From positions 1,426,001 to 1,490,000 of the forward strand of contig NZ_CP109598.1 in the NCBI RefSeq assembly GCF_036327775.1: a stretch of DNA of 64,000 bases, in the 5' to 3' direction. The notes beneath the pieces were generated by a model. It saw nothing but the letters and a program-made list of their open reading frames with translations. It did not search any database and was not told the DNA's origin. The stretch comes from Streptomyces sp. NBC_01498 (GTDB lineage Bacteria; Actinomycetota; Actinomycetes; Streptomycetales; Streptomycetaceae). The first letter of the stretch is position 1; each line of letters opens with the position of its first letter. Made by a program: the position numbers and the translations under genes. Below are positions 1-64,000 of the stretch, in pieces.

Positions 1-282
1 CGGTGGGGTCGACAGAGTGAGGGACGCCGGTCCGTGGTGGGGGTGGACGGGCGACTGCGCGGATCGATCGGGGCGGACAAACAGGATGGAACGCCCGCTG
101 CGATCCGTCCTGATCTTGCAAGGCAACCGCAATTAATTGAGCTTCGCCGTTCGAGTCCTGCGATCAGGCAGTGAGAGTTTTCAAGCATGTCACCGGTTTG
201 TCAACAGCCCGCGCCAGAGAGCGACCGGGCGGACCGGCGCCCGCACCCCGCGTCCCGCGCCGCCACGAGTGATGATGGAACT
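1..282. other. upstream non-coding region at window edge
   Basis: No convincing gene is seen. A short AT-richer patch near 118-145 (around CAATTAATTG) lies in otherwise GC-rich DNA and is a reasonable place for the promoter of the response-regulator/flavoprotein gene that starts at 283. No clear -10/-35 pair was assigned. Confidence 0.3.
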
Positions 283-1941
283 ATGGCGAATCCGACAATC
301 CTCACCGTCGACGACGATCCCGCCGTGTCGCGGGCCGTCGCCCGCGACATCCGCCGCCACTACGGGGAGAGCTACCGCGTCGTGCGCGCGGTGTCGGGCG
401 ACGAGGCCCTGGAGGCCCTGCGGGAGATCAAGCTGCGCGGGGACCAGCTCGCGATCATGCTCGCGGACTACCGGATGCCCCGGATGAACGGCCTGGAGTT
501 CCTCGAAGCCGCCATGGACCTCTTCCCGCTCGCCCGCCGGGTGCTGCTCACCGCGTACGCGGACACCGAGGCCGCGATCGACGCCATCAACGTCGTGGAC
601 CTCGACCACTACCTGCTCAAGCCGTGGAGCCCCCCGGAGCAGAACCTCTACCCGGTGATCGACTCGCTCCTGGAACTGTGGCTGGCCACCCCCGACCCGG
701 TCGCCACCGAGACCCGGGTGGTCGGCCACCGCTGGTCGGCGCCGTCCTTCGCGGTACGCGACTTCCTCGCCCGCAACCTCGTGCCGTTCCGGTGGCTGCT
801 CTCCGACGAACCGGAGGGCGACCGGCTGCTCACCGCCGCCGGGCTCACCCGGGCGGACGTGCCCATGGTCGTCACCTCCGACGGCAAGACACTGGTCTGC
901 CCCACCGAACGGGAACTCGCCGACCACGTCGGGCTCAGCACCGTACCGGCCGCCGACTTCTACGACCTGGTGGTCGTCGGCGGCGGCCCCGCCGGGCTCG
1001 GCGCGGCCGTGTACGGGGCCTCCGAAGGGCTCCGTACGCTGCTGGTGGAGCAGCAGGCCACCGGCGGGCAGGCCGGCCAGAGCAGCCGGATCGAGAACTA
1101 TCTGGGCTTCCCCGACGGTGTGTCCGGCCGGCAGCTGACCGAGCGGGCCCGCCGCCAGGCGCTCAAGTTCGGGGCCGAGATCCTCAGCACCCAGCGCGCC
1201 GTCGCGCTCGACGCGGCGGGCTCCGGCCGGGTGCTGCGCCTGGGCGAGGCCAGCTCCGTCACCGCCCACACCGTGGTCCTCGCCACCGGGGTGTCCTACC
1301 GGCGGCTCGGCGCGGCGGGCGTCGAGGAGTTCACCGGCACCGGCGTCTTCTACGGGTCCACCGTCACCGAGGCGGTCAACTGCTCCGACGAGGACGTCTA
1401 CATCGTCGGCGGCGCCAACTCGGCGGGGCAGGCGGCGGTGTACTTCTCCCGCTACGCCCGCCGGGTCCACGTACTGATCCGCCAGGGCGACCTCACCCGG
1501 TCCATGTCGAGTTATCTGATCGACCAGCTCAACGGCATCGACCACATCGAGATCCATCCCTGGACCGAGGTGACCGGCGCCGAGGGCGACGGCCACCTCC
1601 AGAGCCTGACCCTGCGCGACGGCCGGAGCGGCGAGAGCAGAAGCGTCCCGACGTCCTGGCTGTTCGTCTTCATCGGCGCCGAGCCGCACACGGACTGGCT
1701 GGACGGGGCGGTCACCCGTGACGCGCACGGCTTCGTGATGACCGGGACGGACCTCCTGACGAGCGGGCAGCGCCCGGCGGACTGGCGGCTGCCCCGCGAC
1801 CCCTACCACCTGGAGACGAACATTCCGGGCGTCTTCGCCGCCGGCGACGTGCGCGCCGCTTCGGTCAAACGCGTCGCGTCGGCCGTCGGCGAGGGCGCGA
1901 TGGCCGTCTCCCTGGTGCACCGATACCTGGAGGCACAGTGA
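283..1941 (+). CDS. fused response regulator / thioredoxin-reductase-like FAD oxidoreductase
   Basis: This is a 552-aa protein starting at ATG 283; in-frame codons reach back to 187, but the receiver domain begins directly at 283. Residues 1-125 are a CheY-like receiver with acidic pocket DDD (10-12), phosphoacceptor D62 (ADYRMP), T90 and K113 (LLKPW). From about residue 225 there is a class-II pyridine-nucleotide disulfide oxidoreductase fold: FAD motif GGGPAG near 232, NAD(P)H motif VGGANSAG, and the C-terminal AAGDVR motif. The redox CxxC of true thioredoxin reductases is not visible; only a single Cys precedes the NADPH motif (VNCSDEDV), so classical disulfide reduction is doubtful (inference). 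The gene overlaps the next one, a cyclic-nucleotide-binding sensor kinase, by 4 bp (GTGA), and that kinase is the obvious candidate to phosphorylate the receiver. Confidence 0.9.
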   Translation: MANPTILTVDDDPAVSRAVARDIRRHYGESYRVVRAVSGDEALEALREIKLRGDQLAIMLADYRMPRMNGLEFLEAAMDLFPLARRVLLTAYADTEAAIDAINVVDLDHYLLKPWSPPEQNLYPVIDSLLELWLATPDPVATETRVVGHRWSAPSFAVRDFLARNLVPFRWLLSDEPEGDRLLTAAGLTRADVPMVVTSDGKTLVCPTERELADHVGLSTVPAADFYDLVVVGGGPAGLGAAVYGASEGLRTLLVEQQATGGQAGQSSRIENYLGFPDGVSGRQLTERARRQALKFGAEILSTQRAVALDAAGSGRVLRLGEASSVTAHTVVLATGVSYRRLGAAGVEEFTGTGVFYGSTVTEAVNCSDEDVYIVGGANSAGQAAVYFSRYARRVHVLIRQGDLTRSMSSYLIDQLNGIDHIEIHPWTEVTGAEGDGHLQSLTLRDGRSGESRSVPTSWLFVFIGAEPHTDWLDGAVTRDAHGFVMTGTDLLTSGQRPADWRLPRDPYHLETNIPGVFAAGDVRAASVKRVASAVGEGAMAVSLVHRYLEAQ

Positions 1942-3434
1942 CCAGCACCCCCGCGGAGATCCCGGCGGAGGACCGGCTGACGCCGGACGAGTTGCGCACC
2001 CTGTTCCTGTTCGAGGACCTCAGCCCCGACCAGCTCGACTGGCTGGCCGCGCGCGGCCGGATCGACCGGCGGACGGCCGGCGAGGTGGTGTACCGCGAGG
2101 GCGCGCCCGCCACCTGCTTCTTCATCCTGCTCACCGGCGCCCTCTCGCTCCACCGGGTGCTGCACGGCGACGACGTCGAGGTCAACCGGACCGACCAGCG
2201 GGGCGTCTACAGCGGCGCCACACGCTCGTACCTGGGCGACCGGGTCGAACAGACGTACCCGCACACGCTGCGCGCGGTCAGCGACGCCGAGTTCTACGTC
2301 CTGTCGGCCGACGAGTTCGCGCACGCGATCCGCACCTGGTTCCCGATGGCGCTGCATCTGCTGGAGGGCCTGTTCTTCGGTACGCGGGCGGCCAACGCGA
2401 TCGTCAGCGAGCGGGAACGGCTGATGGCGCTGGCGTCGCTGTCCGCCGGTCTCACCCATGAGCTGAACAATCCCGCGGCGGCGGCGCTGCGGGCCACCGC
2501 CGGGCTGCGCGAGCGGGTCACCGGAATGCGGCACAAACTCGCCATGATCGCCGACGGCCGGGTGGACGGCGCCGGGCTGCACCGGCTGGTGGGGCTCCAG
2601 GACGACGCCGTGAAGCGGGCGGCCCGGGGCGTCAGCCTGACGGCGATGGAGGCGGCCGACGCCGAGGACACCGTCAGCGACTGGCTGGACGAGCACCAGG
2701 TCTCCGGGGCGTGGGACCTGGCGCCGTCGCTGGTGGCGGCGGGGGTCGGGGTCGACTGGCTGGCCGGGGCGGCGCGGTCGGTCGGCGCCGAGCACCTGGA
2801 GGCGGCGGTGCGCTGGATCACGTACACCATCGACACCGAGCTGATGATGGGCGAGATCGACGACTCCGTGGAACGGATCTCGGAGCTGGTGGGCGCGGCC
2901 CGGCAGTACTCCCAGCTCGACCGCACACCGCTCCAGACCGTCGACGTGCACGCGCTGCTCGACGCCACGCTGACCATGCTCCAGGCGAAGATCCCGGAGA
3001 AGGTGCGGGTCGTCCGGGAGTACGACCGGGACGTGCCGTCGATCTCCGCGTACGGCGCGGAGCTGAACCAGGTGTGGACGAATCTGATCGTCAACGCCCT
3101 GGACGCGATGCCCGACGGCGGCACGCTGACGCTGCGCACCTGGCGGGAGGACGAGCGGCTCGTGGTGGAGGTGGGCGACACGGGGGTGGGGATCGCGAAG
3201 GACGTACGGCCCCGGATCTTCGAGCCGTTCTTCACCACCAAGCAGGTCGGTGAGGGAACAGGCCTGGGGCTCGACATCTCGTACCGCATCGTCGTCAACA
3301 AGCACCACGGCGATCTGCGCGTCACCTCGCAGCCGGGGGACACCCGGTTCCAGGTGTGCCTGCCGATCGACCAGGAGGCGGCCGGGTCGGAGGCGCGCGG
3401 TACGGAGGCGGTCAGCCCAGCAACTGATGGGTGA
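1938..3434 (+). CDS. cyclic-nucleotide-binding-domain sensor histidine kinase
   Basis: This 498-aa protein starts at GTG 1938, overlapping the stop of the preceding gene by 4 bp, so translation is probably coupled. Residues about 20-145 form a CRP/FNR-type cyclic-nucleotide-binding (cNMP) sensor domain (LFEDLSPDQLDWLA ... EGAPATCFFILLTGAL). The transmitter follows: H-box GLTHELNNP with phospho-acceptor H174, N-box (NLIVNALDAMPDGG), G1 box GDTGVGIA, F-box (IFEPFFTTK) and G2 box GTGLGL. No membrane segment is visible, so it should be a soluble kinase. The partner is most likely the upstream receiver-oxidoreductase fusion. Its 3' end overlaps the convergent UBP zinc-finger gene by 23 bp. Confidence 0.9.
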   Translation: MTSTPAEIPAEDRLTPDELRTLFLFEDLSPDQLDWLAARGRIDRRTAGEVVYREGAPATCFFILLTGALSLHRVLHGDDVEVNRTDQRGVYSGATRSYLGDRVEQTYPHTLRAVSDAEFYVLSADEFAHAIRTWFPMALHLLEGLFFGTRAANAIVSERERLMALASLSAGLTHELNNPAAAALRATAGLRERVTGMRHKLAMIADGRVDGAGLHRLVGLQDDAVKRAARGVSLTAMEAADAEDTVSDWLDEHQVSGAWDLAPSLVAAGVGVDWLAGAARSVGAEHLEAAVRWITYTIDTELMMGEIDDSVERISELVGAARQYSQLDRTPLQTVDVHALLDATLTMLQAKIPEKVRVVREYDRDVPSISAYGAELNQVWTNLIVNALDAMPDGGTLTLRTWREDERLVVEVGDTGVGIAKDVRPRIFEPFFTTKQVGEGTGLGLDISYRIVVNKHHGDLRVTSQPGDTRFQVCLPIDQEAAGSEARGTEAVSPATDG

Positions 3435-3678
3435 AGCACCAGCGCCAGTTCTCGCCGGGCTCCAGGGACCGCATGACCGGGTGGCCGGTCTGCGCGAAGT
3501 GCTCACTCGCGTGCTTGAGGGGCGAGCTGTCGCAGCAGCCCACATGACCGCAGGTGAGACAGAGCCGCAGATGCACCCAGTCCCGGCGGTCGAGAGCGAC
3601 GCAGTCGGAGCATTCGTCGGTGGGCGAGAGGGGCGCCACGTCAGCGGTCGCGTCGGCGAGATCCGTACATGTACCCAT
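3412..3678 (-). CDS. UBP-type zinc finger protein
   Basis: This is an 88-aa protein from ATG 3678. Longer in-frame starts exist up to 3873, but they would read through the terD promoter region and encode low-complexity Arg/Pro sequence. A Cys/His pattern ([18 protein letters not shown], then H..H and GHPV) matches the ZnF-UBP fold, which in eukaryotes binds the ubiquitin C-terminus. In actinobacteria this small form commonly sits beside the receiver-oxidoreductase and cNMP-kinase pair, as here. Its role is unknown; a metal- or redox-sensing accessory is plausible (inference). It is convergent with the kinase gene and divergent from terD. Confidence 0.8.
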
Positions 3679-3766
3679 GGTTCGAGCGTACTGCGGGGTG
3701 CGGGGGGTGGCGCGGCGGAGCGGGGGGCGCCGGGTGGTCCGGGGCCGGGTCGATCCCCGCACAACT

Positions 3767-3782
3767 TCTACAGTGTTGTAGA
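3767..3782. promoter_or_regulatory. dyad operator candidate between UBP zinc finger and terD genes
   Basis: TCTACAGTGTTGTAGA is a perfect 6-bp dyad (TCTACA/TGTAGA) with a 4-bp spacer, in an AT-richer patch midway between the divergent starts at 3678 and 3885. TACA-TGTA arms resemble BlaI/MecI- or CsoR-class operators. No matching regulator gene is adjacent, so the binding protein is unknown. Confidence 0.35.
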
Positions 3783-3884
3783 TTTTCATGGGTCCGGACG
3801 GACAGGCATCTCGGGCATCCGTCGCGTGTCCGTCCCGCACCCCGCGCGCGTCCGGCGCGTACCCATCGAGCACAGGAGAAGATC

Positions 3885-4460
3885 GTGGGAGTTTCCCTCT
3901 CCAAAGGCGGCAACGTTTCGCTCAGCAAGGAGGCCCCGGGCCTGACCGCCGTGCTCGTCGGCCTCGGCTGGGACGTACGCAGCACGACCGGCGCGGACTT
4001 CGACCTCGACGCGAGCGCGCTGCTGGTGAACGGCGCCGGCAAGGTGCCGTCCGACCAGCACTTCATCTTCTACAACAACCTCAAGAGCCCCGACGGTTCG
4101 GTCGAGCACACGGGCGACAACCTGACCGGTGAGGGCGAGGGCGACGACGAGACGGTGAAGGTCAACCTCGCCGGGGTGCCCGCCGACGTCGACAAGATCG
4201 TCTTCCCGGTCTCGATCCACGAGGCGGAGTCGCGCGGCCAGAGCTTCGGCCAGGTGCGCAACGCCTTCATCCGCGTGGTGAACCAGGACGGCGGCGCCGA
4301 ACTCGCCCGTTACGACCTGAGCGAGGACGCCTCCACCGAGACCGCCATGGTCTTCGGTGAGCTGTACCGCAACGGTGCCGAGTGGAAGTTCCGCGCCGTC
4401 GGCCAGGGTTACGCCTCGGGTCTCGCCGGCATCGCCACCGACTTCGGCGTCGGGGTCTGA
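3885..4460 (+). CDS. terD: TerD family protein (tellurium resistance / stress)
   Basis: This 191-aa protein has the standard TerD length and opens [15 protein letters not shown]. It starts at GTG 3885, chosen because AGGAGA lies 6-7 bp upstream and the TerD fold begins immediately. The TerD signature ([19 protein letters not shown]), with acidic residues that bind calcium in characterised members, is present, followed by the conserved [14 protein letters not shown] strand (here [10 protein letters not shown]) and FGELYR. TerD proteins are cytosolic Ca2+-binding factors linked to tellurite, phage and stress resistance; in Streptomyces they affect development (established for the family, not shown here). 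The gene is monocistronic with a strong hairpin terminator downstream. Confidence 0.95.
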
Positions 4461-4492
4461 CGACCTCCCGACCACCTCTCCCGGCATACGCG

Positions 4493-4536
4493 ACGCCGGA
4501 TCCGGGGCCCGTCCACGGGCTTCTCGGGTCCGGCGT
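4493..4536 (+). terminator. terD hairpin terminator
   Basis: An 11-bp stem (ACGCCGGATCC / GGGTCCGGCGT, one G-T wobble) starts 32 bp after the terD stop, with no U-tract. This is a typical high-GC actinobacterial terminator. Confidence 0.65.
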
Positions 4537-4677
4537 TCCTGTTTGTCCCGGCGGTGCCGGCTGTCCTGTGCACATGCGCCGGAGCCGGCGGCCCCGACCG
4601 GGCGCTCCGGGCCCGCGCCCTGAAGGCGCGGACCCGGACGACGGCCGGAACGACGTACTCCGTCACGCACGGACCGG

Positions 4678-4833
4678 TCAGAAATAGTGCTTCCGGCCAC
4701 CGACCGCCCGACCGGTGGCGCCGAGGAGCCACAGAATCGCGCCGATCAGAACGAGCACACCACCAATGGTCGTGAGCAGGGACACACCGACCAGAAGGCC
4801 GATGACAAGCAGGATGAGTCCAAGAAGAATCAT
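4678..4833 (-). CDS. small membrane protein, DUF6131 family
   Basis: This is a 51-aa protein from ATG 4833, with an extended in-frame upstream region that looks non-coding. It has two hydrophobic helices (about residues 1-18 and 22-38: ILLGLILLVIG, IGGVLVLIGAILWLLG) and a basic, aromatic tail GRAVGGRKHYF. This matches the actinobacterial DUF6131 pattern of tiny two-helix membrane proteins. Function is unknown; relatives are abundant in Streptomyces and Mycobacterium. It is convergent with terD. Confidence 0.75.
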   Translation of the reverse strand: MILLGLILLVIGLLVGVSLLTTIGGVLVLIGAILWLLGATGRAVGGRKHYF

Positions 4834-5051
4834 GGTGTTCCCAATCTTCAGGGTCGGTTCGGTACGGCCACGCCCGTGAGGGGGACGCGGCCTTCTTGCC
4901 CGGACACGCCTTGCGGGCGGGCCGGGCGAACCATCCGTGACGACCGCCCGTCGGCGGCGCCGGTTCGTTCCGTACGCACCGTGTACCCCCCTCTCAGCGG
5001 TGAAACCTGGTGGGACCATCGACTCCTGGTGGGTGCCGTACCTTCGTCCGC

Positions 5052-5420
5052 ATGACGCTTCAACATCCCGCGGACCGTGGTGGCGACAAGCCCGGCCGGT
5101 TTGCCCGCCTGGCGGAGTACACCTCCAACTTCACCAGCTCACCCGCGTTCTTCGGGATCTGCATGATCCTCGTCGGCGTCGTCATCGGCGCGCACTTCGC
5201 GAAGCTCGACGTGACCTGGCTGCTGCTGGCCGGCGAGTCGATGACCGCCGTGACGCTGCTGCTGCTCGCCCTGCTGAAGAACTCCGAGCGGCGCGCGGAG
5301 TACGCGATCCAGCGGAAACTGGACGCCATAGCCGCCGCGCTCCTCGAAACGCAGGAGGGCAATCAGGGCGAGGCCCTGCGCGACCTCCGGAAGGCGATAG
5401 AGATCGAGGACAACAGCTGA
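5052..5420 (+). CDS. low-affinity iron permease-like small membrane protein
   Basis: This 122-aa protein starts at ATG 5052, preferred over the GTG/ATG further upstream at 5010 because the conserved region begins shortly after it. There are two transmembrane helices (about 34-54, FFGICMILVGVVIGAHF; 60-79, LLLAGESMTAVTLLLLALL), followed by a conserved basic/amphipathic segment (KNSERRAEYAIQRKLDAIA) and an acidic C-terminus. The layout matches bacterial members of the low-affinity iron permease family, which are half the size of yeast Fet4. Transport activity is unproven. Confidence 0.7.
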   Translation: MTLQHPADRGGDKPGRFARLAEYTSNFTSSPAFFGICMILVGVVIGAHFAKLDVTWLLLAGESMTAVTLLLLALLKNSERRAEYAIQRKLDAIAAALLETQEGNQGEALRDLRKAIEIEDNS

Positions 5421-5528
5421 GGGGCCCCGCCGCCAGCCGCCCGAGCGTCGCGGCATACGGAAAAGCAGGAGCGCGGGGCGCGGGAGTCACCGAGGCACCG
5501 AAGCCTCCGGAGCGACGGCCGTTCCGTT

Positions 5529-5564
5529 CCGGGCGGCCGGTGGACCTGGGGCCCGGCCGCCCGG
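5529..5564. terminator. bidirectional hairpin terminator
   Basis: A perfect 12-bp stem (CCGGGCGGCCGG / CCGGCCGCCCGG) with a 12-nt loop lies between the convergent iron-permease-like gene (ends 5420) and the secreted protein gene (ends 5586). Confidence 0.6.
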
Positions 5565-5585
5565 GACGGGGTGTACGCGGAACTC

Positions 5586-6539
5586 TCAGCCCCGGTAGGG
5601 GTTGCGCAGATACGTCAGGCTCAGGTCGCCCGTGTTGTCGAAGTACTGGGAGATCAGATAGGCGGGGTCGGTCGCGATCGCGCCCGCCTGGAGGTCGCCG
5701 CCGTCGGTCTTGTCGTCCCACGACCAGGGCGCGCGCGCCGAGTTGTCCTTGCCGTTGTCACCGCGGAAAGCACCCCACGAGGCGTACGTCTCCGTGTTGT
5801 TCCGCCGGCCCCAGAGGCTGTCGGCGGTGGTGAGGTCGGTCAGTCCGTACCGCGCGTCGCGGTCGTTGCCGCCGGTCGGGACCGAACCTCCGGTGCGGCT
5901 CGGCCGGTAGACGATCCCGTCGCCGCCGGGGAAGCCGCCGCCGTCCCAGGCGTACGCGCCGTGGCCGCGCGCCTCCTGGAAGCTCGTCGGGTGCGGGGCG
6001 CCGTCGTGGTCCTGCATGACCACGGAGCCGTCTATGTTCTCCCGGCCGTCGGTGAAGGGGCTGCCGGGCGGGACGTACGAGTAGAAGTTGTCGTGCGCGA
6101 GCGTCACGACGGCCTGGAGGGTGCCGTACTCGCTGCCGTCCTTGCGGACGACCTCCAGCTGGCCCTCCATGTCGTTCTCGTGCGAGAAGAGGTTCAGCGG
6201 GTGGTCCTTCCAGTCCCGGGGGTGGAAGAACGCGTAGGTGAGGTACCAGTGCGTCGGGGTCTCGGCCACGGAGTAGTACGCGTTGCCGGTCAGCCCCGCC
6301 GTGTGGGCGTCGAGGTTGTCCCAGTTGTTGAGGGCGTTCCAGTCGCCGTCGTAGTCGACCGGGGCCAGGTAGTCGGCGGTGTAGTAGTTCGCCGAGCTGT
6401 CCTGGTAGTGCACGGGCGCCCAGCGGTAGGCGAGATCGGCGTCACTGGGGGCGGCCTGCGCGGGCGGCGCGAGGAGCAGGGTGGCGGCGCCCACGAAACC
6501 GGCCAGGAGGGGGGCCAGGGCGGATCTCCAACGAGGCAT
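5586..6539 (-). CDS. secreted protein of unknown function (Vps62/NPP1-like features)
   Basis: This 317-aa protein starts at ATG 6539, with GAAGGA 6 bp upstream. Residues 1-29 form a Sec signal peptide (RR-poor n-region, LLAGFVGAATLLLAPP, cleavage after AQAA). The mature protein is rich in Trp/Tyr/Asp. It carries HPRDWKDHPLNLFSHEND-type sequence followed by MEGQLEVV, reminiscent of the (H)-E-x-D-x-EG core of Vps62/DUF946- and NPP1-like beta-sandwich proteins. That relationship is tentative and from memory. The gene is monocistronic and probably extracellular. Confidence 0.65.
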   Translation of the reverse strand: MPRWRSALAPLLAGFVGAATLLLAPPAQAAPSDADLAYRWAPVHYQDSSANYYTADYLAPVDYDGDWNALNNWDNLDAHTAGLTGNAYYSVAETPTHWYLTYAFFHPRDWKDHPLNLFSHENDMEGQLEVVRKDGSEYGTLQAVVTLAHDNFYSYVPPGSPFTDGRENIDGSVVMQDHDGAPHPTSFQEARGHGAYAWDGGGFPGGDGIVYRPSRTGGSVPTGGNDRDARYGLTDLTTADSLWGRRNNTETYASWGAFRGDNGKDNSARAPWSWDDKTDGGDLQAGAIATDPAYLISQYFDNTGDLSLTYLRNPYRG

Positions 6540-6758
6540 GACGGTCCTTCGGTAGGGGGTCGGAGTGGCGACTCCCCATGATCGGGACCGGTTGGCACTG
6601 CCGCAAAGCGTGGTCAATGAATGTTCAGCGGTCGGGTACGACTGTTCATCCGGAGGATCGGGAACGTACGCAAGTTCCCCCCAATCCAGCGCGCTTGGCC
6701 CTCCTGACGAGGCCCACGCGCCCGTCGGTCGGGCGGGGCCCGCCGCACGGTCCGGTCC

Positions 6759-7310
6759 TCACACCTCCTCCCCGTACGCCTCCTCCGCGCTGAACAGCGC
6801 CTCGGTGATCATGCGGGTGGCGAAGTCGCGGTCCTCGGTGAGGCGGTTGATGTGCTCCGCGAGGAGAAACGCGGTGACCTCCAGGGCGGTCAGCTCCTCC
6901 GGGGTCCAGAACCCGTACTGCTTGCGCCACAGGCTCGGGCTCAGGCCGGTGCCCGCGGCGACGACCAGACCGGCCATGGTGGGGATGACCTCGGGGCGCA
7001 TGCTCTTGGGCATCCTCCGCATCGTGGCCACGAGGCTGGCGACCACATTTTCGAGGGGGTCCTTGTCGTGGTCCTCGTAGGCCATGCGCAGCCACTGCAT
7101 GAACATGAAGATGAGCGTGCACACACCGTCGATCATGTCGCGGGCGCCCTTGGGGCCCAGGGACGCGGCGAACTGGTCGACCAGCGCCTTCTGTTCGGCG
7201 TCGGTCTCGGTCTTGCCGTCGTAGACGCTCTTGAGCCGCGAGTCGATCATCATGAGGGCGCCGCCCACATCACCGGCGGGCGCGTCCCCGGGGTCACAGG
7301 ACGATGGCAC
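6759..7310 (-). CDS. hypothetical protein, 183 aa
   Basis: The start is GTG 7310, fixed by an excellent ribosome-binding site (GAGGAGG, 7 bp spacing). The product is a mainly helical, soluble 183-aa protein. I see no signal peptide and no clear transmembrane span, although the segment MIDGVCTLIFMFMQWLRM (about 61-78) is hydrophobic. Conserved-looking blocks are GPKGARDMIDGV, FWTPEELTALEVTAFLLAE and the acidic C-terminus. I do not recognise the family. It lies downstream of the one-TM protein gene on the same strand with a 278-bp gap, so it probably has its own promoter. Confidence 0.7.
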   Translation of the reverse strand: MPSSCDPGDAPAGDVGGALMMIDSRLKSVYDGKTETDAEQKALVDQFAASLGPKGARDMIDGVCTLIFMFMQWLRMAYEDHDKDPLENVVASLVATMRRMPKSMRPEVIPTMAGLVVAAGTGLSPSLWRKQYGFWTPEELTALEVTAFLLAEHINRLTEDRDFATRMITEALFSAEEAYGEEV

Positions 7311-7539
7311 AGGAATTCCTCCTCGACTGACAGCAGTGAGTAGCGCGATGCCTCCGTAGAGTAGACGTCAGATGCGGCGGCCGTCCGCCGAATCCCGGCC
7401 AAAGACCCCTCCGGGCGCCCGAGTTGACGCCTGGGGAGCACCACGAGCCGATGCCCGCGCCCGGCGCTCGCGTGCGACGGACGCGTCGACCACAACGGAC
7501 GTGTCGACGCGCTCTGTTGACATGGGGGAGGCCGTCAGC

Positions 7540-7578
7540 GGCGCCGTGAGTGCGGCGGCTGTCAGGGCCAGGGCGGCA
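7540..7578. repeat. short dispersed repeat, copy 1
   Basis: This 39-bp stretch (GGCGC-GTGAGTGCGGCGGC-GTCAGGGCCAGGGCGGCA) recurs at 13700-13738 with two mismatches. The complementary strand encodes ALALTAAALTAP in both copies, a signal-peptide-like hydrophobic core. The two copies may be remnants of the 5' ends of related secreted-protein genes. Confidence 0.5.
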
Positions 7579-7588
7579 TCCCTCTCCG

Positions 7589-8242
7589 CTAACGGGTACG
7601 TCTGGTCACGACATGCTCCAGGAGTTCGATGTGGTCGGACAGCCTGTCCAGCCCGGCTCGGCGCTCGCCGAGGCGAAGCTCGCTCTCGTACTCGGCGATG
7701 GCGTGCGCGCCGTAGGCGTCCACAACCGCGACGTAGACCCAATAGGCCGTGCCCGGTGAGGAATTCAGCCCGGCGGGAATGTCCTCGCATTTCCATGTCG
7801 TGAACGACGTGGCTCTCGACACCGTGCACGGCTCACCGGGAATGAAGTACACATCCTCGGCCGGGTCCCGCACGACCGCCCACAGGGCATGCGAATCGGG
7901 CAGCCCGTTCACCATCCCGGAAATCCTCAAGGTCGCCCCGAGTCCGGAACCGTCCTCCTGGTCGATATCCACGGTGGGCTGTGGATTTCCCCCGAAAGGC
8001 GGTGGCCACGGTGGTGGGCCGGGCGGTCTGTTGTCGTCACGGCCCATGTTCTTGCCGCCGTGCCGTCCCGGGCCGTCCGTTCCGGAGACAAGAATGGTCC
8101 CCAGAACACCGATGACGGCGACGACAACGGCCACCACCCCGTTGGCGGCGATCGGATTCCTTTCCCACCAGGAAGTCCGTGCGGCGGGCGCACCGCCGGC
8201 GCTCCCCGCACTCTCGCCTCCCGCTCCCCCTTCACCGCTCAT
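7589..8242 (-). CDS. single-pass membrane protein, hypothetical
   Basis: This 217-aa protein starts at ATG 8242 with GGAGGAAGGGAG upstream. A Gly/Ser/Ala-rich cytoplasmic N-terminus (1-27) is followed by one transmembrane helix (about 33-53, GVVAVVVAVIGVLGTILV) and a Pro/Gly-rich linker (PPGPPPWPPPFGG). An extracellular domain of about 130 residues contains one Cys pair (EPCTVSRA ... TWKCED). The domain pattern, with the strand motif ISGMVNGLPDSHALWAVVRD and YWVYVAVVD, suggests a beta-sandwich. The family is not recognised. Confidence 0.7.
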   Translation of the reverse strand: MSGEGGAGGESAGSAGGAPAARTSWWERNPIAANGVVAVVVAVIGVLGTILVSGTDGPGRHGGKNMGRDDNRPPGPPPWPPPFGGNPQPTVDIDQEDGSGLGATLRISGMVNGLPDSHALWAVVRDPAEDVYFIPGEPCTVSRATSFTTWKCEDIPAGLNSSPGTAYWVYVAVVDAYGAHAIAEYESELRLGERRAGLDRLSDHIELLEHVVTRRTR

Positions 8243-8417
8243 GTCCGCTCCCTTCCTCCGCCGCGCGCACCGCCTCGGATTACGAGAACGGAGCCCGATC
8301 GGAAAGAGACACGAACTCGCGCGAGAACCATCCGTTCAGGGAGCGCCAGGGTGGGGACCGTTACCGACGACGTACGCCCGCGCGCAAAGCGCGGATTTTC
8401 ATCACGGCCGCCGACGC

Positions 8418-8450
8418 GGCGCCGCCCCCCGATGTGGCAGGGGCGGCGCC
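8418..8450 (-). terminator. hairpin terminator of I36-like gene
   Basis: A perfect 11-bp stem (GGCGCCGCCCC / GGGGCGGCGCC) with an 11-nt loop lies just beyond the stop of the minus-strand gene ending at 8512. It could also reduce read-through towards 8242. Confidence 0.6.
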
Positions 8451-8511
8451 ATGAACCCCAGGTGGACCGACGGTCGGTCGGTGCCGCCGGAACCCCTGGC
8501 CGGGGAGACCT

Positions 8512-8979
8512 CTAGCAGGGGCGGATGTAGTGGACCGGTGTCCACGAGGCGGTGCCGCTGTCCTTGGCCACGTTGGACCACCGCTCGCTGCCGTTGGAGT
8601 TGTAGAACCGGGCGCGGGTTCCGGAGGTCTGGTTGTTGTTGAACTCGCCGTTGCCCACACCGCTGAACGAGTAGTACCCGCACTGGTAGTAGTCGTAGTA
8701 CCGGTTGTTGCCGTCCCGAATACAGAGATGGCCGTTCGCGCAGGAAATCGCGGCGGTGTTCGCGGCGGCCCTGCCCGGCAGGGTGACCGTGCCGCCCGGG
8801 ATTCTCAGGGTGTCGGCGTCGACCTGTTTCGCGGCCGGGTCGGCGGCCTTGTACGCCGCCACGTTCCTCTGGAGTTCGGTATCGCCGGTGGGCGCGGCGG
8901 AGGCACTGGTGACGGCCAGCGAGCCCAGCATCAGCGCCATGGCCGCCGTGGTGGTGGCGACGTTACGTGAGATCTTCAT
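8512..8979 (-). CDS. secreted peptidase-inhibitor I36-like protein
   Basis: This 155-aa protein starts at ATG 8979 (AGGAG 4-5 bp upstream). Residues 1-29 are a signal peptide ending ASAAP. A short propeptide-like segment follows, and from about residue 80 comes a Cys/aromatic-rich domain: CANGHLCIRDGNN, YYDYYQCGYYSFSG, and the terminal YIRPC. The spacing matches the peptidase inhibitor family I36 (SMPI-like, beta/gamma-crystallin fold) seen in many Streptomyces secreted proteins. Such proteins may inhibit metalloproteases outside the cell; activity here is inferred. Confidence 0.75.
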   Translation of the reverse strand: MKISRNVATTTAAMALMLGSLAVTSASAAPTGDTELQRNVAAYKAADPAAKQVDADTLRIPGGTVTLPGRAAANTAAISCANGHLCIRDGNNRYYDYYQCGYYSFSGVGNGEFNNNQTSGTRARFYNSNGSERWSNVAKDSGTASWTPVHYIRPC

Positions 8980-9393
8980 TGCTCCTCTTTTCCTGTCGTA
9001 GGAATTTCCCGAATTCTCGGGTGGGTCGAAGCACGACTCACGATGCCAGGACCAACAGCGAGGACCACAGAAGCATTTGAGCCATAAGGGAAGAGGGCCA
9101 GAAACAAGAAATTCCCTATCATCCTTTTTTCTGCCGCAGAAAACCGTGCGGGATTCGGCCTTTCTCGCGTATGCGCGGGCATCAATCCGGGAAGCGACAC
9201 GCGCGCGAGCGGCCTCGTCCGGCCGGCTCCCCCGGCCCGGGGAGCCGGCACATGGCTCGGGCCGTTCCGCCAGTCGACGGGCGGACGACACCGCACGGTC
9301 GCGCGGAGCGGGGAATGCTTGTGGGTAACCCCCGCCCGCGCCCCGGCCCCCGTCCCCCCGGCCCCCGGCGCGTCATGGAAGGACGGCCGCACC
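8980..9393. other. divergent intergenic region
   Basis: This 414-bp gap separates the divergent I36-like and flippase-like genes. It includes an AT-richer block (about 9075-9140, with a T6 run) that is a likely promoter area for the minus-strand gene. A perfect 11-bp hairpin (9222-9249, GCCGGCTCCCC / GGGGAGCCGGC) lies upstream of both genes, so it is not an obvious terminator for either. No gene was recognised. Confidence 0.4.
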
Positions 9394-10350
9394 GTGTCGA
9401 TGACCCTGCCCTCCGCGCTGCGGCGGCTGCCCCTGCGGCGGTTGGTCTGTCTCGTCTTCCTTCTCCTCGTGGCCGCCTGGGTCGCCGGGAACTGGCCGGT
9501 GATCCTCTCGGGCCTCGACGAGCTGCGTGGCGCGGACCGCAACTGGCTGCTGGCCGCGGTCGTCCTGACCGGGGCGTGCTGGATTCCGGTCTGCCTGCTG
9601 CGCCAGGGCACCGTCATGGAACGGCTGCCCGCCGGGCGGCTGTTCGCCTCCCAGGTCGCGGCCGGATCGGCGAACCATCTGCTGCCCGCCGGGCTCGGCG
9701 CGCACATGGTGACGCTGCGGTTCCTCCAGCGCTGCGGGCTGTCCACCGCCCGGTCCGTGGCCGCGCTCGCCCTCTACTCGCTGGCCCAGCCCGTCGGCCG
9801 GTACACCCTGCTGCTCACGCTCATGGCCGCCTGCCCCGGCGCCATCCCCCTGGGCGGACTGCTGCCGGCCGAGTACGGGATGCTCGCGCTGCTCCTGCTG
9901 ATCGGCGGGCTCACGCTGGTGGCGCTGGCGCTCTGGTCGGTACGGCCGCTGCGCGGCTTCGTCCAGGACTTCCTGCGGACCGCGCTGACCGACGCGCGCG
10001 CCCTGCACGCGAGACCCTCCCGGGCGATCGCCCTGTGGACCGGGGCGCTCGCCTTCCCCGCGCTCCAGGCCTGCGTCATGGTCACGGTGACCCGGGCGCT
10101 CCAGATGCCGGTGCCCACCGTCGACGTCATGATCGCCTACCTGGCCGCGGGCATCGTCGCCGGGATCGTGCCGACCCCGGGCGGGATCGGTTCCGTCGAG
10201 GCGGCACTGCTCGTCGCCCTCGTCGGCGCGGGCTCACCGGTCCACGTGGCGACCGCCGCGGTCCTCGGATTCCGCCTCGTCACGGTGTGGTTGCCGCTGC
10301 TCCCCGGGGCTCTGGTGCTGGCCGTACTGGTCCGCCGGAAGGTCCTCTGA
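9394..10350 (+). CDS. LPG synthase transmembrane-region / flippase-like membrane protein
   Basis: This 318-aa integral membrane protein starts at GTG 9394 (or ATG 9400), with GAAGGA about 11 bp upstream. There are roughly eight hydrophobic helices. Family markers of the lysylphosphatidylglycerol synthase TM domain (UPF0104/AglD/YbhN) are visible: SANHLLPAGLGA near residue 93 and the signature PTPGGIGSVEAAL followed by GFRLVTVWLPLLPG at the C-terminus. It lacks the soluble aminoacyl-transferase domain, so it is a stand-alone flippase-like module. Lying convergent to, and overlapping by 71 bp, a mannosyltransferase operon, it might act on lipid-linked mannose intermediates (inference). Confidence 0.85.
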   Translation: MSMTLPSALRRLPLRRLVCLVFLLLVAAWVAGNWPVILSGLDELRGADRNWLLAAVVLTGACWIPVCLLRQGTVMERLPAGRLFASQVAAGSANHLLPAGLGAHMVTLRFLQRCGLSTARSVAALALYSLAQPVGRYTLLLTLMAACPGAIPLGGLLPAEYGMLALLLLIGGLTLVALALWSVRPLRGFVQDFLRTALTDARALHARPSRAIALWTGALAFPALQACVMVTVTRALQMPVPTVDVMIAYLAAGIVAGIVPTPGGIGSVEAALLVALVGAGSPVHVATAAVLGFRLVTVWLPLLPGALVLAVLVRRKVL

Positions 10351-11572
10351 ACACCGGGTACGGCGGCCGGACGGGGAGCGTCAGCAGCAGGGCCAGCTCC
10401 GTCCAGACGAACGCGTTGCCGCCGACGAAGCCGTCGACGCCGCTCGCGTCGTACCGCCACAGCCAGACGACGTAGCTGCACAGGATCACGTACACCCCGA
10501 GCGCCACGGTCAACGGGCGGGCCCGGCGCGGCGGTTCGAGGGCCCGGTCGGCGAGGACGGCGAGCGCCGGGAGCAGCCACACCAGGTGATGGACCCAGGT
10601 GACCGGGCTGATGAGGCACGCGGCGGCGCCGGTGAGCGCGATGCCGCCGCGCACGTCGCCCACGGCTCGGGCCTTGTCGACCCGGTACGCCCAGGCGCCG
10701 ACGACGGCGACGACGCCGCAGGCCCACCAGAGGCGTCCGGGTTCGGCCGGTGCGGAGAGCCGGGCGAGGACGCCCTGCCAGGACTGGTTGGAGATGTACG
10801 ACAGGTCGCCGATGCGGCTGGTGTCCCAGAGGGCGGACGTCCAGTACGCGTGCGAGGCGCCCGGTGCGAGCCACAGGGCGAGCAGGGTCGCGCCCACGGC
10901 GACGGCGGCGGCCGTGCCGGCGGCACGCCGGCGGCGGGTGACGACGAGCCAGCCGATGAAGATCGCGGGGGTCAGCTTGATCGCCGCCGCGAGTCCGATG
11001 CCGATGCCCGCCCACCGGCCGCCGGTGGACAGCAGACGGGCGTCGGTGAGGACGAGAGCCAGCAGGAGGAGGTTGACCTGGCCGAAGCTGACGCTGTCGT
11101 AGACCGGTTCCAGCAGGGCGAGCATGCACAGGATCAGGGTGTAGGAGGTCCACCGGTCCAGGCCGTGGCGGCGGACGATCGGCTCGGCGAGGCGGCGCAG
11201 GATCAGGGCGAGGGCGCCGAGGTTCGCCACGATGCCCGCGGTGAGCGCGGCGGGCCAGCCGAGGAGTGACAGCGGCAGTACGCAGAGGGCGGCGAAGGGC
11301 GGGTAGGTGAACCCGTACGTCTGGCCGGGCACCCGGTAGTCGTACAGCCCGGCGCCGCGCAGCCCGTCCCGGGCGCCGGTCCAGTGGCGCACCGCGTCGT
11401 AGTAGACCCACAGGTCGAACCAGTCGCGGTGGTACGGGACGGTGGCGACGAACGCGGTCACGCCCGCGCACAGCACGCCCAGGAGCAGCCGTCGGCGGCG
11501 CCGCGACGCGCCCCGCCACCCCGTCGGGTCCTGCCCCGTCGCGCCCCGTCCGGTCCTGCCCGGTCCCGTCAT
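10280..11572 (-). CDS. GT87-family polyprenol-phosphate mannosyltransferase (GT-C)
   Basis: This is a 430-aa multi-pass protein from ATG 11572. Its start overlaps the stop of the upstream mptB-like gene (ATGA). After a basic N-terminus (RRRRR) come about ten transmembrane helices. An early acidic loop motif (HRDWFDLWVYYDAV) and FTYPPFAAL are characteristic of the GT87/DUF2029 alpha-mannosyltransferases that use polyprenyl-phospho-mannose on the outer face of the membrane (PimE and relatives). Its C-terminus runs past the end of the convergent flippase gene, giving a 71-bp antisense overlap. The substrate is probably a cell-wall or membrane mannoconjugate. Confidence 0.85.
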   Translation of the reverse strand: MTGPGRTGRGATGQDPTGWRGASRRRRRLLLGVLCAGVTAFVATVPYHRDWFDLWVYYDAVRHWTGARDGLRGAGLYDYRVPGQTYGFTYPPFAALCVLPLSLLGWPAALTAGIVANLGALALILRRLAEPIVRRHGLDRWTSYTLILCMLALLEPVYDSVSFGQVNLLLLALVLTDARLLSTGGRWAGIGIGLAAAIKLTPAIFIGWLVVTRRRRAAGTAAAVAVGATLLALWLAPGASHAYWTSALWDTSRIGDLSYISNQSWQGVLARLSAPAEPGRLWWACGVVAVVGAWAYRVDKARAVGDVRGGIALTGAAACLISPVTWVHHLVWLLPALAVLADRALEPPRRARPLTVALGVYVILCSYVVWLWRYDASGVDGFVGGNAFVWTELALLLTLPVRPPYPVFRGPSGGPVRPAPEPRGAAATTP

Positions 11573-13002
11573 GCCGTTCTCCCCGGTTCCCGCGCGGTCA
11601 GGGTCATGTCGTCGCCCGACATCTCGCGCGCCCACCAGAGGGCGACCACCGCGAACAGCCCGCCGCACGTCGCGAGCGCCAGCTGGAGGCCGTCGGCGGC
11701 GAGCCCGCTGGGCAGTTGGGCCAGGGCGAGCACCCCGCTGGCGACGGCCACCACCCGGCGCGCCGGTCCCGGCGGGGCGGCGGCGGCCAGCGGGAACAGG
11801 CCCCACAGCACGTACCAGGGTCGGATCGCCGGGCCGAGGACGGCGACCGCGATCAGGCTGAGGCCCAGCGCGTACACGGGGCTGTGCCGAGGGCGGCGCA
11901 GCCACACCAGCAGCACCGCGACGGCCGTCGCCGCCAGGCCGGCCGCGCGCCAGGCGTCCAGGGCGTACGGTGCCCATTCGCTGTCCGCGCGGCGCAGGAC
12001 CGACGCGGTCATGCGGCCGAGGAGCGAGGTGAGGGCCCAATTGTGCCGGGAGACCGGGGTGTTGAGGGCGCCGATCCAGCCGTAGCCGGTGCCGGTGACC
12101 GCCGTCACCACGACGGTCGTCGCGAGGGCGACACCGGTGACCGAGCAGGCCGCCCGGAGCCATCGGTAGCGGCCGGTGAGCCCGCCGGCCCAGAACACGG
12201 CGACTGCCGCGAGGCCCAGCGCGGCGGGCGCCTTGACCAGCGCGGCGAGCGTCATCAGGACCGCGCCCAGCCAGGGGAAGCGGCCCCTCGCGGCCACCAG
12301 CGCCATGCCGAGCAGACCCAGCATCACGGCGTCGTTGTGCGCGCCCGCCACCAGGTGCAGCAGGAGCAGCGGGTTGAGCGCGCCCAGCCACAGCGCGGCG
12401 GCCGGGGCGGTCCCGCCCCGGCGGGCGAGCAGCACCAGCGACACCACCATCAGGCCGACGCCGAGCAGCGCGACCAGCCGCATGCCGAGTACCCCGGCGG
12501 GGAGTTCCGCGCCCGAGGCGCGCGCGACGAGCGAGGCGAACGACAGGAACAGCGGGCCGTACGGGGTCGGGGTGTCCTGCCAGATGGGCGGGACCTGCGC
12601 GGCGAGCGGGCCACCGAGCTGGTCGGGACCGTGGGTGTACACGTCGATCCGGGCGTCCACCATCGCGCCCTGCGCCAGATAGCTGTACACGTCGCGGCTG
12701 AACAGCGGTGGGGCGAGCACCAGGGGTGCGGCCCACACCAGGAGGGTGACCACCATGGCGCGGGTGTCGGGCGGTCGTGGTCCGTGTACGGCGCGGCCCA
12801 GCCGGGCCCAGGCGGCGACGAGCAGCACGAGCCCGAAGTAGGCGGCGACGAGACCCACCGCCGCCGCTTCGGACGAGATCGCGAGTGCCTCCCCGACGGG
12901 CAGGGCGCCGGCACTCGCGCCGCCGACGGCCACGGCGGCGGAACCGGTGAGCCCCAGTAGTCGGCAGCTGCGTATATGCGATTCGTCGCCCGGGGTCAGC
13001 AC
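11569..13002 (-). CDS. mptB: polyprenol-phosphomannose-dependent alpha-1,6 mannosyltransferase MptB-like
   Basis: This 477-aa GT-C protein starts at GTG 13002 (the first plausible in-frame start near the conserved region LLGLTGSAAVAVGGA). Only a weak ribosome-binding sequence (GGCAGG) precedes it. There are about 12 hydrophobic helices. The catalytic first loop contains the acidic motif FSRDVYSYLAQGAMV followed by DVYTHGPDQLG, as in MptA/MptB mannosyltransferases, and AGAHNDAVMLGLLG is another family hallmark. It overlaps the GT87 gene by 4 bp, forming a two-gene operon for mannan or lipoglycan extension. It uses polyprenyl-P-mannose outside the membrane. Confidence 0.85.
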   Translation of the reverse strand: MLTPGDESHIRSCRLLGLTGSAAVAVGGASAGALPVGEALAISSEAAAVGLVAAYFGLVLLVAAWARLGRAVHGPRPPDTRAMVVTLLVWAAPLVLAPPLFSRDVYSYLAQGAMVDARIDVYTHGPDQLGGPLAAQVPPIWQDTPTPYGPLFLSFASLVARASGAELPAGVLGMRLVALLGVGLMVVSLVLLARRGGTAPAAALWLGALNPLLLLHLVAGAHNDAVMLGLLGMALVAARGRFPWLGAVLMTLAALVKAPAALGLAAVAVFWAGGLTGRYRWLRAACSVTGVALATTVVVTAVTGTGYGWIGALNTPVSRHNWALTSLLGRMTASVLRRADSEWAPYALDAWRAAGLAATAVAVLLVWLRRPRHSPVYALGLSLIAVAVLGPAIRPWYVLWGLFPLAAAAPPGPARRVVAVASGVLALAQLPSGLAADGLQLALATCGGLFAVVALWWAREMSGDDMTLTAREPGRTA

Positions 13003-13193
13003 GAAGGGAGCCTGCCGGTGGCCGGTGGCGGGAAGGCGACGTGCGGGACGCGGGAGGGAGTCCGGGACATGTCGGGCACTCTGCGAGGTGACCGTGCCGG
13101 CGATCGTCGGGCCGGGGACGGGTTCCTCGGGCCCGCCGGTCCGGGTTTTCGTCTGCCGCCGTGCGGTGGGGTGTTGGTGGGGAGATGACGACG

Positions 13194-13228
13194 CCGGTGT
13201 CCCGGACCTGCGAGGTCCGGGACACCGG
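13194..13228. terminator. 16-bp perfect hairpin upstream of mptB
   Basis: CCGGTGTCCCGGACCT and its exact complement are separated by three bases. It lies between the decayed gene (13240-13745, minus) and mptB (starts 13002, minus), so it can end the former's transcript or act as an attenuator ahead of mptB. Confidence 0.6.
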
Positions 13229-13239
13229 TGCGCAGGCGT

Positions 13240-13745
13240 ACGCGACGGGGCTGGGCGATCGCTCGCGGACGGCGGGGAAGGTTCCCCGCGTCGAAGGCTG
13301 TCGGCGGCTGCCGGCGGCCGGGCCGGACGCCGTTGTGCCGGGCGGCCGTCGGACACCGCCCGCTCTCGGGTCGGCATTCGTCCTCGCTGCCGCCGTCGGC
13401 GAGGTTCTCGCTGTAGACCCGGCCGGAGGCGCCGCTGCCGCGGACCGTCACGCAGGTCCCCTTGTTGCCCGACTCGTTGTTCGTCGAGCAGTGGTGGTCG
13501 AGGACGACGCCGCCCACCGCGTTGCCGCCGCAGGCCGGGTGCGGGCCGCTGCGGCGGGCGATGCCGGTGCTGGTGGCCCCGCCGCTGGTGGGGTTCGCCG
13601 GCGGGGTCGGCTTGCGGTGGGAGCGCGGACAGGTCAGGGCTCCGGCGGGTGCACCGCTCGGGGGTTCGGCGGCCCGGCGCCGTCGGGGCGGCGGGCACCG
13701 GCGCGGTGAGTGCGGCGGCCGTCAGGGCCAGGGCGGCAAGGTCGG
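13240..13745 (-). pseudogene. decayed secreted-protein gene
   Basis: Third-position G/C bias marks coding sequence on the minus strand, but split between frames. Near 13690-13740 one frame gives a signal-peptide core (ALALTAAALTAPVPAAP). From about 13680 to 13370 a different frame gives a Cys-containing secreted-type domain (GPHPACGGNAVGGVV, LDHHCSTNNESGNKG, GRVYSENLADGG). No start codon with a ribosome-binding site precedes the signal core. No stop is found before the strong hairpin at 13194-13228, so both ends look damaged. The native family is not recognised. Confidence 0.4.
13700..13738. repeat. short dispersed repeat, copy 2
   Basis: This is the second copy of the repeat at 7540-7578 (two mismatches over about 39 bp). 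It lies inside the signal-peptide part of the decayed gene. Confidence 0.5.
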
Positions 13746-13912
13746 GACCGGTCGGCCCGGATCGGCCGGTCGGCTCTGTGCCGGCTCGGCCATCCGGGTG
13801 GAACGGGCGTTTCTCGCACGTGGACGGTGCTCCGCCGTGGCCGACCCGTGTCATGAAGGTGGTGCGACCGGGGAAAATCCGGACGCTCACCGAACACAAG
13901 AAGGACATCACC

Positions 13913-14299
13913 ATGACCGCACCGCACGCCGGGCACCGGATCGCCTCCGTGTTCGCCGGGGTTCTGCTGGCCGGGACGGCGCTGGCCGCCCCCGCCGTCG
14001 CCGACGACCACCGGCCCGGCCCGGCCTCCGTCACCGCGCAGGACGACCAGGCCCAGGCTGCCGCGTACGCCAGGGGCCGGGTCATCGCCCACCCGTCGGT
14101 CCTCGTGCGCAAGACCCCGAACCGGAACCACCCCCCGATCGGGGAGATCCCGTTCGGCACCTACATCGACATCAAGTGCAAGGTCAACGGCGAGGTCATC
14201 GACGGCAACCCCCGTTGGTACCTGCTCAAGAACGGCGGCTGGGTCTCCGCCCGCTGGGTCGAGAACGTGAACGGCATCCCGCCGTGGTGCCGCGCGTGA
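13913..14299 (+). CDS. secreted SH3-like domain protein
   Basis: This 128-aa protein starts at ATG 13913 (AAGGA 7 bp upstream). Residues 1-34 are a signal peptide (FAGVLLAGTALAAPAVA). The mature part after a 30-residue linker is a bacterial SH3-like fold: VIAHPSVLVRKTPNRNHPPIG, then PFGTYIDIKCKVNGEV, WYLLKNGGWVSARWVEN. Two Cys are present (IKCK, PPWCRA). Such proteins usually bind cell-wall peptides or envelope components. It is monocistronic with a textbook terminator. Confidence 0.8.
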   Translation: MTAPHAGHRIASVFAGVLLAGTALAAPAVADDHRPGPASVTAQDDQAQAAAYARGRVIAHPSVLVRKTPNRNHPPIGEIPFGTYIDIKCKVNGEVIDGNPRWYLLKNGGWVSARWVENVNGIPPWCRA

Positions 14300-14310
14300 C
14301 GCACTGACCT

Positions 14311-14362
14311 CTGTGCCCTCTCGCCACGGCGGCTCTCCGCCGGGCGGGAGGGCACAGTTTTT
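14311..14362 (+). terminator. rho-independent terminator of SH3-like gene
   Basis: A perfect 10-bp stem (CTGTGCCCTC / GAGGGCACAG) enclosing an inner GGCGG..CCGCC hairpin is followed directly by TTTTT (14358-14362), which is unusually canonical for this GC-rich genome. Confidence 0.85.
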
Positions 14363-14413
14363 GTCCGGCATGATTTCGGCCGCCGGCCCGGTGCCGGTCC
14401 GTCCGGCGCCGGG

Positions 14414-14616
14414 CCGGCGGCCGAAAGCCCGAACGGGCCTGACCTCGAACGGCGTTCGGGCGGTGGCCCACGAAGCAGCAGCCGGGACAGCCACGTACAT
14501 GAACCGTGAACGTCGTTCCGGCGGCCGGAAGCCCGAACGGGCCCGACCTCGCGTTCGGGCGGTGGCCCACGAAGCAGCAGCCGGGACAGCCGCGTACGTG
14601 AACCGTGAACGTCGTT
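14414..14616. repeat. two-copy tandem repeat (104 and 99 bp)
   Basis: Copy 1 is 14414-14517 and copy 2 is 14518-14616. They are near identical except for a 5-bp deletion and a few substitutions. Each copy contains a dyad (GCCCGAACG ... CGTTCGGGC) that could form a hairpin. It lies in the 3' intergenic space between the SH3-like gene and the NmrA-like gene. The function is unknown. Confidence 0.8.
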
Positions 14617-14633
14617 CCGGCCCACGGCGCGCC

Positions 14634-15467
14634 TCAGCGGAACGCGGCGGCGTTCTCCGCGGCCCACTGCCGAAACGTCCTCGGGGACGCGCCGGTGATC
14701 CGGGGAACGGTGTCGCGCACCCTGAGCAGTTCGTCGTTGACGTCGCCACCTGTCAGGTCGAGCACCGCGTCGGCGGCCTCGTCGCCCAGAATGCCCGCCA
14801 TCCCACGACGGGCTTCCTGCCGGCTGATCTCCGTGAGCGGGACGCTCCTCCCCAGGACGTCCGCGATCGCCGCCACCCGCTGCCGGGGCGTGATCCTCTC
14901 CGGGCCGGTCAGCGCGTACGTCGCCCCCCGGTGCCCGGGTTCGGTGAGCGCCACGCGTGCCACCGACGCGATGTCCGCCGGGTGGATCGTGGGGAGGCCG
15001 ATGTCCGTGTAGGGCACCCGGACCGTGCCGCGCCCGCGGATCGCCTCCGCCCACCACAGGGCGTTCGAGGCGAACTCCGTCGGCCGCAGGATCGTCCACG
15101 CCATGCCGCTGTCCTTGAGCACCTGCTCGACGGACTGGTTGGCGCCGGCGGGGCCCAGATGCGGATGGGTCTGGACGGTGATCGACGAGACCAGCACCAC
15201 GTGCGCCACGCCCGCCTGCCGGGCCGCCTCGACGATCTCCGCGTCCGTACCGATGCGGGAGACCAGAAACAGCGAGCCGGCCCCTTCGAGCGCGGGCTTC
15301 ATCGAGGCCGTATCGGCGAAGTCGCCCGTGACGGCTTCGACCCCGTCCGGGAACGCGGCTCGTCCGACGTCCCGGGTGAGCCCTCGCAGCGGGCCCGCGC
15401 CGAACGCCCGGAGCTCCCGTACGAGAGCACTTCCTATGTGTCCGGTGGCTCCGGTCACGAGGATCAT
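14634..15467 (-). CDS. NmrA-like NAD(P)-binding reductase (atypical SDR)
   Basis: This 277-aa protein starts at ATG 15467, with GGGAGA upstream. The N-terminal dinucleotide motif TGATGHIG (residues 5-12) and the Rossmann order (GDFADTASM, SLFLVSR, HVVLVSSI, TILRPTEF) identify an NmrA/atypical-SDR quinone-oxidoreductase-like protein. The usual YxxxK of catalytic SDRs is not evident. It is likely a redox-sensing or NAD(P)H-dependent reductase of small molecules. Expression appears controlled by a MerR-type promoter directly upstream. Confidence 0.85.
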   Translation of the reverse strand: MILVTGATGHIGSALVRELRAFGAGPLRGLTRDVGRAAFPDGVEAVTGDFADTASMKPALEGAGSLFLVSRIGTDAEIVEAARQAGVAHVVLVSSITVQTHPHLGPAGANQSVEQVLKDSGMAWTILRPTEFASNALWWAEAIRGRGTVRVPYTDIGLPTIHPADIASVARVALTEPGHRGATYALTGPERITPRQRVAAIADVLGRSVPLTEISRQEARRGMAGILGDEAADAVLDLTGGDVNDELLRVRDTVPRITGASPRTFRQWAAENAAAFR

Positions 15468-15508
15468 GAGGTCTTCTCCCGCCGTCGGCCGCTGATCAAC
15501 ATGCCGCG

Positions 15509-15539
15509 ACGCTAGAACCTCAACCGAACTTCAGGTCAA
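15509..15539 (-). promoter_or_regulatory. MerR-family-type promoter of the NmrA-like gene
   Basis: On the minus strand, -35 TTGACC (15534-15539) and -10 TAGCGT (15509-15514) are separated by 19 bp. The spacer holds a dyad ACCTCAA-N6-TTCAGGT (15517-15536, one mismatch). An over-long 19-bp spacer with a centred dyad is the hallmark of promoters activated by MerR/SoxR-class regulators. No merR gene is adjacent. Confidence 0.6.
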
Positions 15540-15572
15540 GGGAAAGCGGGGGCACGTCGGGGCTGGGGTTCT

Positions 15573-15750
15573 GTCGTTCGGATCAGTCCGGATCGGTGAG
15601 CGCCCGCCGTGTCGGCGGCCGATGTCACGTGGGTGCCGTGGTCGCAAGGCGCTGGAGGGAGGCCCGGCGGAGGCCGTGCCTCCCTCCAGCGCCGTCAACG
15701 GCGGCGACGCGTGGTGCCGGGGCACGCGAGCCCGGCACGATCCGAACGAC
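15573..15750. repeat. inverted-repeat-flanked non-coding element
   Basis: GTCGTTCGGATC at 15573-15584 is repeated exactly inverted at 15739-15750, enclosing the 16-bp hairpin at 15648-15693. The 178-bp palindromic unit between convergently placed sequences resembles a small MITE or REP-like element, but no target-site duplication was identified. Confidence 0.35.
15648..15693 (-). terminator. terminator of GNAT gene
   Basis: A perfect 16-bp stem (GGCGCTGGAGGGAGGC and complement) with a 14-nt loop lies 100 bp past the stop of the minus-strand acetyltransferase gene ending at 15794. Confidence 0.7.
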
Positions 15751-15793
15751 CGGCCCCAGGACCGCCGTCACCCTCGCGACCCGCCGCGTCACG

Positions 15794-16405
15794 TCAGGCC
15801 GGGTCCACGCAGCGTTGGACGACCCAGCGATGCGGCGAGATCGGCCGGACGCGTGCGAACCCGTGGGCCTCGAAGACGGCCATCGGGCCCGTGTGCAGGA
15901 AGGAACCCGGCACCGAGCGGTCGTCGGTCTCCTCCGGGCAGCCCTCGACCGTGCCCCCACCGCCCCGGGCGATACCGGCCAGCGCTCCACCGAGCGCGGC
16001 ATGGGCGACACCGCGACCGCGCCACCCCTTCCCGGTGAAGAAGCAGGTGACGCGCCAGTCCGGCAGCGTCACCAGTTCCTTCTCGTACCGCCGCCTGCTC
16101 TTGATCTCCGGCAGTTCGGCGGGCGGGCCGAACTGGCACCAGCCCACGCAGTCGTCCCCGGCGAAGACGAGCGCGGCATGGGCGCGGCCCGCACGCACGC
16201 GCTGTTCCTTCTCGGCACGGTTCTGCTCGGAGGTACGCCCCTGCCCCTTGCCGAGCTTGACGTGGAAGCCCATGCACCAGCAGCCGCCCCACACACCGTG
16301 GTGCGCCTCGACCAGTCGGGCGAAGGCCGGCCAGGTGTCCCCGTCCAGCGGCCTGGTGAGGAAAGGGGCGGGGGTGGACGTATCGCCTGTCGCGCTGTCG
16401 CTCAC
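15794..16405 (-). CDS. GNAT family N-acetyltransferase
   Basis: This 203-aa protein starts at GTG 16405, chosen because GGAGGG sits 3-4 bp before it; an upstream start at 16453 lacks one. The acetyl-CoA-binding region has the form FFTGKGWRGRGVAHAALGGAL, the motif-A R/Q-x-x-G-x-A pattern (here RGRGVA), preceded by a beta-strand VGWCQFGPP. An N-terminal conserved Cys/Trp block (VWGGCWCMGFH) is typical of a GNAT subgroup in actinobacteria. The substrate is unknown. Confidence 0.8.
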   Translation of the reverse strand: MSDSATGDTSTPAPFLTRPLDGDTWPAFARLVEAHHGVWGGCWCMGFHVKLGKGQGRTSEQNRAEKEQRVRAGRAHAALVFAGDDCVGWCQFGPPAELPEIKSRRRYEKELVTLPDWRVTCFFTGKGWRGRGVAHAALGGALAGIARGGGGTVEGCPEETDDRSVPGSFLHTGPMAVFEAHGFARVRPISPHRWVVQRCVDPA

Positions 16406-16593
16406 GGTCCCTCCACATGCCGGCCGGTCCGGCGCCCCGGCCGCCTCGGCCACGAACGGCCCACCGGCCGATGTTCGCGTACGAGACCATCCACGACAAG
16501 CCCGGACGCGGGGTCATGATCTGTTACAGAGTGGTCACAATACGTGATTTCGACACCACGTGAACCACAACTGCCGTGCCATGATGCGGAGTT

Positions 16594-17064
16594 ATGACGG
16601 CAGGAGAGCACGGGGGATACAGCTCGATTCGCGTCAGACTCTCCGGAGGTGCGGCGGGCAACGTCGATGTGCACGCGCTGAGAAAGTGGCTGGAGCGCGA
16701 GCGCGGCCTGGAAGTCCTGGTCGGCGACGAAGAACTGAGCATCTACGAACAGCCGCAGCCCGACGGCGGCGAGACGGGCGACGACGGTCCCGCCATGGGC
16801 GCGGCCATGGACATCGTGCTGGTGCTGACCGGGGCCGTGTCGCCCCGCCTCTTCGATCTGCTGCTCGCCAAGACCAAATCGGGAGTCGAGGCCTGGCGGA
16901 ACAACCGCCGGTCCGTGGAGCCCGGCGACCCGCCCGAGGTCGAGATCACCCCGATCGAGCCACCGGGGGACGGGACCACCCCGATCGACCCGCCCGGGGG
17001 CGAGATCCCCCCGATCGACCCGCCCGAGGGCGGTCCAGGCACGCGGGCCGACGGGGAGGAGTGA
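16594..17064 (+). CDS. EACC1-like effector-associated protein
   Basis: This 156-aa protein starts at ATG 16594 (GGAG just upstream). Residues 6-95 show the small alpha/beta domain with one hydrophobic helix pair seen in the 'effector-associated constant component' EACC1: IRVRLSGG, LRKWLERERGL, and the near-membrane helix AMGAAMDIVLVLTGAV followed by LFDLLLAKTKSGV. The C-terminus is a Pro-rich tail built from about four 9-residue repeats of the type P(I)(D/E)PP-G, encoded by 27-bp tandem repeats (16943-17035). It lies 4 bp before a caspase gene, the standard partner in predicted conflict systems (family knowledge from memory). Confidence 0.7.
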   Translation: MTAGEHGGYSSIRVRLSGGAAGNVDVHALRKWLERERGLEVLVGDEELSIYEQPQPDGGETGDDGPAMGAAMDIVLVLTGAVSPRLFDLLLAKTKSGVEAWRNNRRSVEPGDPPEVEITPIEPPGDGTTPIDPPGGEIPPIDPPEGGPGTRADGEE

Positions 17065-17068
17065 CCTG

Positions 17069-19552
17069 GTGTCACGGTTCGACCCGAGGGGGAGGGCGAA
17101 TCGGGCACTGCTGATCGGGGTGTCCGAGTACGAGACATTGCCCAAGGGCAATCTGCCGGGCGTGGCCGAGAACCTCACGGAGCTCTCGGAGGCGCTGAAA
17201 GCGGGCCGGATCTTCGGCGACAAGGAGGTCGTCACCTGTAGTCCCGTGGGGGTGGACGCGTTCACCACCGTGCTCAACAAGGCCGTCGAAGAGGCCGAGG
17301 GCCTGCTGCTGTTCTACTTCGCGGGGCACGGGGCCGTCCCCAGCGGCGGGGACGAGCTGTGGCTCCAGATGCGCAACGCGCACGTCGTCAAGGGCGTCGT
17401 GTTCCAGGGTGCCCAGTCGTGGACCCATGTGCTCAGCACGCTGGCCAGCAGCAAGGCGAAGCAGATCGTCGTCGTTCTCGACTGCTGCCACGCGGGCAAC
17501 GCCGGGAGCGCCTGGGAGGCGCTGGAGCACAAGGGGCGCATCTCACAGCTCATGTGTGTGCAGGCCAACCACGAGATCGGCGCGGGTCCGGGGACGAAGC
17601 CGACCCCCTTCACCGAACAACTCGTGCGGATCCTGAAGGAGGGAGTGGGCAAGCAGGGGGGCGATGTCAGCTTCCGGACCCTGTCGGAGGAGATCCGGGC
17701 GCGCATGTCCAAGCACCGGACGAAGCGCTCCGAGGTGTGGGAGCCGCAGAGCCGCCCCGGCACCTCCGGTACGGACGTACTGCTCGCCACCGACATTCCG
17801 CTCCCGCCACCGCCGTCGCCGCCACCGCTCCCGCGGTGGCGCCGGAAACCGTTCCTCGTCGCCGTGGCCGCGGCGCTGGTGACGGCTCTCGTCCTGGGCG
17901 TGTACTTCCTGACCGCGGTTCCGGGCCCGCCCAGCTGCGCGCCGCCCCTGGAACTGCGGCTGCTCACCGATCCCGACATCGAGCCCACCGTGCGCAAGGC
18001 AGCCGCGTCCTACATGACCTCCGACGCGAACCGTACGAGCGAGGGCTGCCGGCGCAGCGGGATCACGACGTACAGCGCGGGCGCCGCCGACGCCGTCGTG
18101 GCGTTCCGTGACAACTCCACGGCCTGGCAGGAGCCGTCGGACGTCGAGTCGACCGTCAATCCGCAGCGTGACATAGGGGCGCAGCCGGACATCTGGATCC
18201 CGTCCGCCTCGGCGGATGTGCGGCGCGCCGCTTCGAAGAGCGGGCGGGTCGCCGCGTCGATGGGCACGCCCGTCCCGCTGGCTTCCTCGCCGATCGTGCT
18301 CGCCGTCCCGAAGGAGTCCGCGAAACGGCTGCCCGGTCAGCGGGAGGGGCGGAAGCTCGCCGACCTGGTCACGGCGTTCATCGCCGCGGAATCCGGCGCC
18401 CAAGTGCGGCGCGCGGATCCGGAGTTCACCGCCGCCGCCCTGCTGGCCACCGAGGGGCTCTACGGTGCGGCGGGCTCCGGCAAGAACGGCGAGCAGCAGG
18501 TCGCGCACGTGGGGCTGCCCGCGCTCACCGGACGGGACCTGCTCTGCCAACTGCCGGACCTCGAAGGGGAGGTGGACGACCGTACGGCGGCGATCGTGCC
18601 CGAGCATCTGCTCACGACCGGTGTCGACTGCGAGAAGGAGAGACGTGCCCCTCGCGTCGCCCTGTACCCGGCCGACGTGCCGGGCCTCGACCCGGTCTTC
18701 GTCCGGGTGACCTGGAAGGACGCGGATCTGGACGCCAAGGCCAGGAGCGCGGCGGCGGACGGTTTCCGGGAGTGGCTGACCGGCAAGGGCGGGGCCGCGA
18801 TATTCGGCGCGGACGGATTCCGGGGCGCCGTGGACGGTGAGACCGGCGCCGGTGAGGCGAAGGGCCCGTCCGGGGCCGGGGCCGGGACGCTGCCCGATCC
18901 GGACCCGCTCGCCGGACCCGCGACCGGTGAGGAGCTGGACGAGGTCCTCGACACGTACCGCAACGCGAGCGGCCCGGGCCGTGTGCTCTTCCTGCTCGAC
19001 AGCTCCGGCTCGATGCGGAAGTCCTGGGAGGGTCCGAGCGGCGCCCCCGGGATGCTGAAGCAGTCGCTCGCCGGACTCGGCAAGCAGGACGTGTACGGGG
19101 TGTGGGCGGTCGCCGACACGGGCCCCGGGCCGTACACCGAGGTGCTCCGCTTCGGCTCGCACACGAACACGGAGGCGAGGGACAGGATCGACGAGAACGC
19201 GCAGGTGAGGGATGCCGAGGCCGACCCGTACCGGGCGCTCTCCGCCGCCCTCGACGACATGGCGGAGAAAAGTACCGACGACCGGGGTCCCCGGCTGATC
19301 GTCTATCTCACGGACGACGAGGACAACGACCGGCTGACCGGCGCCGGGCTGTCCAGGCTGCTCGCGTCGGCCAAGGACAAGGAGATCCCGGTCGTCGTGG
19401 TGTCGCTGAAGGCCGACGCGTGCCTCAAGGACCGTCCCGATCGGAGGATCGCGGACGCAAGCGGGGGACGCTGCCTCGACGGCACCAGCGGTGACGTCAT
19501 CGCCGCGCTGTCGGACGAGGTCGCCAGGACCGGATCAGGAGACCAGAGATGA
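17069..19552 (+). CDS. membrane-anchored caspase-like protease with solute-binding-like and vWA domains
   Basis: This is an 827-aa multidomain protein. Residues 10-235 form a caspase/metacaspase-like C14 peptidase: catalytic H87 (YFAGHG) and C140 (LDCCHAG). A Pro-rich hinge (PLPPPPSPPPLP) precedes one transmembrane helix (about 261-283), so the remainder should lie outside the membrane. Residues about 290-600 resemble a periplasmic solute-binding protein (IWIPSASADVRRAA, LASSPIVLAVPK, FREWLTGKGGAAIFG). Residues about 637-827 are a von Willebrand A domain with an intact MIDAS (LDSSGSM, about 644-648) and LTDDEDND. An internal protease, a membrane span and an external ligand-sensing module suggest ligand-triggered proteolysis (inference). 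It sits between an EACC1-like gene (4 bp gap) and a lipoprotein gene (4-bp overlap). Confidence 0.85.
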   Translation: MSRFDPRGRANRALLIGVSEYETLPKGNLPGVAENLTELSEALKAGRIFGDKEVVTCSPVGVDAFTTVLNKAVEEAEGLLLFYFAGHGAVPSGGDELWLQMRNAHVVKGVVFQGAQSWTHVLSTLASSKAKQIVVVLDCCHAGNAGSAWEALEHKGRISQLMCVQANHEIGAGPGTKPTPFTEQLVRILKEGVGKQGGDVSFRTLSEEIRARMSKHRTKRSEVWEPQSRPGTSGTDVLLATDIPLPPPPSPPPLPRWRRKPFLVAVAAALVTALVLGVYFLTAVPGPPSCAPPLELRLLTDPDIEPTVRKAAASYMTSDANRTSEGCRRSGITTYSAGAADAVVAFRDNSTAWQEPSDVESTVNPQRDIGAQPDIWIPSASADVRRAASKSGRVAASMGTPVPLASSPIVLAVPKESAKRLPGQREGRKLADLVTAFIAAESGAQVRRADPEFTAAALLATEGLYGAAGSGKNGEQQVAHVGLPALTGRDLLCQLPDLEGEVDDRTAAIVPEHLLTTGVDCEKERRAPRVALYPADVPGLDPVFVRVTWKDADLDAKARSAAADGFREWLTGKGGAAIFGADGFRGAVDGETGAGEAKGPSGAGAGTLPDPDPLAGPATGEELDEVLDTYRNASGPGRVLFLLDSSGSMRKSWEGPSGAPGMLKQSLAGLGKQDVYGVWAVADTGPGPYTEVLRFGSHTNTEARDRIDENAQVRDAEADPYRALSAALDDMAEKSTDDRGPRLIVYLTDDEDNDRLTGAGLSRLLASAKDKEIPVVVVSLKADACLKDRPDRRIADASGGRCLDGTSGDVIAALSDEVARTGSGDQR

Positions 19553-21024
19553 TGCCGTCCCGCGCCCGGCGCCCCGTACGATTCCGCGCGGCGGCGTTCG
19601 TCGCCGCACTCGCGCTCTCGGTCACCACCGCCTGTGTCGGCGGCGGCGCGGACGGCGGGCAGGAGAGCGTCGGCGGTGGTGCGGGCACGACCGCCCAGGA
19701 CTCCGGCGGCGGCCACATCTGGGTGGCCAGCGGACGTGATGTCACCGGCAAGGGCGGTATCCGCCAGCAGCTCGTGGACGACTGGAACACCGCGCGGAAG
19801 AAGAAGGAGAAGGCGGGCGGGCCCGTCTTCCGCGCCCACCTGGTGGAACTGCCGGGCTCGGCCGACCAGCAGCGCAGTCAGCTGCTGGGCGCGCTCCAGT
19901 CGGGCAGTGCGACGTACGACGTGATCAATCTCGATGTGACGTGGGTACCGGAGTTCGCCGCGGCGGGCCTCATCAGCCCCCTGGACGACAATCTGCTCGA
20001 CAGCGACGTGATCGATTCCGTGGCCCGTACGGGGCGCTGGAACGGCAAGGTCTACGCGGCGCCGTTCAACAGCGACGTCGGGCTCCTGTTCTACCGGCGT
20101 GACTACCTGAAGCAGGTGGGTCTGAACAGCGTGGAGCTGGACGGGAAGGTGAAGACCTGGAGTGACCTCCAGGCGGTGATGAACGACATCAACGAGGCGG
20201 AGAAGCCCCCGCCGTTGTACGAGAAGGGGTGGACGACGCAGCTCGGCCGTTACGAGGGGCGAACGGTCAACGCGATCGAGGCGTTCGCGTCCGTGGACGG
20301 CGCTCCGGCTCTCACCGACGGCGAGGGTCGCTACACGGGGAGCACGGACAGCCTGGTCGGCGGTGTGGGCGAACTGCTCGACCGTACAACCCAGCCGCTC
20401 ATTCTCGACCGTGCCGAGGAGTCGGACGAGACGGAGTCGCTGTCGGACTTCACGGCGGGCAGGACCGCTTTCCTGCGTCACTGGCCGACCGCCTACGCCA
20501 CCCTGCACCAGACCTTCGAGGCCGAGCAGCTCGGGGTGATACCCCTGCCCGGCAAGGCCGTCCTGGGCGGCCAGAATCTCGCCGTGAGCAGCAATTCCGA
20601 GCACGCGGCGGCGGCCCGGGATCTCGTCACCTTCCTCACCGCCGCGAAGAGCCAATGCCGCCTGCTGCGGGCGGGGTTCGCGGCGACCAGGAAGTCCGCC
20701 TACGCCGCGAACCCGGCCGACTGCCGGGACGGGACCGGGGGCGACGCCTCCGCCTCGCCCCCTTCCGCGTCGCCCTCCGGCTCGGGTGAGAGCGCCGACC
20801 CCATGCCGCGCGACGCGTTCGGCCGCCCGGAGTACGCGACCGGGACGCTGCTGACCGCCCTGCGGAACGCGGCGCAGCGCCCCCGTACTCCGTACTACGG
20901 CGCGTTCACCCAGGCGTTCACCAGCGCGCTCGACCCGCTCTTCCTCGACAGTCGTCCGAAGGACAAGGTGCTCGCGAAGGCGCTGGACAAGGCGTTGCGC
21001 GAGGCGATGCCCACCGCCGACTGA
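19549..21024 (+). CDS. extracellular solute-binding lipoprotein (ABC-type, family 1)
   Basis: This 491-aa protein overlaps the caspase gene by 4 bp (ATGA). A lipoprotein signal peptide ends at the lipobox VTTAC (Cys about 28) and is followed by a Gly/Ser linker. The fold is that of a sugar-type substrate-binding protein: TYDVINLDVTWVPEFAAAGL, SPLDDNLLD, GRWNGKVYAAPFNSDVGLLFYRRDYL, GQNLAVSSNSEHAAAARDLV. No permease or ATPase genes are nearby, so it is probably not a transport component. It may deliver or sense a ligand for the adjacent caspase-vWA protein, which carries a similar domain (inference). Confidence 0.85.
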   Translation: MMPSRARRPVRFRAAAFVAALALSVTTACVGGGADGGQESVGGGAGTTAQDSGGGHIWVASGRDVTGKGGIRQQLVDDWNTARKKKEKAGGPVFRAHLVELPGSADQQRSQLLGALQSGSATYDVINLDVTWVPEFAAAGLISPLDDNLLDSDVIDSVARTGRWNGKVYAAPFNSDVGLLFYRRDYLKQVGLNSVELDGKVKTWSDLQAVMNDINEAEKPPPLYEKGWTTQLGRYEGRTVNAIEAFASVDGAPALTDGEGRYTGSTDSLVGGVGELLDRTTQPLILDRAEESDETESLSDFTAGRTAFLRHWPTAYATLHQTFEAEQLGVIPLPGKAVLGGQNLAVSSNSEHAAAARDLVTFLTAAKSQCRLLRAGFAATRKSAYAANPADCRDGTGGDASASPPSASPSGSGESADPMPRDAFGRPEYATGTLLTALRNAAQRPRTPYYGAFTQAFTSALDPLFLDSRPKDKVLAKALDKALREAMPTAD

Positions 21025-21064
21025 CGTGTGGTCGGACACCGATGGGTGAAGAACTGACGATGCG

Positions 21065-21922
21065 TCAGACAGCGTCCAGTTGTGCCACCTCGGCGGCGGT
21101 GAGTTCGAGGTCGGCGGCGGCGGTCGAGTCGGCCACCGTCTCCGGGCGGCTGGAGCCCGGAATCGGCACCACCGCGGGCGACTTGGCCAGCAGCCAGGCC
21201 AGACAGACACGCTGCGGGCTCACTCCGTGCGCGTCGGCGACGCTCTGGAACGGGGAGTGCGAGGAGCCGAGTCCACCGGCGTTCCTGATGCCGCCGAACG
21301 GACTCCACGGCAGAAACGCGACCCCCAGCTCCGCGCACAGCTCCAACTCCGGTTCGCTGGAACGGAACGCCGGTGAGAACTGATTCTGTACGGCGGCGAG
21401 CCGGCCGCCGAGGATGTCGTAGGCCAGTCGGATCTGCTCCGGATTCGCGTTGGAGATGCCGGCCTGCTGGATCTTGCCCTCGTCGAGCAGGTCCCGCAGG
21501 GCGCCGACGGACTCCTCGTACGGCACCCCCGGGTCGGGGCGGTGGAACTGGTACAGCCCGATCGCCTCCACCCCGAGCCGGCCGAGCGACGCCTCGCAGG
21601 CGCGCCGGAGGTGCTCGGGCGAGCCGTCCAGCGTCCAGGAGCCGTCGCCCGGCCGCAGATGACCGCCCTTGGTGGCGACCAGGACCTCGGAGCCCCGGCT
21701 GTGCGACGCCAGCGCCTTCGCGATCAGGGACTCGTTGTGGCCCACCTCGTCGGCGTGCACGTGGTAGGCGTCCGCCGTGTCGATCAGCGTCACTCCGGCG
21801 TCCAGCGCCGCGTGGACGGTGGCCAGGGACCGGGCCTCGTCGGGCCGCCCCTCGATCGACATCGGCATACCGCCCAGTCCGATCGCGCCGACCTCGGCGT
21901 CACCTATACGGCGGGTCTTCAT
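21065..21922 (-). CDS. aldo/keto reductase
   Basis: This 285-aa protein starts at ATG 21922. It is a (beta/alpha)8 NADPH-dependent oxidoreductase with the catalytic tetrad visible: D48 and Y53 (LIDTADAY), K85 (VATKGG) and H127 (YQFHRPD). The NADPH-binding C-terminal motif VVPIPGSSRPETV is intact. It probably reduces aldehydes or ketones to alcohols; the physiological substrate is unknown. It is convergent with the conflict operon and unrelated to it by spacing. Confidence 0.9.
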   Translation of the reverse strand: MKTRRIGDAEVGAIGLGGMPMSIEGRPDEARSLATVHAALDAGVTLIDTADAYHVHADEVGHNESLIAKALASHSRGSEVLVATKGGHLRPGDGSWTLDGSPEHLRRACEASLGRLGVEAIGLYQFHRPDPGVPYEESVGALRDLLDEGKIQQAGISNANPEQIRLAYDILGGRLAAVQNQFSPAFRSSEPELELCAELGVAFLPWSPFGGIRNAGGLGSSHSPFQSVADAHGVSPQRVCLAWLLAKSPAVVPIPGSSRPETVADSTAAADLELTAAEVAQLDAV

Positions 21923-21948
21923 GGTGTCTCGTTCTCCTTGCCGCTGAC

Positions 21949-22006
21949 ACGCCCCACCGGGGTCCCGGCGGGCTCCTTCGGGTGTGGCTCCTGCCCGGTG
22001 GGGCGT
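21949..22006. repeat. 13-bp inverted repeat upstream of aldo/keto reductase
   Basis: ACGCCCCACCGGG (21949-21961) and its exact complement (21994-22006) are separated by 32 bp, in the 5' region of the reductase gene and downstream of the lectin gene on the same strand. It may terminate the lectin transcript or serve as an operator. Confidence 0.45.
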
Positions 22007-22159
22007 TCCCTACCCGTCGGGCGGAGAGGTGAACGCGCGTGTCCTGTCGGCGAAGGACCGGTCCGGGGGCGCCCGCGTGGTCGGGCCGGGGACACGACTG
22101 TTCGGACAAGTCCCGGGTGTTCGGCGGGAGTTCGGTCCGGACGCGGCCCGGCCGTCCTC

Positions 22160-22711
22160 TCAGGGGCAGAGTTGGTTCGGCCGCGGCTGGCACTCCCCCG
22201 GGTCGCCCGGGTCCACCGGGCCCGAACCCGGGTGGAAGTTGGACCACCACAGGGGCCGGCCGTTGAGGCGGACGACCAGGTTCCCGGCGTTCTGGATCGT
22301 CAGGTACGCGCCCGGACTGCCTCCGGTGCGGCTCTCCCACAGGGGGCGGAAAGCGGCGTCGTAGGCGGTGAGGTTGCCGTCGGCCTGGACGTAGAAGTAC
22401 GTGCCCACTCCGTGGGTGCCGACGGCGGTCCAGATGGCGACACCGTCGCGGTAGAGCACCACGTGCCCGTCGTCCTGCTGCCGCAGGACGGTGCTCCCGT
22501 CGGGCGAGGACCAGCTCTCCCCGCGGGCCAGCCGCGAAGTGGCGGGGATGATCGTCTCGGTGGCGTCGGCCGAACGGGCCGCCGTCACGGACGGGGACCC
22601 GCCGGACGCGGCGGGCGCGGCCTGCGCCGGGCCGGTCAGCAGCCCGACGGCCGCCGCCAACGCTCCCAGGGCGGTGCCTGCGAGGGGGACGAACGAGCGC
22701 GAAGACTTCAT
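22160..22711 (-). CDS. secreted bulb-type mannose-binding lectin-like protein
   Basis: This 183-aa protein starts at ATG 22711, with GAGGAGA about 10 bp upstream. The signal peptide (GTALGALAAAVGLLTGPAQA) is cleaved near residue 32. The mature protein is a monocot (bulb-type) lectin domain with three beta-prism repeats carrying variants of the QxDxNxVxY motif: LRQQDDGHVVLYRDG, YVQADGNLTAYD and TIQNAGNLVVRL. Site 1 is the best preserved; the others lack the terminal Tyr or Asp, so mannose affinity may be reduced. The C-terminal tail contains a Cys pair (GECQPRPNQLCP). Confidence 0.8.
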   Translation of the reverse strand: MKSSRSFVPLAGTALGALAAAVGLLTGPAQAAPAASGGSPSVTAARSADATETIIPATSRLARGESWSSPDGSTVLRQQDDGHVVLYRDGVAIWTAVGTHGVGTYFYVQADGNLTAYDAAFRPLWESRTGGSPGAYLTIQNAGNLVVRLNGRPLWWSNFHPGSGPVDPGDPGECQPRPNQLCP

Positions 22712-22904
22712 GACGGATGTTCTCCTCTGCGTCGGAATGAGCGTGGCCGGGCACGCCCGCCACCGTGCGGCGGCAGGCCCAGTCTCGGCACGGCCGACGG
22801 TGGCGCGCGAGGTCCTTCGACGCCCGTCGAATCCGGACAGCGCACCGTGCGACAACCGCCGCCTCCCGGCCAGATCAACGGCATGGCGAACGTCCCCCGG
22901 CGGC

Positions 22905-23033
22905 GGCGTCTAGCGTGGCCGTACGCACGAGTTGACGGCGTCCGGCGCGGCCCTACGCACGAGTTGGCGGCGTCTGGCGTGGCCCTACTCACGAGTTGGC
23001 GGCCGTCGGCGCCGCCGTACGCACGAGCCTTGG
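22905..23033. repeat. four 32-bp direct repeats ahead of ArsR-type regulator gene
   Basis: Units lie at 22905-22936, 22937-22968, 22969-23000 and a diverged one at 23001-23033. The shared core is GGCGTC..GCG.GGCC.TAC and CACGAGTTG. The period is exactly 32 bp, about three helical turns. The array ends just before the GGAGGG ribosome-binding site of the regulator gene, so it could be an autoregulatory operator array. Confidence 0.75.
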
Positions 23034-23045
23034 AGGGAAAAGCAC

Positions 23046-24047
23046 GTGCTGCGCGTCCACTTCTCCCCCGACGACCTCGCACGCGTGCGCATCGCGGCGC
23101 ACCCGGATCCGCTCGCCGAGACGATCCTGAGCCTGCCCGCTCTCCAGTCGGCGGGCGGGCACGGTGTCGCGCTGTCGGGGTGGCGCGAGCGGACCCGTGC
23201 GGGGTGGGTGCCCGCGCTGCGGCCGTTGCTGGAGCTGGCACCGGCCGGGCCCGGGGAGTACGTGCCCGAGGTGTTCGCCCACGCCACCGGCGTCACCCTC
23301 GCGGACGGCATCGACCACACCTGGTCGCTGCCGCGCCGCCAGTGGGCGGCCGACCTCCGTGCCACGGATCAGCTGCGTCCGCGCGCACCCCGGTGGATCC
23401 ACGCCCTGCACCACGGCGACCGGGAGTGGGGCGGGCTCGTACGCGGGGCCCTGTCGCGTTACCACGCCATGGCCATCACCCCCTACTGGGCGCAGCTGAC
23501 GGCCGCCGCGCGCAGCGACCGCGCCGGCCGCGCGGCGGCCCTGGCCGACTCCGGGGTCGACGGGCTCCTCTCGGGGCTCCACCCGGACATCCGGTGGGCC
23601 TCACCCGTCCTGCACGTTCCCTGCGAGTCGGACGGCGATCTGCGGCTGGCGGGCAGCGGCGTCCTGCTGGTGCCGACCTTCTTCTGGCCGAAGCCGCTGG
23701 CCCTGGTCGACAACGCCGACCCCGGACGTCCCCTGGTGCTGCGCTACCCCGTCGTACACGAACTCGCCGATCACCGCGCGGTGTGGGCGCCTTCGGCCCT
23801 CCCGGGCCCCGACGGCGGGCTCGCCGCGCTGCTGGGCACCACACGCGCACGCGTGCTGCGGGCGGTGGAGACCGCCGCGAGCACGTCCGAGCTGGCCCGC
23901 CGCACCGGCATCTCCGACGCGACGGCGAGCCACCACACGGGTGTGCTGCGCGCGGCGGGCCTGGTGACCACGCGACGGGACGGCAACCGTGTCCGCCACG
24001 CGCTCACCCCCCTCGGGCGCGCCCTGCTGGGTGCCGGGCCGCCCTGA
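23046..24047 (+). CDS. ArsR-type winged-helix transcriptional regulator (DUF5937-like N-terminus)
   Basis: This 333-aa protein starts at GTG 23046 (GGAGGG 9 bp upstream). The first 240 residues have the form of the DUF5937-type domain found in actinobacterial ArsR-like regulators (LRVHFSPDDLARVRIA, IHWASPVLHV-like RWASPVLHVP, GVLLVPTFFW). The C-terminal 80 residues are an ArsR winged helix: LGTTRARVLRAVETAAS, ELARRTGISDATASHHTGVLRAAGLV, and the wing TRRDGNRVRHAL. No CxC metal motif is seen. Four 32-bp repeats precede the gene. The regulated targets are unknown; the divergent lectin gene is one candidate. Confidence 0.8.
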   Translation: MLRVHFSPDDLARVRIAAHPDPLAETILSLPALQSAGGHGVALSGWRERTRAGWVPALRPLLELAPAGPGEYVPEVFAHATGVTLADGIDHTWSLPRRQWAADLRATDQLRPRAPRWIHALHHGDREWGGLVRGALSRYHAMAITPYWAQLTAAARSDRAGRAAALADSGVDGLLSGLHPDIRWASPVLHVPCESDGDLRLAGSGVLLVPTFFWPKPLALVDNADPGRPLVLRYPVVHELADHRAVWAPSALPGPDGGLAALLGTTRARVLRAVETAASTSELARRTGISDATASHHTGVLRAAGLVTTRRDGNRVRHALTPLGRALLGAGPP

Positions 24048-24213
24048 CGCGCACGCGGCCAACTCGCTTCGCGGGGATCGGAACAGGGGGCACGTCCACG
24101 GCGTACGGAACTTTCCGAGCGGGCCCTGGTCGACCGGGCGCTTCGCGGGCCGCTCCTGAAGTGAGTTGTGCGCATGGGCTGTTGGCACGTCGCCGAGCCG
24201 CACACGGTCCCTC

Positions 24214-24233
24214 GTCCGGCCGTTCGGCCGGAC
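24214..24233. terminator. hairpin between convergent genes
   Basis: GTCCGGCCG-TT-CGGCCGGAC is a 9-bp perfect stem with a 2-nt loop between the regulator gene (ends 24047, plus) and the GNAT gene (ends 24262, minus). Confidence 0.5.
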
Positions 24234-24261
24234 TCACCGGTTGTCGCTCCGGTCCGCGCCC

Positions 24262-24759
24262 TCATTCCGGGACGGGCATGACGAGCGTGGTCATGAAGTC
24301 GACGGCCCCTTCCCGCCGGTAGAAGCGCAGGGCGCCCTCGTTGCCCGCGACGACGGAGATCTTCATGACCTGGACACCGGACTCGGCGAGACGTGCGCGC
24401 ACGGCCCCGATCAGGGCCTGTCCGACCCCGCTGCCGCGCGCCTCGTCGTCGACGACGAGGGTTTCCAGTACGCCGACCCGGTCCCCCCACTGCCACGACC
24501 CCGGGGAGTCCAGGACGCGTACGACCGCGTAGCCGAGCAGCTGGTCTCCGTCCCGGGCGACGAGTACCGCGGCGAGCGGCTCCCGCAGCCACGCGAGGTA
24601 CTGTGCCCGCCGCAGAAGCCACGAGTCCTCGGGGGGACGAACGGGGCCGAGAGCCGCCAGGTGTGCCGCCTCCCGGCTGTGATGGGCCAGGAGTTGCCCC
24701 CACAGCCGCTCCAGGCGGTCCACCTCGGAAGACGTCAGGACGTCGATCACAGGATTCAT
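24262..24759 (-). CDS. GNAT family N-acetyltransferase
   Basis: This 165-aa protein starts at ATG 24759; a GTG 18 bp upstream is an alternative, and neither has a clear ribosome-binding site. The classic GNAT core is present: VLETLVVDDEARGSGVGQALI (motif A, R-G-S-G-V-G for the CoA pyrophosphate), then MKISVVAGNEGALRFYRREG (motif B, including the AxxFY element). A hydrophobic strand LGYAVVRVL precedes it. The N-terminal half supplies substrate specificity and is not recognised. Confidence 0.85.
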   Translation of the reverse strand: MNPVIDVLTSSEVDRLERLWGQLLAHHSREAAHLAALGPVRPPEDSWLLRRAQYLAWLREPLAAVLVARDGDQLLGYAVVRVLDSPGSWQWGDRVGVLETLVVDDEARGSGVGQALIGAVRARLAESGVQVMKISVVAGNEGALRFYRREGAVDFMTTLVMPVPE

Positions 24760-24842
24760 GCCGGGAAGCGTAGCCACGCGGCCGGCGCAGGTCCCGGGCC
24801 GACCTCCTCGCGGAGCGGTCGGCGGCAGAGGCACCCGGGGTG

Positions 24843-24960
24843 TCACAGGCGAGGGGCCCCGCCCCGTTTCTCCCGCCAGAGCAGTCCCAGCAGAGAGGGG
24901 CCGCCGAGGGCCCCGGTGACCAGCCCGACGGACTCCTCGTCCCCCAAGTCCCCCACCACG
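24843..24960 (-). pseudogene. C-terminal remnant of FecCD-type iron-siderophore permease
   Basis: On the minus strand one frame reads ESVGLVTGALGGPSLLGLLW then REKRGG and a stop at 24843-24845. This matches the conserved end of BtuC/FecCD permeases (..P.G..T...G.P.FL.LL...). Upstream sequence in that frame does not continue the protein convincingly, so only about 35 codons survive. Confidence 0.45.
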
Positions 24961-25036
24961 AGCCCCAACGGCGGCCCGGGGAGTCCTCACGGAACTCGCG
25001 AAGCGCCTGCGGCCCTGACCGCGGAGCGACGGGTCA

Positions 25037-25074
25037 CGGCTCCGGCCGACGGCACATACCGTCGGCCGGAGCCG
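25037..25074 (-). terminator. terminator of the giant NTPase gene
   Basis: A perfect 16-bp stem (CGGCTCCGGCCGACGG and complement) with loop CACATA lies 15 bp beyond the stop codon at 25089. Confidence 0.75.
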
Positions 25075-25088
25075 TGCGCCGCCCGGGA

Positions 25089-28000
25089 TCAGGCGGGCGG
25101 GGTCAGGCAGCGGCGGAGCAGCCGTTCCAGACGCAGTTGCGTCCCCTCGCGGTCGAACACCTGAAGCGCGTCGAGGAAGCTGACCAGCCAGCGCGCCTCG
25201 TCCTCGGAGTCGATCCGCACCGCCACGGCCGTCACCGCGCTCTCCAGGTCGAACGTGCCGTCCGTGAACTCCTCGTCCAGCGCCCGGTACGCGGTCGCGA
25301 GCAGCCGGTCCGCGTAGACACCGGTCGCCTCGGCGAAGGCACGCGCCTCCACCTGATCCATGACCAGACCGGCCAGGCGCCGCAACACCTCGTCCGGGTC
25401 GCCGAGTTCACCGTGCAGCCGGTGGGCCCGGTCCACCAGGAGCGGCCAGCCGCCGGTGAGTTCGTACAGCCGCTCGAGGCGGTCCTCCGTGTGGAACATC
25501 TCGACCCGCTGCGTCCAGCCCCGCAGGCTGCGCCGGTCGTGACGGCGCAGCACGACAGGCGTGGCCGAGGTGTGTTCGGCGCCCGTCAGCTGGGTACGCC
25601 ACAACTCCAGCTGGTCGGGATCGGTGACCAGCACGACCGCACGGGTCACCCCCGGCGTCACCGGCAGCAGTGTCTCCGCCCAGTCGACGGCCTCCCGGCA
25701 CGCCTCAGGCTTCGCCGGGTAGGTGGCGAAGTCGTGGATGATGACGCGCCGTTCCCGTGGGCGTCCGCCCGTCAGCTCCTGCTTGTAGACCTTCGGGCTG
25801 CCGACGGGGGGCAGAGTCCAGTCGGCGATGCGCCCGGCGATGGTCCGCAGGGTGTTGCCGACGTCCTTCACGCCGGTGGCGAGGGTGCCGAGGACCACCT
25901 TCGTCTGATTGGCCCGTTCGCCCAGCAGATCGTCCAGCTGGGTGATGGTGAGCGGGGCGGACCGGCCGTCGGACAGTTCGGGGCGGCCCTCCTGGACGAT
26001 GCTCTCCTGGAGTTCACAGTCCTGGTCGGCGCGCAGCAGCCGTTCCTCCACCTCGTGCGAGGTGCCGATCATGCGCAGGGCGTTCGGTCCCCGCAGATGC
26101 CAGCCCTGACCGTCGTGGTTGGGCGCGAGGACACCGAGTCCCACCATCTCGGAGAGGTAGGCGCGGAAGCCCTCGGTGTCGAGCTGCTGGAAACCCGCGC
26201 GCCAGAACGTCTCGCACTCCTCCCGCAGTTCGGTGTCGGTCAGCCGCACCTCAAGACCGCGGTGGCGGGCGTGCCGGGCCAGCACGTTGGCGATCACGTC
26301 GTAGCGGTGGTCGAGGCTGAGGGTGTCCTTGAAGGCCGCCGAGATCGCGTCCCGGAGCCCGGAGTCCGACTCCACCGTCTCGATGTCGGAGTCCTCCACG
26401 GTGTACGGGGGTACCGCCACCCCCCGCTTCGCCCGCTTGCGGTGCATGACCTCGACCAGCCGGTGTCCGAACATCTGGAGCAGGAACGGCTGGTACGAGC
26501 AGTAGCCCAGCACCCGGTTGACCAGGTCGAGGTCCTTGAACTCGAAGCCGAGCACCCGCATCGGCTCGACCAGCAGGTCGGCGGCGAACTGCGGGGCGAG
26601 CGGACCGATGACCTTCGGCGTCTGCGCGAGATGGCCGAACGGGCCGTTGCTCGCCAGCTTGGCGAACCGCTGCACCGAGTGGAGCCCGGCGAAGACGACC
26701 TTGGCCCGGTCCTTCGTGTCGGAGCCGAGCCCCTTGAGCCGCTTGGTCTGGTCGAAGCGGGGGGCGTCGGCCTCGAAGAACTGGTCGCACTCGTCCAGCA
26801 GGATCAGCAGCCTTCGGCGTGAGTCCCCCTCCAGCCAGCGCCGGATTCCGGCGCGGACCCGGTCCGAGATGTTCTGCTTCGCCTTCCGGTTCGGCAGCCG
26901 GTCCAGCACCTGGGCGGCGGTCAGTTCCCGGTCCAGCACGCTCCACAGCGCTTCCGGTCCCAACGCGCTGCCCTTGCCGATGTTCTCGTGGTCGAGGTTG
27001 ACGTACACCGCCTGCTGGTAGCCGGGGCGCCGCTCGGCGAACCGCTCCCCGGCGTCCGCGAGCAGGGCCGACTTGCCCAGACCACGGCCGCCGAAGATGA
27101 CCTGCGTGCCGCGCGGGTCGATGATGCTCTGGCGTTCGGCGTCGCGCCCGTAGAACATCTCGCCGCCGATCCGGCCGCGCTTCTCCCGGATGTACGGGTT
27201 GACACCGGAGAACGGCAGCAGAGTCTGGGTCGCCGTGCTGATCTGCCGGTTTCCCCGGGCGGCGAGATAGGCCAGCGCGGCATCGTCCACCACGAGCAGC
27301 GGCTGCAACTGGTCAGATCCGGCGGCGAGTTCGACCCGGGCCTCGGGACTGAGCGTGCCGAAGTAGACGACCAGCAGGCTCGGCCCGGTGGTGTCACGCT
27401 CCGCCAGGCTCATCACGAACTGGGCGGACGGCCGGCCCCAGACCATCAGCACCCGCAGGATGCCGCCCTGTTCCTTGATCTCCGAGCCGAAGGCGGGCAC
27501 CTTCGCCTTGCCGTTGGTCTCCACCTCGGCCTCGAAGAGGCGGTACTCACGCCGACGCGTGTGCGGAGCCCGCTCGTCGGTGGGCCTGGCGCCCTTGGCC
27601 TCGTAGCCCAGCAGCTTGAGCAGCGGCGGAAGCTGGCGCCGCCCGGACACCTCCAGCCGGTCCCGGGGCTCGATCGCGCCCAGCTCGCGCCACGCGTCGA
27701 GCGCGTCGGCGGCGAGTGCCGCCTCGTCGGGGGAGAGCGCGGCGTAGTCCAGTACCGGCAGCGTCGGGTGGGTACCGCCCCTCCGGACGAGCGCGACGAG
27801 CGCCTGGTCGATGCCCTCCGGCAGCCCGCCGGGCACCGCCGGGAAGAACTCGGTCAGATAGGGGTCACCGGTCTCGATCTCCGGAACCTGCTCCCCGATC
27901 TCCAGGAAGTAGACCAGGTCGGCGGCGGTGGCCAGCCCCCCGGTGTCGAGATGGCGCAGTACCTGCGCGCGCTCGGGGGCGGTGGTCTCGAGCGCGTCGA

Positions 28001-31000
28001 GGCGGGCCCTGATCCGGTCGGTGGCCTGCTGTCGGAAGAGCGGCAGGTCGCCCCGTACGGTGTCGAGCGCCCTGCGTACGTCGACCAGGTCGGGTGTGTC
28101 GGCGCCCTCCAGCCGGTTGCGGGCGTCCGCCAGCATCTCCTGGAGCCGCAGGTCCTGGTCGTCGGTCACGGCGCCGTCGGCCTGGGCGCGGTGCAGTTCG
28201 GAGACGAGTTCCTCCCGCGTGCGCCGCAGTTCGGCACGCCGTACGGCCTCCCGCTCCTCGATCTCGTCGAGCGGCGGCGGGGTGAATTCCCCGGCGCGGG
28301 TGGCGGGCAGCAGTTCCAGCGCGGCCAGCTCGATGATCGTACGGGCGGCGGCGAAGGCGTCGTGCGCGAGCCGTTCGGCCAGTGCCTCCGCCCAGTTCCG
28401 CCCGACGGCGACGACGAGCTGGTCCAGCGGCGCCGTCTCGCCCCGTCGGTCGCACACCTTGAGCAGTTCGATGTCCAGCAGGATCTCCGGGGCGACGGAG
28501 CCGCCGGGGCGCGCGCTCCCGGTGTCGCCGGCCAGCAGGGCGAACAGCTCCTCCATCGAGTCGCGGGCCGCCCACGCCGTCGCGGTGGCGAACGTGCCAG
28601 AGCGGCGGGCCAGTTGCGCCAGTTCGCCGAGGACCGCCTCCTTCCCGTCCAGCAGGGACCGGCGCAGCGCGCCGATGTCCTTGACCGCCCGGTCACCGTC
28701 GGAGCGCTTGCGGTGGTGGGCGGCCTCCGCCATCAGGCACCACTCCTTGAGCAGGCCGGTCACCCGCTCCACGAGATGCACCAGGTCCTGGCGCCCGGAG
28801 CCCTGGAGCGGCTTGCCGCTGGACCCTCGGTGCCGGCGGTCCATGCGGTCGATCTCGTTGTTGATCTCACCCAGTTTGGACAGGCGTTCGCTCTGCTCGC
28901 GTACCCGGTTCACCGTCTCGCGGTCGTCCTCGGCCACGCTCGTCAGCAGTTCGCCGAGCATGCCGTCCTCGGCCAGCCACCGCTTGGCTATCTCCGTCGC
29001 CCGCGCGAAGCGCAGCTTCGGCGGCGCCAGCAGGGCGTGGCACTGTTCGCGCAGCTCCCGCAGCCGGGCCTCGGTCCCGGCGGCGTCGGCGATGACGACC
29101 AGCGGCGAGGCGATCATCAGCGCCCCGCTCAGCGCCCGGTCGGCCACGGCCGCCGCGACCTCTCCGAGCCGTTCGGGGAGCCGGGGCACCAGCACCCTGA
29201 GCTGGGCTCCCGCCACGTGGTCGCCGGTGATCAGGGCCGTACGCAACAGGGCGGGCAGCAGCAGGAGTTCGCCGCCCTCGGCGTCCCGGCCGCCGTGACC
29301 GTCGTACTGCTGGAGAAGGTCGGCGGTCAGCCGGGCACCCTGGCTGTCACCCGAGGTGAGCAGCGCGGCGGCACCGGCCAGACGCAGCGCCGCCACCTGG
29401 GCCTCGGGGTGCGCGGCGGCGCGCGCGACGTGGTGGGCGAGGCCGAACCGGCGTTCCACGATGAGCCGGACGAGGGCCTGTTCGACGGAGGACCCGGCCA
29501 CGCGGGTGGCCTCGGTGGCGGCGGCGGTCTCGGTCCGGGCGGGACGCTCCGCCTCGGGCACGGTGGCGTCCGCGGCCGTCGCGCCGGACGGCACCGGGTC
29601 GGACGACACGGCCTCGACCTGGGGCGCAGGCTCGACCGCCGCCTCCGCCTCGGGCTCGACCGGCGGGGTGGAGGGTGTGACCTCGGCCTCGGCCCTGGCC
29701 TCGCTGTCGTGAACCTGGTCGCCGCCCTCACCGCTCTTGACCTGCTCCGCCGACGGGGGCGCGGTCTCCCCGTTCACCACGACGGGGGTGGCGGCTTCGG
29801 CCTCCGGCCGGGCCCGGGAGGCGGTCTTCTCCCCGGGGGGCGTCTCCGTCTCCTCCGAGAGGTGCCCGACCGTTCCGGTCCCAGCCGGTGCCGGAACGGA
29901 CTCCGCCACCCCCGTCAAGGTCAGTTGCGGTGCCAGGGCCGCCGCCGAGGCGTACTCCGGCCACACTCCGACGACGTGCCCCATCAGGGAAACGATCTCC
30001 TTCGCGGCGTCCTCCCGGCCGCCCAGCCGGACGAGCCGCGCCACTGACGCCAGCGCGTCGCTCTCGTGGCGCTGCGGCTCCTCCCACGTCGCCGACGCCA
30101 GAAGGCGCCCGGCCGCGGCCCGCACCGCCTCGGCCGCCGGGGCGGCGGGGCTGTCCGGCCCGGCCGCGACATGCAGCAGTTCCTCCAGCGTCCGGCGGAC
30201 CGGCAGGTCACGTTCGCGCGCCTCCCGGTGCGCCCGCGCGGCGGAGACCAGGTCCGCGAGGCGCGGCGGTACGTCCCCGAGTCCCGCCGCACGGAACACC
30301 GCCTCCGCGCGTGTGAACTCGGCGCCCAGCGCGGTCAGCGGAGCGAGGTGCTCCTCCCCCGGCGCACGGCCGTCCAGGACCGCTTCGGTCACCCTCGCCG
30401 CGGCCTCCCGGGCCTCGGCCACGGCGGACTCCAGCGCTCGGCAGGCCGCCTCCGGATCGGCCGCCTCCGGATCCGACCGCCGGAGCGCGGGGGCGGTCTC
30501 CGGGACGGTCACGGACGGGCCGTCGTGATCGCCGGTCCGTCCGGCGTCCATGTCCCGTCCGGGCGACGCGGCACGCTCCGCCGTCCCGCCGAAGACGAAA
30601 TCGGGGTGCGCCGCCGCGACCGACCGAGCCGCGTCGAGGACGGCGTCGAACCGTGCCTTCTCCTTCTCGTCGGCCGCTGCCGCGAACCAGTCCTGGTCTC
30701 CGGCCCACAGCAGGATGTGCGCGTCGCCGACGGACGCGTTGGACCAGACGTACACGGTGATCCGGATCAGCGTCTCGCCCCACCGGGAGACGGGTTCCGG
30801 CACCGTCACGCCGTCCGGCGAGAAGATGTACGCGGTCACCTGGCTGATAACGGTGCTGGTGAGGCGCAGAAGCCCACAGGTGCACGCGTTCTGCGTCGCC
30901 TCGCGACGCAGCCGCGCGAGCACGTCCCGGCACAGGGCGGGCCCGGCCCGGCGCGGCGCGGACATCCGGATTCCCAGGCCCCTGAGCAGCTCTTGCCGCT

Positions 31001-31178
31001 CCTTGGGCCGCAGGGAATTGAAGGCCAGTTCCACCATGCCGACGGTCAGGTCGTTGAGGGCGGTGACGGCGGGCTGTTCCAGCGCGTTGAGCGCGGCGGC
31101 CAGGGGTTCGAGGCTCTGGGCCGTGACGCCCGGCGGGGACAGCGGTGGCCCCGTCAGGACGTGGTAGCGGTCTTGCAT
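25089..31178 (-). CDS. 2029-aa STAND-like P-loop NTPase, predicted conflict-system protein
   Basis: The start is ATG 31178. Residues 1-215 form an unrecognised conserved-looking domain (VGMVELAFNSLRPKERQELL, HILLWAGDQDWF). Residues about 430-555 are a disordered Pro/Glu/Ala/Thr linker. A long helical region follows (about 560-1100), with charged coiled-coil-like stretches such as EEREAVRRAELRRTREEL. Before the NTPase comes the block LLPFSGVNPYI / GGEMFYGRDAE. Walker A is FGGRGLGKSAL (about residue 1365) and Walker B is LLILLDECDQF (about 1460), within a STAND/ORC-like ATPase, followed by a winged-helix-like region (PFLLQMFGHRLVEVM) and a C-terminal domain of about 330 residues. No signal peptide or membrane span is seen. 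It lies 88 bp downstream of a 757-aa unknown gene on the same strand, and the pair ends at a strong terminator. A regulated NTPase switch in defence is an inference. Confidence 0.85.
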   Translation of the reverse strand: MQDRYHVLTGPPLSPPGVTAQSLEPLAAALNALEQPAVTALNDLTVGMVELAFNSLRPKERQELLRGLGIRMSAPRRAGPALCRDVLARLRREATQNACTCGLLRLTSTVISQVTAYIFSPDGVTVPEPVSRWGETLIRITVYVWSNASVGDAHILLWAGDQDWFAAAADEKEKARFDAVLDAARSVAAAHPDFVFGGTAERAASPGRDMDAGRTGDHDGPSVTVPETAPALRRSDPEAADPEAACRALESAVAEAREAAARVTEAVLDGRAPGEEHLAPLTALGAEFTRAEAVFRAAGLGDVPPRLADLVSAARAHREARERDLPVRRTLEELLHVAAGPDSPAAPAAEAVRAAAGRLLASATWEEPQRHESDALASVARLVRLGGREDAAKEIVSLMGHVVGVWPEYASAAALAPQLTLTGVAESVPAPAGTGTVGHLSEETETPPGEKTASRARPEAEAATPVVVNGETAPPSAEQVKSGEGGDQVHDSEARAEAEVTPSTPPVEPEAEAAVEPAPQVEAVSSDPVPSGATAADATVPEAERPARTETAAATEATRVAGSSVEQALVRLIVERRFGLAHHVARAAAHPEAQVAALRLAGAAALLTSGDSQGARLTADLLQQYDGHGGRDAEGGELLLLPALLRTALITGDHVAGAQLRVLVPRLPERLGEVAAAVADRALSGALMIASPLVVIADAAGTEARLRELREQCHALLAPPKLRFARATEIAKRWLAEDGMLGELLTSVAEDDRETVNRVREQSERLSKLGEINNEIDRMDRRHRGSSGKPLQGSGRQDLVHLVERVTGLLKEWCLMAEAAHHRKRSDGDRAVKDIGALRRSLLDGKEAVLGELAQLARRSGTFATATAWAARDSMEELFALLAGDTGSARPGGSVAPEILLDIELLKVCDRRGETAPLDQLVVAVGRNWAEALAERLAHDAFAAARTIIELAALELLPATRAGEFTPPPLDEIEEREAVRRAELRRTREELVSELHRAQADGAVTDDQDLRLQEMLADARNRLEGADTPDLVDVRRALDTVRGDLPLFRQQATDRIRARLDALETTAPERAQVLRHLDTGGLATAADLVYFLEIGEQVPEIETGDPYLTEFFPAVPGGLPEGIDQALVALVRRGGTHPTLPVLDYAALSPDEAALAADALDAWRELGAIEPRDRLEVSGRRQLPPLLKLLGYEAKGARPTDERAPHTRRREYRLFEAEVETNGKAKVPAFGSEIKEQGGILRVLMVWGRPSAQFVMSLAERDTTGPSLLVVYFGTLSPEARVELAAGSDQLQPLLVVDDAALAYLAARGNRQISTATQTLLPFSGVNPYIREKRGRIGGEMFYGRDAERQSIIDPRGTQVIFGGRGLGKSALLADAGERFAERRPGYQQAVYVNLDHENIGKGSALGPEALWSVLDRELTAAQVLDRLPNRKAKQNISDRVRAGIRRWLEGDSRRRLLILLDECDQFFEADAPRFDQTKRLKGLGSDTKDRAKVVFAGLHSVQRFAKLASNGPFGHLAQTPKVIGPLAPQFAADLLVEPMRVLGFEFKDLDLVNRVLGYCSYQPFLLQMFGHRLVEVMHRKRAKRGVAVPPYTVEDSDIETVESDSGLRDAISAAFKDTLSLDHRYDVIANVLARHARHRGLEVRLTDTELREECETFWRAGFQQLDTEGFRAYLSEMVGLGVLAPNHDGQGWHLRGPNALRMIGTSHEVEERLLRADQDCELQESIVQEGRPELSDGRSAPLTITQLDDLLGERANQTKVVLGTLATGVKDVGNTLRTIAGRIADWTLPPVGSPKVYKQELTGGRPRERRVIIHDFATYPAKPEACREAVDWAETLLPVTPGVTRAVVLVTDPDQLELWRTQLTGAEHTSATPVVLRRHDRRSLRGWTQRVEMFHTEDRLERLYELTGGWPLLVDRAHRLHGELGDPDEVLRRLAGLVMDQVEARAFAEATGVYADRLLATAYRALDEEFTDGTFDLESAVTAVAVRIDSEDEARWLVSFLDALQVFDREGTQLRLERLLRRCLTPPA

Positions 31179-31266
31179 GTACGCGAACTCCGATTCTCTC
31201 GCTGGTGGTACGGAACGGGCTCCCTCGACGGCGAGGGAGCCGTGCGGTGCGGCAGGTGCGCCCGGG

Positions 31267-33540
31267 TCAGTGACCCCGGGTGTGCTCGGTGACGAAGGTG
31301 TAGCCGTCGGGCAGCTCCCAGCCGTCCGCCTTGCCGAGCCGACGGCAGTGCTCGCGGAAGGCGACCCGCTGCGCGTCGCTGGGTGACCGGCCCGGCAGCA
31401 GCCTGCGCAGATGACCGGGGACGAACTGGACGGCCTGGAGCGGTTCGGCGACCAGGCCCGTGCTGCCCCAGGGGCGTATCAGCCGGTGCCTGGCCGGTCG
31501 ATAACGGACGAGCGGTATGACCACCTGGGCCTCGCGGGCGGGGAAGTGCGGCTGCCCCCGGGCGTCCCGGCTGCCCCGGGCCCGCTCCAGCAGGCGCCGC
31601 GCGAGGAGTTCCGCCACGGCCGCCTCCAGCGCCGCGGTCTGCGCCGGTGCCCGGCGGGGCCCGTACACCACGGCGGGCAGCACGGAGGGGTCCAGCAGGG
31701 CGTGCCCGTCGAGGGTGAGCAGTCCACAGCGGCGTACGGCGCGCATCACCAACTGCCGAGGCGCGAGCCCGGCGGCCGTGTCGCCCTGCCGGCCGCTGCC
31801 GGGTACGTCGTCACGGGTGAGGACCTGGGGGTCGTAACAATGCCCGATCACCCGTTCGTCGACCCGCACCGGCTCGTCCAGCGGCACCGTGGCCACGTGG
31901 ATCAGCGCCCCGCCGCGACGCCACCGGCACTCGGTGATCAGGCCGGGGAAGAAGTCGGAGGGCCAGGCCACCGGCGCCAACCGGCCGCTTTCCCGGCCGA
32001 GTTCGGCGACGCCTTCGTGGGTCGTCCGCTCCCCGTCGTGATCGAGCACGAGGCAAAGGCGGAGGGCCGGAAGTTCGGGTGCGACCTCCGGAGGGAGCGG
32101 GAACCAGCCGCCGACGAGGTGGGCCAGCCGCAGCGGCGCGCGCCAGACGATCTCGTCGGCGTCGCTCCGCAGCAGCCTGCCCGCCCCGAGGGACGGATCG
32201 TCGGCGGGGGCCATGTCGACCGGCTCGGCGTCCGGCTCCTCGGCCACGGCCACGGTGGACAGCCAGCCGTGTCCGGCGGGGGAGAGTGGATCTCCTGGAG
32301 TTTCCGCGTCACCGGGATGGTGGGACCGCCACACCCCGCCGCCCTCGAAGGCGTCGTCCAGCGCGATCCGGGTGCCGTTGTCGAACAGCCCGTACCGACC
32401 GACCTGTCGTAAGGCGTCGGCGACCGCCAGGTTGGCCCGGCACACCGCCGTGGCGTAGCCGACTCCCTTGAGCGGATCAGCCGCGCCGGGGAAGCCACGG
32501 AGCCCGGGACCGGTCGCCGTGTACACGGCGACCGGTGAGCCGAGGCCGTGGCGCCGCCGATTCGGGGTCGCCGCGCGTTTCAGCGCCGCCACGAACGACG
32601 CGAGATCACCGCCGCCGAGCGGTCCGGTGTCACGCGCACTGTCCGCGAGCACGGTGCGGGACATCGCGTAATGCCCCCATGTACGTGCCCCGGGAAGCGA
32701 GTTGAGGACTCCGCGCACCGTGTCGAGGAGACCGAACAGCCCGGCGCGCAGCGTGTTCTCGTCCGTACCGCCGACCAGTTCGGCGAGGGAGACCGGCACG
32801 AAGGGGCTGAGCAACTGCTCCCGGGCCGTCGTCAGCAGATGTTCCGCGTACGCTGTCGGCTCGTCCCGCCGGGCGGCTTCCGGGGACGGGTGACAGACGT
32901 CGACGACCACATGACCGTCCCCGTTGATCCAGCGGCGGCGGGTGCGTAATCGGTGGAGCTGCGCCGGGGACGGGCTCAGCGCGGGACCGAAGGCGTGCAG
33001 GTCCGGGACCAGTAACTCCCTGCGCCGGGGCCGGGGATCCTGCCCCGGCCGGCCCGGCCCCTCGGCCCCCACGGGCGCCCCCGACACCCAAGGGGGAACA
33101 TCTCCCAGTGAGCCCAGCTCCGGGTGGGCGCCCTCCCGGTGGACGATCTCGGCATACAGCGGATCGGACCCGGTGACGACGCACACCATGGCCCCGACGG
33201 GAAGCACGGGGGCCGGACCGCCGAGAGTGATGACGGGAAAGTCGTCGAGCCGCAGCGGGCTGGCGCCGTAGCCGTCACCGCCGATGTCGAACCCGAAGTA
33301 GACGGCGTTGAAGGCGACGTCGGTGTGCACCGGCGCCCGGCGGGCCGAGACGACCGCGTCGAGGTACCGCCCCAGCCGCTCCCGCTCCGGGCCGGGCACG
33401 GAGTCGTACCCCCGCGTCATGGCCGGGGTCAGAAGGGCCTGGTCACCGTACGGGTCGGGCACCGGCAAGGAATCCGCGCACGGCGGCGACATCTCCCGCC
33501 GCTCGTCGGCCAGTTCCGAAACATACGGGTCCCCACCCAT
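31267..33540 (-). CDS. 757-aa protein of unknown function, partner of the giant NTPase
   Basis: The start is ATG 33540, with GGAGG 5 bp upstream; the same frame stays open to 34182, but that part is low-complexity. I do not recognise any family. Visible features are a soluble acidic protein, an N-terminal block (VAFNAVYFGFDIGGDGYGASP), and a mid-region with repeated beta-strand/loop elements (PVAVYTATGPGLRGFPGAAD, YGLFDNGTRIALDDAFEGGG). A C-terminal helical region holds Arg clusters (VIPLVRYRPARHRLIRPWG), ending in WELPDGYTFVTEHTRGH. It is co-directional with, and 88 bp upstream of, the 2029-aa NTPase, suggesting co-expression and a shared function. Confidence 0.75.
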   Translation of the reverse strand: MGGDPYVSELADERREMSPPCADSLPVPDPYGDQALLTPAMTRGYDSVPGPERERLGRYLDAVVSARRAPVHTDVAFNAVYFGFDIGGDGYGASPLRLDDFPVITLGGPAPVLPVGAMVCVVTGSDPLYAEIVHREGAHPELGSLGDVPPWVSGAPVGAEGPGRPGQDPRPRRRELLVPDLHAFGPALSPSPAQLHRLRTRRRWINGDGHVVVDVCHPSPEAARRDEPTAYAEHLLTTAREQLLSPFVPVSLAELVGGTDENTLRAGLFGLLDTVRGVLNSLPGARTWGHYAMSRTVLADSARDTGPLGGGDLASFVAALKRAATPNRRRHGLGSPVAVYTATGPGLRGFPGAADPLKGVGYATAVCRANLAVADALRQVGRYGLFDNGTRIALDDAFEGGGVWRSHHPGDAETPGDPLSPAGHGWLSTVAVAEEPDAEPVDMAPADDPSLGAGRLLRSDADEIVWRAPLRLAHLVGGWFPLPPEVAPELPALRLCLVLDHDGERTTHEGVAELGRESGRLAPVAWPSDFFPGLITECRWRRGGALIHVATVPLDEPVRVDERVIGHCYDPQVLTRDDVPGSGRQGDTAAGLAPRQLVMRAVRRCGLLTLDGHALLDPSVLPAVVYGPRRAPAQTAALEAAVAELLARRLLERARGSRDARGQPHFPAREAQVVIPLVRYRPARHRLIRPWGSTGLVAEPLQAVQFVPGHLRRLLPGRSPSDAQRVAFREHCRRLGKADGWELPDGYTFVTEHTRGH

Positions 33541-34160
33541 GTCACCTCCACCACACGGGGGGCCACCTCGACCCGGTGCGCGGTTGTTTGCGCAGACTAT
33601 GTCCGCGCGTGGTGCTCCCGTGGCACTTTTGACACTTCGCGACCGGTTGACACCGACCCACACCGCTGGGATCGCTCCCCGCCGCAGCATAAGCAGCCGT
33701 GACGGACCGGCTGCGGAACGGACAGGACGCACGAACTCCTCGCCGTGCTCGGTGAACTGGATCCCACCGCCAGACTGGAAGTGTCCGCGCCTGGCGGCCC
33801 GACGAGCGCGGGCGGCAAAAGGCGGCACGTCCGCCGAGACGGTCGGACTGCTGCTGAGCGCGGCGCGCGAAGCGGGACGAGGGCGGTGTGCGACGGTCCA
33901 ACTGGCGCCGCTGCTCAACCAGCAGATGGAGCTCGCTCCGGACGGAAAGCGGCCGGGACGTGCTCCGGCCCAGTGACGTGCCTCCCTCCACAGCGGCGTC
34001 GTCGCGGAACTCCTGGATACGGGTGACGCGGACCTGGGCTCGCGGGCAGCCGGCCGGCAGAAGGGCATCGACGCCCAGATACCGCGTGCGGTCAGGGAGT
34101 TACTGGACGAACTCGGACTGCCGGAACTCGAACCACTGGATCCGTCCGCCCGCTCAGCCT
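33541..34160 (+). pseudogene. decayed coding region upstream of the NTPase pair
   Basis: Two TTGACA-like boxes (around 33631 and 33651) face a plus-strand region whose coding signal jumps frames: RTHELLAVLGELDPTARLEV (from about 33730), GGTSAETVGLLLSAAREAG to a stop at 33976, then GVVAELLDTGDADLGSRAAG ... VRELLDELGLPELEPLD to about 34155. This is a broken gene; the family was not recognised. Nothing else was seen in this gap. Confidence 0.35.
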
Positions 34161-34735
34161 CCGGACAGACTGCGCACGACATACGTCATGTGCTGAACGT
34201 TTCCCGCCCACAGCCACTCGGCCGGCCCGCCCGTGTCCTTGCCGGTCGAGAGTGGCCCGTGCGCGCAGTCGCTCAGCCATCTCTCGCCCTCTCCCGTACC
34301 CGTTCCCCGGAACTCGGGCAGTTCGATGATCTGCCGGGCCATGCCCCGATTGACGGCGATCCGGTCGTCCCCGCGAGTCAGCACCTTGAACAGAAGGTAT
34401 GAACTCTCGGTCGTGTAGCGCAGCACACCCCAGGGCGGTCCGCCCTTCCTCGTCACTCCCAGAGCCTGTGCCAGGGCACTGGGATGCTGCACGCCGTAGT
34501 CGCCGTAACGGAGCATCGAGGCATAGGCCCTGCCCATGGCACGCACCTCGTGCCACATACGCCACTCCGCCCGGGGCCCCTCCCACGGACTGTCCTCCAG
34601 CATGTCGGCGGTGGCCCGGGGAACACCCCCTCCCAGGAGAACGGCGCTCCGCCAGACCGTCAGGGGTATGAGTGCGTCGAGGGCCCGCAGCGCCTCCTTC
34701 CCGGCGTCGGGCCGGTCATCGAGCACGGCTTCCAT
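34154..34735 (-). pseudogene. truncated phage T4 beta-protein family gene (C-terminal part)
   Basis: This 193-aa reading frame opens at ATG 34735 without a ribosome-binding site. It contains blocks typical of the second half of 'beta family' proteins: WEGPRAEWRMWHEVR, YASMLRYGDYGVQHP, GVLRYTTESSYLLFKVL and GGPAEWLWAGNVQHMTYVV. Full-length relatives are about 350 residues, so the N-terminal half is missing. The upstream sequence does not restore it. Beta-family genes commonly lie in phage or defence neighbourhoods. Treat it as a remnant, although expression of the fragment cannot be excluded. Confidence 0.5.
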
Positions 34736-35394
34736 GGCTCAACGGCGTACAACCGTGACAGCGACGAGCCGCAACGTGCGGGCTCGGCGCTCCCGGCTCG
34801 GTGTCGCGTGGAAGACGAGTCTGTCGGTCCTCGCCGCTGCGCGCTGTCGTACGTGCCACCGCAGGTGTTCAGCCGCAGGGCGGGTGGCGTACTGCCGCAG
34901 GCCCGAACCGTGAACGCCACATCGCCCTCATCCTCGTGGCGCAGGGTGATCTTGTCGCGGGGCCGCGGCAAGGAGAGTCCGCAGAAGACACCCGTCCGGT
35001 CCCCGCGCCGACGATCACGACCGCCGAGGCCGCCCGGCCGCGGTACGTCGCTCGCCCACCGCATCCGGGCGGGGTCCTTCGTGAGGCCGAGGCAGCCGTT
35101 CACTTTCACCACTGTCCGGCGGGGCTCCGGTCGGCACCGTCGGCGGGCGTCCGCGTCCGGGCGCATCGGCAGAGACCCAGTGGCCTTCGCCGCCACCGTT
35201 CGCGCTGCCCGGAGATCACCCTCGCGTCTCTTGCCCGCCACTCGGACAGGGAACCGTCGGCCGCCGGGGCCGGCTCGTCGGTGGAGCGCGCGCCGGTTGT
35301 CCGGGCCCCGCGCAGGTCGTTCTCCCCCAACCCGGCGCTGTCGACGGCCGGTCCTCCTGGTCGTCCCGGGTCCTCTACGGGCCGCCGCACGTCG
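34736..35394. other. gap with possible coding remnants
   Basis: No intact gene is supported. On the minus strand a frame around 34800-35100 has good third-position G/C (RPRDKITLRHEDEGDVAFTV, GSTPPALRLNTCGGTYD), but it lacks a credible start and a conserved family. The region is probably a decayed gene adjoining the truncated beta-protein fragment. Confidence 0.3.
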
Positions 35395-35431
35395 CTGACC
35401 CCCGCCCGGCGTGGTGCCGGGCGGGGGTCAG
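35395..35431. terminator. strong hairpin terminator
   Basis: CTGACCCCCGCCCGGC and its exact complement form a 16-bp stem with loop GTGGT. It separates the decayed region from the carbohydrate-active gene cluster. Confidence 0.65.
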
Positions 35432-35541
35432 TGGTGCGGGAGGGAGCCGTACGGTCAGGAACCGCGTACGGCTCCGGGGATCGTCAACGGGATCCGGGCG
35501 CGGTGTCCTTGGCCCGGAAGGGCGGTCGCGGGGACGTGCCG

Positions 35542-35570
35542 GCTGTCGGCCGCGCGGGGCGGCCGACAGC
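35542..35570 (-). terminator. terminator of CBM6-DUF1996 gene
   Basis: A perfect 11-bp stem (GCTGTCGGCCG / CGGCCGACAGC) lies 25 bp beyond the stop codon at 35595. Confidence 0.65.
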
Positions 35571-35594
35571 GCGGTGGCGTGTGCCGACCTCAGG

Positions 35595-36965
35595 TCAGAA
35601 CGTGCCCGCGGAGTTGCACTTGGCCTTCTGGTTGATGCAGTCCTTCACCCGGTGTCCGAGAGCGGCGTTGTCCCAGGCGTTGAAGAAGTCACCGTGGATG
35701 GACGATGCCATGCCCGAGGCCAGCTTGAAGCCCGCCGTGGTACCGCTGGTCGGGTAGCTGGTGACGAACGAGAGGTTGGGGATGGCGACGGGGTAGGCGC
35801 CGCTGCACTTGCCGTCGTAGGCGAACGCCACGTGCGACTTGTGGTCGGGGCTGTCGAGGTTCTTGCCGTCCCAGCAGTCGGGGAAGACGAGCTGGTGGGT
35901 GAGCTGGGCGGTCGGGGCGCAGCGCGGCCAGTTGCCGTCGGCGCTCCGGCCGATCTCACCGCCGATACCCGCGCACCAGAACTGGCCGGGCGATCCCGCC
36001 GGGGTGGGCGACTGGGTCAGGGCGCTGCCCGCGATCATGCGGAATCCCTGCGGGAAGGGCACGGTCACCGACGGGTCGGGGAGCCGGGAGCCGTAGTAGA
36101 CGATCATTTCCCCGGGCTCGACGGCCTTGTCGTTCTCGTAGAGGGTGGGGATCCAGTACGCCGAGAGGTCGTTGGCGGGGGTGCAAGTGGTCGGCGCGTT
36201 GCCCAGCAGCGAATCGGTCGTGGAGAACGCGTTGGTGCTCTTGTTGCCGAAGAAGCTGTGCATGTGGGACGCGCCGGGAAGGCCCGGGAAGACGATGGGG
36301 TCGTCAGGCTTGGAGTGGCTGTACTCGCAGGTGGCGTTGAACTCCGGCACCCGGACGATTCCGGCGGGCACCGCGGCCGGTGTCATGGCACGGAACTGCG
36401 CCAGCTGGGCGTTCCACTTGGCCTGGTCGATCGGAACCCATCCGGCCGCCGCGGTGTCGCCTTCGCCGACGAAGGAGAACCAGTTGATGTTGGCGAAGTC
36501 ACCGGGGGTCGCGCCGCGCAGCACGGCGAACACCGTCTGGGAACCGGTGGGGTGGGTGGTGACCTGGGTGGTCCGGGTCGCCCAGTTCTGCCAACCGCCG
36601 GTCGGGGAGACCGGTATGACGGCGAGCAGCGGGCCGGTCAGGCCGGCGGTGCGCAGCTCCACGGTGCCGGAGCCCGCGGCGGAGGCGATGCGGGCCGACA
36701 CGGTCAGCCGGCCGGCCGCGCCGAGGTCGACGTTGTCGAAGCGCAGCCAGTCGCCGTCGGCGAGATACGAGGCGTTCTGCCCGCCTCCGGTGTCCGAGGT
36801 CGCCTCCAACGTGACACCCGACTGGGCCGCGTAGGACTCGGCCTGGACGGTGACCGTCGCGGCCTGCGCCTGCTGGGTCGAGACGGTCAAGCTCAGCGCG
36901 GCGGCCAGCACGACCGCCAGGGTGTTCGCCACCAGGGTGTACAGATGGACTGGATATCTGCGCAT
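35595..36965 (-). CDS. secreted CBM6-DUF1996 protein
   Basis: This 456-aa protein starts at ATG 36965 (GAGGA 7 bp upstream). The signal peptide (ANTLAVVLAAALSLTVSTQQAQA) is cleaved near residue 35. Residues about 37-165 are a family-6-type carbohydrate-binding beta-sandwich (VQAESYAAQSGVTLE ... YLADGDWLRFDNVDLG). Residues about 190-440 form the DUF1996 domain, with its signature motifs CEYSHSKPDDPIVFPG, SHMHSFFGN, LSAYWIPTLY and FPDCWDGKNLDSPDHKSH. DUF1996 proteins are extracellular and associated with polysaccharide degradation in bacteria and fungi; catalytic activity is unproven. It lies downstream of the GH16 gene on the same strand with an intervening terminator. Confidence 0.88.
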   Translation of the reverse strand: MRRYPVHLYTLVANTLAVVLAAALSLTVSTQQAQAATVTVQAESYAAQSGVTLEATSDTGGGQNASYLADGDWLRFDNVDLGAAGRLTVSARIASAAGSGTVELRTAGLTGPLLAVIPVSPTGGWQNWATRTTQVTTHPTGSQTVFAVLRGATPGDFANINWFSFVGEGDTAAAGWVPIDQAKWNAQLAQFRAMTPAAVPAGIVRVPEFNATCEYSHSKPDDPIVFPGLPGASHMHSFFGNKSTNAFSTTDSLLGNAPTTCTPANDLSAYWIPTLYENDKAVEPGEMIVYYGSRLPDPSVTVPFPQGFRMIAGSALTQSPTPAGSPGQFWCAGIGGEIGRSADGNWPRCAPTAQLTHQLVFPDCWDGKNLDSPDHKSHVAFAYDGKCSGAYPVAIPNLSFVTSYPTSGTTAGFKLASGMASSIHGDFFNAWDNAALGHRVKDCINQKAKCNSAGTF

Positions 36966-37065
36966 GTCATGTCCTCACGTGCATCGGGGGTGGGGGCTCG
37001 CTTCGTGCCGGATTGCGGCGATGGGGAGAGCGGGGGGCCGGGCGGTGGCGCGATTCCCGGCCGCC

Positions 37066-37101
37066 CCGGGCCGCCCCGAGGGAGCGGGCGGGGCGGCCCG
37101 G
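37066..37101 (-). terminator. terminator of GH16 gene
   Basis: A 13-bp perfect stem (CCGGGCCGCCCCG / CGGGGCGGCCCGG) with a 10-nt loop lies 36 bp beyond the stop at 37137. Confidence 0.65.
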
Positions 37102-37136
37102 AACGTCGCGGACGCCGACGGCCCGGGGAGTGGGGC

Positions 37137-38861
37137 CTACTGATAGACCCGCACGTAGTCGACGAGCATCTTGGAGGGGAAGGGGGTGCTGGCGTCCGTC
37201 GGGCCCGGCCAGTCACCTCCGACCGCCAGGTTGAGGATCATGTAGTGCGGATGGTCGAAGATCCACGGCCCGCGTGTCTGCTCCACCTGGTCCTTGTCGA
37301 GGGTGAAGACGGTCCGGCCGTCCAGGCTGTAGGTGATGCCCTTGCTGTTCCAGTCGGCGGCCCAGGTGTGGAAGTCGTCGGAGAAGTCGGCGTTCCCGGG
37401 CAGGGTGTACGGCGAGCCGATGCCGCCTCCGCCGTTGTAGGCGGGCGCGTGGACCGTCGAGTAGGCGGTCTTCACGTCCTTGCCGAGGACTTCCACGATG
37501 TCGATCTCGCCGTTGTACGGCCACGGCCGCCCGGTCAGGAAGTCGGCGCCCATCATCCAGAACGCGGGCCACAGACCGTTGCCCTTGGGGACCTTGATGC
37601 GTGCTTCGACGCGCCCGTACGTGAACTGGAACGTCGCGCCGGTGTTCATCCGCGCCGAGGTGTACTGGCAGGTGCCGCTACCGGTCAGCGGGTCGCGCGG
37701 GCACGTCGATCCGGCGGTGACCTCCTTGCGTGCCTCCATCACCAGGTGTCCCGCACCGTCGAGTGAGGCGTTGCGGTTGTCGGTGTAGTACTCCAGCTCG
37801 TTGTTCGGCCCGGTGCCCGGGTCCGCCCTCCACTTCGAGGGGTCGGGCCTGCCGCCTGCGGCGCCGTCGAAGTCGTCGCCCCACACCAGGCGCGGCGGGT
37901 TCGCGGGATCACTCGGCAGGGGCGGCGGCTGTATCGGGGCGCCGCCCGTGCCGTACACCTGGAACTCCCACAGCGAGTAGCCGTACGGGGTGGCACGCTG
38001 CGTCCCGTACATGCGCACGTAGCGGCCGGTGCCGGAGACGGCCAGCGTCTGCTTGAAGCCCGTCCCGGACGTCGTCGAATAGATCGGCGTCCAGTCGGTT
38101 CCGTTCGGCGAGACCTGGATCTGGAAGGACTTGGCGTAGGCGGGATCCCATTGCAGGACGACCTTGTCGATCTGCGCCGTCGCACCGAGGTCGACGGAGA
38201 TCCAGCCGGGATCGGTCCAGCCCGTGGTGGTGCTGGTGGCCCAGCGTGAGGCCGGATCCCGGTCGAAGGCCCTGGCGGGCGTGCACTCCCAGCAGTTCCC
38301 GTCGGCCTGCGAGGAAGAGGCCGAGCCCGGCCTGCCGTAGGAGAGCAGTGTGCCGGTGCCGCCACCGGGACCGCCGCCACCGGTGGTCCCGTACACCTGG
38401 AACTCCCACAGCGAGAAGCCGTAGGCGGTGGCACGCTGCGTCCCGTACATACGGACATAGCGGCCGGTGCCGGAAACGGTCAGGTTCTGGGTACCGCCCG
38501 TGCCCGTGGCGGTCTGGTGGACGGCTGTCCACCTCTGCGCGTCGCTGGACACCTCGATCCTGAACGCCGTGCCGTACGCGGCCTCCCAGTTGAGGACGAT
38601 CCGGCTGATCTCGGTACTTGCCCCGAGGTCGATCTGAATCCACTGCGGGTCGGCGAAGGCGCTGGACCAGCGTGTCCCGGGGTCGCCGTCGACGGCGTTG
38701 CGAGCGGCGAAGGCTCCCTCGGCACTCGACGCGGTGGCGGGTTTTCCCTGAGAGAGCAGGACCTCCGCCGCCTGGGCGGAAGGGGCGGGGAGGGCGATGA
38801 AAGCGAGCAGTGAGGCCGTGACGGCCAGGAATAAGTTGAAGCGGCGCAGCAGCGTTTGCAT
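37137..38861 (-). CDS. secreted GH16 beta-glucanase with two F5/8-type (discoidin) CBM domains
   Basis: This 574-aa protein starts at ATG 38861 (GAGGAG 8 bp upstream). The signal peptide ends at SAQAA (about 32). Two discoidin/CBM32-type modules (about 33-160 and 172-308) share the repeated end motif GRYVRMYGTQRATxYGxSLWEFQVYG. A Pro linker leads to a GH16 catalytic domain (about 325-574) with the nucleophile/acid-base motif GEIDIVE (about 450-456) and NGLWPAFWMMG. GH16 enzymes with this motif hydrolyse beta-1,3 or mixed-linked glucans (laminarin-type). The duplication of binding modules suggests cell-wall or particulate glucan targets. Transcription is probably repressed by the divergently encoded LacI protein. 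Confidence 0.92.
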   Translation of the reverse strand: MQTLLRRFNLFLAVTASLLAFIALPAPSAQAAEVLLSQGKPATASSAEGAFAARNAVDGDPGTRWSSAFADPQWIQIDLGASTEISRIVLNWEAAYGTAFRIEVSSDAQRWTAVHQTATGTGGTQNLTVSGTGRYVRMYGTQRATAYGFSLWEFQVYGTTGGGGPGGGTGTLLSYGRPGSASSSQADGNCWECTPARAFDRDPASRWATSTTTGWTDPGWISVDLGATAQIDKVVLQWDPAYAKSFQIQVSPNGTDWTPIYSTTSGTGFKQTLAVSGTGRYVRMYGTQRATPYGYSLWEFQVYGTGGAPIQPPPLPSDPANPPRLVWGDDFDGAAGGRPDPSKWRADPGTGPNNELEYYTDNRNASLDGAGHLVMEARKEVTAGSTCPRDPLTGSGTCQYTSARMNTGATFQFTYGRVEARIKVPKGNGLWPAFWMMGADFLTGRPWPYNGEIDIVEVLGKDVKTAYSTVHAPAYNGGGGIGSPYTLPGNADFSDDFHTWAADWNSKGITYSLDGRTVFTLDKDQVEQTRGPWIFDHPHYMILNLAVGGDWPGPTDASTPFPSKMLVDYVRVYQ

Positions 38862-38887
38862 GGGCGACTCCTCAAGCGGGGGAGGTG

Positions 38888-38937
38888 GGGGAGCGCTCCC
38901 TGAGAGGGAGAATGGAGGGACTGGGGAAGACTGTCAA
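38888..38937 (-). promoter_or_regulatory. GH16 promoter with LacI-type operator GGGAGCGCTCCC
   Basis: Minus strand: -35 TTGACA (38932-38937), 17-bp spacer, -10 CATTCT (38909-38914). The perfect 12-bp palindrome GGGAGCGCTCCC (38889-38900) lies just downstream, at the expected transcription start. It matches 12 of 14 positions of the CebR-type site TGGGAGCGCTCCCA known from Streptomyces. A looser dyad GGGAG-N5-CTCCC occurs at 39044-39058 nearer the LacI gene. Confidence 0.65.
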
Positions 38938-39188
38938 GACCTCTTTCACCTTGAAAAAACAGCGACGTAACGCCTGCGACACACCAGGGAGCGGTCTCTC
39001 ATAAACTGGGTGGCACGGCGGGAGCCACCCCGGGTGGCGCCGAGGGAGATGTACTCCCGAGCGGGCCCGTTCCGCCCCAACCTGCGGATACGCTGCTCGC
39101 ATCGCCATGACGCAGAGCCGGAGGTCGCCCCGATGAGAGAACCCGCTCCGCGCACGGATCCGGCCACCGGCACGGAGGACGGACAGGC

Positions 39189-40181
39189 ATGAAACGTCCC
39201 ACTCTCGAAGTGGTCGCCGCTCGGGCGGGCGTGTCCAAATCGAGCGTCTCCCGTGTCATCAACGGAGAGACGACGGTCGCCCCGCAGATCCGGGACGTCG
39301 TCATGCGCGCCGTACAGGAGTTGGGCTACGTGCCCAACGGGGCGGCCCGCAATCTCGTCACCCGGCGCACGGACACGATCGCCGTGGTGGTCTCCGATCC
39401 GCCGCAGGGAGTCGTCTCCGACGACCCCCTCTTCTCCGCCGTGGTCCGCGCCGTCAGCAGAGAGCTGGAGACGGCGGGCAAACGGCTCGTGCTCATGCTC
39501 GCGGAATCGGACCAGAGCCGGACCAGGGTGGTGGAGTACATCGCCGGCGGCCACGTCGACGGCGTGCTCCTGGTCGCCCTGCACGGTACGGATCCGCTGC
39601 CGTCCGCACTGGCCCGGCAGGGCCTGCCGGTCGTGTCCTTCAACCGCACCTCCGCGCAGGACGTCCCGTACGTGGCCCTGGACAACGCCGACGGAGCGGC
39701 GCTGGCGGTGCGTCATCTCCTGGAACGCGGCAGGCGCCGGATCGCCACCATCACCGGACCGCTCGAACTGCACGAGGCACGTGAGCGTCTCGACGGCTAC
39801 CGCCGGACGCTGCGTGACACCGGCCGTCGCTCCATCGTGGCGCTGGGCGAGTTCACCCGCGCCTCCGGCGCCGAAGCCATGCGGCAGCTTCTGGAGGACG
39901 ACCCCGACCTCGACGCGGTTTTCGCGGCCAACGACCTGATGGCGATCGGCGCCCTGCGCACGCTCCGCCAAGCGGGCCGACGGGTCCCCGAGGACGTGGC
40001 GGTCATCGGCTTCGACGACATAGAAGCCGCGTCCTACACCAGTCCCGCGCTCACCTCGGTACGCAGCCCGATGGCCGACCAGGCGACGGCGGCCGTCCAC
40101 CTCCTCCTCGGCCTGATCGACGGCGGCCCCACCGGGCCGGTGATCATGCCGAACGAACTCGTGGTACGCGAATCGACCTGA
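39189..40181 (+). CDS. LacI-family transcriptional regulator
   Basis: This 330-aa protein starts at ATG 39189 (GGAGGACGGACAGGC upstream). The N-terminal HTH is intact (TLEVVAARAGVSKSSVSRVI), followed by the hinge (PNGAARNLVTRRTDTIAVVV). The C-terminal periplasmic-binding-like effector domain has YVALDNADGAALAVRHLLERG, VFAANDLMAIGALRTLR and VAVIGFDDIEAASYTSPALTSV. It is encoded divergently from the GH16 gene and probably represses it through the GGGAGCGCTCCC site. The inducer is likely a beta-glucan oligosaccharide (inference). Confidence 0.9.
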   Translation: MKRPTLEVVAARAGVSKSSVSRVINGETTVAPQIRDVVMRAVQELGYVPNGAARNLVTRRTDTIAVVVSDPPQGVVSDDPLFSAVVRAVSRELETAGKRLVLMLAESDQSRTRVVEYIAGGHVDGVLLVALHGTDPLPSALARQGLPVVSFNRTSAQDVPYVALDNADGAALAVRHLLERGRRRIATITGPLELHEARERLDGYRRTLRDTGRRSIVALGEFTRASGAEAMRQLLEDDPDLDAVFAANDLMAIGALRTLRQAGRRVPEDVAVIGFDDIEAASYTSPALTSVRSPMADQATAAVHLLLGLIDGGPTGPVIMPNELVVREST

Positions 40182-40431
40182 CGTCCCGGCCGCGTGGCTG
40201 AATCCGCACCGCTCCGGCCGCTGCGATCCGGCCACGCCGAACGGCGGCCGCCACAAGCAGCGCGGCGGTGTCGGATGCCTCGCTGCCGTGCGGCACGCCC
40301 CATGCGTCGAGCTGGTGCAGCAAGAGCCGCCGGGCGAGGTGCGCGCCACGCGGGGTGGAGCTGAACCGCCGGAGAAGCACAGCCGCGAGGGGTTGTGCTT
40401 GGCCGGTCGTGGGAACGGACGGTGGAGTCAT
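40144..40431 (-). pseudogene. truncated RsbW-like ATP-binding (HATPase_c_2) gene
   Basis: From ATG 40431 the frame encodes the typical N-terminus of Streptomyces anti-sigma-type ATPases: LLRRFSSTPRGAHLARRLLL then HQLDAWGVPHGSEASDTAALLVA. It then diverges exactly where the ATP-binding N-box (ELAANAVTHG) should follow. It runs 30 unrelated codons to a stop inside the LacI gene. A deletion removed the kinase-like domain. The remaining sequence from 40432 to 40607 shows no gene. Confidence 0.55.
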
Positions 40432-40607
40432 CCACCCACGATGGCGGCGCCCAGCACCCGCCACCAGGTGCGACGCGCGTACGCCGTCCCGGCTTACGCG
40501 CCCACGAGTGGCCGGTGCGCGGCGCGGGCGATTACACCCGGTCAACCTCGTCCGGAGACGGCACCGTGGATGACCTCCGGCGATATCGAGGGGACGGCCC
40601 CTGTGCC

Positions 40608-40994
40608 TCAGAGGTCTTGCAGGCCACTGCGCGGCTGCTGGTTCGACGGCGTGGACAGGGCGTCTGCGGCTGCTTCTACGTCGATGTCGACCTGAACTCT
40701 GCGGAACTGTTCAAGAGTCTCGAGCTCTTGGTCCGTGAAGCCTCCTTCGCTCAGACGAATGGCCTCCGCCAGGAATTGAATGGACTGCCCGATGCGAACG
40801 GCATCCTCCGCGGCGCCGCGGTGGAGCGATCGATAAGACGTGGCAGTGGGGCCCTGCCAGCCGGTCTCGATGCCGTCGACGATCTCGTCCATGCGCTTGA
40901 ACTGCTCGCCGAGATACTCGTGCATGTCATCCAAATCGTCCGCCAGCTTTTTCAACTGCGACGATGCATAGGCGAGTTTGGGCTCATCACCCAT
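40608..40994 (-). CDS. WXG100-family protein (ESX-type secretion)
   Basis: This 128-aa helical-hairpin protein starts at ATG 40994 (GGGGGA upstream). Helix 1 (LAYASSQLKKLADDLDDMHEY) and helix 2 (YRSLHRGAAEDAVRIGQSIQ) flank the W-x-G turn IETGWQGPTA (W47 region). An extended C-terminus of about 40 residues follows. Proteins of this class are secreted as dimers by the type VII (ESX/Ess) system. It is divergent from a second WXG100 gene and a toxin gene, so the two probably act with the same locus. Confidence 0.8.
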   Translation of the reverse strand: MGDEPKLAYASSQLKKLADDLDDMHEYLGEQFKRMDEIVDGIETGWQGPTATSYRSLHRGAAEDAVRIGQSIQFLAEAIRLSEGGFTDQELETLEQFRRVQVDIDVEAAADALSTPSNQQPRSGLQDL

Positions 40995-41227
40995 GTCGGT
41001 CCCCCACGATCGAATCTGCGTTGCAAGCCGACCAACCCTAGCAACGCGGACACAACTTCACGGGCATGGAGTGTCACGCAGACGCACACCTCTATCACTC
41101 CTGCCGCTGAGGGGCCAGGCTTCGAATTGGGCAGACATGTGGCCGACATGCGCCCCGGTGCGGGCACCGGACTCCGCTCAGGTGATGAGTAGCATCATTG
41201 GTGACTGCTTCCAGGGGGATCATCACC

Positions 41228-41533
41228 GTGCCGAACGAAGACCGCATCACCGTTGACTTCGCTACTTTGCAGCAGCTTTCGGGTGACCTGGAAGGCATCC
41301 TCCGTGTCCTCAACGCGAAGCTGGACACGTTGTACGAGCGAACCGCCAAAGCCGTGCTGAGCTGGGACGGTGAGGCACGCGAAGCGTTCATCGACGAGCT
41401 GGACAAGTGGAGCCACTCCGCCGACGACCTCAAGGCAACCCAGGCTTGGCTCCACGAGGTCGTGGTGAAGGGGCACCTGCACTACGCCGCGGCCAACAGG
41501 TCGGTACTCGAAGGCTGGGGAGGCGGTGCCTGA
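41228..41533 (+). CDS. WXG100-family protein, toxin partner
   Basis: This 101-aa protein starts at GTG 41228 (AGGGGG 10 bp upstream; TTG/GTG codons at 41198-41203 are alternatives). The helix-turn-helix contains the W-x-G-like turn VLSWDGEAREAF; helix 1 is FATLQQLSGDLEGILRVLNA and helix 2 is FIDELDKWSHSADDLKATQA. It is translationally coupled to the toxin gene (TGATG, 1-bp overlap), indicating it is the secretion chaperone or partner of that toxin. Confidence 0.85.
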   Translation: MPNEDRITVDFATLQQLSGDLEGILRVLNAKLDTLYERTAKAVLSWDGEAREAFIDELDKWSHSADDLKATQAWLHEVVVKGHLHYAAANRSVLEGWGGGA

Positions 41534-43302
41534 TGGCAGGCCCTTCCTCACCCGCCCAGCCGACGGGTGGTAGCGGCACCATCGACGTCAAGCCGAGCGA
41601 CCTCTGGTCGGTCTCCGGTCGGGTCGCCGCGCAGCAGGACTTCCTGGTACGCGGCGCCAGGACGCTTCTCGAGGAGCTGGGCAAGTACCCCGACGCGGGC
41701 GGTGCCGGCGCCGAGGCCGAGAAATTCTCCCGGGCTTACAAGAAGATCGGCAATCGCTGGCTGGAGGTCTGGGGCCGGTCCGTGCTCAGCGTCGGCGGTG
41801 TCGCGGTCGGGTTCACCGAGACGGCCAACGCCTACACCCGGGCGGACGCGGCGGCCCACCCCAAGCCGGGGAAGACGGCCGAGCAGCGCCCGCGGCCCGC
41901 GGTCATCGACAAGGACCCGAACTTCGATTCGGTACCCACTATCAAGTGGGGCGACGACGACGGCGGCGACGACATCCTGCGCGGCCTGATGGAGGGCATA
42001 CCCGAAATCGTCCGGGACGTCCTCCAGCCACTGTGCAAGAACGTGTTCCGGATCGGAAGGGTGGCGGACGTCCACCCCTTCCCGCAACAGCACTACCTCA
42101 ACTCGCTCTGTCACAGCTGGATGAACGTATCCATCACCGCGACGTTGGGGGCGGACCAGCTCACCCAGGCGGTGGGTGCCGTCACCAACCACCAGCAGGC
42201 GGAGTGGGAAGCCGCGATGCGGACCTTCTGCAGCGCCCTGTGGGGAGGGACGGCGTGGGGGCAGCAGCGGCACGGCTACCAATGGGGGCAGACCGCCAAC
42301 TCAGGTCCGGGCACGCCGCGGGTTCCCACGGGCAGTGAGCCGGTTCTGGCCGTGCTGAAGGACACTGCGGACAGAATCGCCACGGTCCTGCGCGAGTACG
42401 CCGAGGCCGCCGTCGACCTCAACCGCGATGTCGCGGACGAGCTCCACCGCGCCATGTGGAAAGCCGCCAAGGAGATCATCGAAGATCTCGCCAAGTCCAA
42501 GGACCCCAAGAGCCTCCTCGGCACCGTCACCTCCGTGATCGGCAAGGGCGCGGGCCTGATCCTGTCGTTCGACGTCAAGACGGTACTGAACATCGACACG
42601 AGCAAGCTGAACGGGATCGTCGACAAGTACACCGGCATTCTGGGGGGCCTCACCACGCGCATGGAGGCGCTGAGGGAGCCGCTGGACGAGGCATTCCGGA
42701 GCGCACCCAAGTTCGAGGCCGGCGTCGCCCGTTCGCACGGCTTCGGCACCCGGGCCCTGGAGGAATTCAAGGACTCGAAGGTCTGGCTGAAGGTAGATTC
42801 GAACGGCAACTACAACCTGAACCTCGCCGCCAACGAATACATGGCGAACGGCCATACTTTGGACAAGCACGTCGGCAAGACGGACGAACAGCTGGCGCAG
42901 CGCCTGCGTGACCAGCAGTCGGGCGGCCCGACGGCGGCCTGGCCACATGGAAAGCCGATGCCCAGCGGCTCCTCCGCCTTCCCGGACTACCAACGCGCCG
43001 AGGAATTGACCGAGCGCAACCTCAACACGAACAAGGCCGCCATCGAGGCATGGATCAAGGGGCCTCCGCCGGCCTCCGACGGCGACGTCCAGTCGTTCTA
43101 CGACACGGTGCCGAGCGGCGAGACCAGTGGCCGCAGCGTGAGCAAGCAGCCGCTGGACCCCAACGACCCGCTGTCCGGATACAAGCAGGGCGGTCTGAAT
43201 GCCCAGGCATACGACGTGAGTGGCGTCGACACGCGTATCCGCTACGACAGCAGCCGCAACCCTCCGTTCACTGTCATGACGTCGATGCCCTCCAAGACCT
43301 AG
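41533..43302 (+). CDS. polymorphic toxin with C-terminal RNase A-like (CdiA-CT) domain
   Basis: This is a 589-aa protein. The N-terminal 330 residues are a helical secretion/trafficking region (IDVKPSDLWSVSGRVAAQQD, WLEVWGRSVLSVGGVAVGFTE), suited to ESX export with the upstream WXG100 partner. The C-terminal 165 residues match the bacterial RNase A-like toxin domain: GHTLDKHVGKTDEQLAQRL (presumed catalytic H/K), SSAFPDYQRAEELTERNLN, KAAIEAWIKG, and the final strand TRIRYDSSRNPPFTVMTSMP. Such toxins cleave RNA in competitors. The next gene is a candidate immunity protein 26 bp downstream. Confidence 0.85.
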   Translation: MAGPSSPAQPTGGSGTIDVKPSDLWSVSGRVAAQQDFLVRGARTLLEELGKYPDAGGAGAEAEKFSRAYKKIGNRWLEVWGRSVLSVGGVAVGFTETANAYTRADAAAHPKPGKTAEQRPRPAVIDKDPNFDSVPTIKWGDDDGGDDILRGLMEGIPEIVRDVLQPLCKNVFRIGRVADVHPFPQQHYLNSLCHSWMNVSITATLGADQLTQAVGAVTNHQQAEWEAAMRTFCSALWGGTAWGQQRHGYQWGQTANSGPGTPRVPTGSEPVLAVLKDTADRIATVLREYAEAAVDLNRDVADELHRAMWKAAKEIIEDLAKSKDPKSLLGTVTSVIGKGAGLILSFDVKTVLNIDTSKLNGIVDKYTGILGGLTTRMEALREPLDEAFRSAPKFEAGVARSHGFGTRALEEFKDSKVWLKVDSNGNYNLNLAANEYMANGHTLDKHVGKTDEQLAQRLRDQQSGGPTAAWPHGKPMPSGSSAFPDYQRAEELTERNLNTNKAAIEAWIKGPPPASDGDVQSFYDTVPSGETSGRSVSKQPLDPNDPLSGYKQGGLNAQAYDVSGVDTRIRYDSSRNPPFTVMTSMPSKT

Positions 43303-43328
43303 CGAAAGCCGAGAAAGGCCAGCACCAC

Positions 43329-43889
43329 ATGTCCGTCGACCAGACGTCCTGGGAAGCCGCGGTACGCCACTTGTACGAGGACGCGTACCCGTACGACGCC
43401 ACGGGCCCGCGTCGCCACGAGAACTGGGTCCTCGACGTCCTTGCTCTGATGGCACGGGTCCCGGACCCCCGCGGCTGGACCGGTCTCGACGACGCGGCTC
43501 AGAACCCGGAGCGCGAGGCGTCCCTCACGTATCCCTTCGTCGCCCACCCGCCGGAGTACATCGCGAGGCGTCTCCAGGAGATCGATCGGGACAGTGCCGA
43601 GAACCTGCTCCTCGCCCTTACGGACGACAGCTGCACCCTGTCCAGCCTGAGTCGCTTCACCGAAAGCGAGGAGGAGCTGCGGGCGATGGCGCGCACGATC
43701 CTCGCGCGATACGGGGAAACCGCCAGTTTTCACACCAACGTCAACAAGCCCGGTCACGCGAGCGACACGCTCGACTTCACCTCGTCGAACTGGGCGTACA
43801 GCCCGCTGAGCGTGTACTCGGAGGACTACGGCCTGATCGTCGTCTCGGACACCGAGGTAGGCATGTTCTGGAACTTCGCCGACTACTGA
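43329..43889 (+). CDS. candidate immunity protein for the RNase A-like toxin
   Basis: This 186-aa protein starts at ATG 43329 (AAAGG 8 bp upstream). It is soluble and acidic, with no signal peptide or membrane helix. Blocks include LALMARVPDPRGWTGLDDAA and the C-terminal WAYSPLSVYSEDYGLIVVSD then MFWNFADY. No family was recognised with confidence. Position directly after a toxin gene and cytosolic character are the basis for the immunity call, which is an inference. Confidence 0.65.
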   Translation: MSVDQTSWEAAVRHLYEDAYPYDATGPRRHENWVLDVLALMARVPDPRGWTGLDDAAQNPEREASLTYPFVAHPPEYIARRLQEIDRDSAENLLLALTDDSCTLSSLSRFTESEEELRAMARTILARYGETASFHTNVNKPGHASDTLDFTSSNWAYSPLSVYSEDYGLIVVSDTEVGMFWNFADY

Positions 43890-43947
43890 ACCGCCCGCCG
43901 CCCGTAGGAGCCCGGCCTCTGACAAGGTGATCTGAGAGGATGCCCCT

Positions 43948-44247
43948 GTGTTGACCCGTTCCGCCTCCTATCCCGACCGGGAGACCGCCCAGTGGGCCAC
44001 CCAGCAGGTGGTGACCGCCAACGAACAGGCCGTCCACCGCTGGCTCGCCCAGAACACCCGGGCTCGCCTCACCCTCGAGGCAGCCTGGCCGTCCCGTGAG
44101 GAGCCCGTGGGCCGGGTCCAGTTGGAGGGCGACCTGCTGGCCGGGCGCGGCCCCGTCGACGTGCGCGCGGCGCGAGTGGTGCTGCGCCGCGAGGTGACGA
44201 GCCCGCTCGGTTTCGTCGTACACACGACGGTCCCGTTCTACCTGTAG
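43948..44247 (+). CDS. orphan RNase A-like toxin module, N-terminally truncated
   Basis: This 99-aa frame starts at GTG 43948 (AGAGGA 8 bp upstream). It aligns by eye to the second two-thirds of the RNase A-like CdiA-CT domain: SASYPDRETAQWATQQVV (compare SSAFPDYQRAEE in the upstream toxin), AVHRWL, VGRVQLEGD, and the last strands VRAARVVLRREVTSPLGFVV. The GHTLDKHVGKT segment with the presumed catalytic His/Lys is missing, so it is probably inactive alone and may be a donor cassette for toxin-tip replacement. A dedicated CdiI-like gene follows 13 bp later. Confidence 0.65.
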   Translation: MLTRSASYPDRETAQWATQQVVTANEQAVHRWLAQNTRARLTLEAAWPSREEPVGRVQLEGDLLAGRGPVDVRAARVVLRREVTSPLGFVVHTTVPFYL

Positions 44248-44260
44248 GGGGCACACGCAC

Positions 44261-44917
44261 ATGTCCATGAAGCCCCTCGAACACGACCGGCGGTATGGCG
44301 AGTTGGACCACGTGATGCGCGCGTATCTGGGTCAGTCGGCCGACGACACGCCAGAGCGGCGCAGTCGCGCCCTGGACGCGTATCTCCGTCATACCTGGCA
44401 TACCCGCCCCTCGGCCGTCGCGGAGGCGGAGCGCCAACTGCGCGAGTACAGCCGCAATCCTCCGGGCCGCGTCCGGCAGGAGCTGGGTGAGTTCTACTCG
44501 ATCCCGGACACCGGAAAGCCCCAGTCGGACATCGGCGGCTGGCTGATTGTGCTGGCCGACCACCTCAAGAGGAGCGTCGAGGAGGGCGACGTCCCGGAGC
44601 CATCGTCCCCGCAGACGCACTGGGAGTGGCACGCGCGTTTTCCGGAGACCGCGCAACTGCTGGGGGGCTGGTTCTCGCAGGACGTCATCGACGATTTCCC
44701 CGGCCACGACGCCGCAACCGCCGACTACGCCGACACCACAAACCCGCAGTTGGTCGCCCGTCTCGTGGGTGAACTGCACGAGTTGCTCGCCCTTCCCTTG
44801 GACGACGGGGACTACGCCCTGGCTGCCGCCGAACTCGGCATGGAGGTGGGCCCGCCGGAGCCGTTCTCCCACGGCGCCTGGTTCCAGTCGCTGGCGGCGA
44901 CGCTCTCCGGTGTCTGA
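44261..44917 (+). CDS. CdiI-type immunity protein, apparently two-domain
   Basis: This 218-aa protein starts at ATG 44261, soon after the orphan toxin module. The C-terminal half matches the contact-dependent-inhibition immunity family (CdiI_2): FPETAQLLGGWFSQDVIDDF, followed by helices with ARLVGELHELLALPLDDGDY and FSHGAWFQSLAATL. The first half (MRAYLGQSADDTPERRSRAL, LDAYLRHTWHTRPSAVAEAE) shows a similar helix pattern and may be a duplicated domain. It probably neutralises the orphan RNase A-like module's parent toxin. Confidence 0.75.
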   Translation: MSMKPLEHDRRYGELDHVMRAYLGQSADDTPERRSRALDAYLRHTWHTRPSAVAEAERQLREYSRNPPGRVRQELGEFYSIPDTGKPQSDIGGWLIVLADHLKRSVEEGDVPEPSSPQTHWEWHARFPETAQLLGGWFSQDVIDDFPGHDAATADYADTTNPQLVARLVGELHELLALPLDDGDYALAAAELGMEVGPPEPFSHGAWFQSLAATLSGV

Positions 44918-45183
44918 TCCGGCTGGACGGTCGGGGGACGGGCGCTCCACAGCCGCAGGATGGCACGAACGTGGACCGCGTCGCGCGGCCGAGCCCAGCC
45001 CTCGGGACCCGAAGCCAGGTGTCGGTCCGAGCCCTTCCCGGTCCCCGAACGAGTGCGAGGAGGCTCCACTACGCTCGAACCCCGGGATTCAGGACCCGAG
45101 CGTCGGAATGGCGAGCGCACAGCTACGGCGGAATCGCAGTGAACTCGACGACGTCTGATCGCCCTTGTCCACGGCCTGATCCG

Positions 45184-46041
45184 CTAGCTACCACGCCTCA
45201 CGACACGCCTTCCACGGCCCGGCTGCGGGATTCGCGCTCCGCCTGTGGTCGAGGAGCCCTCGTCCTGAACGACTTCCCCCGTGATGACCTGGCCGGCAGG
45301 CTTGGCGAGTTCCAGGCCGGAGAGGTGCGTCTTGAGCCTTCCGGACATGAGGCGGAAGGTCGCGAAGGTGAGCCCGCCGGACACCACAGCCCCGACGAGG
45401 GGAATGGCCTTCGAGACGGACTTGGCGAAGGTCTGCTTCGTCATCTCGACGCCGAGGTAACCGGCAATCTTCTTCACGATGGGGTAGACGACACCCTTGG
45501 TCAGTGCCTGCTGAGGCAGCTTCTTGGCCACCTGCTCCGACATCATCCCCGCCACCTTCCCCACGGCGGCGTTCGCGGACTGGGTTCCGAACATCACTCC
45601 GAAGAAGAGCGTGAGCACTCCTTTGGTCGCGTCATCCAGGTCGTCTTCGTGGACAGAGAACAGATCGGGCCAGCTGTAGAGGTAGGCGAGCTTCTGCGCG
45701 ATGCGCAGCATGTGGGCGACGTATTGGCCCACATCGGCCGGTACCGTGGCGGGCAGGGCGATGAATCCAGGAATCCCAGCAGCCGCGGAGACCGCGCTCA
45801 CCTTGGCGGTTTCGTAGCGAATGGACTCGTTGGCCACCCTGTCCAGAACAGCGAGAGGGATACCAGCCGCTGCGGGGGTCTCTTCTGTCGCTCTGCGCAG
45901 TTCATCCTCCGAGCAATGACGGGCCAGCGCCGTCCGGAGGTACGCCTCCCTGTCGATTCGCACGCCCGGAAGCCTTGCCGCGCCGACCAGTAGAGCGGAA
46001 AAGCGCGACTCCGCGTTCTCGCTCACTTTGCCCGTGACCAT
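45184..46041 (-). CDS. EcsC-like / hypothetical protein with hydrophobic helices
   Basis: This 285-aa protein starts at ATG 46041 (an ATG at 46074 is possible; neither has a clear ribosome-binding site). The central part has amphipathic to hydrophobic helices (SAAAGIPGFIALPATVPADV, LTLFFGVMFGTQSANAAVGK, IPLVGAVVSGGLTFATF) and the charged motif SWPDLFSVHEDDLDDATKGV. The arrangement resembles the EcsC-related family of bacterial proteins with unknown role. The basic C-terminal tail (RRVVRRGS) is variable. The 267-bp gap between this gene and the CdiI-like gene shows no gene. Confidence 0.65.
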   Translation of the reverse strand: MVTGKVSENAESRFSALLVGAARLPGVRIDREAYLRTALARHCSEDELRRATEETPAAAGIPLAVLDRVANESIRYETAKVSAVSAAAGIPGFIALPATVPADVGQYVAHMLRIAQKLAYLYSWPDLFSVHEDDLDDATKGVLTLFFGVMFGTQSANAAVGKVAGMMSEQVAKKLPQQALTKGVVYPIVKKIAGYLGVEMTKQTFAKSVSKAIPLVGAVVSGGLTFATFRLMSGRLKTHLSGLELAKPAGQVITGEVVQDEGSSTTGGARIPQPGRGRRVVRRGS

Positions 46042-46147
46042 GCCGGGAACGTACAGCAGACGGGTGACCCGCATCCCTGGGATCGGTCATTCCGATCCCG
46101 GATCGGGATTGCGGGAGCCCGACGTAGCGGACGGACGGGGGCGCGCG

Positions 46148-46363
46148 TCACCGCACCCGTCGCCCATGAGGGCGAACTCCGGCGCGCGCCAGCCTCACCG
46201 CGAATGCCGCGTCGGCGTGCGCACGCACGGGGTGGACAACGTGCAGCGCCCGGCCCGACGGTGCCGGAGTGTTCCCGTGGAGGATCAGCGGGGCTGCACA
46301 CCAGATGCCGTCGTCCGCGTGATGCCCCGCCGGCCGGGGCGAGCGCAGCTTGAGCGCTGTCAC
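46148..46363 (-). CDS. small hypothetical protein
   Basis: This 71-aa frame opens at GTG 46363 and overlaps the stop of the upstream fragment by 4 bp (GTGA). Third-position G/C is high, which supports real coding, but no family is recognised (LKLRSPRPAGHHADDGIWCA, then ALHVVHPVRAHADAAFAVRL). It may be the distal gene of a two-gene unit whose first gene has been disrupted. Confidence 0.35.
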   Translation of the reverse strand: MTALKLRSPRPAGHHADDGIWCAAPLILHGNTPAPSGRALHVVHPVRAHADAAFAVRLARAGVRPHGRRVR

Positions 46364-46600
46364 CCGTCAGCCGTTCCTTCTCCACCTGGACTTGCCGGGA
46401 TGCCTGCCGTGCTTGAGATGTAGCGGCCATCCGCAGTCACCACGGCGACGTGACCGCTGCCGCGCCAATTCCTCTTGATCAGTCCCCGTTGCTCCAGTGC
46501 CCAGGCGACCTGTGTACGGGAGGGTGGAATGTGCACCCCATCGGAAACCGCCGCGACCTGGCCGGTGGCGGGCCGCCTACTACGACGCACCGCACCACGG
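46360..46600 (-). pseudogene. winged-helix DNA-binding protein fragment disrupted near IS remnant
   Basis: The minus-strand frame reads VSDGVHIPPSRTQVAWALEQ, RGLIKRNWRGSGHVAVVTAD, GRYI. This is a winged-helix segment common in Streptomyces DNA-binding proteins (typically continuing ..VTADGRYYLEHG). Upstream it runs into the transposase remnant without a credible start, and the downstream tail is abnormal. It is probably a gene broken by the insertion. Confidence 0.4.
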
Positions 46601-46608
46601 GCACAGGC

Positions 46609-47092
46609 CATGACGACCGTCCGGAAGAAGGCGTACGTGATCCTCGACGGCACCGTGCTACCAATCGACCGCATCGCCGCCGACCAGCCGTACTACTCCG
46701 GGAAGAAGAATCACCACGGGATGAACGTGCAAGTCCTCGCCGATCCCGCCGGACGCCTGATCTGGGCCTCGGACGCACTGCCGGGAGCCACACACGACCT
46801 GACCGCGGCCCGGACCCACGGCATACCCGCCGCCTTCGCCGCAGACGACATCAAGTGCTGGGCCGACAAGGCGTACCAGGGCGCCGGCCCTGCGATCCGT
46901 GTCCCGATCCGTGGCAAGCACCTGCGCGGCTGGCGCCGACGTCACAATCGCGATCACGCCAAGATCCGCAGCCTCGGCGAACGCGCCATGGCCATCCTCA
47001 AGTCTTGGCGGCTCCTGCGGAAACTCCGCCGCAGCACCACCCGGATCACAGCCGCTGTCCGTGCCGTCGTTGCCCTCGAACTCGCCACCTGA
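46609..47092 (+). mobile_element. truncated IS5-type DDE transposase
   Basis: The frame encodes the C-terminal two-thirds of an IS5/IS112-like transposase: KAYVILDGTVLPIDRIAADQ, SGKKNHHGMNVQVLADPAGR, ALPGATHDLTAARTHGI, CWADKAYQGAG, and the terminal SWRLLRKLRRSTTRI. The first catalytic Asp (ILDGT) and second (WADKAY) are present. The N-terminal helix-turn-helix (about 100 residues) is missing, and terminal inverted repeats were not found, so the element is dead. Confidence 0.75.
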
Positions 47093-47175
47093 TCAGGATG
47101 GGAAGGGCTCCCTGCGCCGATGACTGGCCGGCACGGTGACGGTCCGCTCGCAGGATGCTCGTAGGCTTGCATGCC

Positions 47176-47877
47176 ATGACGACGCGGATAACGGGGGATC
47201 AGGTGCTCAATCCGTGGACGCGCACGACCAGGAACGCACCGTACGCGGTCCCCGAAGACCTGCCCCACTTGCAAGCCCTCGCCGACACCCAAGTCCACCC
47301 CTCGCACGCGCCGTACCAGCTCAACCTGACACTCCCGCCGGAACCGTTCATCGGCCTCCACGACGCGCCCCTGGTCATGCTGCTGGCCAACCCAGGCGTG
47401 AGCGACGCAGACCCGGCCGCCTACGCCCGGCCTGGCGTGACCGGGCGAACCCTGCAACACATCGGGAACGCCGGCGGGACCCCCAACCACTTCCTGACGC
47501 ACCCCGACAAGGACCATCCAGGACTCCGGTGGTGGTCCCGGACCCTGAACGGCCTGACGAGGCAGGGGCACACTCACGACGAACTCGCCCGGCAGATCCT
47601 TGCCGTGCAGTTCCACGGCTACCACTCGCAATCGTGGCGGCCGATCCCGTACACACTGCCCTCCCAGTCCTTCGCCTTCTACCTGGTGCGCCGCGCCATG
47701 TCCCGTGACGCGGTGATCGTCCTCGGGCGCATCGCGGCCACCTGGAAGATCGCCGTGCCGGAGCTGGGTTCGTATCCGAATGCGGTGACGCCGAAACAAA
47801 GCCGGAGCGTGCAGATCAGCCGGGGCAACTTCAGCCCTGAGAACTTCGAGCGGATCGAGCAAGCCCTCAAGAGCTGA
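47176..47877 (+). CDS. hypothetical protein, possibly uracil-DNA-glycosylase-like
   Basis: This 233-aa protein starts at ATG 47176 with no obvious ribosome-binding site. The sequence has PLVMLLANPGVSDADPAAYA (resembling the G-x-NPG substrate loop of the UDG fold), FHGYHSQSWRPIPYTLPSQS, DAVIVLGRIAATWKIAVPEL, and a C-terminal QISRGNFSPENFERIEQAL. Similar Streptomyces proteins are annotated as hypothetical. The UDG-like fold assignment is a guess from motif order. It lies just downstream of the IS remnant. Confidence 0.65.
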   Translation: MTTRITGDQVLNPWTRTTRNAPYAVPEDLPHLQALADTQVHPSHAPYQLNLTLPPEPFIGLHDAPLVMLLANPGVSDADPAAYARPGVTGRTLQHIGNAGGTPNHFLTHPDKDHPGLRWWSRTLNGLTRQGHTHDELARQILAVQFHGYHSQSWRPIPYTLPSQSFAFYLVRRAMSRDAVIVLGRIAATWKIAVPELGSYPNAVTPKQSRSVQISRGNFSPENFERIEQALKS

Positions 47878-47918
47878 GCACGCACGGCGATGCGGTGCGC
47901 GCCCAGCGGGAAGGGCGG

Positions 47919-48074
47919 TCAGAGGTTGGCACGCGCTTCGGCCAGCTTCACGTCCGCCGCCCGCATCTCCCCGCATGCCTGCGGGTGCCTCTGATCCATC
48001 TCCTCAAGCCGTACCGGCGACTTGAACAGAGCCGTGGTCGCCTTCAGGTCCGTGGTGTCGCAACGGCGCGCCAC
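47919..48074 (-). CDS. possible small ORF (51 codons)
   Basis: The frame from GTG 48074 encodes DTTDLKATTALFKSPVRLEE, MDQRHPQACGEMRAADVKLA and EARANL, with strong third-position G/C, so it was or is coding. No ribosome-binding site is seen and no family is recognised. It could be the 3' remnant of a larger gene. Confidence 0.3.
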   Translation of the reverse strand: MARRCDTTDLKATTALFKSPVRLEEMDQRHPQACGEMRAADVKLAEARANL

Positions 48075-48203
48075 CCAGAATGACCCGCTGCCGTCTGTCT
48101 GATCCGGGCCGGTGGGTAGTCTCCTTCACCGGTAGCGACCGGCTTTCGGGGTGCCCCTGACGGCTGGGTAGGGTCGCGGTACCTGAGCTGGAGAGGTAGT
48201 TGC

Positions 48204-48530
48204 ATGACCAACCAGATCGTGATCGCGCAGACGACCAGCGACAACGAGGATCAGGCGAAGGCGCTGGCCCGTGGCGCGGTCGAGAGCAAGCTGGCAGCGG
48301 GCGTTCACATCGATGCGCCGATCACAGCCTTCTACTGGTGGAAGGGGAAGGTCGAGACGGCGCACGAGTGGCGGATCTCGTATATGACTACGACGGACCG
48401 TCTCCCGGCACTGGAGGCGTGGCTGCACGAGAAGCACCCGTACGACGTCCCCCAGTGGGTCACGCTGCACGTGACCGGCGGGTCGGAGGCCTATTTGTCC
48501 TGGGTTGTTGAGGAGACAGCACAGGGCTGA
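48204..48530 (+). CDS. cutA: CutA-like divalent-cation tolerance protein
   Basis: This 108-aa protein starts at ATG 48204 (GGAGAGG upstream). The ferredoxin-like CutA1 fold is recognisable: IVIAQTTSDNEDQAKALARG, VESKLAAGVHIDAPITAFYW, GKVETAHEWRISYMTTTDRL, HPYDVPQWVTLHVTGGSEAY and LSWV. The usual LAACV cysteine is Gly here (LAAGV), and the ExxLxxKT motif is altered (EWRISYMTT), so metal binding may differ. CutA proteins form very stable trimers with a poorly defined role in copper tolerance. Confidence 0.85.
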   Translation: MTNQIVIAQTTSDNEDQAKALARGAVESKLAAGVHIDAPITAFYWWKGKVETAHEWRISYMTTTDRLPALEAWLHEKHPYDVPQWVTLHVTGGSEAYLSWVVEETAQG

Positions 48531-48593
48531 GAAGCGACGGGACTACGACGGCGTTCGCGTCCTGAGTTCGGCCCTGTACCGGCGCAAGGGGGT

Positions 48594-49380
48594 TCAGGAG
48601 GCGAACTGCCGCAGGTAGACGGCAAGGCCCTGTTCTAGGTCGGGGAGCGACGCTGCGATAGTCGATGCGCGCTCCTTGCCCATCGTGTTGGGCTTGGCCT
48701 GTGCCGCGGCGGCGAACTGGCGTGACACGTAGACCCCTTGGTCGACGTCACCTCCACGCAGCAGGGCCGAAGCGAGATCACCGAGGACCACAACGCCTCC
48801 GTCCGGCAGTTCGTCTCCGAGGCGGTCGACTGCGATGTCTGCGGTAGCGGTGAGTTCGGGACGCCCCAACTGCCCGTATACAGAGAGGGCCAGCGAGTCC
48901 ATGCGGTACGGGGTCACGAACCGGACCCACGCCTGCTCGCTGGTGTGATCCGCGAAGTCGTAGGCAAAGCGTGCTCGCTCCAACGGCGCCCCCATCTCGT
49001 CGCCGGCCGCCGCAGCCTCCTCAGCGTGCCTGCCGAGGACCCAGGCGGCAGCAGTAGCGTGCCGTGGCCTCGCGCATCGCTGGCCGCTTGGGAAAGCAAC
49101 TCCAACTTCGCCGTGGCGTCGAGGCGCCGTAGCTGCTGTAGGTCAGGGCCAGGGCTCGGAGCGGAGGGTGCCCCGCGGTCGTCGCGCACTGCGACGTGAC
49201 CTTGTAGTAGGCGTCGGCCTTGTCGTGCTCACCCAGGTCCCAGGCCACCCAACCGGCCAGGGCGGCGGTTCTCCGGCGGCGATAGTGAGAGCCCGCTCGT
49301 GCTCGCCGGCACAAGGCAGAGCCGCCGGGGCAGGCCAGAACCGACGCCGAAGCACGGATCAGCTGGGCAGCGACCACCGT
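48594..49380 (-). pseudogene. decayed TPR-containing transcriptional regulator
   Basis: Coding signal runs right to left in three different frames: GEHERALTIAAGE (about 49300), TAALAGWVAWDLGEHDKADA (about 49250), LELLSQAASDARG (about 49100), then an uninterrupted frame ERARFAYDFADHTSEQAWVR, FVTPYRMDSLALSVYGQLGR to the stop at 48594. The pattern is that of the TPR C-terminus of Streptomyces XRE-type regulators. At least two frameshifts separate the pieces. Confidence 0.55.
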
Positions 49381-49724
49381 CGAGCGCCTCGAACCGCTGA
49401 GCTCACCACCCCGGTTGCCCGAAGTCCCCGAACCGCGAGCCGACGACCTAAGGCCCTTCCTCGGGCGCTGGAGCCCTTACGGACCGACCTATTGAGCGCC
49501 CGTTCCGCCAACGTCCGACCCGCCGCACTACGGCATGCAGGAACTCGGCCTAGCTTCCTTCGAGTTCCTGCGAAGACAGCCCGCGGGCACGCGCCATCCA
49601 CCTGGCACGACCTGCACATTCAGTCGGGTGACATCCCGTCAGAACGAGCGTCAAGAGCGTCATTTCAGCGTCAAGGCATCGCCCGTGGCGCTCACCGCGC
49701 ACGTAGTGCACACCACCCAAACCC
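49381..49724. other. gap with hairpin
   Basis: No gene is supported. An 11-bp perfect stem GCAGGAACTCG (49537-49547) / CGAGTTCCTGC (49561-49571) with a 13-nt loop is present. GCGTCA-containing direct repeats (AGCGTCAAGAGCGTCATTTCAG near 49648-49669) are also visible. This lies downstream of the methyltransferase operon, and the hairpin may end its transcript. Confidence 0.4.
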
Positions 49725-51089
49725 TCAGGCGCCCTTCCCCACCGGCTCCAAAATCGCCACGCACTCCACGTGGTGCGTCATCGGGAACAGGTCGAACGCT
49801 CGCAGGGTGCGTGGTTTGTAGCCCGACTCGCGGAAGTACGCCAGGTCGCGGGCCAGGGCCGCCGGGTCGCAGGCCACGTAGGCGATGCGGCGGGGGGTCA
49901 GGGTCGCGAGGTGGGTGACCACCTGTTTGCCCGCTCCCGCGCGCGGGGGGTCCAGGACGATCAGGTCCGTCTCGGTGATCTGGGTGCGGGGCAGGACCGT
50001 GTCGACCTTGCCGTGTTCGACGCGGACGCGCGGCAGGTCCCGGAGGTTGTACTGGGCGTCCTCCGCCGCGCGGCGGCCCGACTCGATGCCGAGTACCGCG
50101 CCCGTCTCGCCGACCCGCTGGGCGATCGCCCCCGCGAAGAGGCCCACCCCGCAGTAGAGGTCGAGCGCCGTTTCGCCCTTGCGGGGCATCAGGCCCTGCA
50201 TCACGGCCTCCACCAGGACCTCGGGGGCCTTCGGGTGGACCTGCCAGAAGCCGCCCATGCCGATGCGCCAGGTGCGGTCGTCGGCGCGTTCGCGGACGAA
50301 GGCGCGGCCGTGGACCCGGTGCACTCCCCCGTCGTGCTCCTCCACGCGCAGCACGGAGACCGGCTTGTCGAGTTCGACCAGCGGCAGCCGGCCGCCCTTG
50401 AGCGGGGCGAGGATGACCTGGCGGTCGCCGGAGCCGGAGGCCGCGACGGCCTCGACGGTGGCCATCTGCGGCCATTCCCGCTTCTCGACGCCCAGTTCGT
50501 CGACGCCCTCGGAGGCGATCAGGCAGCCGTCGACCGGCTGTACCTCGTGCGAGCGGTGCTTGCGCAGTCCGGCCCGGCCGTCGGCGTCGACGGCGTACTG
50601 CACGCGCGTACGCCACCGGGGCACCTCTCCGGCGGGCAGCTTGTCGCCGGGCGCGGGGACGACCGTGCCGTCCCAGCCCGCCTCCTCGGGGGTGAGCCCG
50701 GCCAGGCGCTTGAGCTGCTCGGTGATGACCTCGCCCTTGAGGCGCCGCTGGGCGCCCGGCTTGGCGTGCTGCCAGTCGCAGCCGCCGCACCTGCCGGGGC
50801 CGGCGTACGGGCAGGGTGCCTCGACGCGGTCCTTGGAGGCGTCCAGCACCGTGACGGCGTCGGCGCGCAGATAGCGGGAGCCCTCGTCGCCGTCCGTCAC
50901 GCGCGCGACGATCCGTTCGCCGGGCAGCGCGTGCCGTACGAAGAGGACCCGGCCCTCGTCGGTGCGGGCGATGCAGTGGCCGCCGTGCGCGACGGGGCCG
51001 ACCTCGACCTCGTACTCCTCCCCGACCAGTGAAGCCCGCTCCGGAGTGTGCTCGGAAGGACGCGGTTCGGGCTTCGGTTCTGTCTGCAT
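49725..51089 (-). CDS. TRAM-domain class I SAM-dependent RNA m5U methyltransferase (TrmA/RumA family)
   Basis: This 454-aa protein starts at ATG 51089 (GGAG 10 bp upstream); a TTG 21 bp earlier is less likely. Residues about 20-80 are a TRAM/OB domain (VGEEYEVEVGPVAHGGHCIA). Iron-sulphur ligands C93, C101 and C104 (CPYAGPGRCGGCDW) are present. The SAM motif is LDLYCGVGLFAGAIA; further motifs are LIVLDPPRAGAGKQVV and YVACDPAALARDL, with the catalytic Cys. The protein should methylate a uridine in 23S rRNA or tRNA, though the target site cannot be read from sequence. It is the distal gene of a unit with the potassium importer gene upstream (61 bp apart). Confidence 0.92.
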   Translation of the reverse strand: MQTEPKPEPRPSEHTPERASLVGEEYEVEVGPVAHGGHCIARTDEGRVLFVRHALPGERIVARVTDGDEGSRYLRADAVTVLDASKDRVEAPCPYAGPGRCGGCDWQHAKPGAQRRLKGEVITEQLKRLAGLTPEEAGWDGTVVPAPGDKLPAGEVPRWRTRVQYAVDADGRAGLRKHRSHEVQPVDGCLIASEGVDELGVEKREWPQMATVEAVAASGSGDRQVILAPLKGGRLPLVELDKPVSVLRVEEHDGGVHRVHGRAFVRERADDRTWRIGMGGFWQVHPKAPEVLVEAVMQGLMPRKGETALDLYCGVGLFAGAIAQRVGETGAVLGIESGRRAAEDAQYNLRDLPRVRVEHGKVDTVLPRTQITETDLIVLDPPRAGAGKQVVTHLATLTPRRIAYVACDPAALARDLAYFRESGYKPRTLRAFDLFPMTHHVECVAILEPVGKGA

Positions 51090-51149
51090 GACGGGGTGGC
51101 TCCAAGACAAGGGGGACGCGGAGGGGCAGCCAATCAGTCTACGTGCCCC

Positions 51150-53216
51150 TCAGCGCTTCTCCGTCGGCTCCTTGTCCGCCGGCTCCCGGCCGGGCCGGTT
51201 GTCCACCGGGCCGCGCCGCACCGAGCCCGGTGCCGTCCAGTCCGCTCGGCGTCGGGCGCGGACCTTCGCGACCTCGGACGATTCCAGCTGGTACGGGACC
51301 GAGGTCACCATCACGCCCGGGGTGAACAGCAGCCGCCCCTTGAGCCGCAGCGCGCTCTGGTTGTGCAGCACCTGCTCGAACCAGTGGCCGACCACGTACT
51401 CCGGGATGAAGACGCTGACGACGTCGCGCGGGTTCTCGGTACGCAGGCTCCGCACGTACTCGATGACGGGGCGGGTGATCTCGCGGTAGGGGGAGTCGAG
51501 GATCTTCAGCGGCACATTGATGCCGCGCCGTTCCCACTCCTGCCTCAGCTGTTTCGTCTCGGCGGGGTCGACGTTGATGCTCAGCGCCTCCAGCCGGTCC
51601 GAGCGGGTCAGCTTCGCGAAGGCGAGGGCGCGCAGCGTCGGCCGGTGGACCTTGGAGACCAGCACGATGGTGTGCACCCGGGACGGCCGTACGTTGTCCT
51701 CGCCGGGCCCCTCGGCGACGGCGATCTCCTCGGCCACGTGGTCGTAGTGCCGGCGGATCGCGGTCATCGTCCCGTAGAAGATCACCATGCCGAGCAGGGC
51801 GACCCACGCCCCGTGGGTGAACTTGGTGGCCAGGACGATGACGAGGACCAACCCGGTGAAGAAGGCGCCGAAGGCGTTGATGGCGCGCGAGCGGATCATG
51901 TGACGGCGCTTGGCGCGGTCCTTCTCGGTGCGCAGATGGCGGTTCCAGTGCCGGACCATGCCCGTCTGGCTGAGGGTGAAGGAGACGAAGACCCCGACGA
52001 TGTAGAGCTGGATCAGCTTGGTCGAGTCCGCCCCGTACACCCACACCAGGAGGATGGCGGCGCCGGCCAGCAGCACGATGCCGTTGGAGAACGCGAGCCG
52101 GTCGCCGCGGGTGTGGAGCTGGCGCGGCAGATAGCGGTCCTGGGCGAGGATCGAGCCGAGCAGCGGGAAGCCGTTGTACGCGGTGTTGGCGGCCAGGAAG
52201 AGGACGAGCGCCGTCGCGGCGGCGAGCAGCACGAAGAAGAAGGTCTCCTGGCCGAAGACGGCGGCGGCGACCTGGCTGATGACCGGGTCCTGGACGTAGC
52301 CGTCGCCGACCGGCACACCGTCGCGGAGCAGGTCCCGGCCCGGGAACTCGGCCATCTTCACATCGGTGGCCATCGCGAGGCCGATGATGCCGCAGAACAT
52401 GGTGACGGCCAGGGTGCCCATCAGCGCGAGGGTCGTGGCCGCGTTCCTGCTCTTGGGTTTGCGGAAGGCGGGCACGCCGTTGCTGATGGCCTCGACGCCG
52501 GTCAGCGCCGCGCAGCCGGAGGAGAACGCGCGCAGCAGCAGGAAGATCAGCGCGAAGCCGGCCAGATCGCCCTGCTCCGCCTTGATCTCGAAGTCGGAGG
52601 TCGGCGCGTGCATGGTGTCGTTGAGGACGAGCCCCCGGTAGGCGCCCCACACGATCATGAGGAAGACACCGGCGACGAAGACGTACGTCGGGATGGCGAA
52701 GAGTTTGCCCGACTCCCGTACGCCGCGCAGATTCATCAGCGTCAGGATGACGATGGTCCCGATCGCGCACAGGACCTTGTTCTCGATGACGAAGGGGACG
52801 GCCGAACCGAGGTTCTCCACGCCGGAGGAGATGGACACGGCCACGGTGAGGACGTAGTCGACGAGCAGCGCGCTCGCGACGGTGAGGCCGGCCTTGGGGC
52901 CGAGGTTGGTGTTGGCGACCTCGTAGTCGCCGCCGCCGCTCGGGTAGGCGTGCACGTTCTGCCGGTAGGACGCGACGACGGTGAACATCAGGACCACGAC
53001 GGCCGCCGCGATCCAGGGGCTGAAGTGGTACGCCGAGACGCCCGCGACGGAGAGCACCAGGAGGACTTCTCCCGGCGCGTAGGCCACCGAGGACAGCGGG
53101 TCGGAGGCGAAGACGGGCAGCGCGATGCGTTTGGGAAGAAGGGTCTCTCCCAGTCTGTCGCTGCGCAGCGCCCGCCCGATCAGGATTCGTTTGGGCACGT
53201 CGGTCAGTTTCGGCAC
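51150..53216 (-). CDS. KimA-like APC-superfamily potassium importer
   Basis: This 688-aa protein starts at GTG 53216 (VPKLTDVPKRILIGRAL). There is no ribosome-binding site, but a TACCAT -10-like hexamer ends 7 bp before it, so the mRNA may be leaderless. About twelve transmembrane helices span residues 30-450: FASDPLSSVAYAPGEVLLVL, ASYRQNVHAYPSGGGDYEVA, LLVDYVLTVAVSISSG, LTGVEAISNGVPAFRKPKSR. These closely parallel Bacillus KimA (YdaO), a high-affinity K+ importer controlled by c-di-AMP. The cytosolic C-terminal domain (about 500-688) includes HTIVLVSKVHRPTLRALAFA. Divergent trkA genes support a potassium role. A general amino-acid permease is the alternative. Confidence 0.8.
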   Translation of the reverse strand: MPKLTDVPKRILIGRALRSDRLGETLLPKRIALPVFASDPLSSVAYAPGEVLLVLSVAGVSAYHFSPWIAAAVVVLMFTVVASYRQNVHAYPSGGGDYEVANTNLGPKAGLTVASALLVDYVLTVAVSISSGVENLGSAVPFVIENKVLCAIGTIVILTLMNLRGVRESGKLFAIPTYVFVAGVFLMIVWGAYRGLVLNDTMHAPTSDFEIKAEQGDLAGFALIFLLLRAFSSGCAALTGVEAISNGVPAFRKPKSRNAATTLALMGTLAVTMFCGIIGLAMATDVKMAEFPGRDLLRDGVPVGDGYVQDPVISQVAAAVFGQETFFFVLLAAATALVLFLAANTAYNGFPLLGSILAQDRYLPRQLHTRGDRLAFSNGIVLLAGAAILLVWVYGADSTKLIQLYIVGVFVSFTLSQTGMVRHWNRHLRTEKDRAKRRHMIRSRAINAFGAFFTGLVLVIVLATKFTHGAWVALLGMVIFYGTMTAIRRHYDHVAEEIAVAEGPGEDNVRPSRVHTIVLVSKVHRPTLRALAFAKLTRSDRLEALSINVDPAETKQLRQEWERRGINVPLKILDSPYREITRPVIEYVRSLRTENPRDVVSVFIPEYVVGHWFEQVLHNQSALRLKGRLLFTPGVMVTSVPYQLESSEVAKVRARRRADWTAPGSVRRGPVDNRPGREPADKEPTEKR

Positions 53217-53223
53217 GATGAGG

Positions 53224-53229
53224 ATGGTA
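53224..53229 (-). promoter_or_regulatory. possible -10 box of leaderless importer transcript
   Basis: TACCAT on the minus strand, 7 bp before GTG 53216, is positioned to start transcription at the start codon. No Shine-Dalgarno sequence is present, and a -35 box is weak. Confidence 0.35.
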
Positions 53230-53513
53230 AGCGGTCCGCCGTACGCGGTACGAAGCACCACCCCGCCCCGGGGCGGGGCCGGGGGCACGGGGTGCGGAGG
53301 TACGGGTGGGGCTCCCGCCGGGTCCCCGCGGCGCGGTCCCCCGCCGCCCTGCCCGGCACGGGTGGCGGCGCGGCGGACACGGACGCATAAGCTCATCACC
53401 GGGTGACGCCCCGTACGGTTGTCCCGTCCATGGCCCGGCGCCCGGAGAAGGAAGAGTGAACCAGGTGTTTACGCAGGTCAGCACGGCGAACAGGACTGCG
53501 GGGTAAAGAGGAC

Positions 53514-54182
53514 GTGCACATCGTCATCATGGGCTGCGGCCGAGTGGGAGCCGCGCTCGCCACCAGCCTGGAGCGGCAGGGGCACACGGTCGCGGTGATC
53601 GACCGGGACCCCACGGCGTTCCGCCGGCTCGGCTCCGGCTTCGGCGGACGGCGTGTCAACGGTGTCGGCTTCGACCAGGACACCCTGCGCGACGCGGGCA
53701 TCGAGGACGCGGGCGCCTTCGCGGCGGTCAGCAGCGGCGACAACTCGAACATCATCGCGGCCCGGGTGGCCCGCGAGATGTTCGGCATCGAGAACGTCGC
53801 CGCGCGCATCTACGACCCCCGGCGGGCCGAGGTCTACCAGCGGCTCGGCATCCCGACCGTCGCGACCGTCCGCTGGACCGCCGACCAGATGCTGCGGCGG
53901 CTGCTGCCGTCCGGCGCGGAACCGCTGTGGCGCGACCCGAGCGGCGGCGTCCAGCTCGCCGAGGTCCACACGTCGGCGGCCTGGATCGGGCACAAGATCA
54001 GCACCCTCCAGGAGGAGACGGGCGTACGTGTCGCGTTCCTCACCCGGCTCGGCGAGGCGATGCTGCCCACCTCGCAGACGGTTCTCCAGGAGGGCGACCT
54101 CGTCCACGTGATGATGCGTACGGACGACATCGAGAAGGTCGAGGCGGCGTTCGCCGAGGGTCCTGAGGAGAGCGGTCACTGA
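53514..54182 (+). CDS. trkA: TrkA/RCK-type potassium channel regulatory protein (first)
   Basis: This 222-aa protein starts at GTG 53514 (GAGG 3-4 bp upstream). The TrkA-N Rossmann domain has the NAD(H)-binding motif GCGRVG (MHIVIMGCGRVGAALA) with the acidic end VIDRD. The TrkA-C (RCK_C) domain begins near residue 140 (VQLAEVHTSAAWIGHKISTL). It is coupled by 1 bp to a second TrkA gene, giving the CeoB/CeoC-like pair of actinobacteria. RCK subunits gate K+ transporters in response to nucleotides or c-di-AMP. The divergent KimA-like importer is the likely partner. Confidence 0.9.
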   Translation: MHIVIMGCGRVGAALATSLERQGHTVAVIDRDPTAFRRLGSGFGGRRVNGVGFDQDTLRDAGIEDAGAFAAVSSGDNSNIIAARVAREMFGIENVAARIYDPRRAEVYQRLGIPTVATVRWTADQMLRRLLPSGAEPLWRDPSGGVQLAEVHTSAAWIGHKISTLQEETGVRVAFLTRLGEAMLPTSQTVLQEGDLVHVMMRTDDIEKVEAAFAEGPEESGH

Positions 54183-54853
54183 TGCGCGTCGCGATTGCCG
54201 GAGCGGGCGCGGTGGGTCGGTCCATCGCGGGAGAACTGCTGGAGAACGGCCACGAGGTCCTGCTGGTCGACAAGGCGCCCACCGCCATCTCGGTCGAGCG
54301 GGTGCCGATGGCGGAGTGGCTGCTGGCCGACGCGTGCGAGATCACCTCGCTCGACGAGGCGGCGCTCCAGCGCTGCAACGTCGTGATCGCGGCGACCGGT
54401 GACGACAAGGTCAACCTGGTCGTCTCGCTGCTGGCCAAGACGGAGTACGGCGTACCGAGGGTGGTCGCCCGCGTCAACAACCCGAAGAACGAATGGCTGT
54501 TCAACGAGTCGTGGGGCGTGGACGTCGCCGTGTCGACGCCGCGTCTGATGTCGGCGCTGGTGGAGGAGGCGGTGAGCGTCGGCGACCTCGTACGGCTGCT
54601 GCGCTTCAGCCACGGCGACGCGAACCTCGTGGAGCTGACGCTGCCGCCGGAGTCTGCGGTGACCGGCACCCAGGTCGGGGACGTGACCTGGCCGGAGGAC
54701 ACGACGCTGGTGACGATCATCCGGGGCTCGCGGGTACTGACACCGCACCCGGAGGAGACGCTGGAGGCGGGCGACGAGCTGCTGTTCGTGGCGGCGCAGG
54801 CGCGGGAGGAGCAGCTGGAGGAGCTGCTGTCGGTGCGGCGCGACGACGCGTGA
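54182..54853 (+). CDS. trkA: TrkA/RCK-type potassium channel regulatory protein (second)
   Basis: This 223-aa protein shares 1 bp (TGATG) with the first trkA gene. The Rossmann motif GAGAVG (MRVAIAGAGAVGRSIA), the acidic ligand LLVDK, IAATGDDKVNLVVSLLAKTE and VVARVNNPKNEWLFN are canonical TrkA-N elements. The C-terminal RCK_C domain begins about residue 140 (LVELTLPPESAVTGTQVGDV) and ends with GDELLFVAA. The tandem arrangement suggests a heteromeric regulator. Confidence 0.9.
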   Translation: MRVAIAGAGAVGRSIAGELLENGHEVLLVDKAPTAISVERVPMAEWLLADACEITSLDEAALQRCNVVIAATGDDKVNLVVSLLAKTEYGVPRVVARVNNPKNEWLFNESWGVDVAVSTPRLMSALVEEAVSVGDLVRLLRFSHGDANLVELTLPPESAVTGTQVGDVTWPEDTTLVTIIRGSRVLTPHPEETLEAGDELLFVAAQAREEQLEELLSVRRDDA

Positions 54854-55332
54854 CGCTTGGCGCTTGGCGCTGTGCTTGGCGCTGTGGCGGGGCGGGGCGG
54901 GGCGGAGGCGGGTGCTGCGTGCCGGAGCGGGGCCCGCACGGGTCGTTTCGGCATCGAGCGCCGACCGGGCCGGGGTGCTTGCCGTGGTGGCCGGGTGCCG
55001 CTCCGGGGTCGTGTCCGGACGGCATGATGTACGGCGCCCAGCGGTCATACGTGGTGACGGTCCGCGTCGCCACACATCACGCTTGAGTGTCCGGACACGA
55101 CCCCTGCGCGTCCCCCTTCGACCCCGCAGGCCCCGGGGGGCGTGAACGGCGCGCCGTGACGGCGTGAGGGGGCGGGGGCCGCAGGAGGGTGTGTTCGGAC
55201 ACTCAGGCCGATGTGGGGCGCGTGAACAAGCGGGGTCGTCGGGTCCGGCGAGCCATGCGCGCGCCGTACATCACGCCGTCCGGACATATCCCTCCGGAGC
55301 CGCCGCACCCCGCCCGCACCAACGCAGTCCCG
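54854..55332. other. convergent gap with nested palindromes
   Basis: This gap between convergent trkA and DUF3159 genes has no gene. It begins with small CGCTTGG/GGCGCT tandem repeats (54853-54885) and GGGGC tracts, and from 55005 to 55285 carries four copies of a TCCGGAC-containing arm in alternating orientation (described separately). Confidence 0.6.
55005..55285. repeat. four-arm nested inverted repeat
   Basis: Arms: A1 55005-55040 (plus), A2 55068-55104 (minus), A3 55191-55220 (plus), A4 55257-55285 (minus). GGGGTCGTGTCCGGAC in A1 is exactly complementary to 55089-55104 in A2. A1 and A4 share GTCCGGACGGC(A/G)TGATG and TACGGCG. A2 and A3 share GGACACTCA and GATGTG. Alternative hairpins A1-A2 / A3-A4 or an outer A1-A4 pairing are possible. 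Confidence 0.75.
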
Positions 55333-56127
55333 CTACCGCTCCTCCGAGGCGCGCGCCGCCTTCGCCGCGCGTTCCGCCTCCTCCTCCGCCTCCATCTCGG
55401 CGAACACGTCGATCGGCGCCGGCGCCTTCGCCAGGAAGATCCACGTCAGATACACGGCCAGCAGGAACGGCGGGATCTTCAGCGACACCAGCACCCAGCC
55501 CAACTGCGTGGTGTCGGCCCACCAGTAGAGCGGGAAGAGGATCGCGCACTTCGCGAGGAGGATGAACCCCCACGCGTAACTCGCCTTCGTGTACGCCGAC
55601 TTGCGGCCCGGGTTGCGTGTACGCCAGGACAGGTTCTCCTTGAAGACCGGTCCCAGGATCAGCCCCAGCAGGGGAACTCCGGCGGCGCTGGTCGCGATGT
55701 ACGCGACCGCCAGACCCAGGGTGTAGAGCATGCCCGGCAGGTAGAAGTCCTTGGCGTTGCCGGTCATCATCGCGAAGACCACGCCGAACGCGACCCCGAA
55801 GACGCCGCTGAAGGCGTGCTTCACGGTGTCGCGGCGGACCAGCCGGACCACGACCAGCAGCAGCGACACCGCGAGCGCGGCGATCGCCGAGACGTGCAGG
55901 TCCTTGTTGATCGTGAAGATCGTGACGAAGAGCAGTCCGGGAACGACCGTCTCCACCATGCCGCGCACGCCGCCGAACGCCTCGAAGAGCGCGGCCTCGG
56001 TCACCGCCCTGGCCTCGGCGTCGGTCTGCCGGTCGGCGCCCCCGGGGTCGGCGGGCGTTCCGGGCGTGTGGGGCGCGCCGGGCGCGTGCGTGGGGTCGGT
56101 CGCGGCTGGCTTGTCGGTGGACGTCAC
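55333..56127 (-). CDS. DUF3159 family membrane protein
   Basis: This 264-aa protein starts at GTG 56127 (AGGAG 6-7 bp upstream, overlapping the previous gene's stop region). A disordered Pro/Ala N-terminus (1-45) is followed by the conserved GGVRGMVETVVPGLLFVTIF and about six transmembrane helices with LVRRDTVKHAFSGVFGVAFG and RKSAYTKASYAWGFILLAKC. This fits DUF3159, an actinobacterial inner-membrane family of unknown function. It is co-transcribed with the OB-fold gene (3 bp apart). The C-terminus is a charged helix (EMEAEEEAERAAKAARAS). Confidence 0.88.
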   Translation of the reverse strand: MTSTDKPAATDPTHAPGAPHTPGTPADPGGADRQTDAEARAVTEAALFEAFGGVRGMVETVVPGLLFVTIFTINKDLHVSAIAALAVSLLLVVVRLVRRDTVKHAFSGVFGVAFGVVFAMMTGNAKDFYLPGMLYTLGLAVAYIATSAAGVPLLGLILGPVFKENLSWRTRNPGRKSAYTKASYAWGFILLAKCAILFPLYWWADTTQLGWVLVSLKIPPFLLAVYLTWIFLAKAPAPIDVFAEMEAEEEAERAAKAARASEER

Positions 56128-56130
56128 CGG

Positions 56131-56517
56131 CTACTCCTGTCCGAGCGGTCGGAGTTCGTATGTGGGGTTGAACAGCACCCTGCGGCCGTGGCTCATGGAG
56201 ATACGGCCGGAGGCGATGAGCTTGCGGCCCGGCTCTATGCCCACGATGGAGCGCCGGCCCAGCCACACCACGTCCAGCGGCGCGGTGCCGTCGAACAACT
56301 CGGCCTCCAGGGCGGGCACACCGGCCCGCGGGCGCAGGGTGACCGTCCGCAACGTACCAGTCACCTTGACTATCTGGCGGTCGCCGCAGTCACTGATGCG
56401 CGTACAGCCCGACGCGCGCGTGTCCGACCGCAGCTCCTCGGATTCCAGGTCCTCCTGGGAGCTGGAGAGCCGGTCGAGCATCCGGCGGAAGCGGCCGGTC
56501 GGCTTCTCAGCACTCAT
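56131..56517 (-). CDS. OB-fold nucleic-acid-binding protein
   Basis: This 128-aa protein starts at ATG 56517. The N-terminal helix (FRRMLDRLSSSQEDLESEEL) is followed by an OB-fold: VKVTGTLRTVTLRPRAGVPA, LEAELFDGTAPLDVVWLGRR, IVGIEPGRKLIASGRISMSH, RRVLFNPTYELRPLG. Similar small OB-fold proteins precede DUF3159 genes across Streptomyces. It probably binds single-stranded nucleic acid; the role is unknown. It lies 33 bp downstream of kdpE on the same strand. Confidence 0.85.
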   Translation of the reverse strand: MSAEKPTGRFRRMLDRLSSSQEDLESEELRSDTRASGCTRISDCGDRQIVKVTGTLRTVTLRPRAGVPALEAELFDGTAPLDVVWLGRRSIVGIEPGRKLIASGRISMSHGRRVLFNPTYELRPLGQE

Positions 56518-56550
56518 GGGTGAAGCGTACCGGGGTCCGCGGGGCCCGGA

Positions 56551-57306
56551 TCATCGGTCGAACCGGTAGCCCATGCCGGGCTCGGTGACGAAGTGCCTGG
56601 GGTGCGAGGGGTCCGCCTCCAGCTTGCGGCGGAGCTGGGCCATGTAGACCCGCAGATAGTTGGTCTCCGTGCCGTAGGAGGGCCCCCAGACCTCCTGGAG
56701 GAGCTGTTTCTGGCTGACGAGGCGGCCGGTGTTGCGTACGAGGACCTCCAGCAGGTGCCACTCGGTCGGGGTGAGCCGTACGTCGCGGCCCTCCCGGTGC
56801 ACCTTCTTCGCCACCAGGTCGACGGTGAAGCCGTCCGTCTCGACGAGCGCGACACCGCCGTCCTCGGCCGTGCCGACGGGCTCCGCTCGGCGGACGGCGG
56901 CGCGCAGCCGGGCGAGGAGTTCGTCCATGCCGAACGGCTTGGTGACGTAGTCGTCGGCGCCCGCGTCCAGCGCCTCGACCTTCTCGTCGGAGGTCTGGCG
57001 GGCGGAGAGCACCAGGATCGGTACCCGGGTCCAGCCGCGCAGGCCCCGGATGACCTCCACGCCGTCCATGTCGGGCAGGCCGAGGTCGAGGACGACGACG
57101 TCGGGGTGGCGGGCGGCGGCGAGTTCCAGGGCGCTCGCGCCGTCGGCGGCGGCGTCGACCTCGTACTTGCGGGCCTTCAGGTTGATCACGAGCGCGCGCA
57201 CGATCTGCGGCTCGTCGTCGACCACGAGCACCCGCACGGGTGCGCGGGTCTCTCCCCCGGCGGGAGGCGCCATGGTGGCCTGCCTTTCTGCTGGGCCGCC
57301 GGTCAT
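56551..57306 (-). CDS. kdpE: KdpE response regulator
   Basis: This 251-aa protein has its ATG at 57306 overlapping the kdpD stop (ATGA). An alternative ATG at 57273 has AAAGGCAGG upstream and begins nearer the receiver domain. The receiver has RVLVVDDEPQIVRALVINLK, phospho-Asp about 73 (VVVLDLGLPDMDG) and K in DYVTKPFGMDEL. The OmpR-type winged helix has DVRLTPTEWHLLEVLVRNTG, YLRVYMAQLRRKLE and PGMGYRFDR. KdpE activates high-affinity potassium uptake genes upon KdpD phosphorylation under K+ limitation. Confidence 0.93.
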   Translation of the reverse strand: MTGGPAERQATMAPPAGGETRAPVRVLVVDDEPQIVRALVINLKARKYEVDAAADGASALELAAARHPDVVVLDLGLPDMDGVEVIRGLRGWTRVPILVLSARQTSDEKVEALDAGADDYVTKPFGMDELLARLRAAVRRAEPVGTAEDGGVALVETDGFTVDLVAKKVHREGRDVRLTPTEWHLLEVLVRNTGRLVSQKQLLQEVWGPSYGTETNYLRVYMAQLRRKLEADPSHPRHFVTEPGMGYRFDR

Positions 57307-59846
57307 GAGACGACCCGGGCGGGCAGTTCGGGGCCGGTCCGGGCGGGGCCCGGTACGGCCGTGAGATCGATGACCATGGTCAGTCCGCCGCCGGGGGTGT
57401 CCTCGGCGGTCAGGGTGCCGTCCATGGCGTCCACGAAGCCCCGGGCGACAGCGAGGCCGAGGCCCACGCCGGCGCCGCGCGGGGCGTCCCCGTGGCGCTG
57501 GAAGGGCTCGAAGATGCGTTCCTTGGCGTCGTCGGGGACGCCGGGGCCCCGGTCCACCACGCGGACCTGGACGCGGGCGCCGAGCGCGCTGGCGGCGACG
57601 GTGACGCGGGTGTCCTGGGGGCTGTACTTGACGGCGTTCTCGACGATGTTGGCGACGGCGCGCTCCAGCAGTCCGGGGTCGACGGCGACCATCGGCAGCG
57701 ATTCGGGGACGTCCAGGTCCACGCTGTCCTCCGGGACCCCGCCGAGCGCCATGGGGACGACCTCGTCCAGGTCGATCTCGCGGATCAGCGGGGTGACGGT
57801 GCCGGTCTGGAGGCGTGACATGTCGAGGAGGTTGCCGACGAGGTGGTCGAGCCGGTCGGCGCCGTTCTCGATGCCTTCGAGGAGTTCGGCCCGGTCCTCG
57901 TCGGACCATTCGACGTCGTCGGAGCGCAGCGAGGTGACGGCGGCCTTGATGGCGGCGAGCGGGGTGCGCAGGTCGTGGCTGACGGCGGCGAGCAGGGCCG
58001 TGCGTATCCGGTTGCCCTCCGCGAGTCTGCGGGCGTCCTCGGCCTGGCCGACCAGGCGCTGGCGGTCCAGTACGACGGCGGCCTGGGCGGCGAAGGCGGA
58101 CAGCACCCGCCGGTCCTCGGCGGGCAGCACCCGGCCGGAGAGCGCGAGGGCCATGTGGTCGCCGACGGGCATGTCGACGTCGGCGGCGTCGGGGCGGTCG
58201 ACGGGCCGGGGTCCGACGCTGCCGGCCCGGGTCCACGGGTCGACGTCGCCGGCGCGTTCGAGCAGGGCGACGGACTCCATGGAGAACGTCTCCCGTACCC
58301 GCTCCAGCAGGGCGTCCAGGGTGGTCTCGCCGCGCAGCACGCTGCCCGCCAGGAACGACAGGATCTCGGACTCGGCGCGGAGCCGGGCGGCCTGGTGGGT
58401 GCGCCGGGCGGCGAGGTCGACCACGGAGGCGACGGCGACCGCCACGGCGAAGAAGATCACGATGGCGACCAGGTTGCGGGGGTCCTGGATGGTGAGGTTG
58501 TGGGTGGGCGGGGTGAAGTAGAAGTTCAGCAGGAGCGAGCCGACGGCGGCCGACGCGAGGGCCGGGCGCAGCCCGCCGAGGAGCGCGGCGAGGACGGTCA
58601 GGAAGAGGAAGAGCAGGACGTCGTTGGCCAGGCCCAGGGTGTCGTCCAGGGCGGTGAGCAGCAGGGTCAGCAGGACGGGGGCGACGACGCCGGCCAGCCA
58701 GCCGGAGACGATCCGGGAGCGGCCGAGGCGGGCGCCGCGCGCGACGGGCAGTCCCCGGCCCTTGGCGGCCTCCTCGTGGGTGACGATGTGGACGTCGAGG
58801 TCGGGGCCGGACTCGCGGGCGACGGTGGCGCCGACGCCGGGCCCGAAGACGTACTGCCAGGTCTTGCGGCGGCTGGAGCCGAGGACGATCTGGGTGGCGT
58901 TGACGCCGCGGGCGAACTCCAGCAGCGCGGAGGGCACGTCGTCGCCGATGACGTGGTGGAAGGTGCCGCCGAGGTCTTCGACGAGGGTGCGCTGGACGGC
59001 GAGTTCCTTGGGCGAGGCGGAGGTGAGTCCGTCGCTGCGGGCGATGTAGACGGCGAGGATCTCGCTGCCGGATCCCTTGGCGGCCATGCGGGCGGCGCGG
59101 CGGATGAGCGTACGGCCCTCGGGGCCCCCGGTGAGGCCGACGACGATGCGTTCACGGGCCTGCCAGGTGGTGCGGATGTTGTGCTCGCCCCGGTACTGCT
59201 GGAGGTATTCGTCGACCCGGTCGGCGGTCCAGAGCAGGGCGAGTTCCCGGAGGGCGGTGAGGTTGCCGGGGCGGAAGTAGTGGGAGAGGGCGGCGTCGAC
59301 CTTGTCGGGCTGGTAGATGTTGCCGTGCGCCATGCGGCGGCGCAGCGCCTGGGGCGACATGTCGACCAGCTCGATCTGGTCGGCGCGCCGGACCTTCTCG
59401 TCGGGGACGGTCTCCCGCTGCCGTACTCCCGTTATCGACTCGACGACATCGCCGAGTGATTCCAGGTGCTGGATGTTGACGGTGGAGACGACGTCGATGC
59501 CGGCCTGGAGGAGTTCCTCGACGTCCTGCCAGCGTTTGGCGTTGCGGGAGCCCGGCACATTGGTATGGGCCAGCTCGTCCACCAGCGCGACGGCGGGGCG
59601 GCGCTCCAGGACCGCGTCGACGTCCATCTCGGTGAAGACGGTGCCCCGGTGCGGGAGTTCGCGGCGGGGGATCTGTTCGAGGCCCTGGAGCATGACCTCG
59701 GTGCGCGGGCGGCTGTGGTGCTCGACGAACGCGACGACGCAGTCGGTACCGCGCTCGACGCGCCGGTGCGCCTCGGAGAGCATCGCGTACGTCTTGCCGA
59801 CGCCCGGTGCCGCGCCCAGGTAGATCCTCAGCTTGCCGCGTGCCAT
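57303..59846 (-). CDS. kdpD: KdpD osmosensitive potassium sensor histidine kinase
   Basis: This 847-aa protein starts at ATG 59846. The N-terminal KdpD domain has Walker A GAAPGVGKTYAML (11-23) and Walker B-like ALVDELAHTN. A USP-like domain follows (about 230-370), then four closely spaced transmembrane helices (about 385-480; GWLAGVVAPVLLTLLL, NFYFTPPTHNLTI). A GAF-like region comes next, then the HisKA box AAVSHDLRTPLAAIK (H about 622), N-box and VVDRGPGVPDDAKERIFEPF / GLGLAVARGF. Length and order are those of full KdpD. It forms an operon with kdpE; kdpFABC is not in the window. Confidence 0.95.
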   Translation of the reverse strand: MARGKLRIYLGAAPGVGKTYAMLSEAHRRVERGTDCVVAFVEHHSRPRTEVMLQGLEQIPRRELPHRGTVFTEMDVDAVLERRPAVALVDELAHTNVPGSRNAKRWQDVEELLQAGIDVVSTVNIQHLESLGDVVESITGVRQRETVPDEKVRRADQIELVDMSPQALRRRMAHGNIYQPDKVDAALSHYFRPGNLTALRELALLWTADRVDEYLQQYRGEHNIRTTWQARERIVVGLTGGPEGRTLIRRAARMAAKGSGSEILAVYIARSDGLTSASPKELAVQRTLVEDLGGTFHHVIGDDVPSALLEFARGVNATQIVLGSSRRKTWQYVFGPGVGATVARESGPDLDVHIVTHEEAAKGRGLPVARGARLGRSRIVSGWLAGVVAPVLLTLLLTALDDTLGLANDVLLFLFLTVLAALLGGLRPALASAAVGSLLLNFYFTPPTHNLTIQDPRNLVAIVIFFAVAVAVASVVDLAARRTHQAARLRAESEILSFLAGSVLRGETTLDALLERVRETFSMESVALLERAGDVDPWTRAGSVGPRPVDRPDAADVDMPVGDHMALALSGRVLPAEDRRVLSAFAAQAAVVLDRQRLVGQAEDARRLAEGNRIRTALLAAVSHDLRTPLAAIKAAVTSLRSDDVEWSDEDRAELLEGIENGADRLDHLVGNLLDMSRLQTGTVTPLIREIDLDEVVPMALGGVPEDSVDLDVPESLPMVAVDPGLLERAVANIVENAVKYSPQDTRVTVAASALGARVQVRVVDRGPGVPDDAKERIFEPFQRHGDAPRGAGVGLGLAVARGFVDAMDGTLTAEDTPGGGLTMVIDLTAVPGPARTGPELPARVVS

Positions 59847-60023
59847 GGCCCCATTGTCTTCCCACCGGGCCGCGGCGTCCCGTCACGGCCTCACCGGACC
59901 GAAAGTACTGCCCGGAGTGCGGCGAAATCGGACATCCGGCGGGACGGGGGTACGTCTTGACACGATTCTGACGGACCCGGAGTGCCCTGGCCGGCGTCGT
60001 CTCGTACGACGGGGGCCGCACGG

Positions 60024-60062
60024 CGTCGGGCCGCGCCCCCCGGTGGGGAGCGCGGCCCGACG
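60024..60062 (-). terminator. terminator of the dut-DUF3710 operon
   Basis: A 13-bp perfect stem (CGTCGGGCCGCGC / GCGCGGCCCGACG) with a 13-nt loop lies about 60 bp past the DUF3710 stop at 60120. The remainder of 59847-60119 holds the kdpD 5' region, with no gene seen. Confidence 0.65.
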
Positions 60063-60119
60063 GCGCGTGTGCCGGAGTGTGCCCGGCGGGGGTCACGGGG
60101 GCGAGCCCGGGTCCTCCGC

Positions 60120-60893
60120 TCAGCGCACCTCGGTGATCTCGGGGCCCCGCTGGAGCTGCCCCATGCCCCCGGCGAAGCGGGAACCTTCCTGCTCCTCGGC
60201 CTGCTGGACGCCCTCGGCAACCATCTGCGCGTCGTCCGGCAGCTTCAGGACGATCGGGTCACGGGGCGCCATCGGGCCCTCGCCGCGTACGACGACCGTG
60301 TCCCGGAAGATCTGCTCCAGCAGCCCGGCGGCCTCGGGCTGCACCGCGCCCTGCCCGGAGATCACGCCGCGCAGGAACCAGCGCGGCCCGTCGACGCCGA
60401 CGAAGCGTACGAGCTGCACGCCGCCGGTGCCGTCCGGGAGCTGTACGGGCACCTGGGCGCGCAGCTCCCAGCCGAGGGGGCCCTCGACCTCGTCGATGAT
60501 GCCGCCCTGCTGGGTGATGCCCGAGGCGATCTCCTCGCGGACCTCGCCCCAGATGCCCTCCTTCTTGGGGGCGGCGAACGCCTGGAGCTGTACGGCGCTG
60601 TCGCGCACGACGACGGTGGCCGCGACGATCGCGTCGCCCGCCACCTCCACGCGGAGCTCCATGCCGTCGACCCCGGGGACGAAGATGCCGCCCAGGTCGA
60701 CGCGGCCCTCGTCGGGCCTGGAGACCTCGGAGATGTCCCACGGCCCGTCGGGCCGGGGAGCCGGGGGAAGACTCACCCGGCGGGGCTTGGCGGCCCCGTC
60801 CTCCGCGTCATCGGCGCCGATGTCGTCGACGACCTGCTCGGCCTCGCCCGCCGTGTCCTCGGCGGCTCCGCTCTTCTTGCGACGTCCGAACAC
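60120..60893 (-). CDS. DUF3710 family protein
   Basis: This 257-aa protein starts at GTG 60893 (GGAAGGA 7 bp upstream). The acidic/basic N-terminus (FGRRKKSG, then many Glu/Asp) is followed by the conserved body GPWDISEVSRPDEGRVDLGG, FVPGVDGMELRVEV, AFAAPKKEGIWGEVREEIAS, RFVGVDGPRWFLRGVISGQG, EQIFRDTVVVRGEGPMAPRD. This is the actinobacterial DUF3710, of unknown function, almost always beside dut. It starts 1 bp after the dut stop, so co-translation is likely. Confidence 0.9.
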   Translation of the reverse strand: MFGRRKKSGAAEDTAGEAEQVVDDIGADDAEDGAAKPRRVSLPPAPRPDGPWDISEVSRPDEGRVDLGGIFVPGVDGMELRVEVAGDAIVAATVVVRDSAVQLQAFAAPKKEGIWGEVREEIASGITQQGGIIDEVEGPLGWELRAQVPVQLPDGTGGVQLVRFVGVDGPRWFLRGVISGQGAVQPEAAGLLEQIFRDTVVVRGEGPMAPRDPIVLKLPDDAQMVAEGVQQAEEQEGSRFAGGMGQLQRGPEITEVR

Positions 60894-60894
60894 G

Positions 60895-61428
60895 TCACTG
60901 TCCTTCCCGGTCGGATACGACCGATGCGTATCGATTCCCGCCCTGTGAACCGCCCACCGCGGCATGACCGCCGGTGGACCCGAAGCCCCCCTCGGCCCGC
61001 GCCGAGCCGGGAAGCTCCGCGACCTCGTGGAAGCGCACCTTCTCGACCTGCTGGACGACCAGTTGGGCAATCCGGTCGAACCGCTCGAACCGCACCGTCT
61101 CGCGCGGGTCGAGATTGACCACGATCACCTTGATCTCCCCACGGTACCCGGCATCCACCGTCCCCGGGGCATTCACCATGGCCACCCCGCAGCGGGCGGC
61201 GAGCCCGGAACGGGGATGCACGAAGGCGGCGTACCCGTCGGGGAGTGCGAGGGAAACCCCGGTGGGCAGAACGGCGCGTTCGCCCGGAGCGAGATCGGCG
61301 GCCTCCGTGGTCACCAGGTCCAGGCCGGCGTCGCCCGGGTGCGCGTACGCGGGCAGCGGCACCTCCGGGTCGGTCCGGCGGATCAGCACGTCGACAGGGG
61401 GGGCAGGGGTGCCGGGGGCACGGTTCAC
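60895..61428 (-). CDS. dut: dUTP diphosphatase
   Basis: This 177-aa protein starts at GTG 61428, overlapping the upstream thioesterase stop (GTGA), with GAGGTG upstream. The five dUTPase motifs are visible: I AHPGDAGLDLVT, II HPRSGLAARCG, III APGTVDAGYRGEIKV, IV RIAQLVVQQVEK, V EGGFGSTGGH. The enzyme is a homotrimer that hydrolyses dUTP to dUMP + PPi, limiting uracil incorporation into DNA. It has a short C-terminal extension after motif V. Confidence 0.95.
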   Translation of the reverse strand: MNRAPGTPAPPVDVLIRRTDPEVPLPAYAHPGDAGLDLVTTEAADLAPGERAVLPTGVSLALPDGYAAFVHPRSGLAARCGVAMVNAPGTVDAGYRGEIKVIVVNLDPRETVRFERFDRIAQLVVQQVEKVRFHEVAELPGSARAEGGFGSTGGHAAVGGSQGGNRYASVVSDREGQ

Positions 61429-62045
61429 GGGTTCACCTCGAAGGCGCGGGCGCGCCTGACCTGGTCGGGATCGGCCATCGTCGCCCGGATCTCCTCCTGG
61501 CGGCCGTTGTCGATGAAGTGGTCGATCTTGACTTCGACGAAGAGCGCGTGGGCGCGCAGCGCGACGGGCCCCCCGGGGCCGCCGAGGCGGCCGGTGGCGG
61601 AGCAGAAGATCTTGCGGCCGCTCACGGCGGTCACCTCGGCCTCCAGGAACAGCGTGCTGCCCACGGGGACGGGGCGTACGTAGTCGGTCTCCAGCTTCCC
61701 GGTGACGGCGACCACGCGCAGCAGCCAGTGGAGCGCGCCGAGCGACTCGTCGAGCGCGGTGGCGAGCACGCCGCCGTGGGCGAGTCCGGGGGCGCCCTGG
61801 TGGGCGGGGCCGACGGTGAACTCGGCGGTGATCGTGACGCCTTCGCCGGCCGTGGCGCGCAGATGGAGGCCGTGGGGCTGTTCGTCGCCGCAGCCGAAGC
61901 AGTGCGCGTAGTGCGAGCCGAGGGGTTCGCCGGGGGCGGGTGCCTCGGGGTGCCGTCGCGGCTCCTGGGCGTCGGCCGGGGGTGTCAGGGCCGGGGACCG
62001 GGCGGCGGATCGGAGGGACTTCCCTCCGGAGGGCACAGTACTCAC
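61425..62045 (-). CDS. PaaI-type hotdog-fold thioesterase
   Basis: This 206-aa protein starts at GTG 62045 (AAGG about 13 bp upstream). A Pro/Ala-rich N-terminus (1-50) precedes a CxxC pair (YAHCFGCGDEQPHGL) and the hotdog domain: ITAEFTVGPAHQGAPGLAHG, GVLATALDESLGALHWLL, TGKLETDYVRPVPVGSTLFL. The HGG/E..D pattern is that of PaaI/YbgC-like acyl-CoA thioesterases. It is the first gene of the thioesterase-dut-DUF3710 operon and divergent from the DUF3093 gene, with starts only 58 bp apart. Confidence 0.88.
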   Translation of the reverse strand: MSTVPSGGKSLRSAARSPALTPPADAQEPRRHPEAPAPGEPLGSHYAHCFGCGDEQPHGLHLRATAGEGVTITAEFTVGPAHQGAPGLAHGGVLATALDESLGALHWLLRVVAVTGKLETDYVRPVPVGSTLFLEAEVTAVSGRKIFCSATGRLGGPGGPVALRAHALFVEVKIDHFIDNGRQEEIRATMADPDQVRRARAFEVNP

Positions 62046-62102
62046 AGGCGCAGACCTTACCCGCGCGGCTACCCGCCGGTCGCACCGTGCCAAGCTTGGC
62101 CC

Positions 62103-62630
62103 ATGGAGCAAGCCGTGGCGCCTTTCGACGAACGTCTCACCGCACCGGGGTCCTGGTGGGCGATCAGTGCCCTGTTCGGTCTCGCGGGCGGTCTCGTCCT
62201 GATGCCGCTGGGTACGGTGCCGATGCTGGGGGCGCTGGTCGTGACGGGGCTGCTGGCGGCCCTGGCGGTCAGTTCGTACGGATCGGCGCGGATCCGGGTG
62301 GTGGCCGGCTCGCTCGTGGCGGGCGACGCGCGGATTCCGGTGGCGGCGCTCGGCGACGCGGAGGTGCTGGGCGGCGACGAGGCGCGTGCCTGGCGTACGT
62401 ACAAGGCCGATCCGCGCGCCTTCATGCTGCTGCGCAGCTACGTCCCGACGGCGCTGCGGGTGGTGGTCGACGACCCCGACGACCCGACCCCGTACCTCTA
62501 TCTGTCGACCCGCAGGCCCCGGGCGCTCGCGGCGGCCCTGGAGGCGGCACGGGACACCGGGAGCGCCGTGCCGCGGACGGGCGGGGCGGGGACGGCGGAC
62601 GGACCGGAATCGCGGCAGGACAGGGCCTGA
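62103..62630 (+). CDS. DUF3093 family membrane protein
   Basis: This 175-aa protein starts at ATG 62103; the leader is short because the divergent thioesterase begins at 62045. Two adjacent transmembrane helices (about 18-35 and 40-57; ALFGLAGGLVLMPLG, MLGALVVTGLLAALAV) are followed by a PH-like soluble domain: SARIRVVAGSLVAGDARIPV, LGDAEVLGGDEARAWRTYKA, PRAFMLLRSYVPTALRVVVD, PTPYLYLSTRRPRALAAALE. This is the DUF3093 signature of actinobacteria. Function is unknown. Confidence 0.9.
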   Translation: MEQAVAPFDERLTAPGSWWAISALFGLAGGLVLMPLGTVPMLGALVVTGLLAALAVSSYGSARIRVVAGSLVAGDARIPVAALGDAEVLGGDEARAWRTYKADPRAFMLLRSYVPTALRVVVDDPDDPTPYLYLSTRRPRALAAALEAARDTGSAVPRTGGAGTADGPESRQDRA

Positions 62631-63552
62631 CGTCAGGCCCTAACGGCCCAGCTCCTTCGGGAGTTCGGGGCGGCAGCACCTCCGGCTGTTCCAGCGGCGG
62701 GAGGGCGGGCAGGGCGTCCCAGGAGACCTGCCGGGTGCGCAGGTCCTTGCGGATGTGTTCGGCGACCTTCTGGGTGTCGCGCCGGTTCATCATCGCGCCG
62801 ACGGCGGCGCCGATCATGAACGGCATCAGGTTCGGCAGGGTGCGGATCGTGCGCTTCATGATCTGCTGGCGCAGTTCGCGCTTCATCCGGCCGGTGAGCG
62901 CCGAGTTGAGCGTCGCGGGCTTGGTGAGGTCGACGCCGCGTTCCTCGGTCCACGCGGTCAGATAGGCGGTGCTGCGCTGCTTGAGGGTGCCGGGCGGTCG
63001 CAGCCCGTAGACCTCGTGCAGTTCGGCGACGAGTTTCAGTTCGATCGCGGCGACGGCCGTGATCTCCGCGGCCAGTTCGGCCGGCATCGCGGGCGGTACG
63101 GGCATCATCGCGACGGCGCCGATCCCGGCGCCGACCGTCGAGCTGCTGTTCGCCGCTCCCGCGACGAGTTTGTCGGCCAGCTCCTCGGGTCCGAGGCCCG
63201 GGAACTGCCGCCGGAGCGTGGCCAGATCACGGACGGGGATACGCGGGGTGTTGTCGATGATCCGGTCGGCGACATGCGCCAGCGCGCTCCTGGCGCTCGC
63301 GCCGCCCTTCTGTATGCCCCGCCGGACCCTGCTCAGGCGCCCGGTGGCGGGCCCGTCGTGGTCCCGGGGGGCGGATTCGAGCGAGGCCGGGAGACCTCGC
63401 CCGTCGTCGTCGGAGCCGCCGGTGCGGGGCAGGAGGGCGGAGTGCTCGGCAGCGGGCGTGACGCCATCTGCCGGGCCCTGGCCGTGCTGGTACGCCTCCG
63501 GCGCGCCTTTGCGCCGGAAACGCCGTTTCCTGGACGGGGTGTCACCTGCCAC
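62422..63552 (-). CDS. conserved EcsC-like actinobacterial protein with apparent 3' frameshift
   Basis: The frame as present (376 aa, GTG 63552) runs to 62422, antisense to 209 bp of the DUF3093 gene. Its last 75 residues are Pro/Arg-rich and unlike the rest. The conserved body ends near VSWDALPALPPLEQPEVLPP; deleting one C from the CCCC run at about 62667-62670 would give ELPKELGR and a stop at 62640-62642, the natural end expected for the family. The body has SRKRRFRRKG at the N-terminus and hydrophobic helices (GAGIGAVAMMPVPPAMPAEL, NLMPFMIGAAVGAMM). Function is unknown. Confidence 0.75.
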   Translation of the reverse strand: MAGDTPSRKRRFRRKGAPEAYQHGQGPADGVTPAAEHSALLPRTGGSDDDGRGLPASLESAPRDHDGPATGRLSRVRRGIQKGGASARSALAHVADRIIDNTPRIPVRDLATLRRQFPGLGPEELADKLVAGAANSSSTVGAGIGAVAMMPVPPAMPAELAAEITAVAAIELKLVAELHEVYGLRPPGTLKQRSTAYLTAWTEERGVDLTKPATLNSALTGRMKRELRQQIMKRTIRTLPNLMPFMIGAAVGAMMNRRDTQKVAEHIRKDLRTRQVSWDALPALPPLEQPEVLPPRTPEGAGPLGPDVRPCPAAIPVRPPSPPRPSAARRSRCPVPPPGPPRAPGACGSTDRGTGSGRRGRRPPPAAPSGRSCAAA

Positions 63553-63564
63553 GGCCGACCGCTC

Positions 63565-63861
63565 TCAGTCGCAGTCGCGGCAGATCGGCTGACCGTTCTT
63601 CTCCCGGGACAGCTGACTGCGGTGGTGGACCAGGAAGCAGCTCATGCAGGTGAACTCGTCGGCCTGCCTGGGCAGTACACGAACCGACAGCTCCTCGTTG
63701 GAGAGGTCCGCCCCGGGCAGTTCGAGCCCTTCGGCCTGCTCGAACTCGTCCACGTCGACCGCGGATGTCGACTTGTCGTTCCGACGGGCCTTCAGTTCCT
63801 CAAGGCTGTCGGAATCGACGTCGTCATCGGTCTTGCGTGGGGTGTCGTAATCCGTTGCCAT
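63565..63861 (-). CDS. DUF4193 family protein
   Basis: This 98-aa protein starts at ATG 63861 (GGGGGAGAAGAG upstream). The acidic N-terminus (MATDYDTPRKTDDDVDSDSL) is followed by EELKARRNDKSTSAVDVDEF and a C-terminal zinc-ribbon-like Cys set: DEFTCMSCFLVHHRSQLSRE and PICRDCD. This is the DUF4193 family (MSMEG-type), nearly universal in actinobacteria and of unknown function. It lies 12 bp upstream of the EcsC-like gene, so they are probably co-transcribed. The sequence 63862-64000 is its promoter region. Confidence 0.92.
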   Translation of the reverse strand: MATDYDTPRKTDDDVDSDSLEELKARRNDKSTSAVDVDEFEQAEGLELPGADLSNEELSVRVLPRQADEFTCMSCFLVHHRSQLSREKNGQPICRDCD

Positions 63862-64000
63862 ATCTCTTCTCCCCCTCTGGGTGTCATCGGTGTCTCAGCG
63901 CACGTAACGCGTGAGAGGCCGGACTTGTGCCCGACCTGAGGCGGAGATTTTGCCTCACATCAAGGTCTGTTACTCAATCGACACCCAACCGGACACTTCG

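Follow-up and report, generated by a model that had tools for sequence, protein, structure and literature searches.

The chromosome of Streptomyces sp. NBC_01498 carries two co-directional genes, encoding a 2029-residue protein (P2) for which the predicted fold argues strongly for a STAND NTPase, and a 757-residue partner (P1). The pair is accessory, and it is a real, mobile and functionally constrained unit within the STAND-based conflict systems, probably with an anti-invader role. We infer a defence function because of the pairing and co-divergence of the two genes, their patchy presence and plasmid copies, the defence genes next to some loci, the STAND and B3-like folds, and the co-divergence of a helicase (C23) encoded in three-gene relatives. 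The fuller proposal of a mobile innate-immunity unit, with P1 as DNA reader and P2 as ATP-dependent STAND switch, we put at an even chance of being right. If true, it would add a compact, laboratory-testable immune system to Streptomyces, tied to a family of thousands of proteins.

The window, the whole stretch of 64,000 nucleotides that was analysed, corresponds to 1.43-1.49 Mb of a 7.27-Mb single-contig genome. Both ORFs have the sizes, the common direction and the 88-bp spacing (31179-31266) given by the first-pass annotation (Table 1), and they are real genes, since full-length homologues exist; the start codon chosen for P1 is backed by an MGG start common to many relatives. Close homologues of both proteins are mostly labelled 'hypothetical protein', and some 'NUP-1', 'ATP-binding protein' or similar. 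A 16-bp terminator and decayed flanking genes had also been described. The inverted repeat is real and lies directly 3' of the P2 stop, its arms (25030-25052 and 25059-25081) being 91% complementary with 16 bp perfect by eye, but the lack of a T-tract explains why it is absent from the intrinsic-terminator scan. The beta-protein fragment likewise stands, as the C-terminal half of a Beta_protein gene upstream of P1 (34154-34735) that matches only profile positions 167-342 of 342 of PF14350, while none of the 10 window proteins scanned showed the FecCD remnant. Elsewhere the window encodes an 827-aa protein with predicted caspase (Peptidase_C14), solute-binding and VWA domains (17069-19552) and a 589-aa protein with a C-terminal CdiA-type RNase A domain, PF18431 (41533-43302).

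Table 1. Features of the P1-P2 unit, in window coordinates
Feature	Position	Strand	Remark
Inverted repeat closing the unit, without T-tract	25030-25081	.	just past P2 stop
P2, 2029-aa STAND NTPase (predicted fold)	25089-31178	-	ATG start
P2 residues 1757-1929: P-loop-less second STAND-like alpha/beta domain, TGGWP at its end	25392-25910	-	secondary structure; assigned by inspection
P2 residues 1325-1717: STAND/ORC-Cdc6 NTPase with winged helix (predicted)	26028-27206	-	
P2 Walker B region, residues 1458-1465 (D1462, E1463)	26784-26807	-	
P2 Walker A GGRGLGKS, residues 1363-1370	27069-27092	-	
P2 residues 1189-1309: small alpha/beta domain ahead of NTPase	27252-27614	-	model
P2 residues 566-1130: start of family-wide core, probably helical	27789-29483	-	model begins at residue 1040
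P2 residues 425-565: low-complexity linker	29484-29906	-	alignment, by inspection
P2 residues 1-420: N-terminal module, not assigned to known fold	29919-31178	-	alignments
10-bp perfect hairpin between P1 and P2 genes, within the 88-bp gap	31218-31241	.	
P1, 757-aa partner protein	31267-33540	-	ATG start
P1 residues 594-684: winged helix (predicted, weak)	31489-31761	-	
P1 residues 458-575: B3-like DNA-binding pseudo-barrel (predicted)	31816-32169	-	
P1 residues 33-300: split winged-helix-like region with beta-rich insert (weak)	32641-33444	-	

The model of P2 covers residues 1040-2029 (mean pLDDT 83.3) and displays structural features of a STAND NTPase: an ORC/Cdc6-like AAA+ P-loop fold, Walker A and B motifs, and a winged helix after the NTPase. 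Its fold matches are STAND/ORC-Cdc6 AAA+ NTPases (PDB 2qen and 2fna, with CED-4 and plant NLR rows), and model residues 288-667 align with 2qen across the NTPase and the following winged helix, so that the STAND-like NTPase suggested from the sequence is borne out by the predicted fold. The Walker motifs, expected near residues 1365 and 1460, were located at 1363-1370 and D1462-E1463; K1369, D1462 and E1463 do not vary among 26 aligned sequences, and both GGRxLGKS and T[GS]GWP occur in 44/44 P2 proteins checked. Unlike the matched NTPases, P2 has this core near its C-terminus, behind about 1300 residues and ahead of a second, P-loop-less STAND-like domain. Profile searches gave neither protein a Pfam, NCBIfam or PADLOC match above cut-off, as had been anticipated; for P2 there were only weak P-loop matches in these libraries, none at a convincing E-value, and its single sequence had no match in the PDB. 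With its C-terminal profile the matches were Pizza6 designs (33 positions) and the TPR sensor 6mfv (E 0.0049, P-loop stretch), which were not used. The N-terminal module had no convincing PDB match by sequence, and the Afp11 match of its profile (E 0.058) was not used either. The regions that had been called novel indeed carry no library name, and no dedicated model for the P2-core family was seen in the profile libraries searched, but the core itself is that of a large family in which N-termini have been exchanged.

The AlphaFold model of P1 (mean pLDDT 85.7, pTM 0.60) points, at modest scores, to folds of DNA-binding type, namely a B3-like barrel and winged helices. The earlier statement that P1 belongs to no recognised family is therefore correct for profiles (Pfam, NCBIfam and PADLOC gave nothing) and is qualified by these predicted folds. 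Searches of the PDB with the single sequence or the profile returned no match, the best E in the viral fold library was 0.11, short of the 0.001 threshold, and phage records gave no match. A divergent pPIWI-RE identity was rejected (hhalign probability 0.12%). An R67-x4-H72 motif, encoded on the minus strand of the window, is invariant in 54/54 P1 homologues; it resembles a HEPN motif, but the model sets it in a loop between two helices of the winged-helix-like region, and we do not claim a HEPN domain.

To describe the distribution of the unit, 150 genomes of the same genus were searched, the window's own included. P1 is present in 14, a 561-residue part of P2 in 25, and both together in 13, as judged from a permissive initial screen in which no more than 7 (P1) or 9 (P2) candidates per genome were scored, for which reason 13/150 may be low. 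Thus 13 of the 14 genomes with P1 also carry P2, the exception (G026) having a P1-like remnant only, and P2 without P1 consists of truncated close copies in G042 and G078 and of distant or weak relatives in the other ten. Across the phylum P1 was found in 5/396 genomes, again counting the window's own, and in 3/236 genera. Neither of the outcomes that the first-pass annotation had set against its own reading, genes mostly apart or a universal core gene pair, was found. Next to P1, P2 was scored by tblastn, because a simple gene caller missed genes of lower third-position GC; a P2 match lies directly downstream in 47/48 loci fetched by P1 from named genomes, and the contig ends in the remaining one. 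Not all copies are intact: L061 and L035 are broken, frame breaks split L026, L058 and L065, and L036 and L069 run into contig ends. L059/L085 and L065/L083 each come from one genome.

The divergence of P1 follows that of P2 closely (r 0.989 over 44 loci), also within the 33 loci of the window's type, type A (r 0.892; Mantel, 0/2000 permutations as high), and the genes are separated by 26-227 nt in 43/44 loci, with one 10-nt overlap. The setting is island-like, as the first-pass annotation had supposed, with variable and mostly unshared flanks: with P1 and P2 set aside, every flanking family is confined to 10/49 loci or fewer. Both genes were also found on three plasmid records at 68-74% identity (two from one strain) and on two more at 28-35%. 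For an empty site, no relative with both flanks together was present among the matches listed. Right-flank homology ends at window positions 35521 (G032), 35476 (G004) and 35593 (G012), with no P1 or P2 within the next 14-15 kb past the breakpoint, and G032 holds the pair elsewhere in its genome.

In some relatives (L054, L057-L060, L077, L078, L082, L084, L085) P1 is preceded by the gene of C23, a helicase of ~1900 aa that matches DinG-like and DpdF/RecQ-like helicases and, in L078, also a DEDDh exonuclease (E 2.5e-12). The divergence of C23 tracks both that of P1 (r 0.967, 36 pairs) and that of P2 (r 0.963, 21 pairs). It takes 3 changes on the P1 tree (3-3 across bootstraps) to explain the helicase-less state; on the P2 tree, which has a meeting of several long branches and an uncertain branching order at the scale of the family, type A forms one clade and 4 changes are required for the helicase-bearing type. 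The simplest reading, favoured by the trees and the co-divergence, would be an ancestral three-gene system with an exonuclease-DinG-RecQ-like helicase encoded first and lost repeatedly, also in the window's clade, though the helicase may instead have been gained repeatedly. C23 was scored as absent on the basis of the fetched sequence (up to 10 kb upstream) and, in 7 type-A genomes including the window's own, of the whole genome; an unlinked full-length copy was found in none of the 7, which gave only RecQ-type partial matches. The window's pair appears to be what is left of a three-gene system that included a double helicase.

Defence genes adjoin some copies. Wadjet JetA-D (PADLOC) lie beside the helicase-less locus L022, and JetA and JetB homologues are found at L041, L046 and L062, two-gene loci like L022, and at the helicase-less locus L067; among three-gene loci, pPIWI-RE and its DinG adjoin L058 and L085, SngB/SngC (Shango) lie upstream in L060 and DrmB (DISARM) in L057. 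A rough comparison was made between 140 of 177 type-A flank proteins and 140 of 183 proteins from 20 regions placed by hand in chromosome arms of same-genus genomes. At E <=1e-10 the flanks matched 130 PADLOC families and the control 38, counts of families rather than genes, obtained with an imperfect one-per-family filter for the flanks (JetC entered twice). Among the 25 families listed for each set, those of the control are mostly PD-T4-6 models, plus mad6, C3a189 and MkoA (presumably kinase-like), with up to 5 proteins each; those of the flanks include JetC (2), type I methyltransferase (2), mad2 (4), mad3 (3), HEC-05 (2), PDC-M55C (2), PD-T4-6 (2) and mad6 (2). The comparison supports a defence setting, as far as a hand-picked control allows.

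No description of the P1-P2 pair, of the triad with the helicase, or of the sigma-70-STAND and pPIWI-RE-STAND fusions described below was found in the literature searched, which leaves most subscription journals outside, in agreement with the earlier remark that no system with this pair was known; nor do these constructs appear in the accessible portions of PMC12839542, PMC10853773, PMC11981726, PMC12458937, PMC3702460, PMC8195603 and PMC7159879. Avs are likewise large STAND proteins, and 8dgc stands at rank 29 of the Foldseek list for P2 at low coverage (TMq 0.22). They carry their effector at the N-terminus and their sensor repeats behind the NTPase, but P2 has a long core before its NTPase, only a short second STAND-like domain and helices after it in the model of residues 1040-2029, and a separate partner protein. 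BREX and BREX-related systems repeatedly include ORC/Cdc6 ATPases, inactive STAND domains and wHTH proteins, according to part of a recent account (PMC12839542), whereas no PglZ, BrxC or BrxX match was obtained for P1, P2 or 10 window neighbours (the latter by Pfam only). The C-terminal helicase half of C23 matches DpdF models (E 1.1e-62), which may mean only a RecQ-type helicase; the Dpd matches listed (for C23, the best 25) are to helicase models, DpdF, and DpdJ for the Shango helicase, and include no DpdA. Part of another source reports ORC/Cdc6 proteins fused to STAND NTPases among HerA/FtsK capture systems (PMC10853773), but neither P1 nor P2 matched a HerA/FtsK translocase. The pPIWI-RE module (REase, DinG, pPIWI-RE; PMC3702460, in the portion available) differs in that no DinG or PIWI domain was detected in P1, P2 or the 10 window neighbours scanned.

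The P2 core reaches well beyond the pair. A P2 search of plasmids gave 29 records in all, including distant relatives in other phyla, with P2 residues of about 565-1920 as the common part. In a Brasilonema plasmid, sigma-70 regions 1.2, 2, 3 and 4 are fused ahead of a P2-like core (L094:4164-11033). With this core as query, 2854 of 6222 candidate proteins matched at E <=1e-10; among the best 120 of these 2854, GGRxLGK is present in 120/120 and the sigma-70 part in 59/120, and the fusion is therefore recurrent rather than a single assembly error. Public annotation already labels the cyanobacterial fusions sigma factors. These relatives bear a whole sigma-70 set of regions, unlike the sigma-factor-related HTH inserted in some DndH, and ECF sigma genes occur near TRADD-N systems (from parts of PMC10853773 and PMC8195603, respectively). 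In Azospirillum oryzae a 3256-aa protein has pPIWI_RE_X, MID and RNaseH domains ahead of the P2-like core, and a 3100-aa Bradyrhizobium protein is homologous to it along both parts.

We tentatively suggest, with somewhat more doubt than confidence, an unnamed superfamily of giant STAND switches, in which an exchangeable reader (sigma-70, pPIWI-RE or the B3/winged-helix P1) would set what is sensed and the shared core would be coupled to helicase-nuclease or HEPN outputs. If so, sigma-70 would stand for transcription sensing, pPIWI-RE for guided or R-loop recognition and P1 for DNA binding, and through fused sigma factors an immune switch could sample transcription directly. The sigma-70-STAND and PIWI-STAND fusions would then raise the question of whether transcription initiation or R-loops are direct triggers of bacterial STAND immunity.

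For the pair itself, P1 would read foreign or abnormal DNA through its B3-like domain and winged helices, working with P2; recognition would lead P2 to bind or exchange ATP and to rearrange or assemble, and so to set off an output. In the three-gene form this output would most simply be the DEDDh-exonuclease/DinG/RecQ-like helicase whose gene opens the operon; in the two-gene form it would have to reside in the N-terminal 420 residues of P2, in P1 or in a host factor. The same folds would suit a transcription or developmental regulator outside defence, with P1 binding promoters and P2 as a STAND signalling ATPase, and the sigma-70 domains in half of the listed relatives of the Brasilonema core fit a transcription-controlling family; yet the mostly unshared flanks, patchy presence and plasmid copies, the defence neighbours at some loci and the linked exonuclease-helicase of the three-gene type make this unlikely. 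STAND/ORC-like ATPases often load helicases, which, along with the adjacency and co-divergence of C23, is consistent with a restriction- or repair-like machine that would use P1/P2 to place the double helicase on DNA ends or stalled forks, and in which host RecQ/DinG or nucleases would serve the two-gene form; the window's genome does have a separate RecQ-type match. We consider such a machine quite unlikely, given that the pair persists in the 7 type-A genomes tested, all of which lack full-length C23, and that an accessory distribution is unusual for repair.

The surroundings of 17 relatives without P1 (L070-L076, L092-L094, L096-L102) were examined. In at least 13 of them the core gene is followed by one encoding 377-576 aa with a HEPN-like R-x4-H motif close to R-N-x-x-A/S-H; its R and H are present in 13/13 aligned partners and the N in 12. 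With the limit set at E 1, 4/13 partners matched Pfam HEPN_Swt1, none significantly (best E 0.017). In a selfish or toxin-antitoxin-like module P1 would hold a toxic P2 in check, and phage protection would come from neither protein. Such a module would agree with a mobile, co-diverging two-gene unit and with the HEPN-like motif at the end of this recurrent partner, but is highly improbable in view of the great size of the proteins, the three-gene relatives and the lack of any toxin domain in P1 or P2 by profile. P1 was also considered as a homologue of the HEPN-motif partner, and no profile match was obtained. The pPIWI-RE-core fusions (L092:1140-10910, L093:1026-10328 and L102:2068-12252, the last from annotation and alignment only) are each followed by a gene with the HEPN-like motif, which in L092 and L093 is AAA_33 by Pfam. 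The distant Streptomyces P2 relatives L070-L076 have a 477-576-aa HEPN-motif partner and no P1, and a TldD gene adjoins the copy in L073. On an Agrobacterium plasmid (L101:4458-16658), the P2-like ATPase and its HEPN-motif partner are followed by hypothetical, ThiF-family and patatin-like genes.
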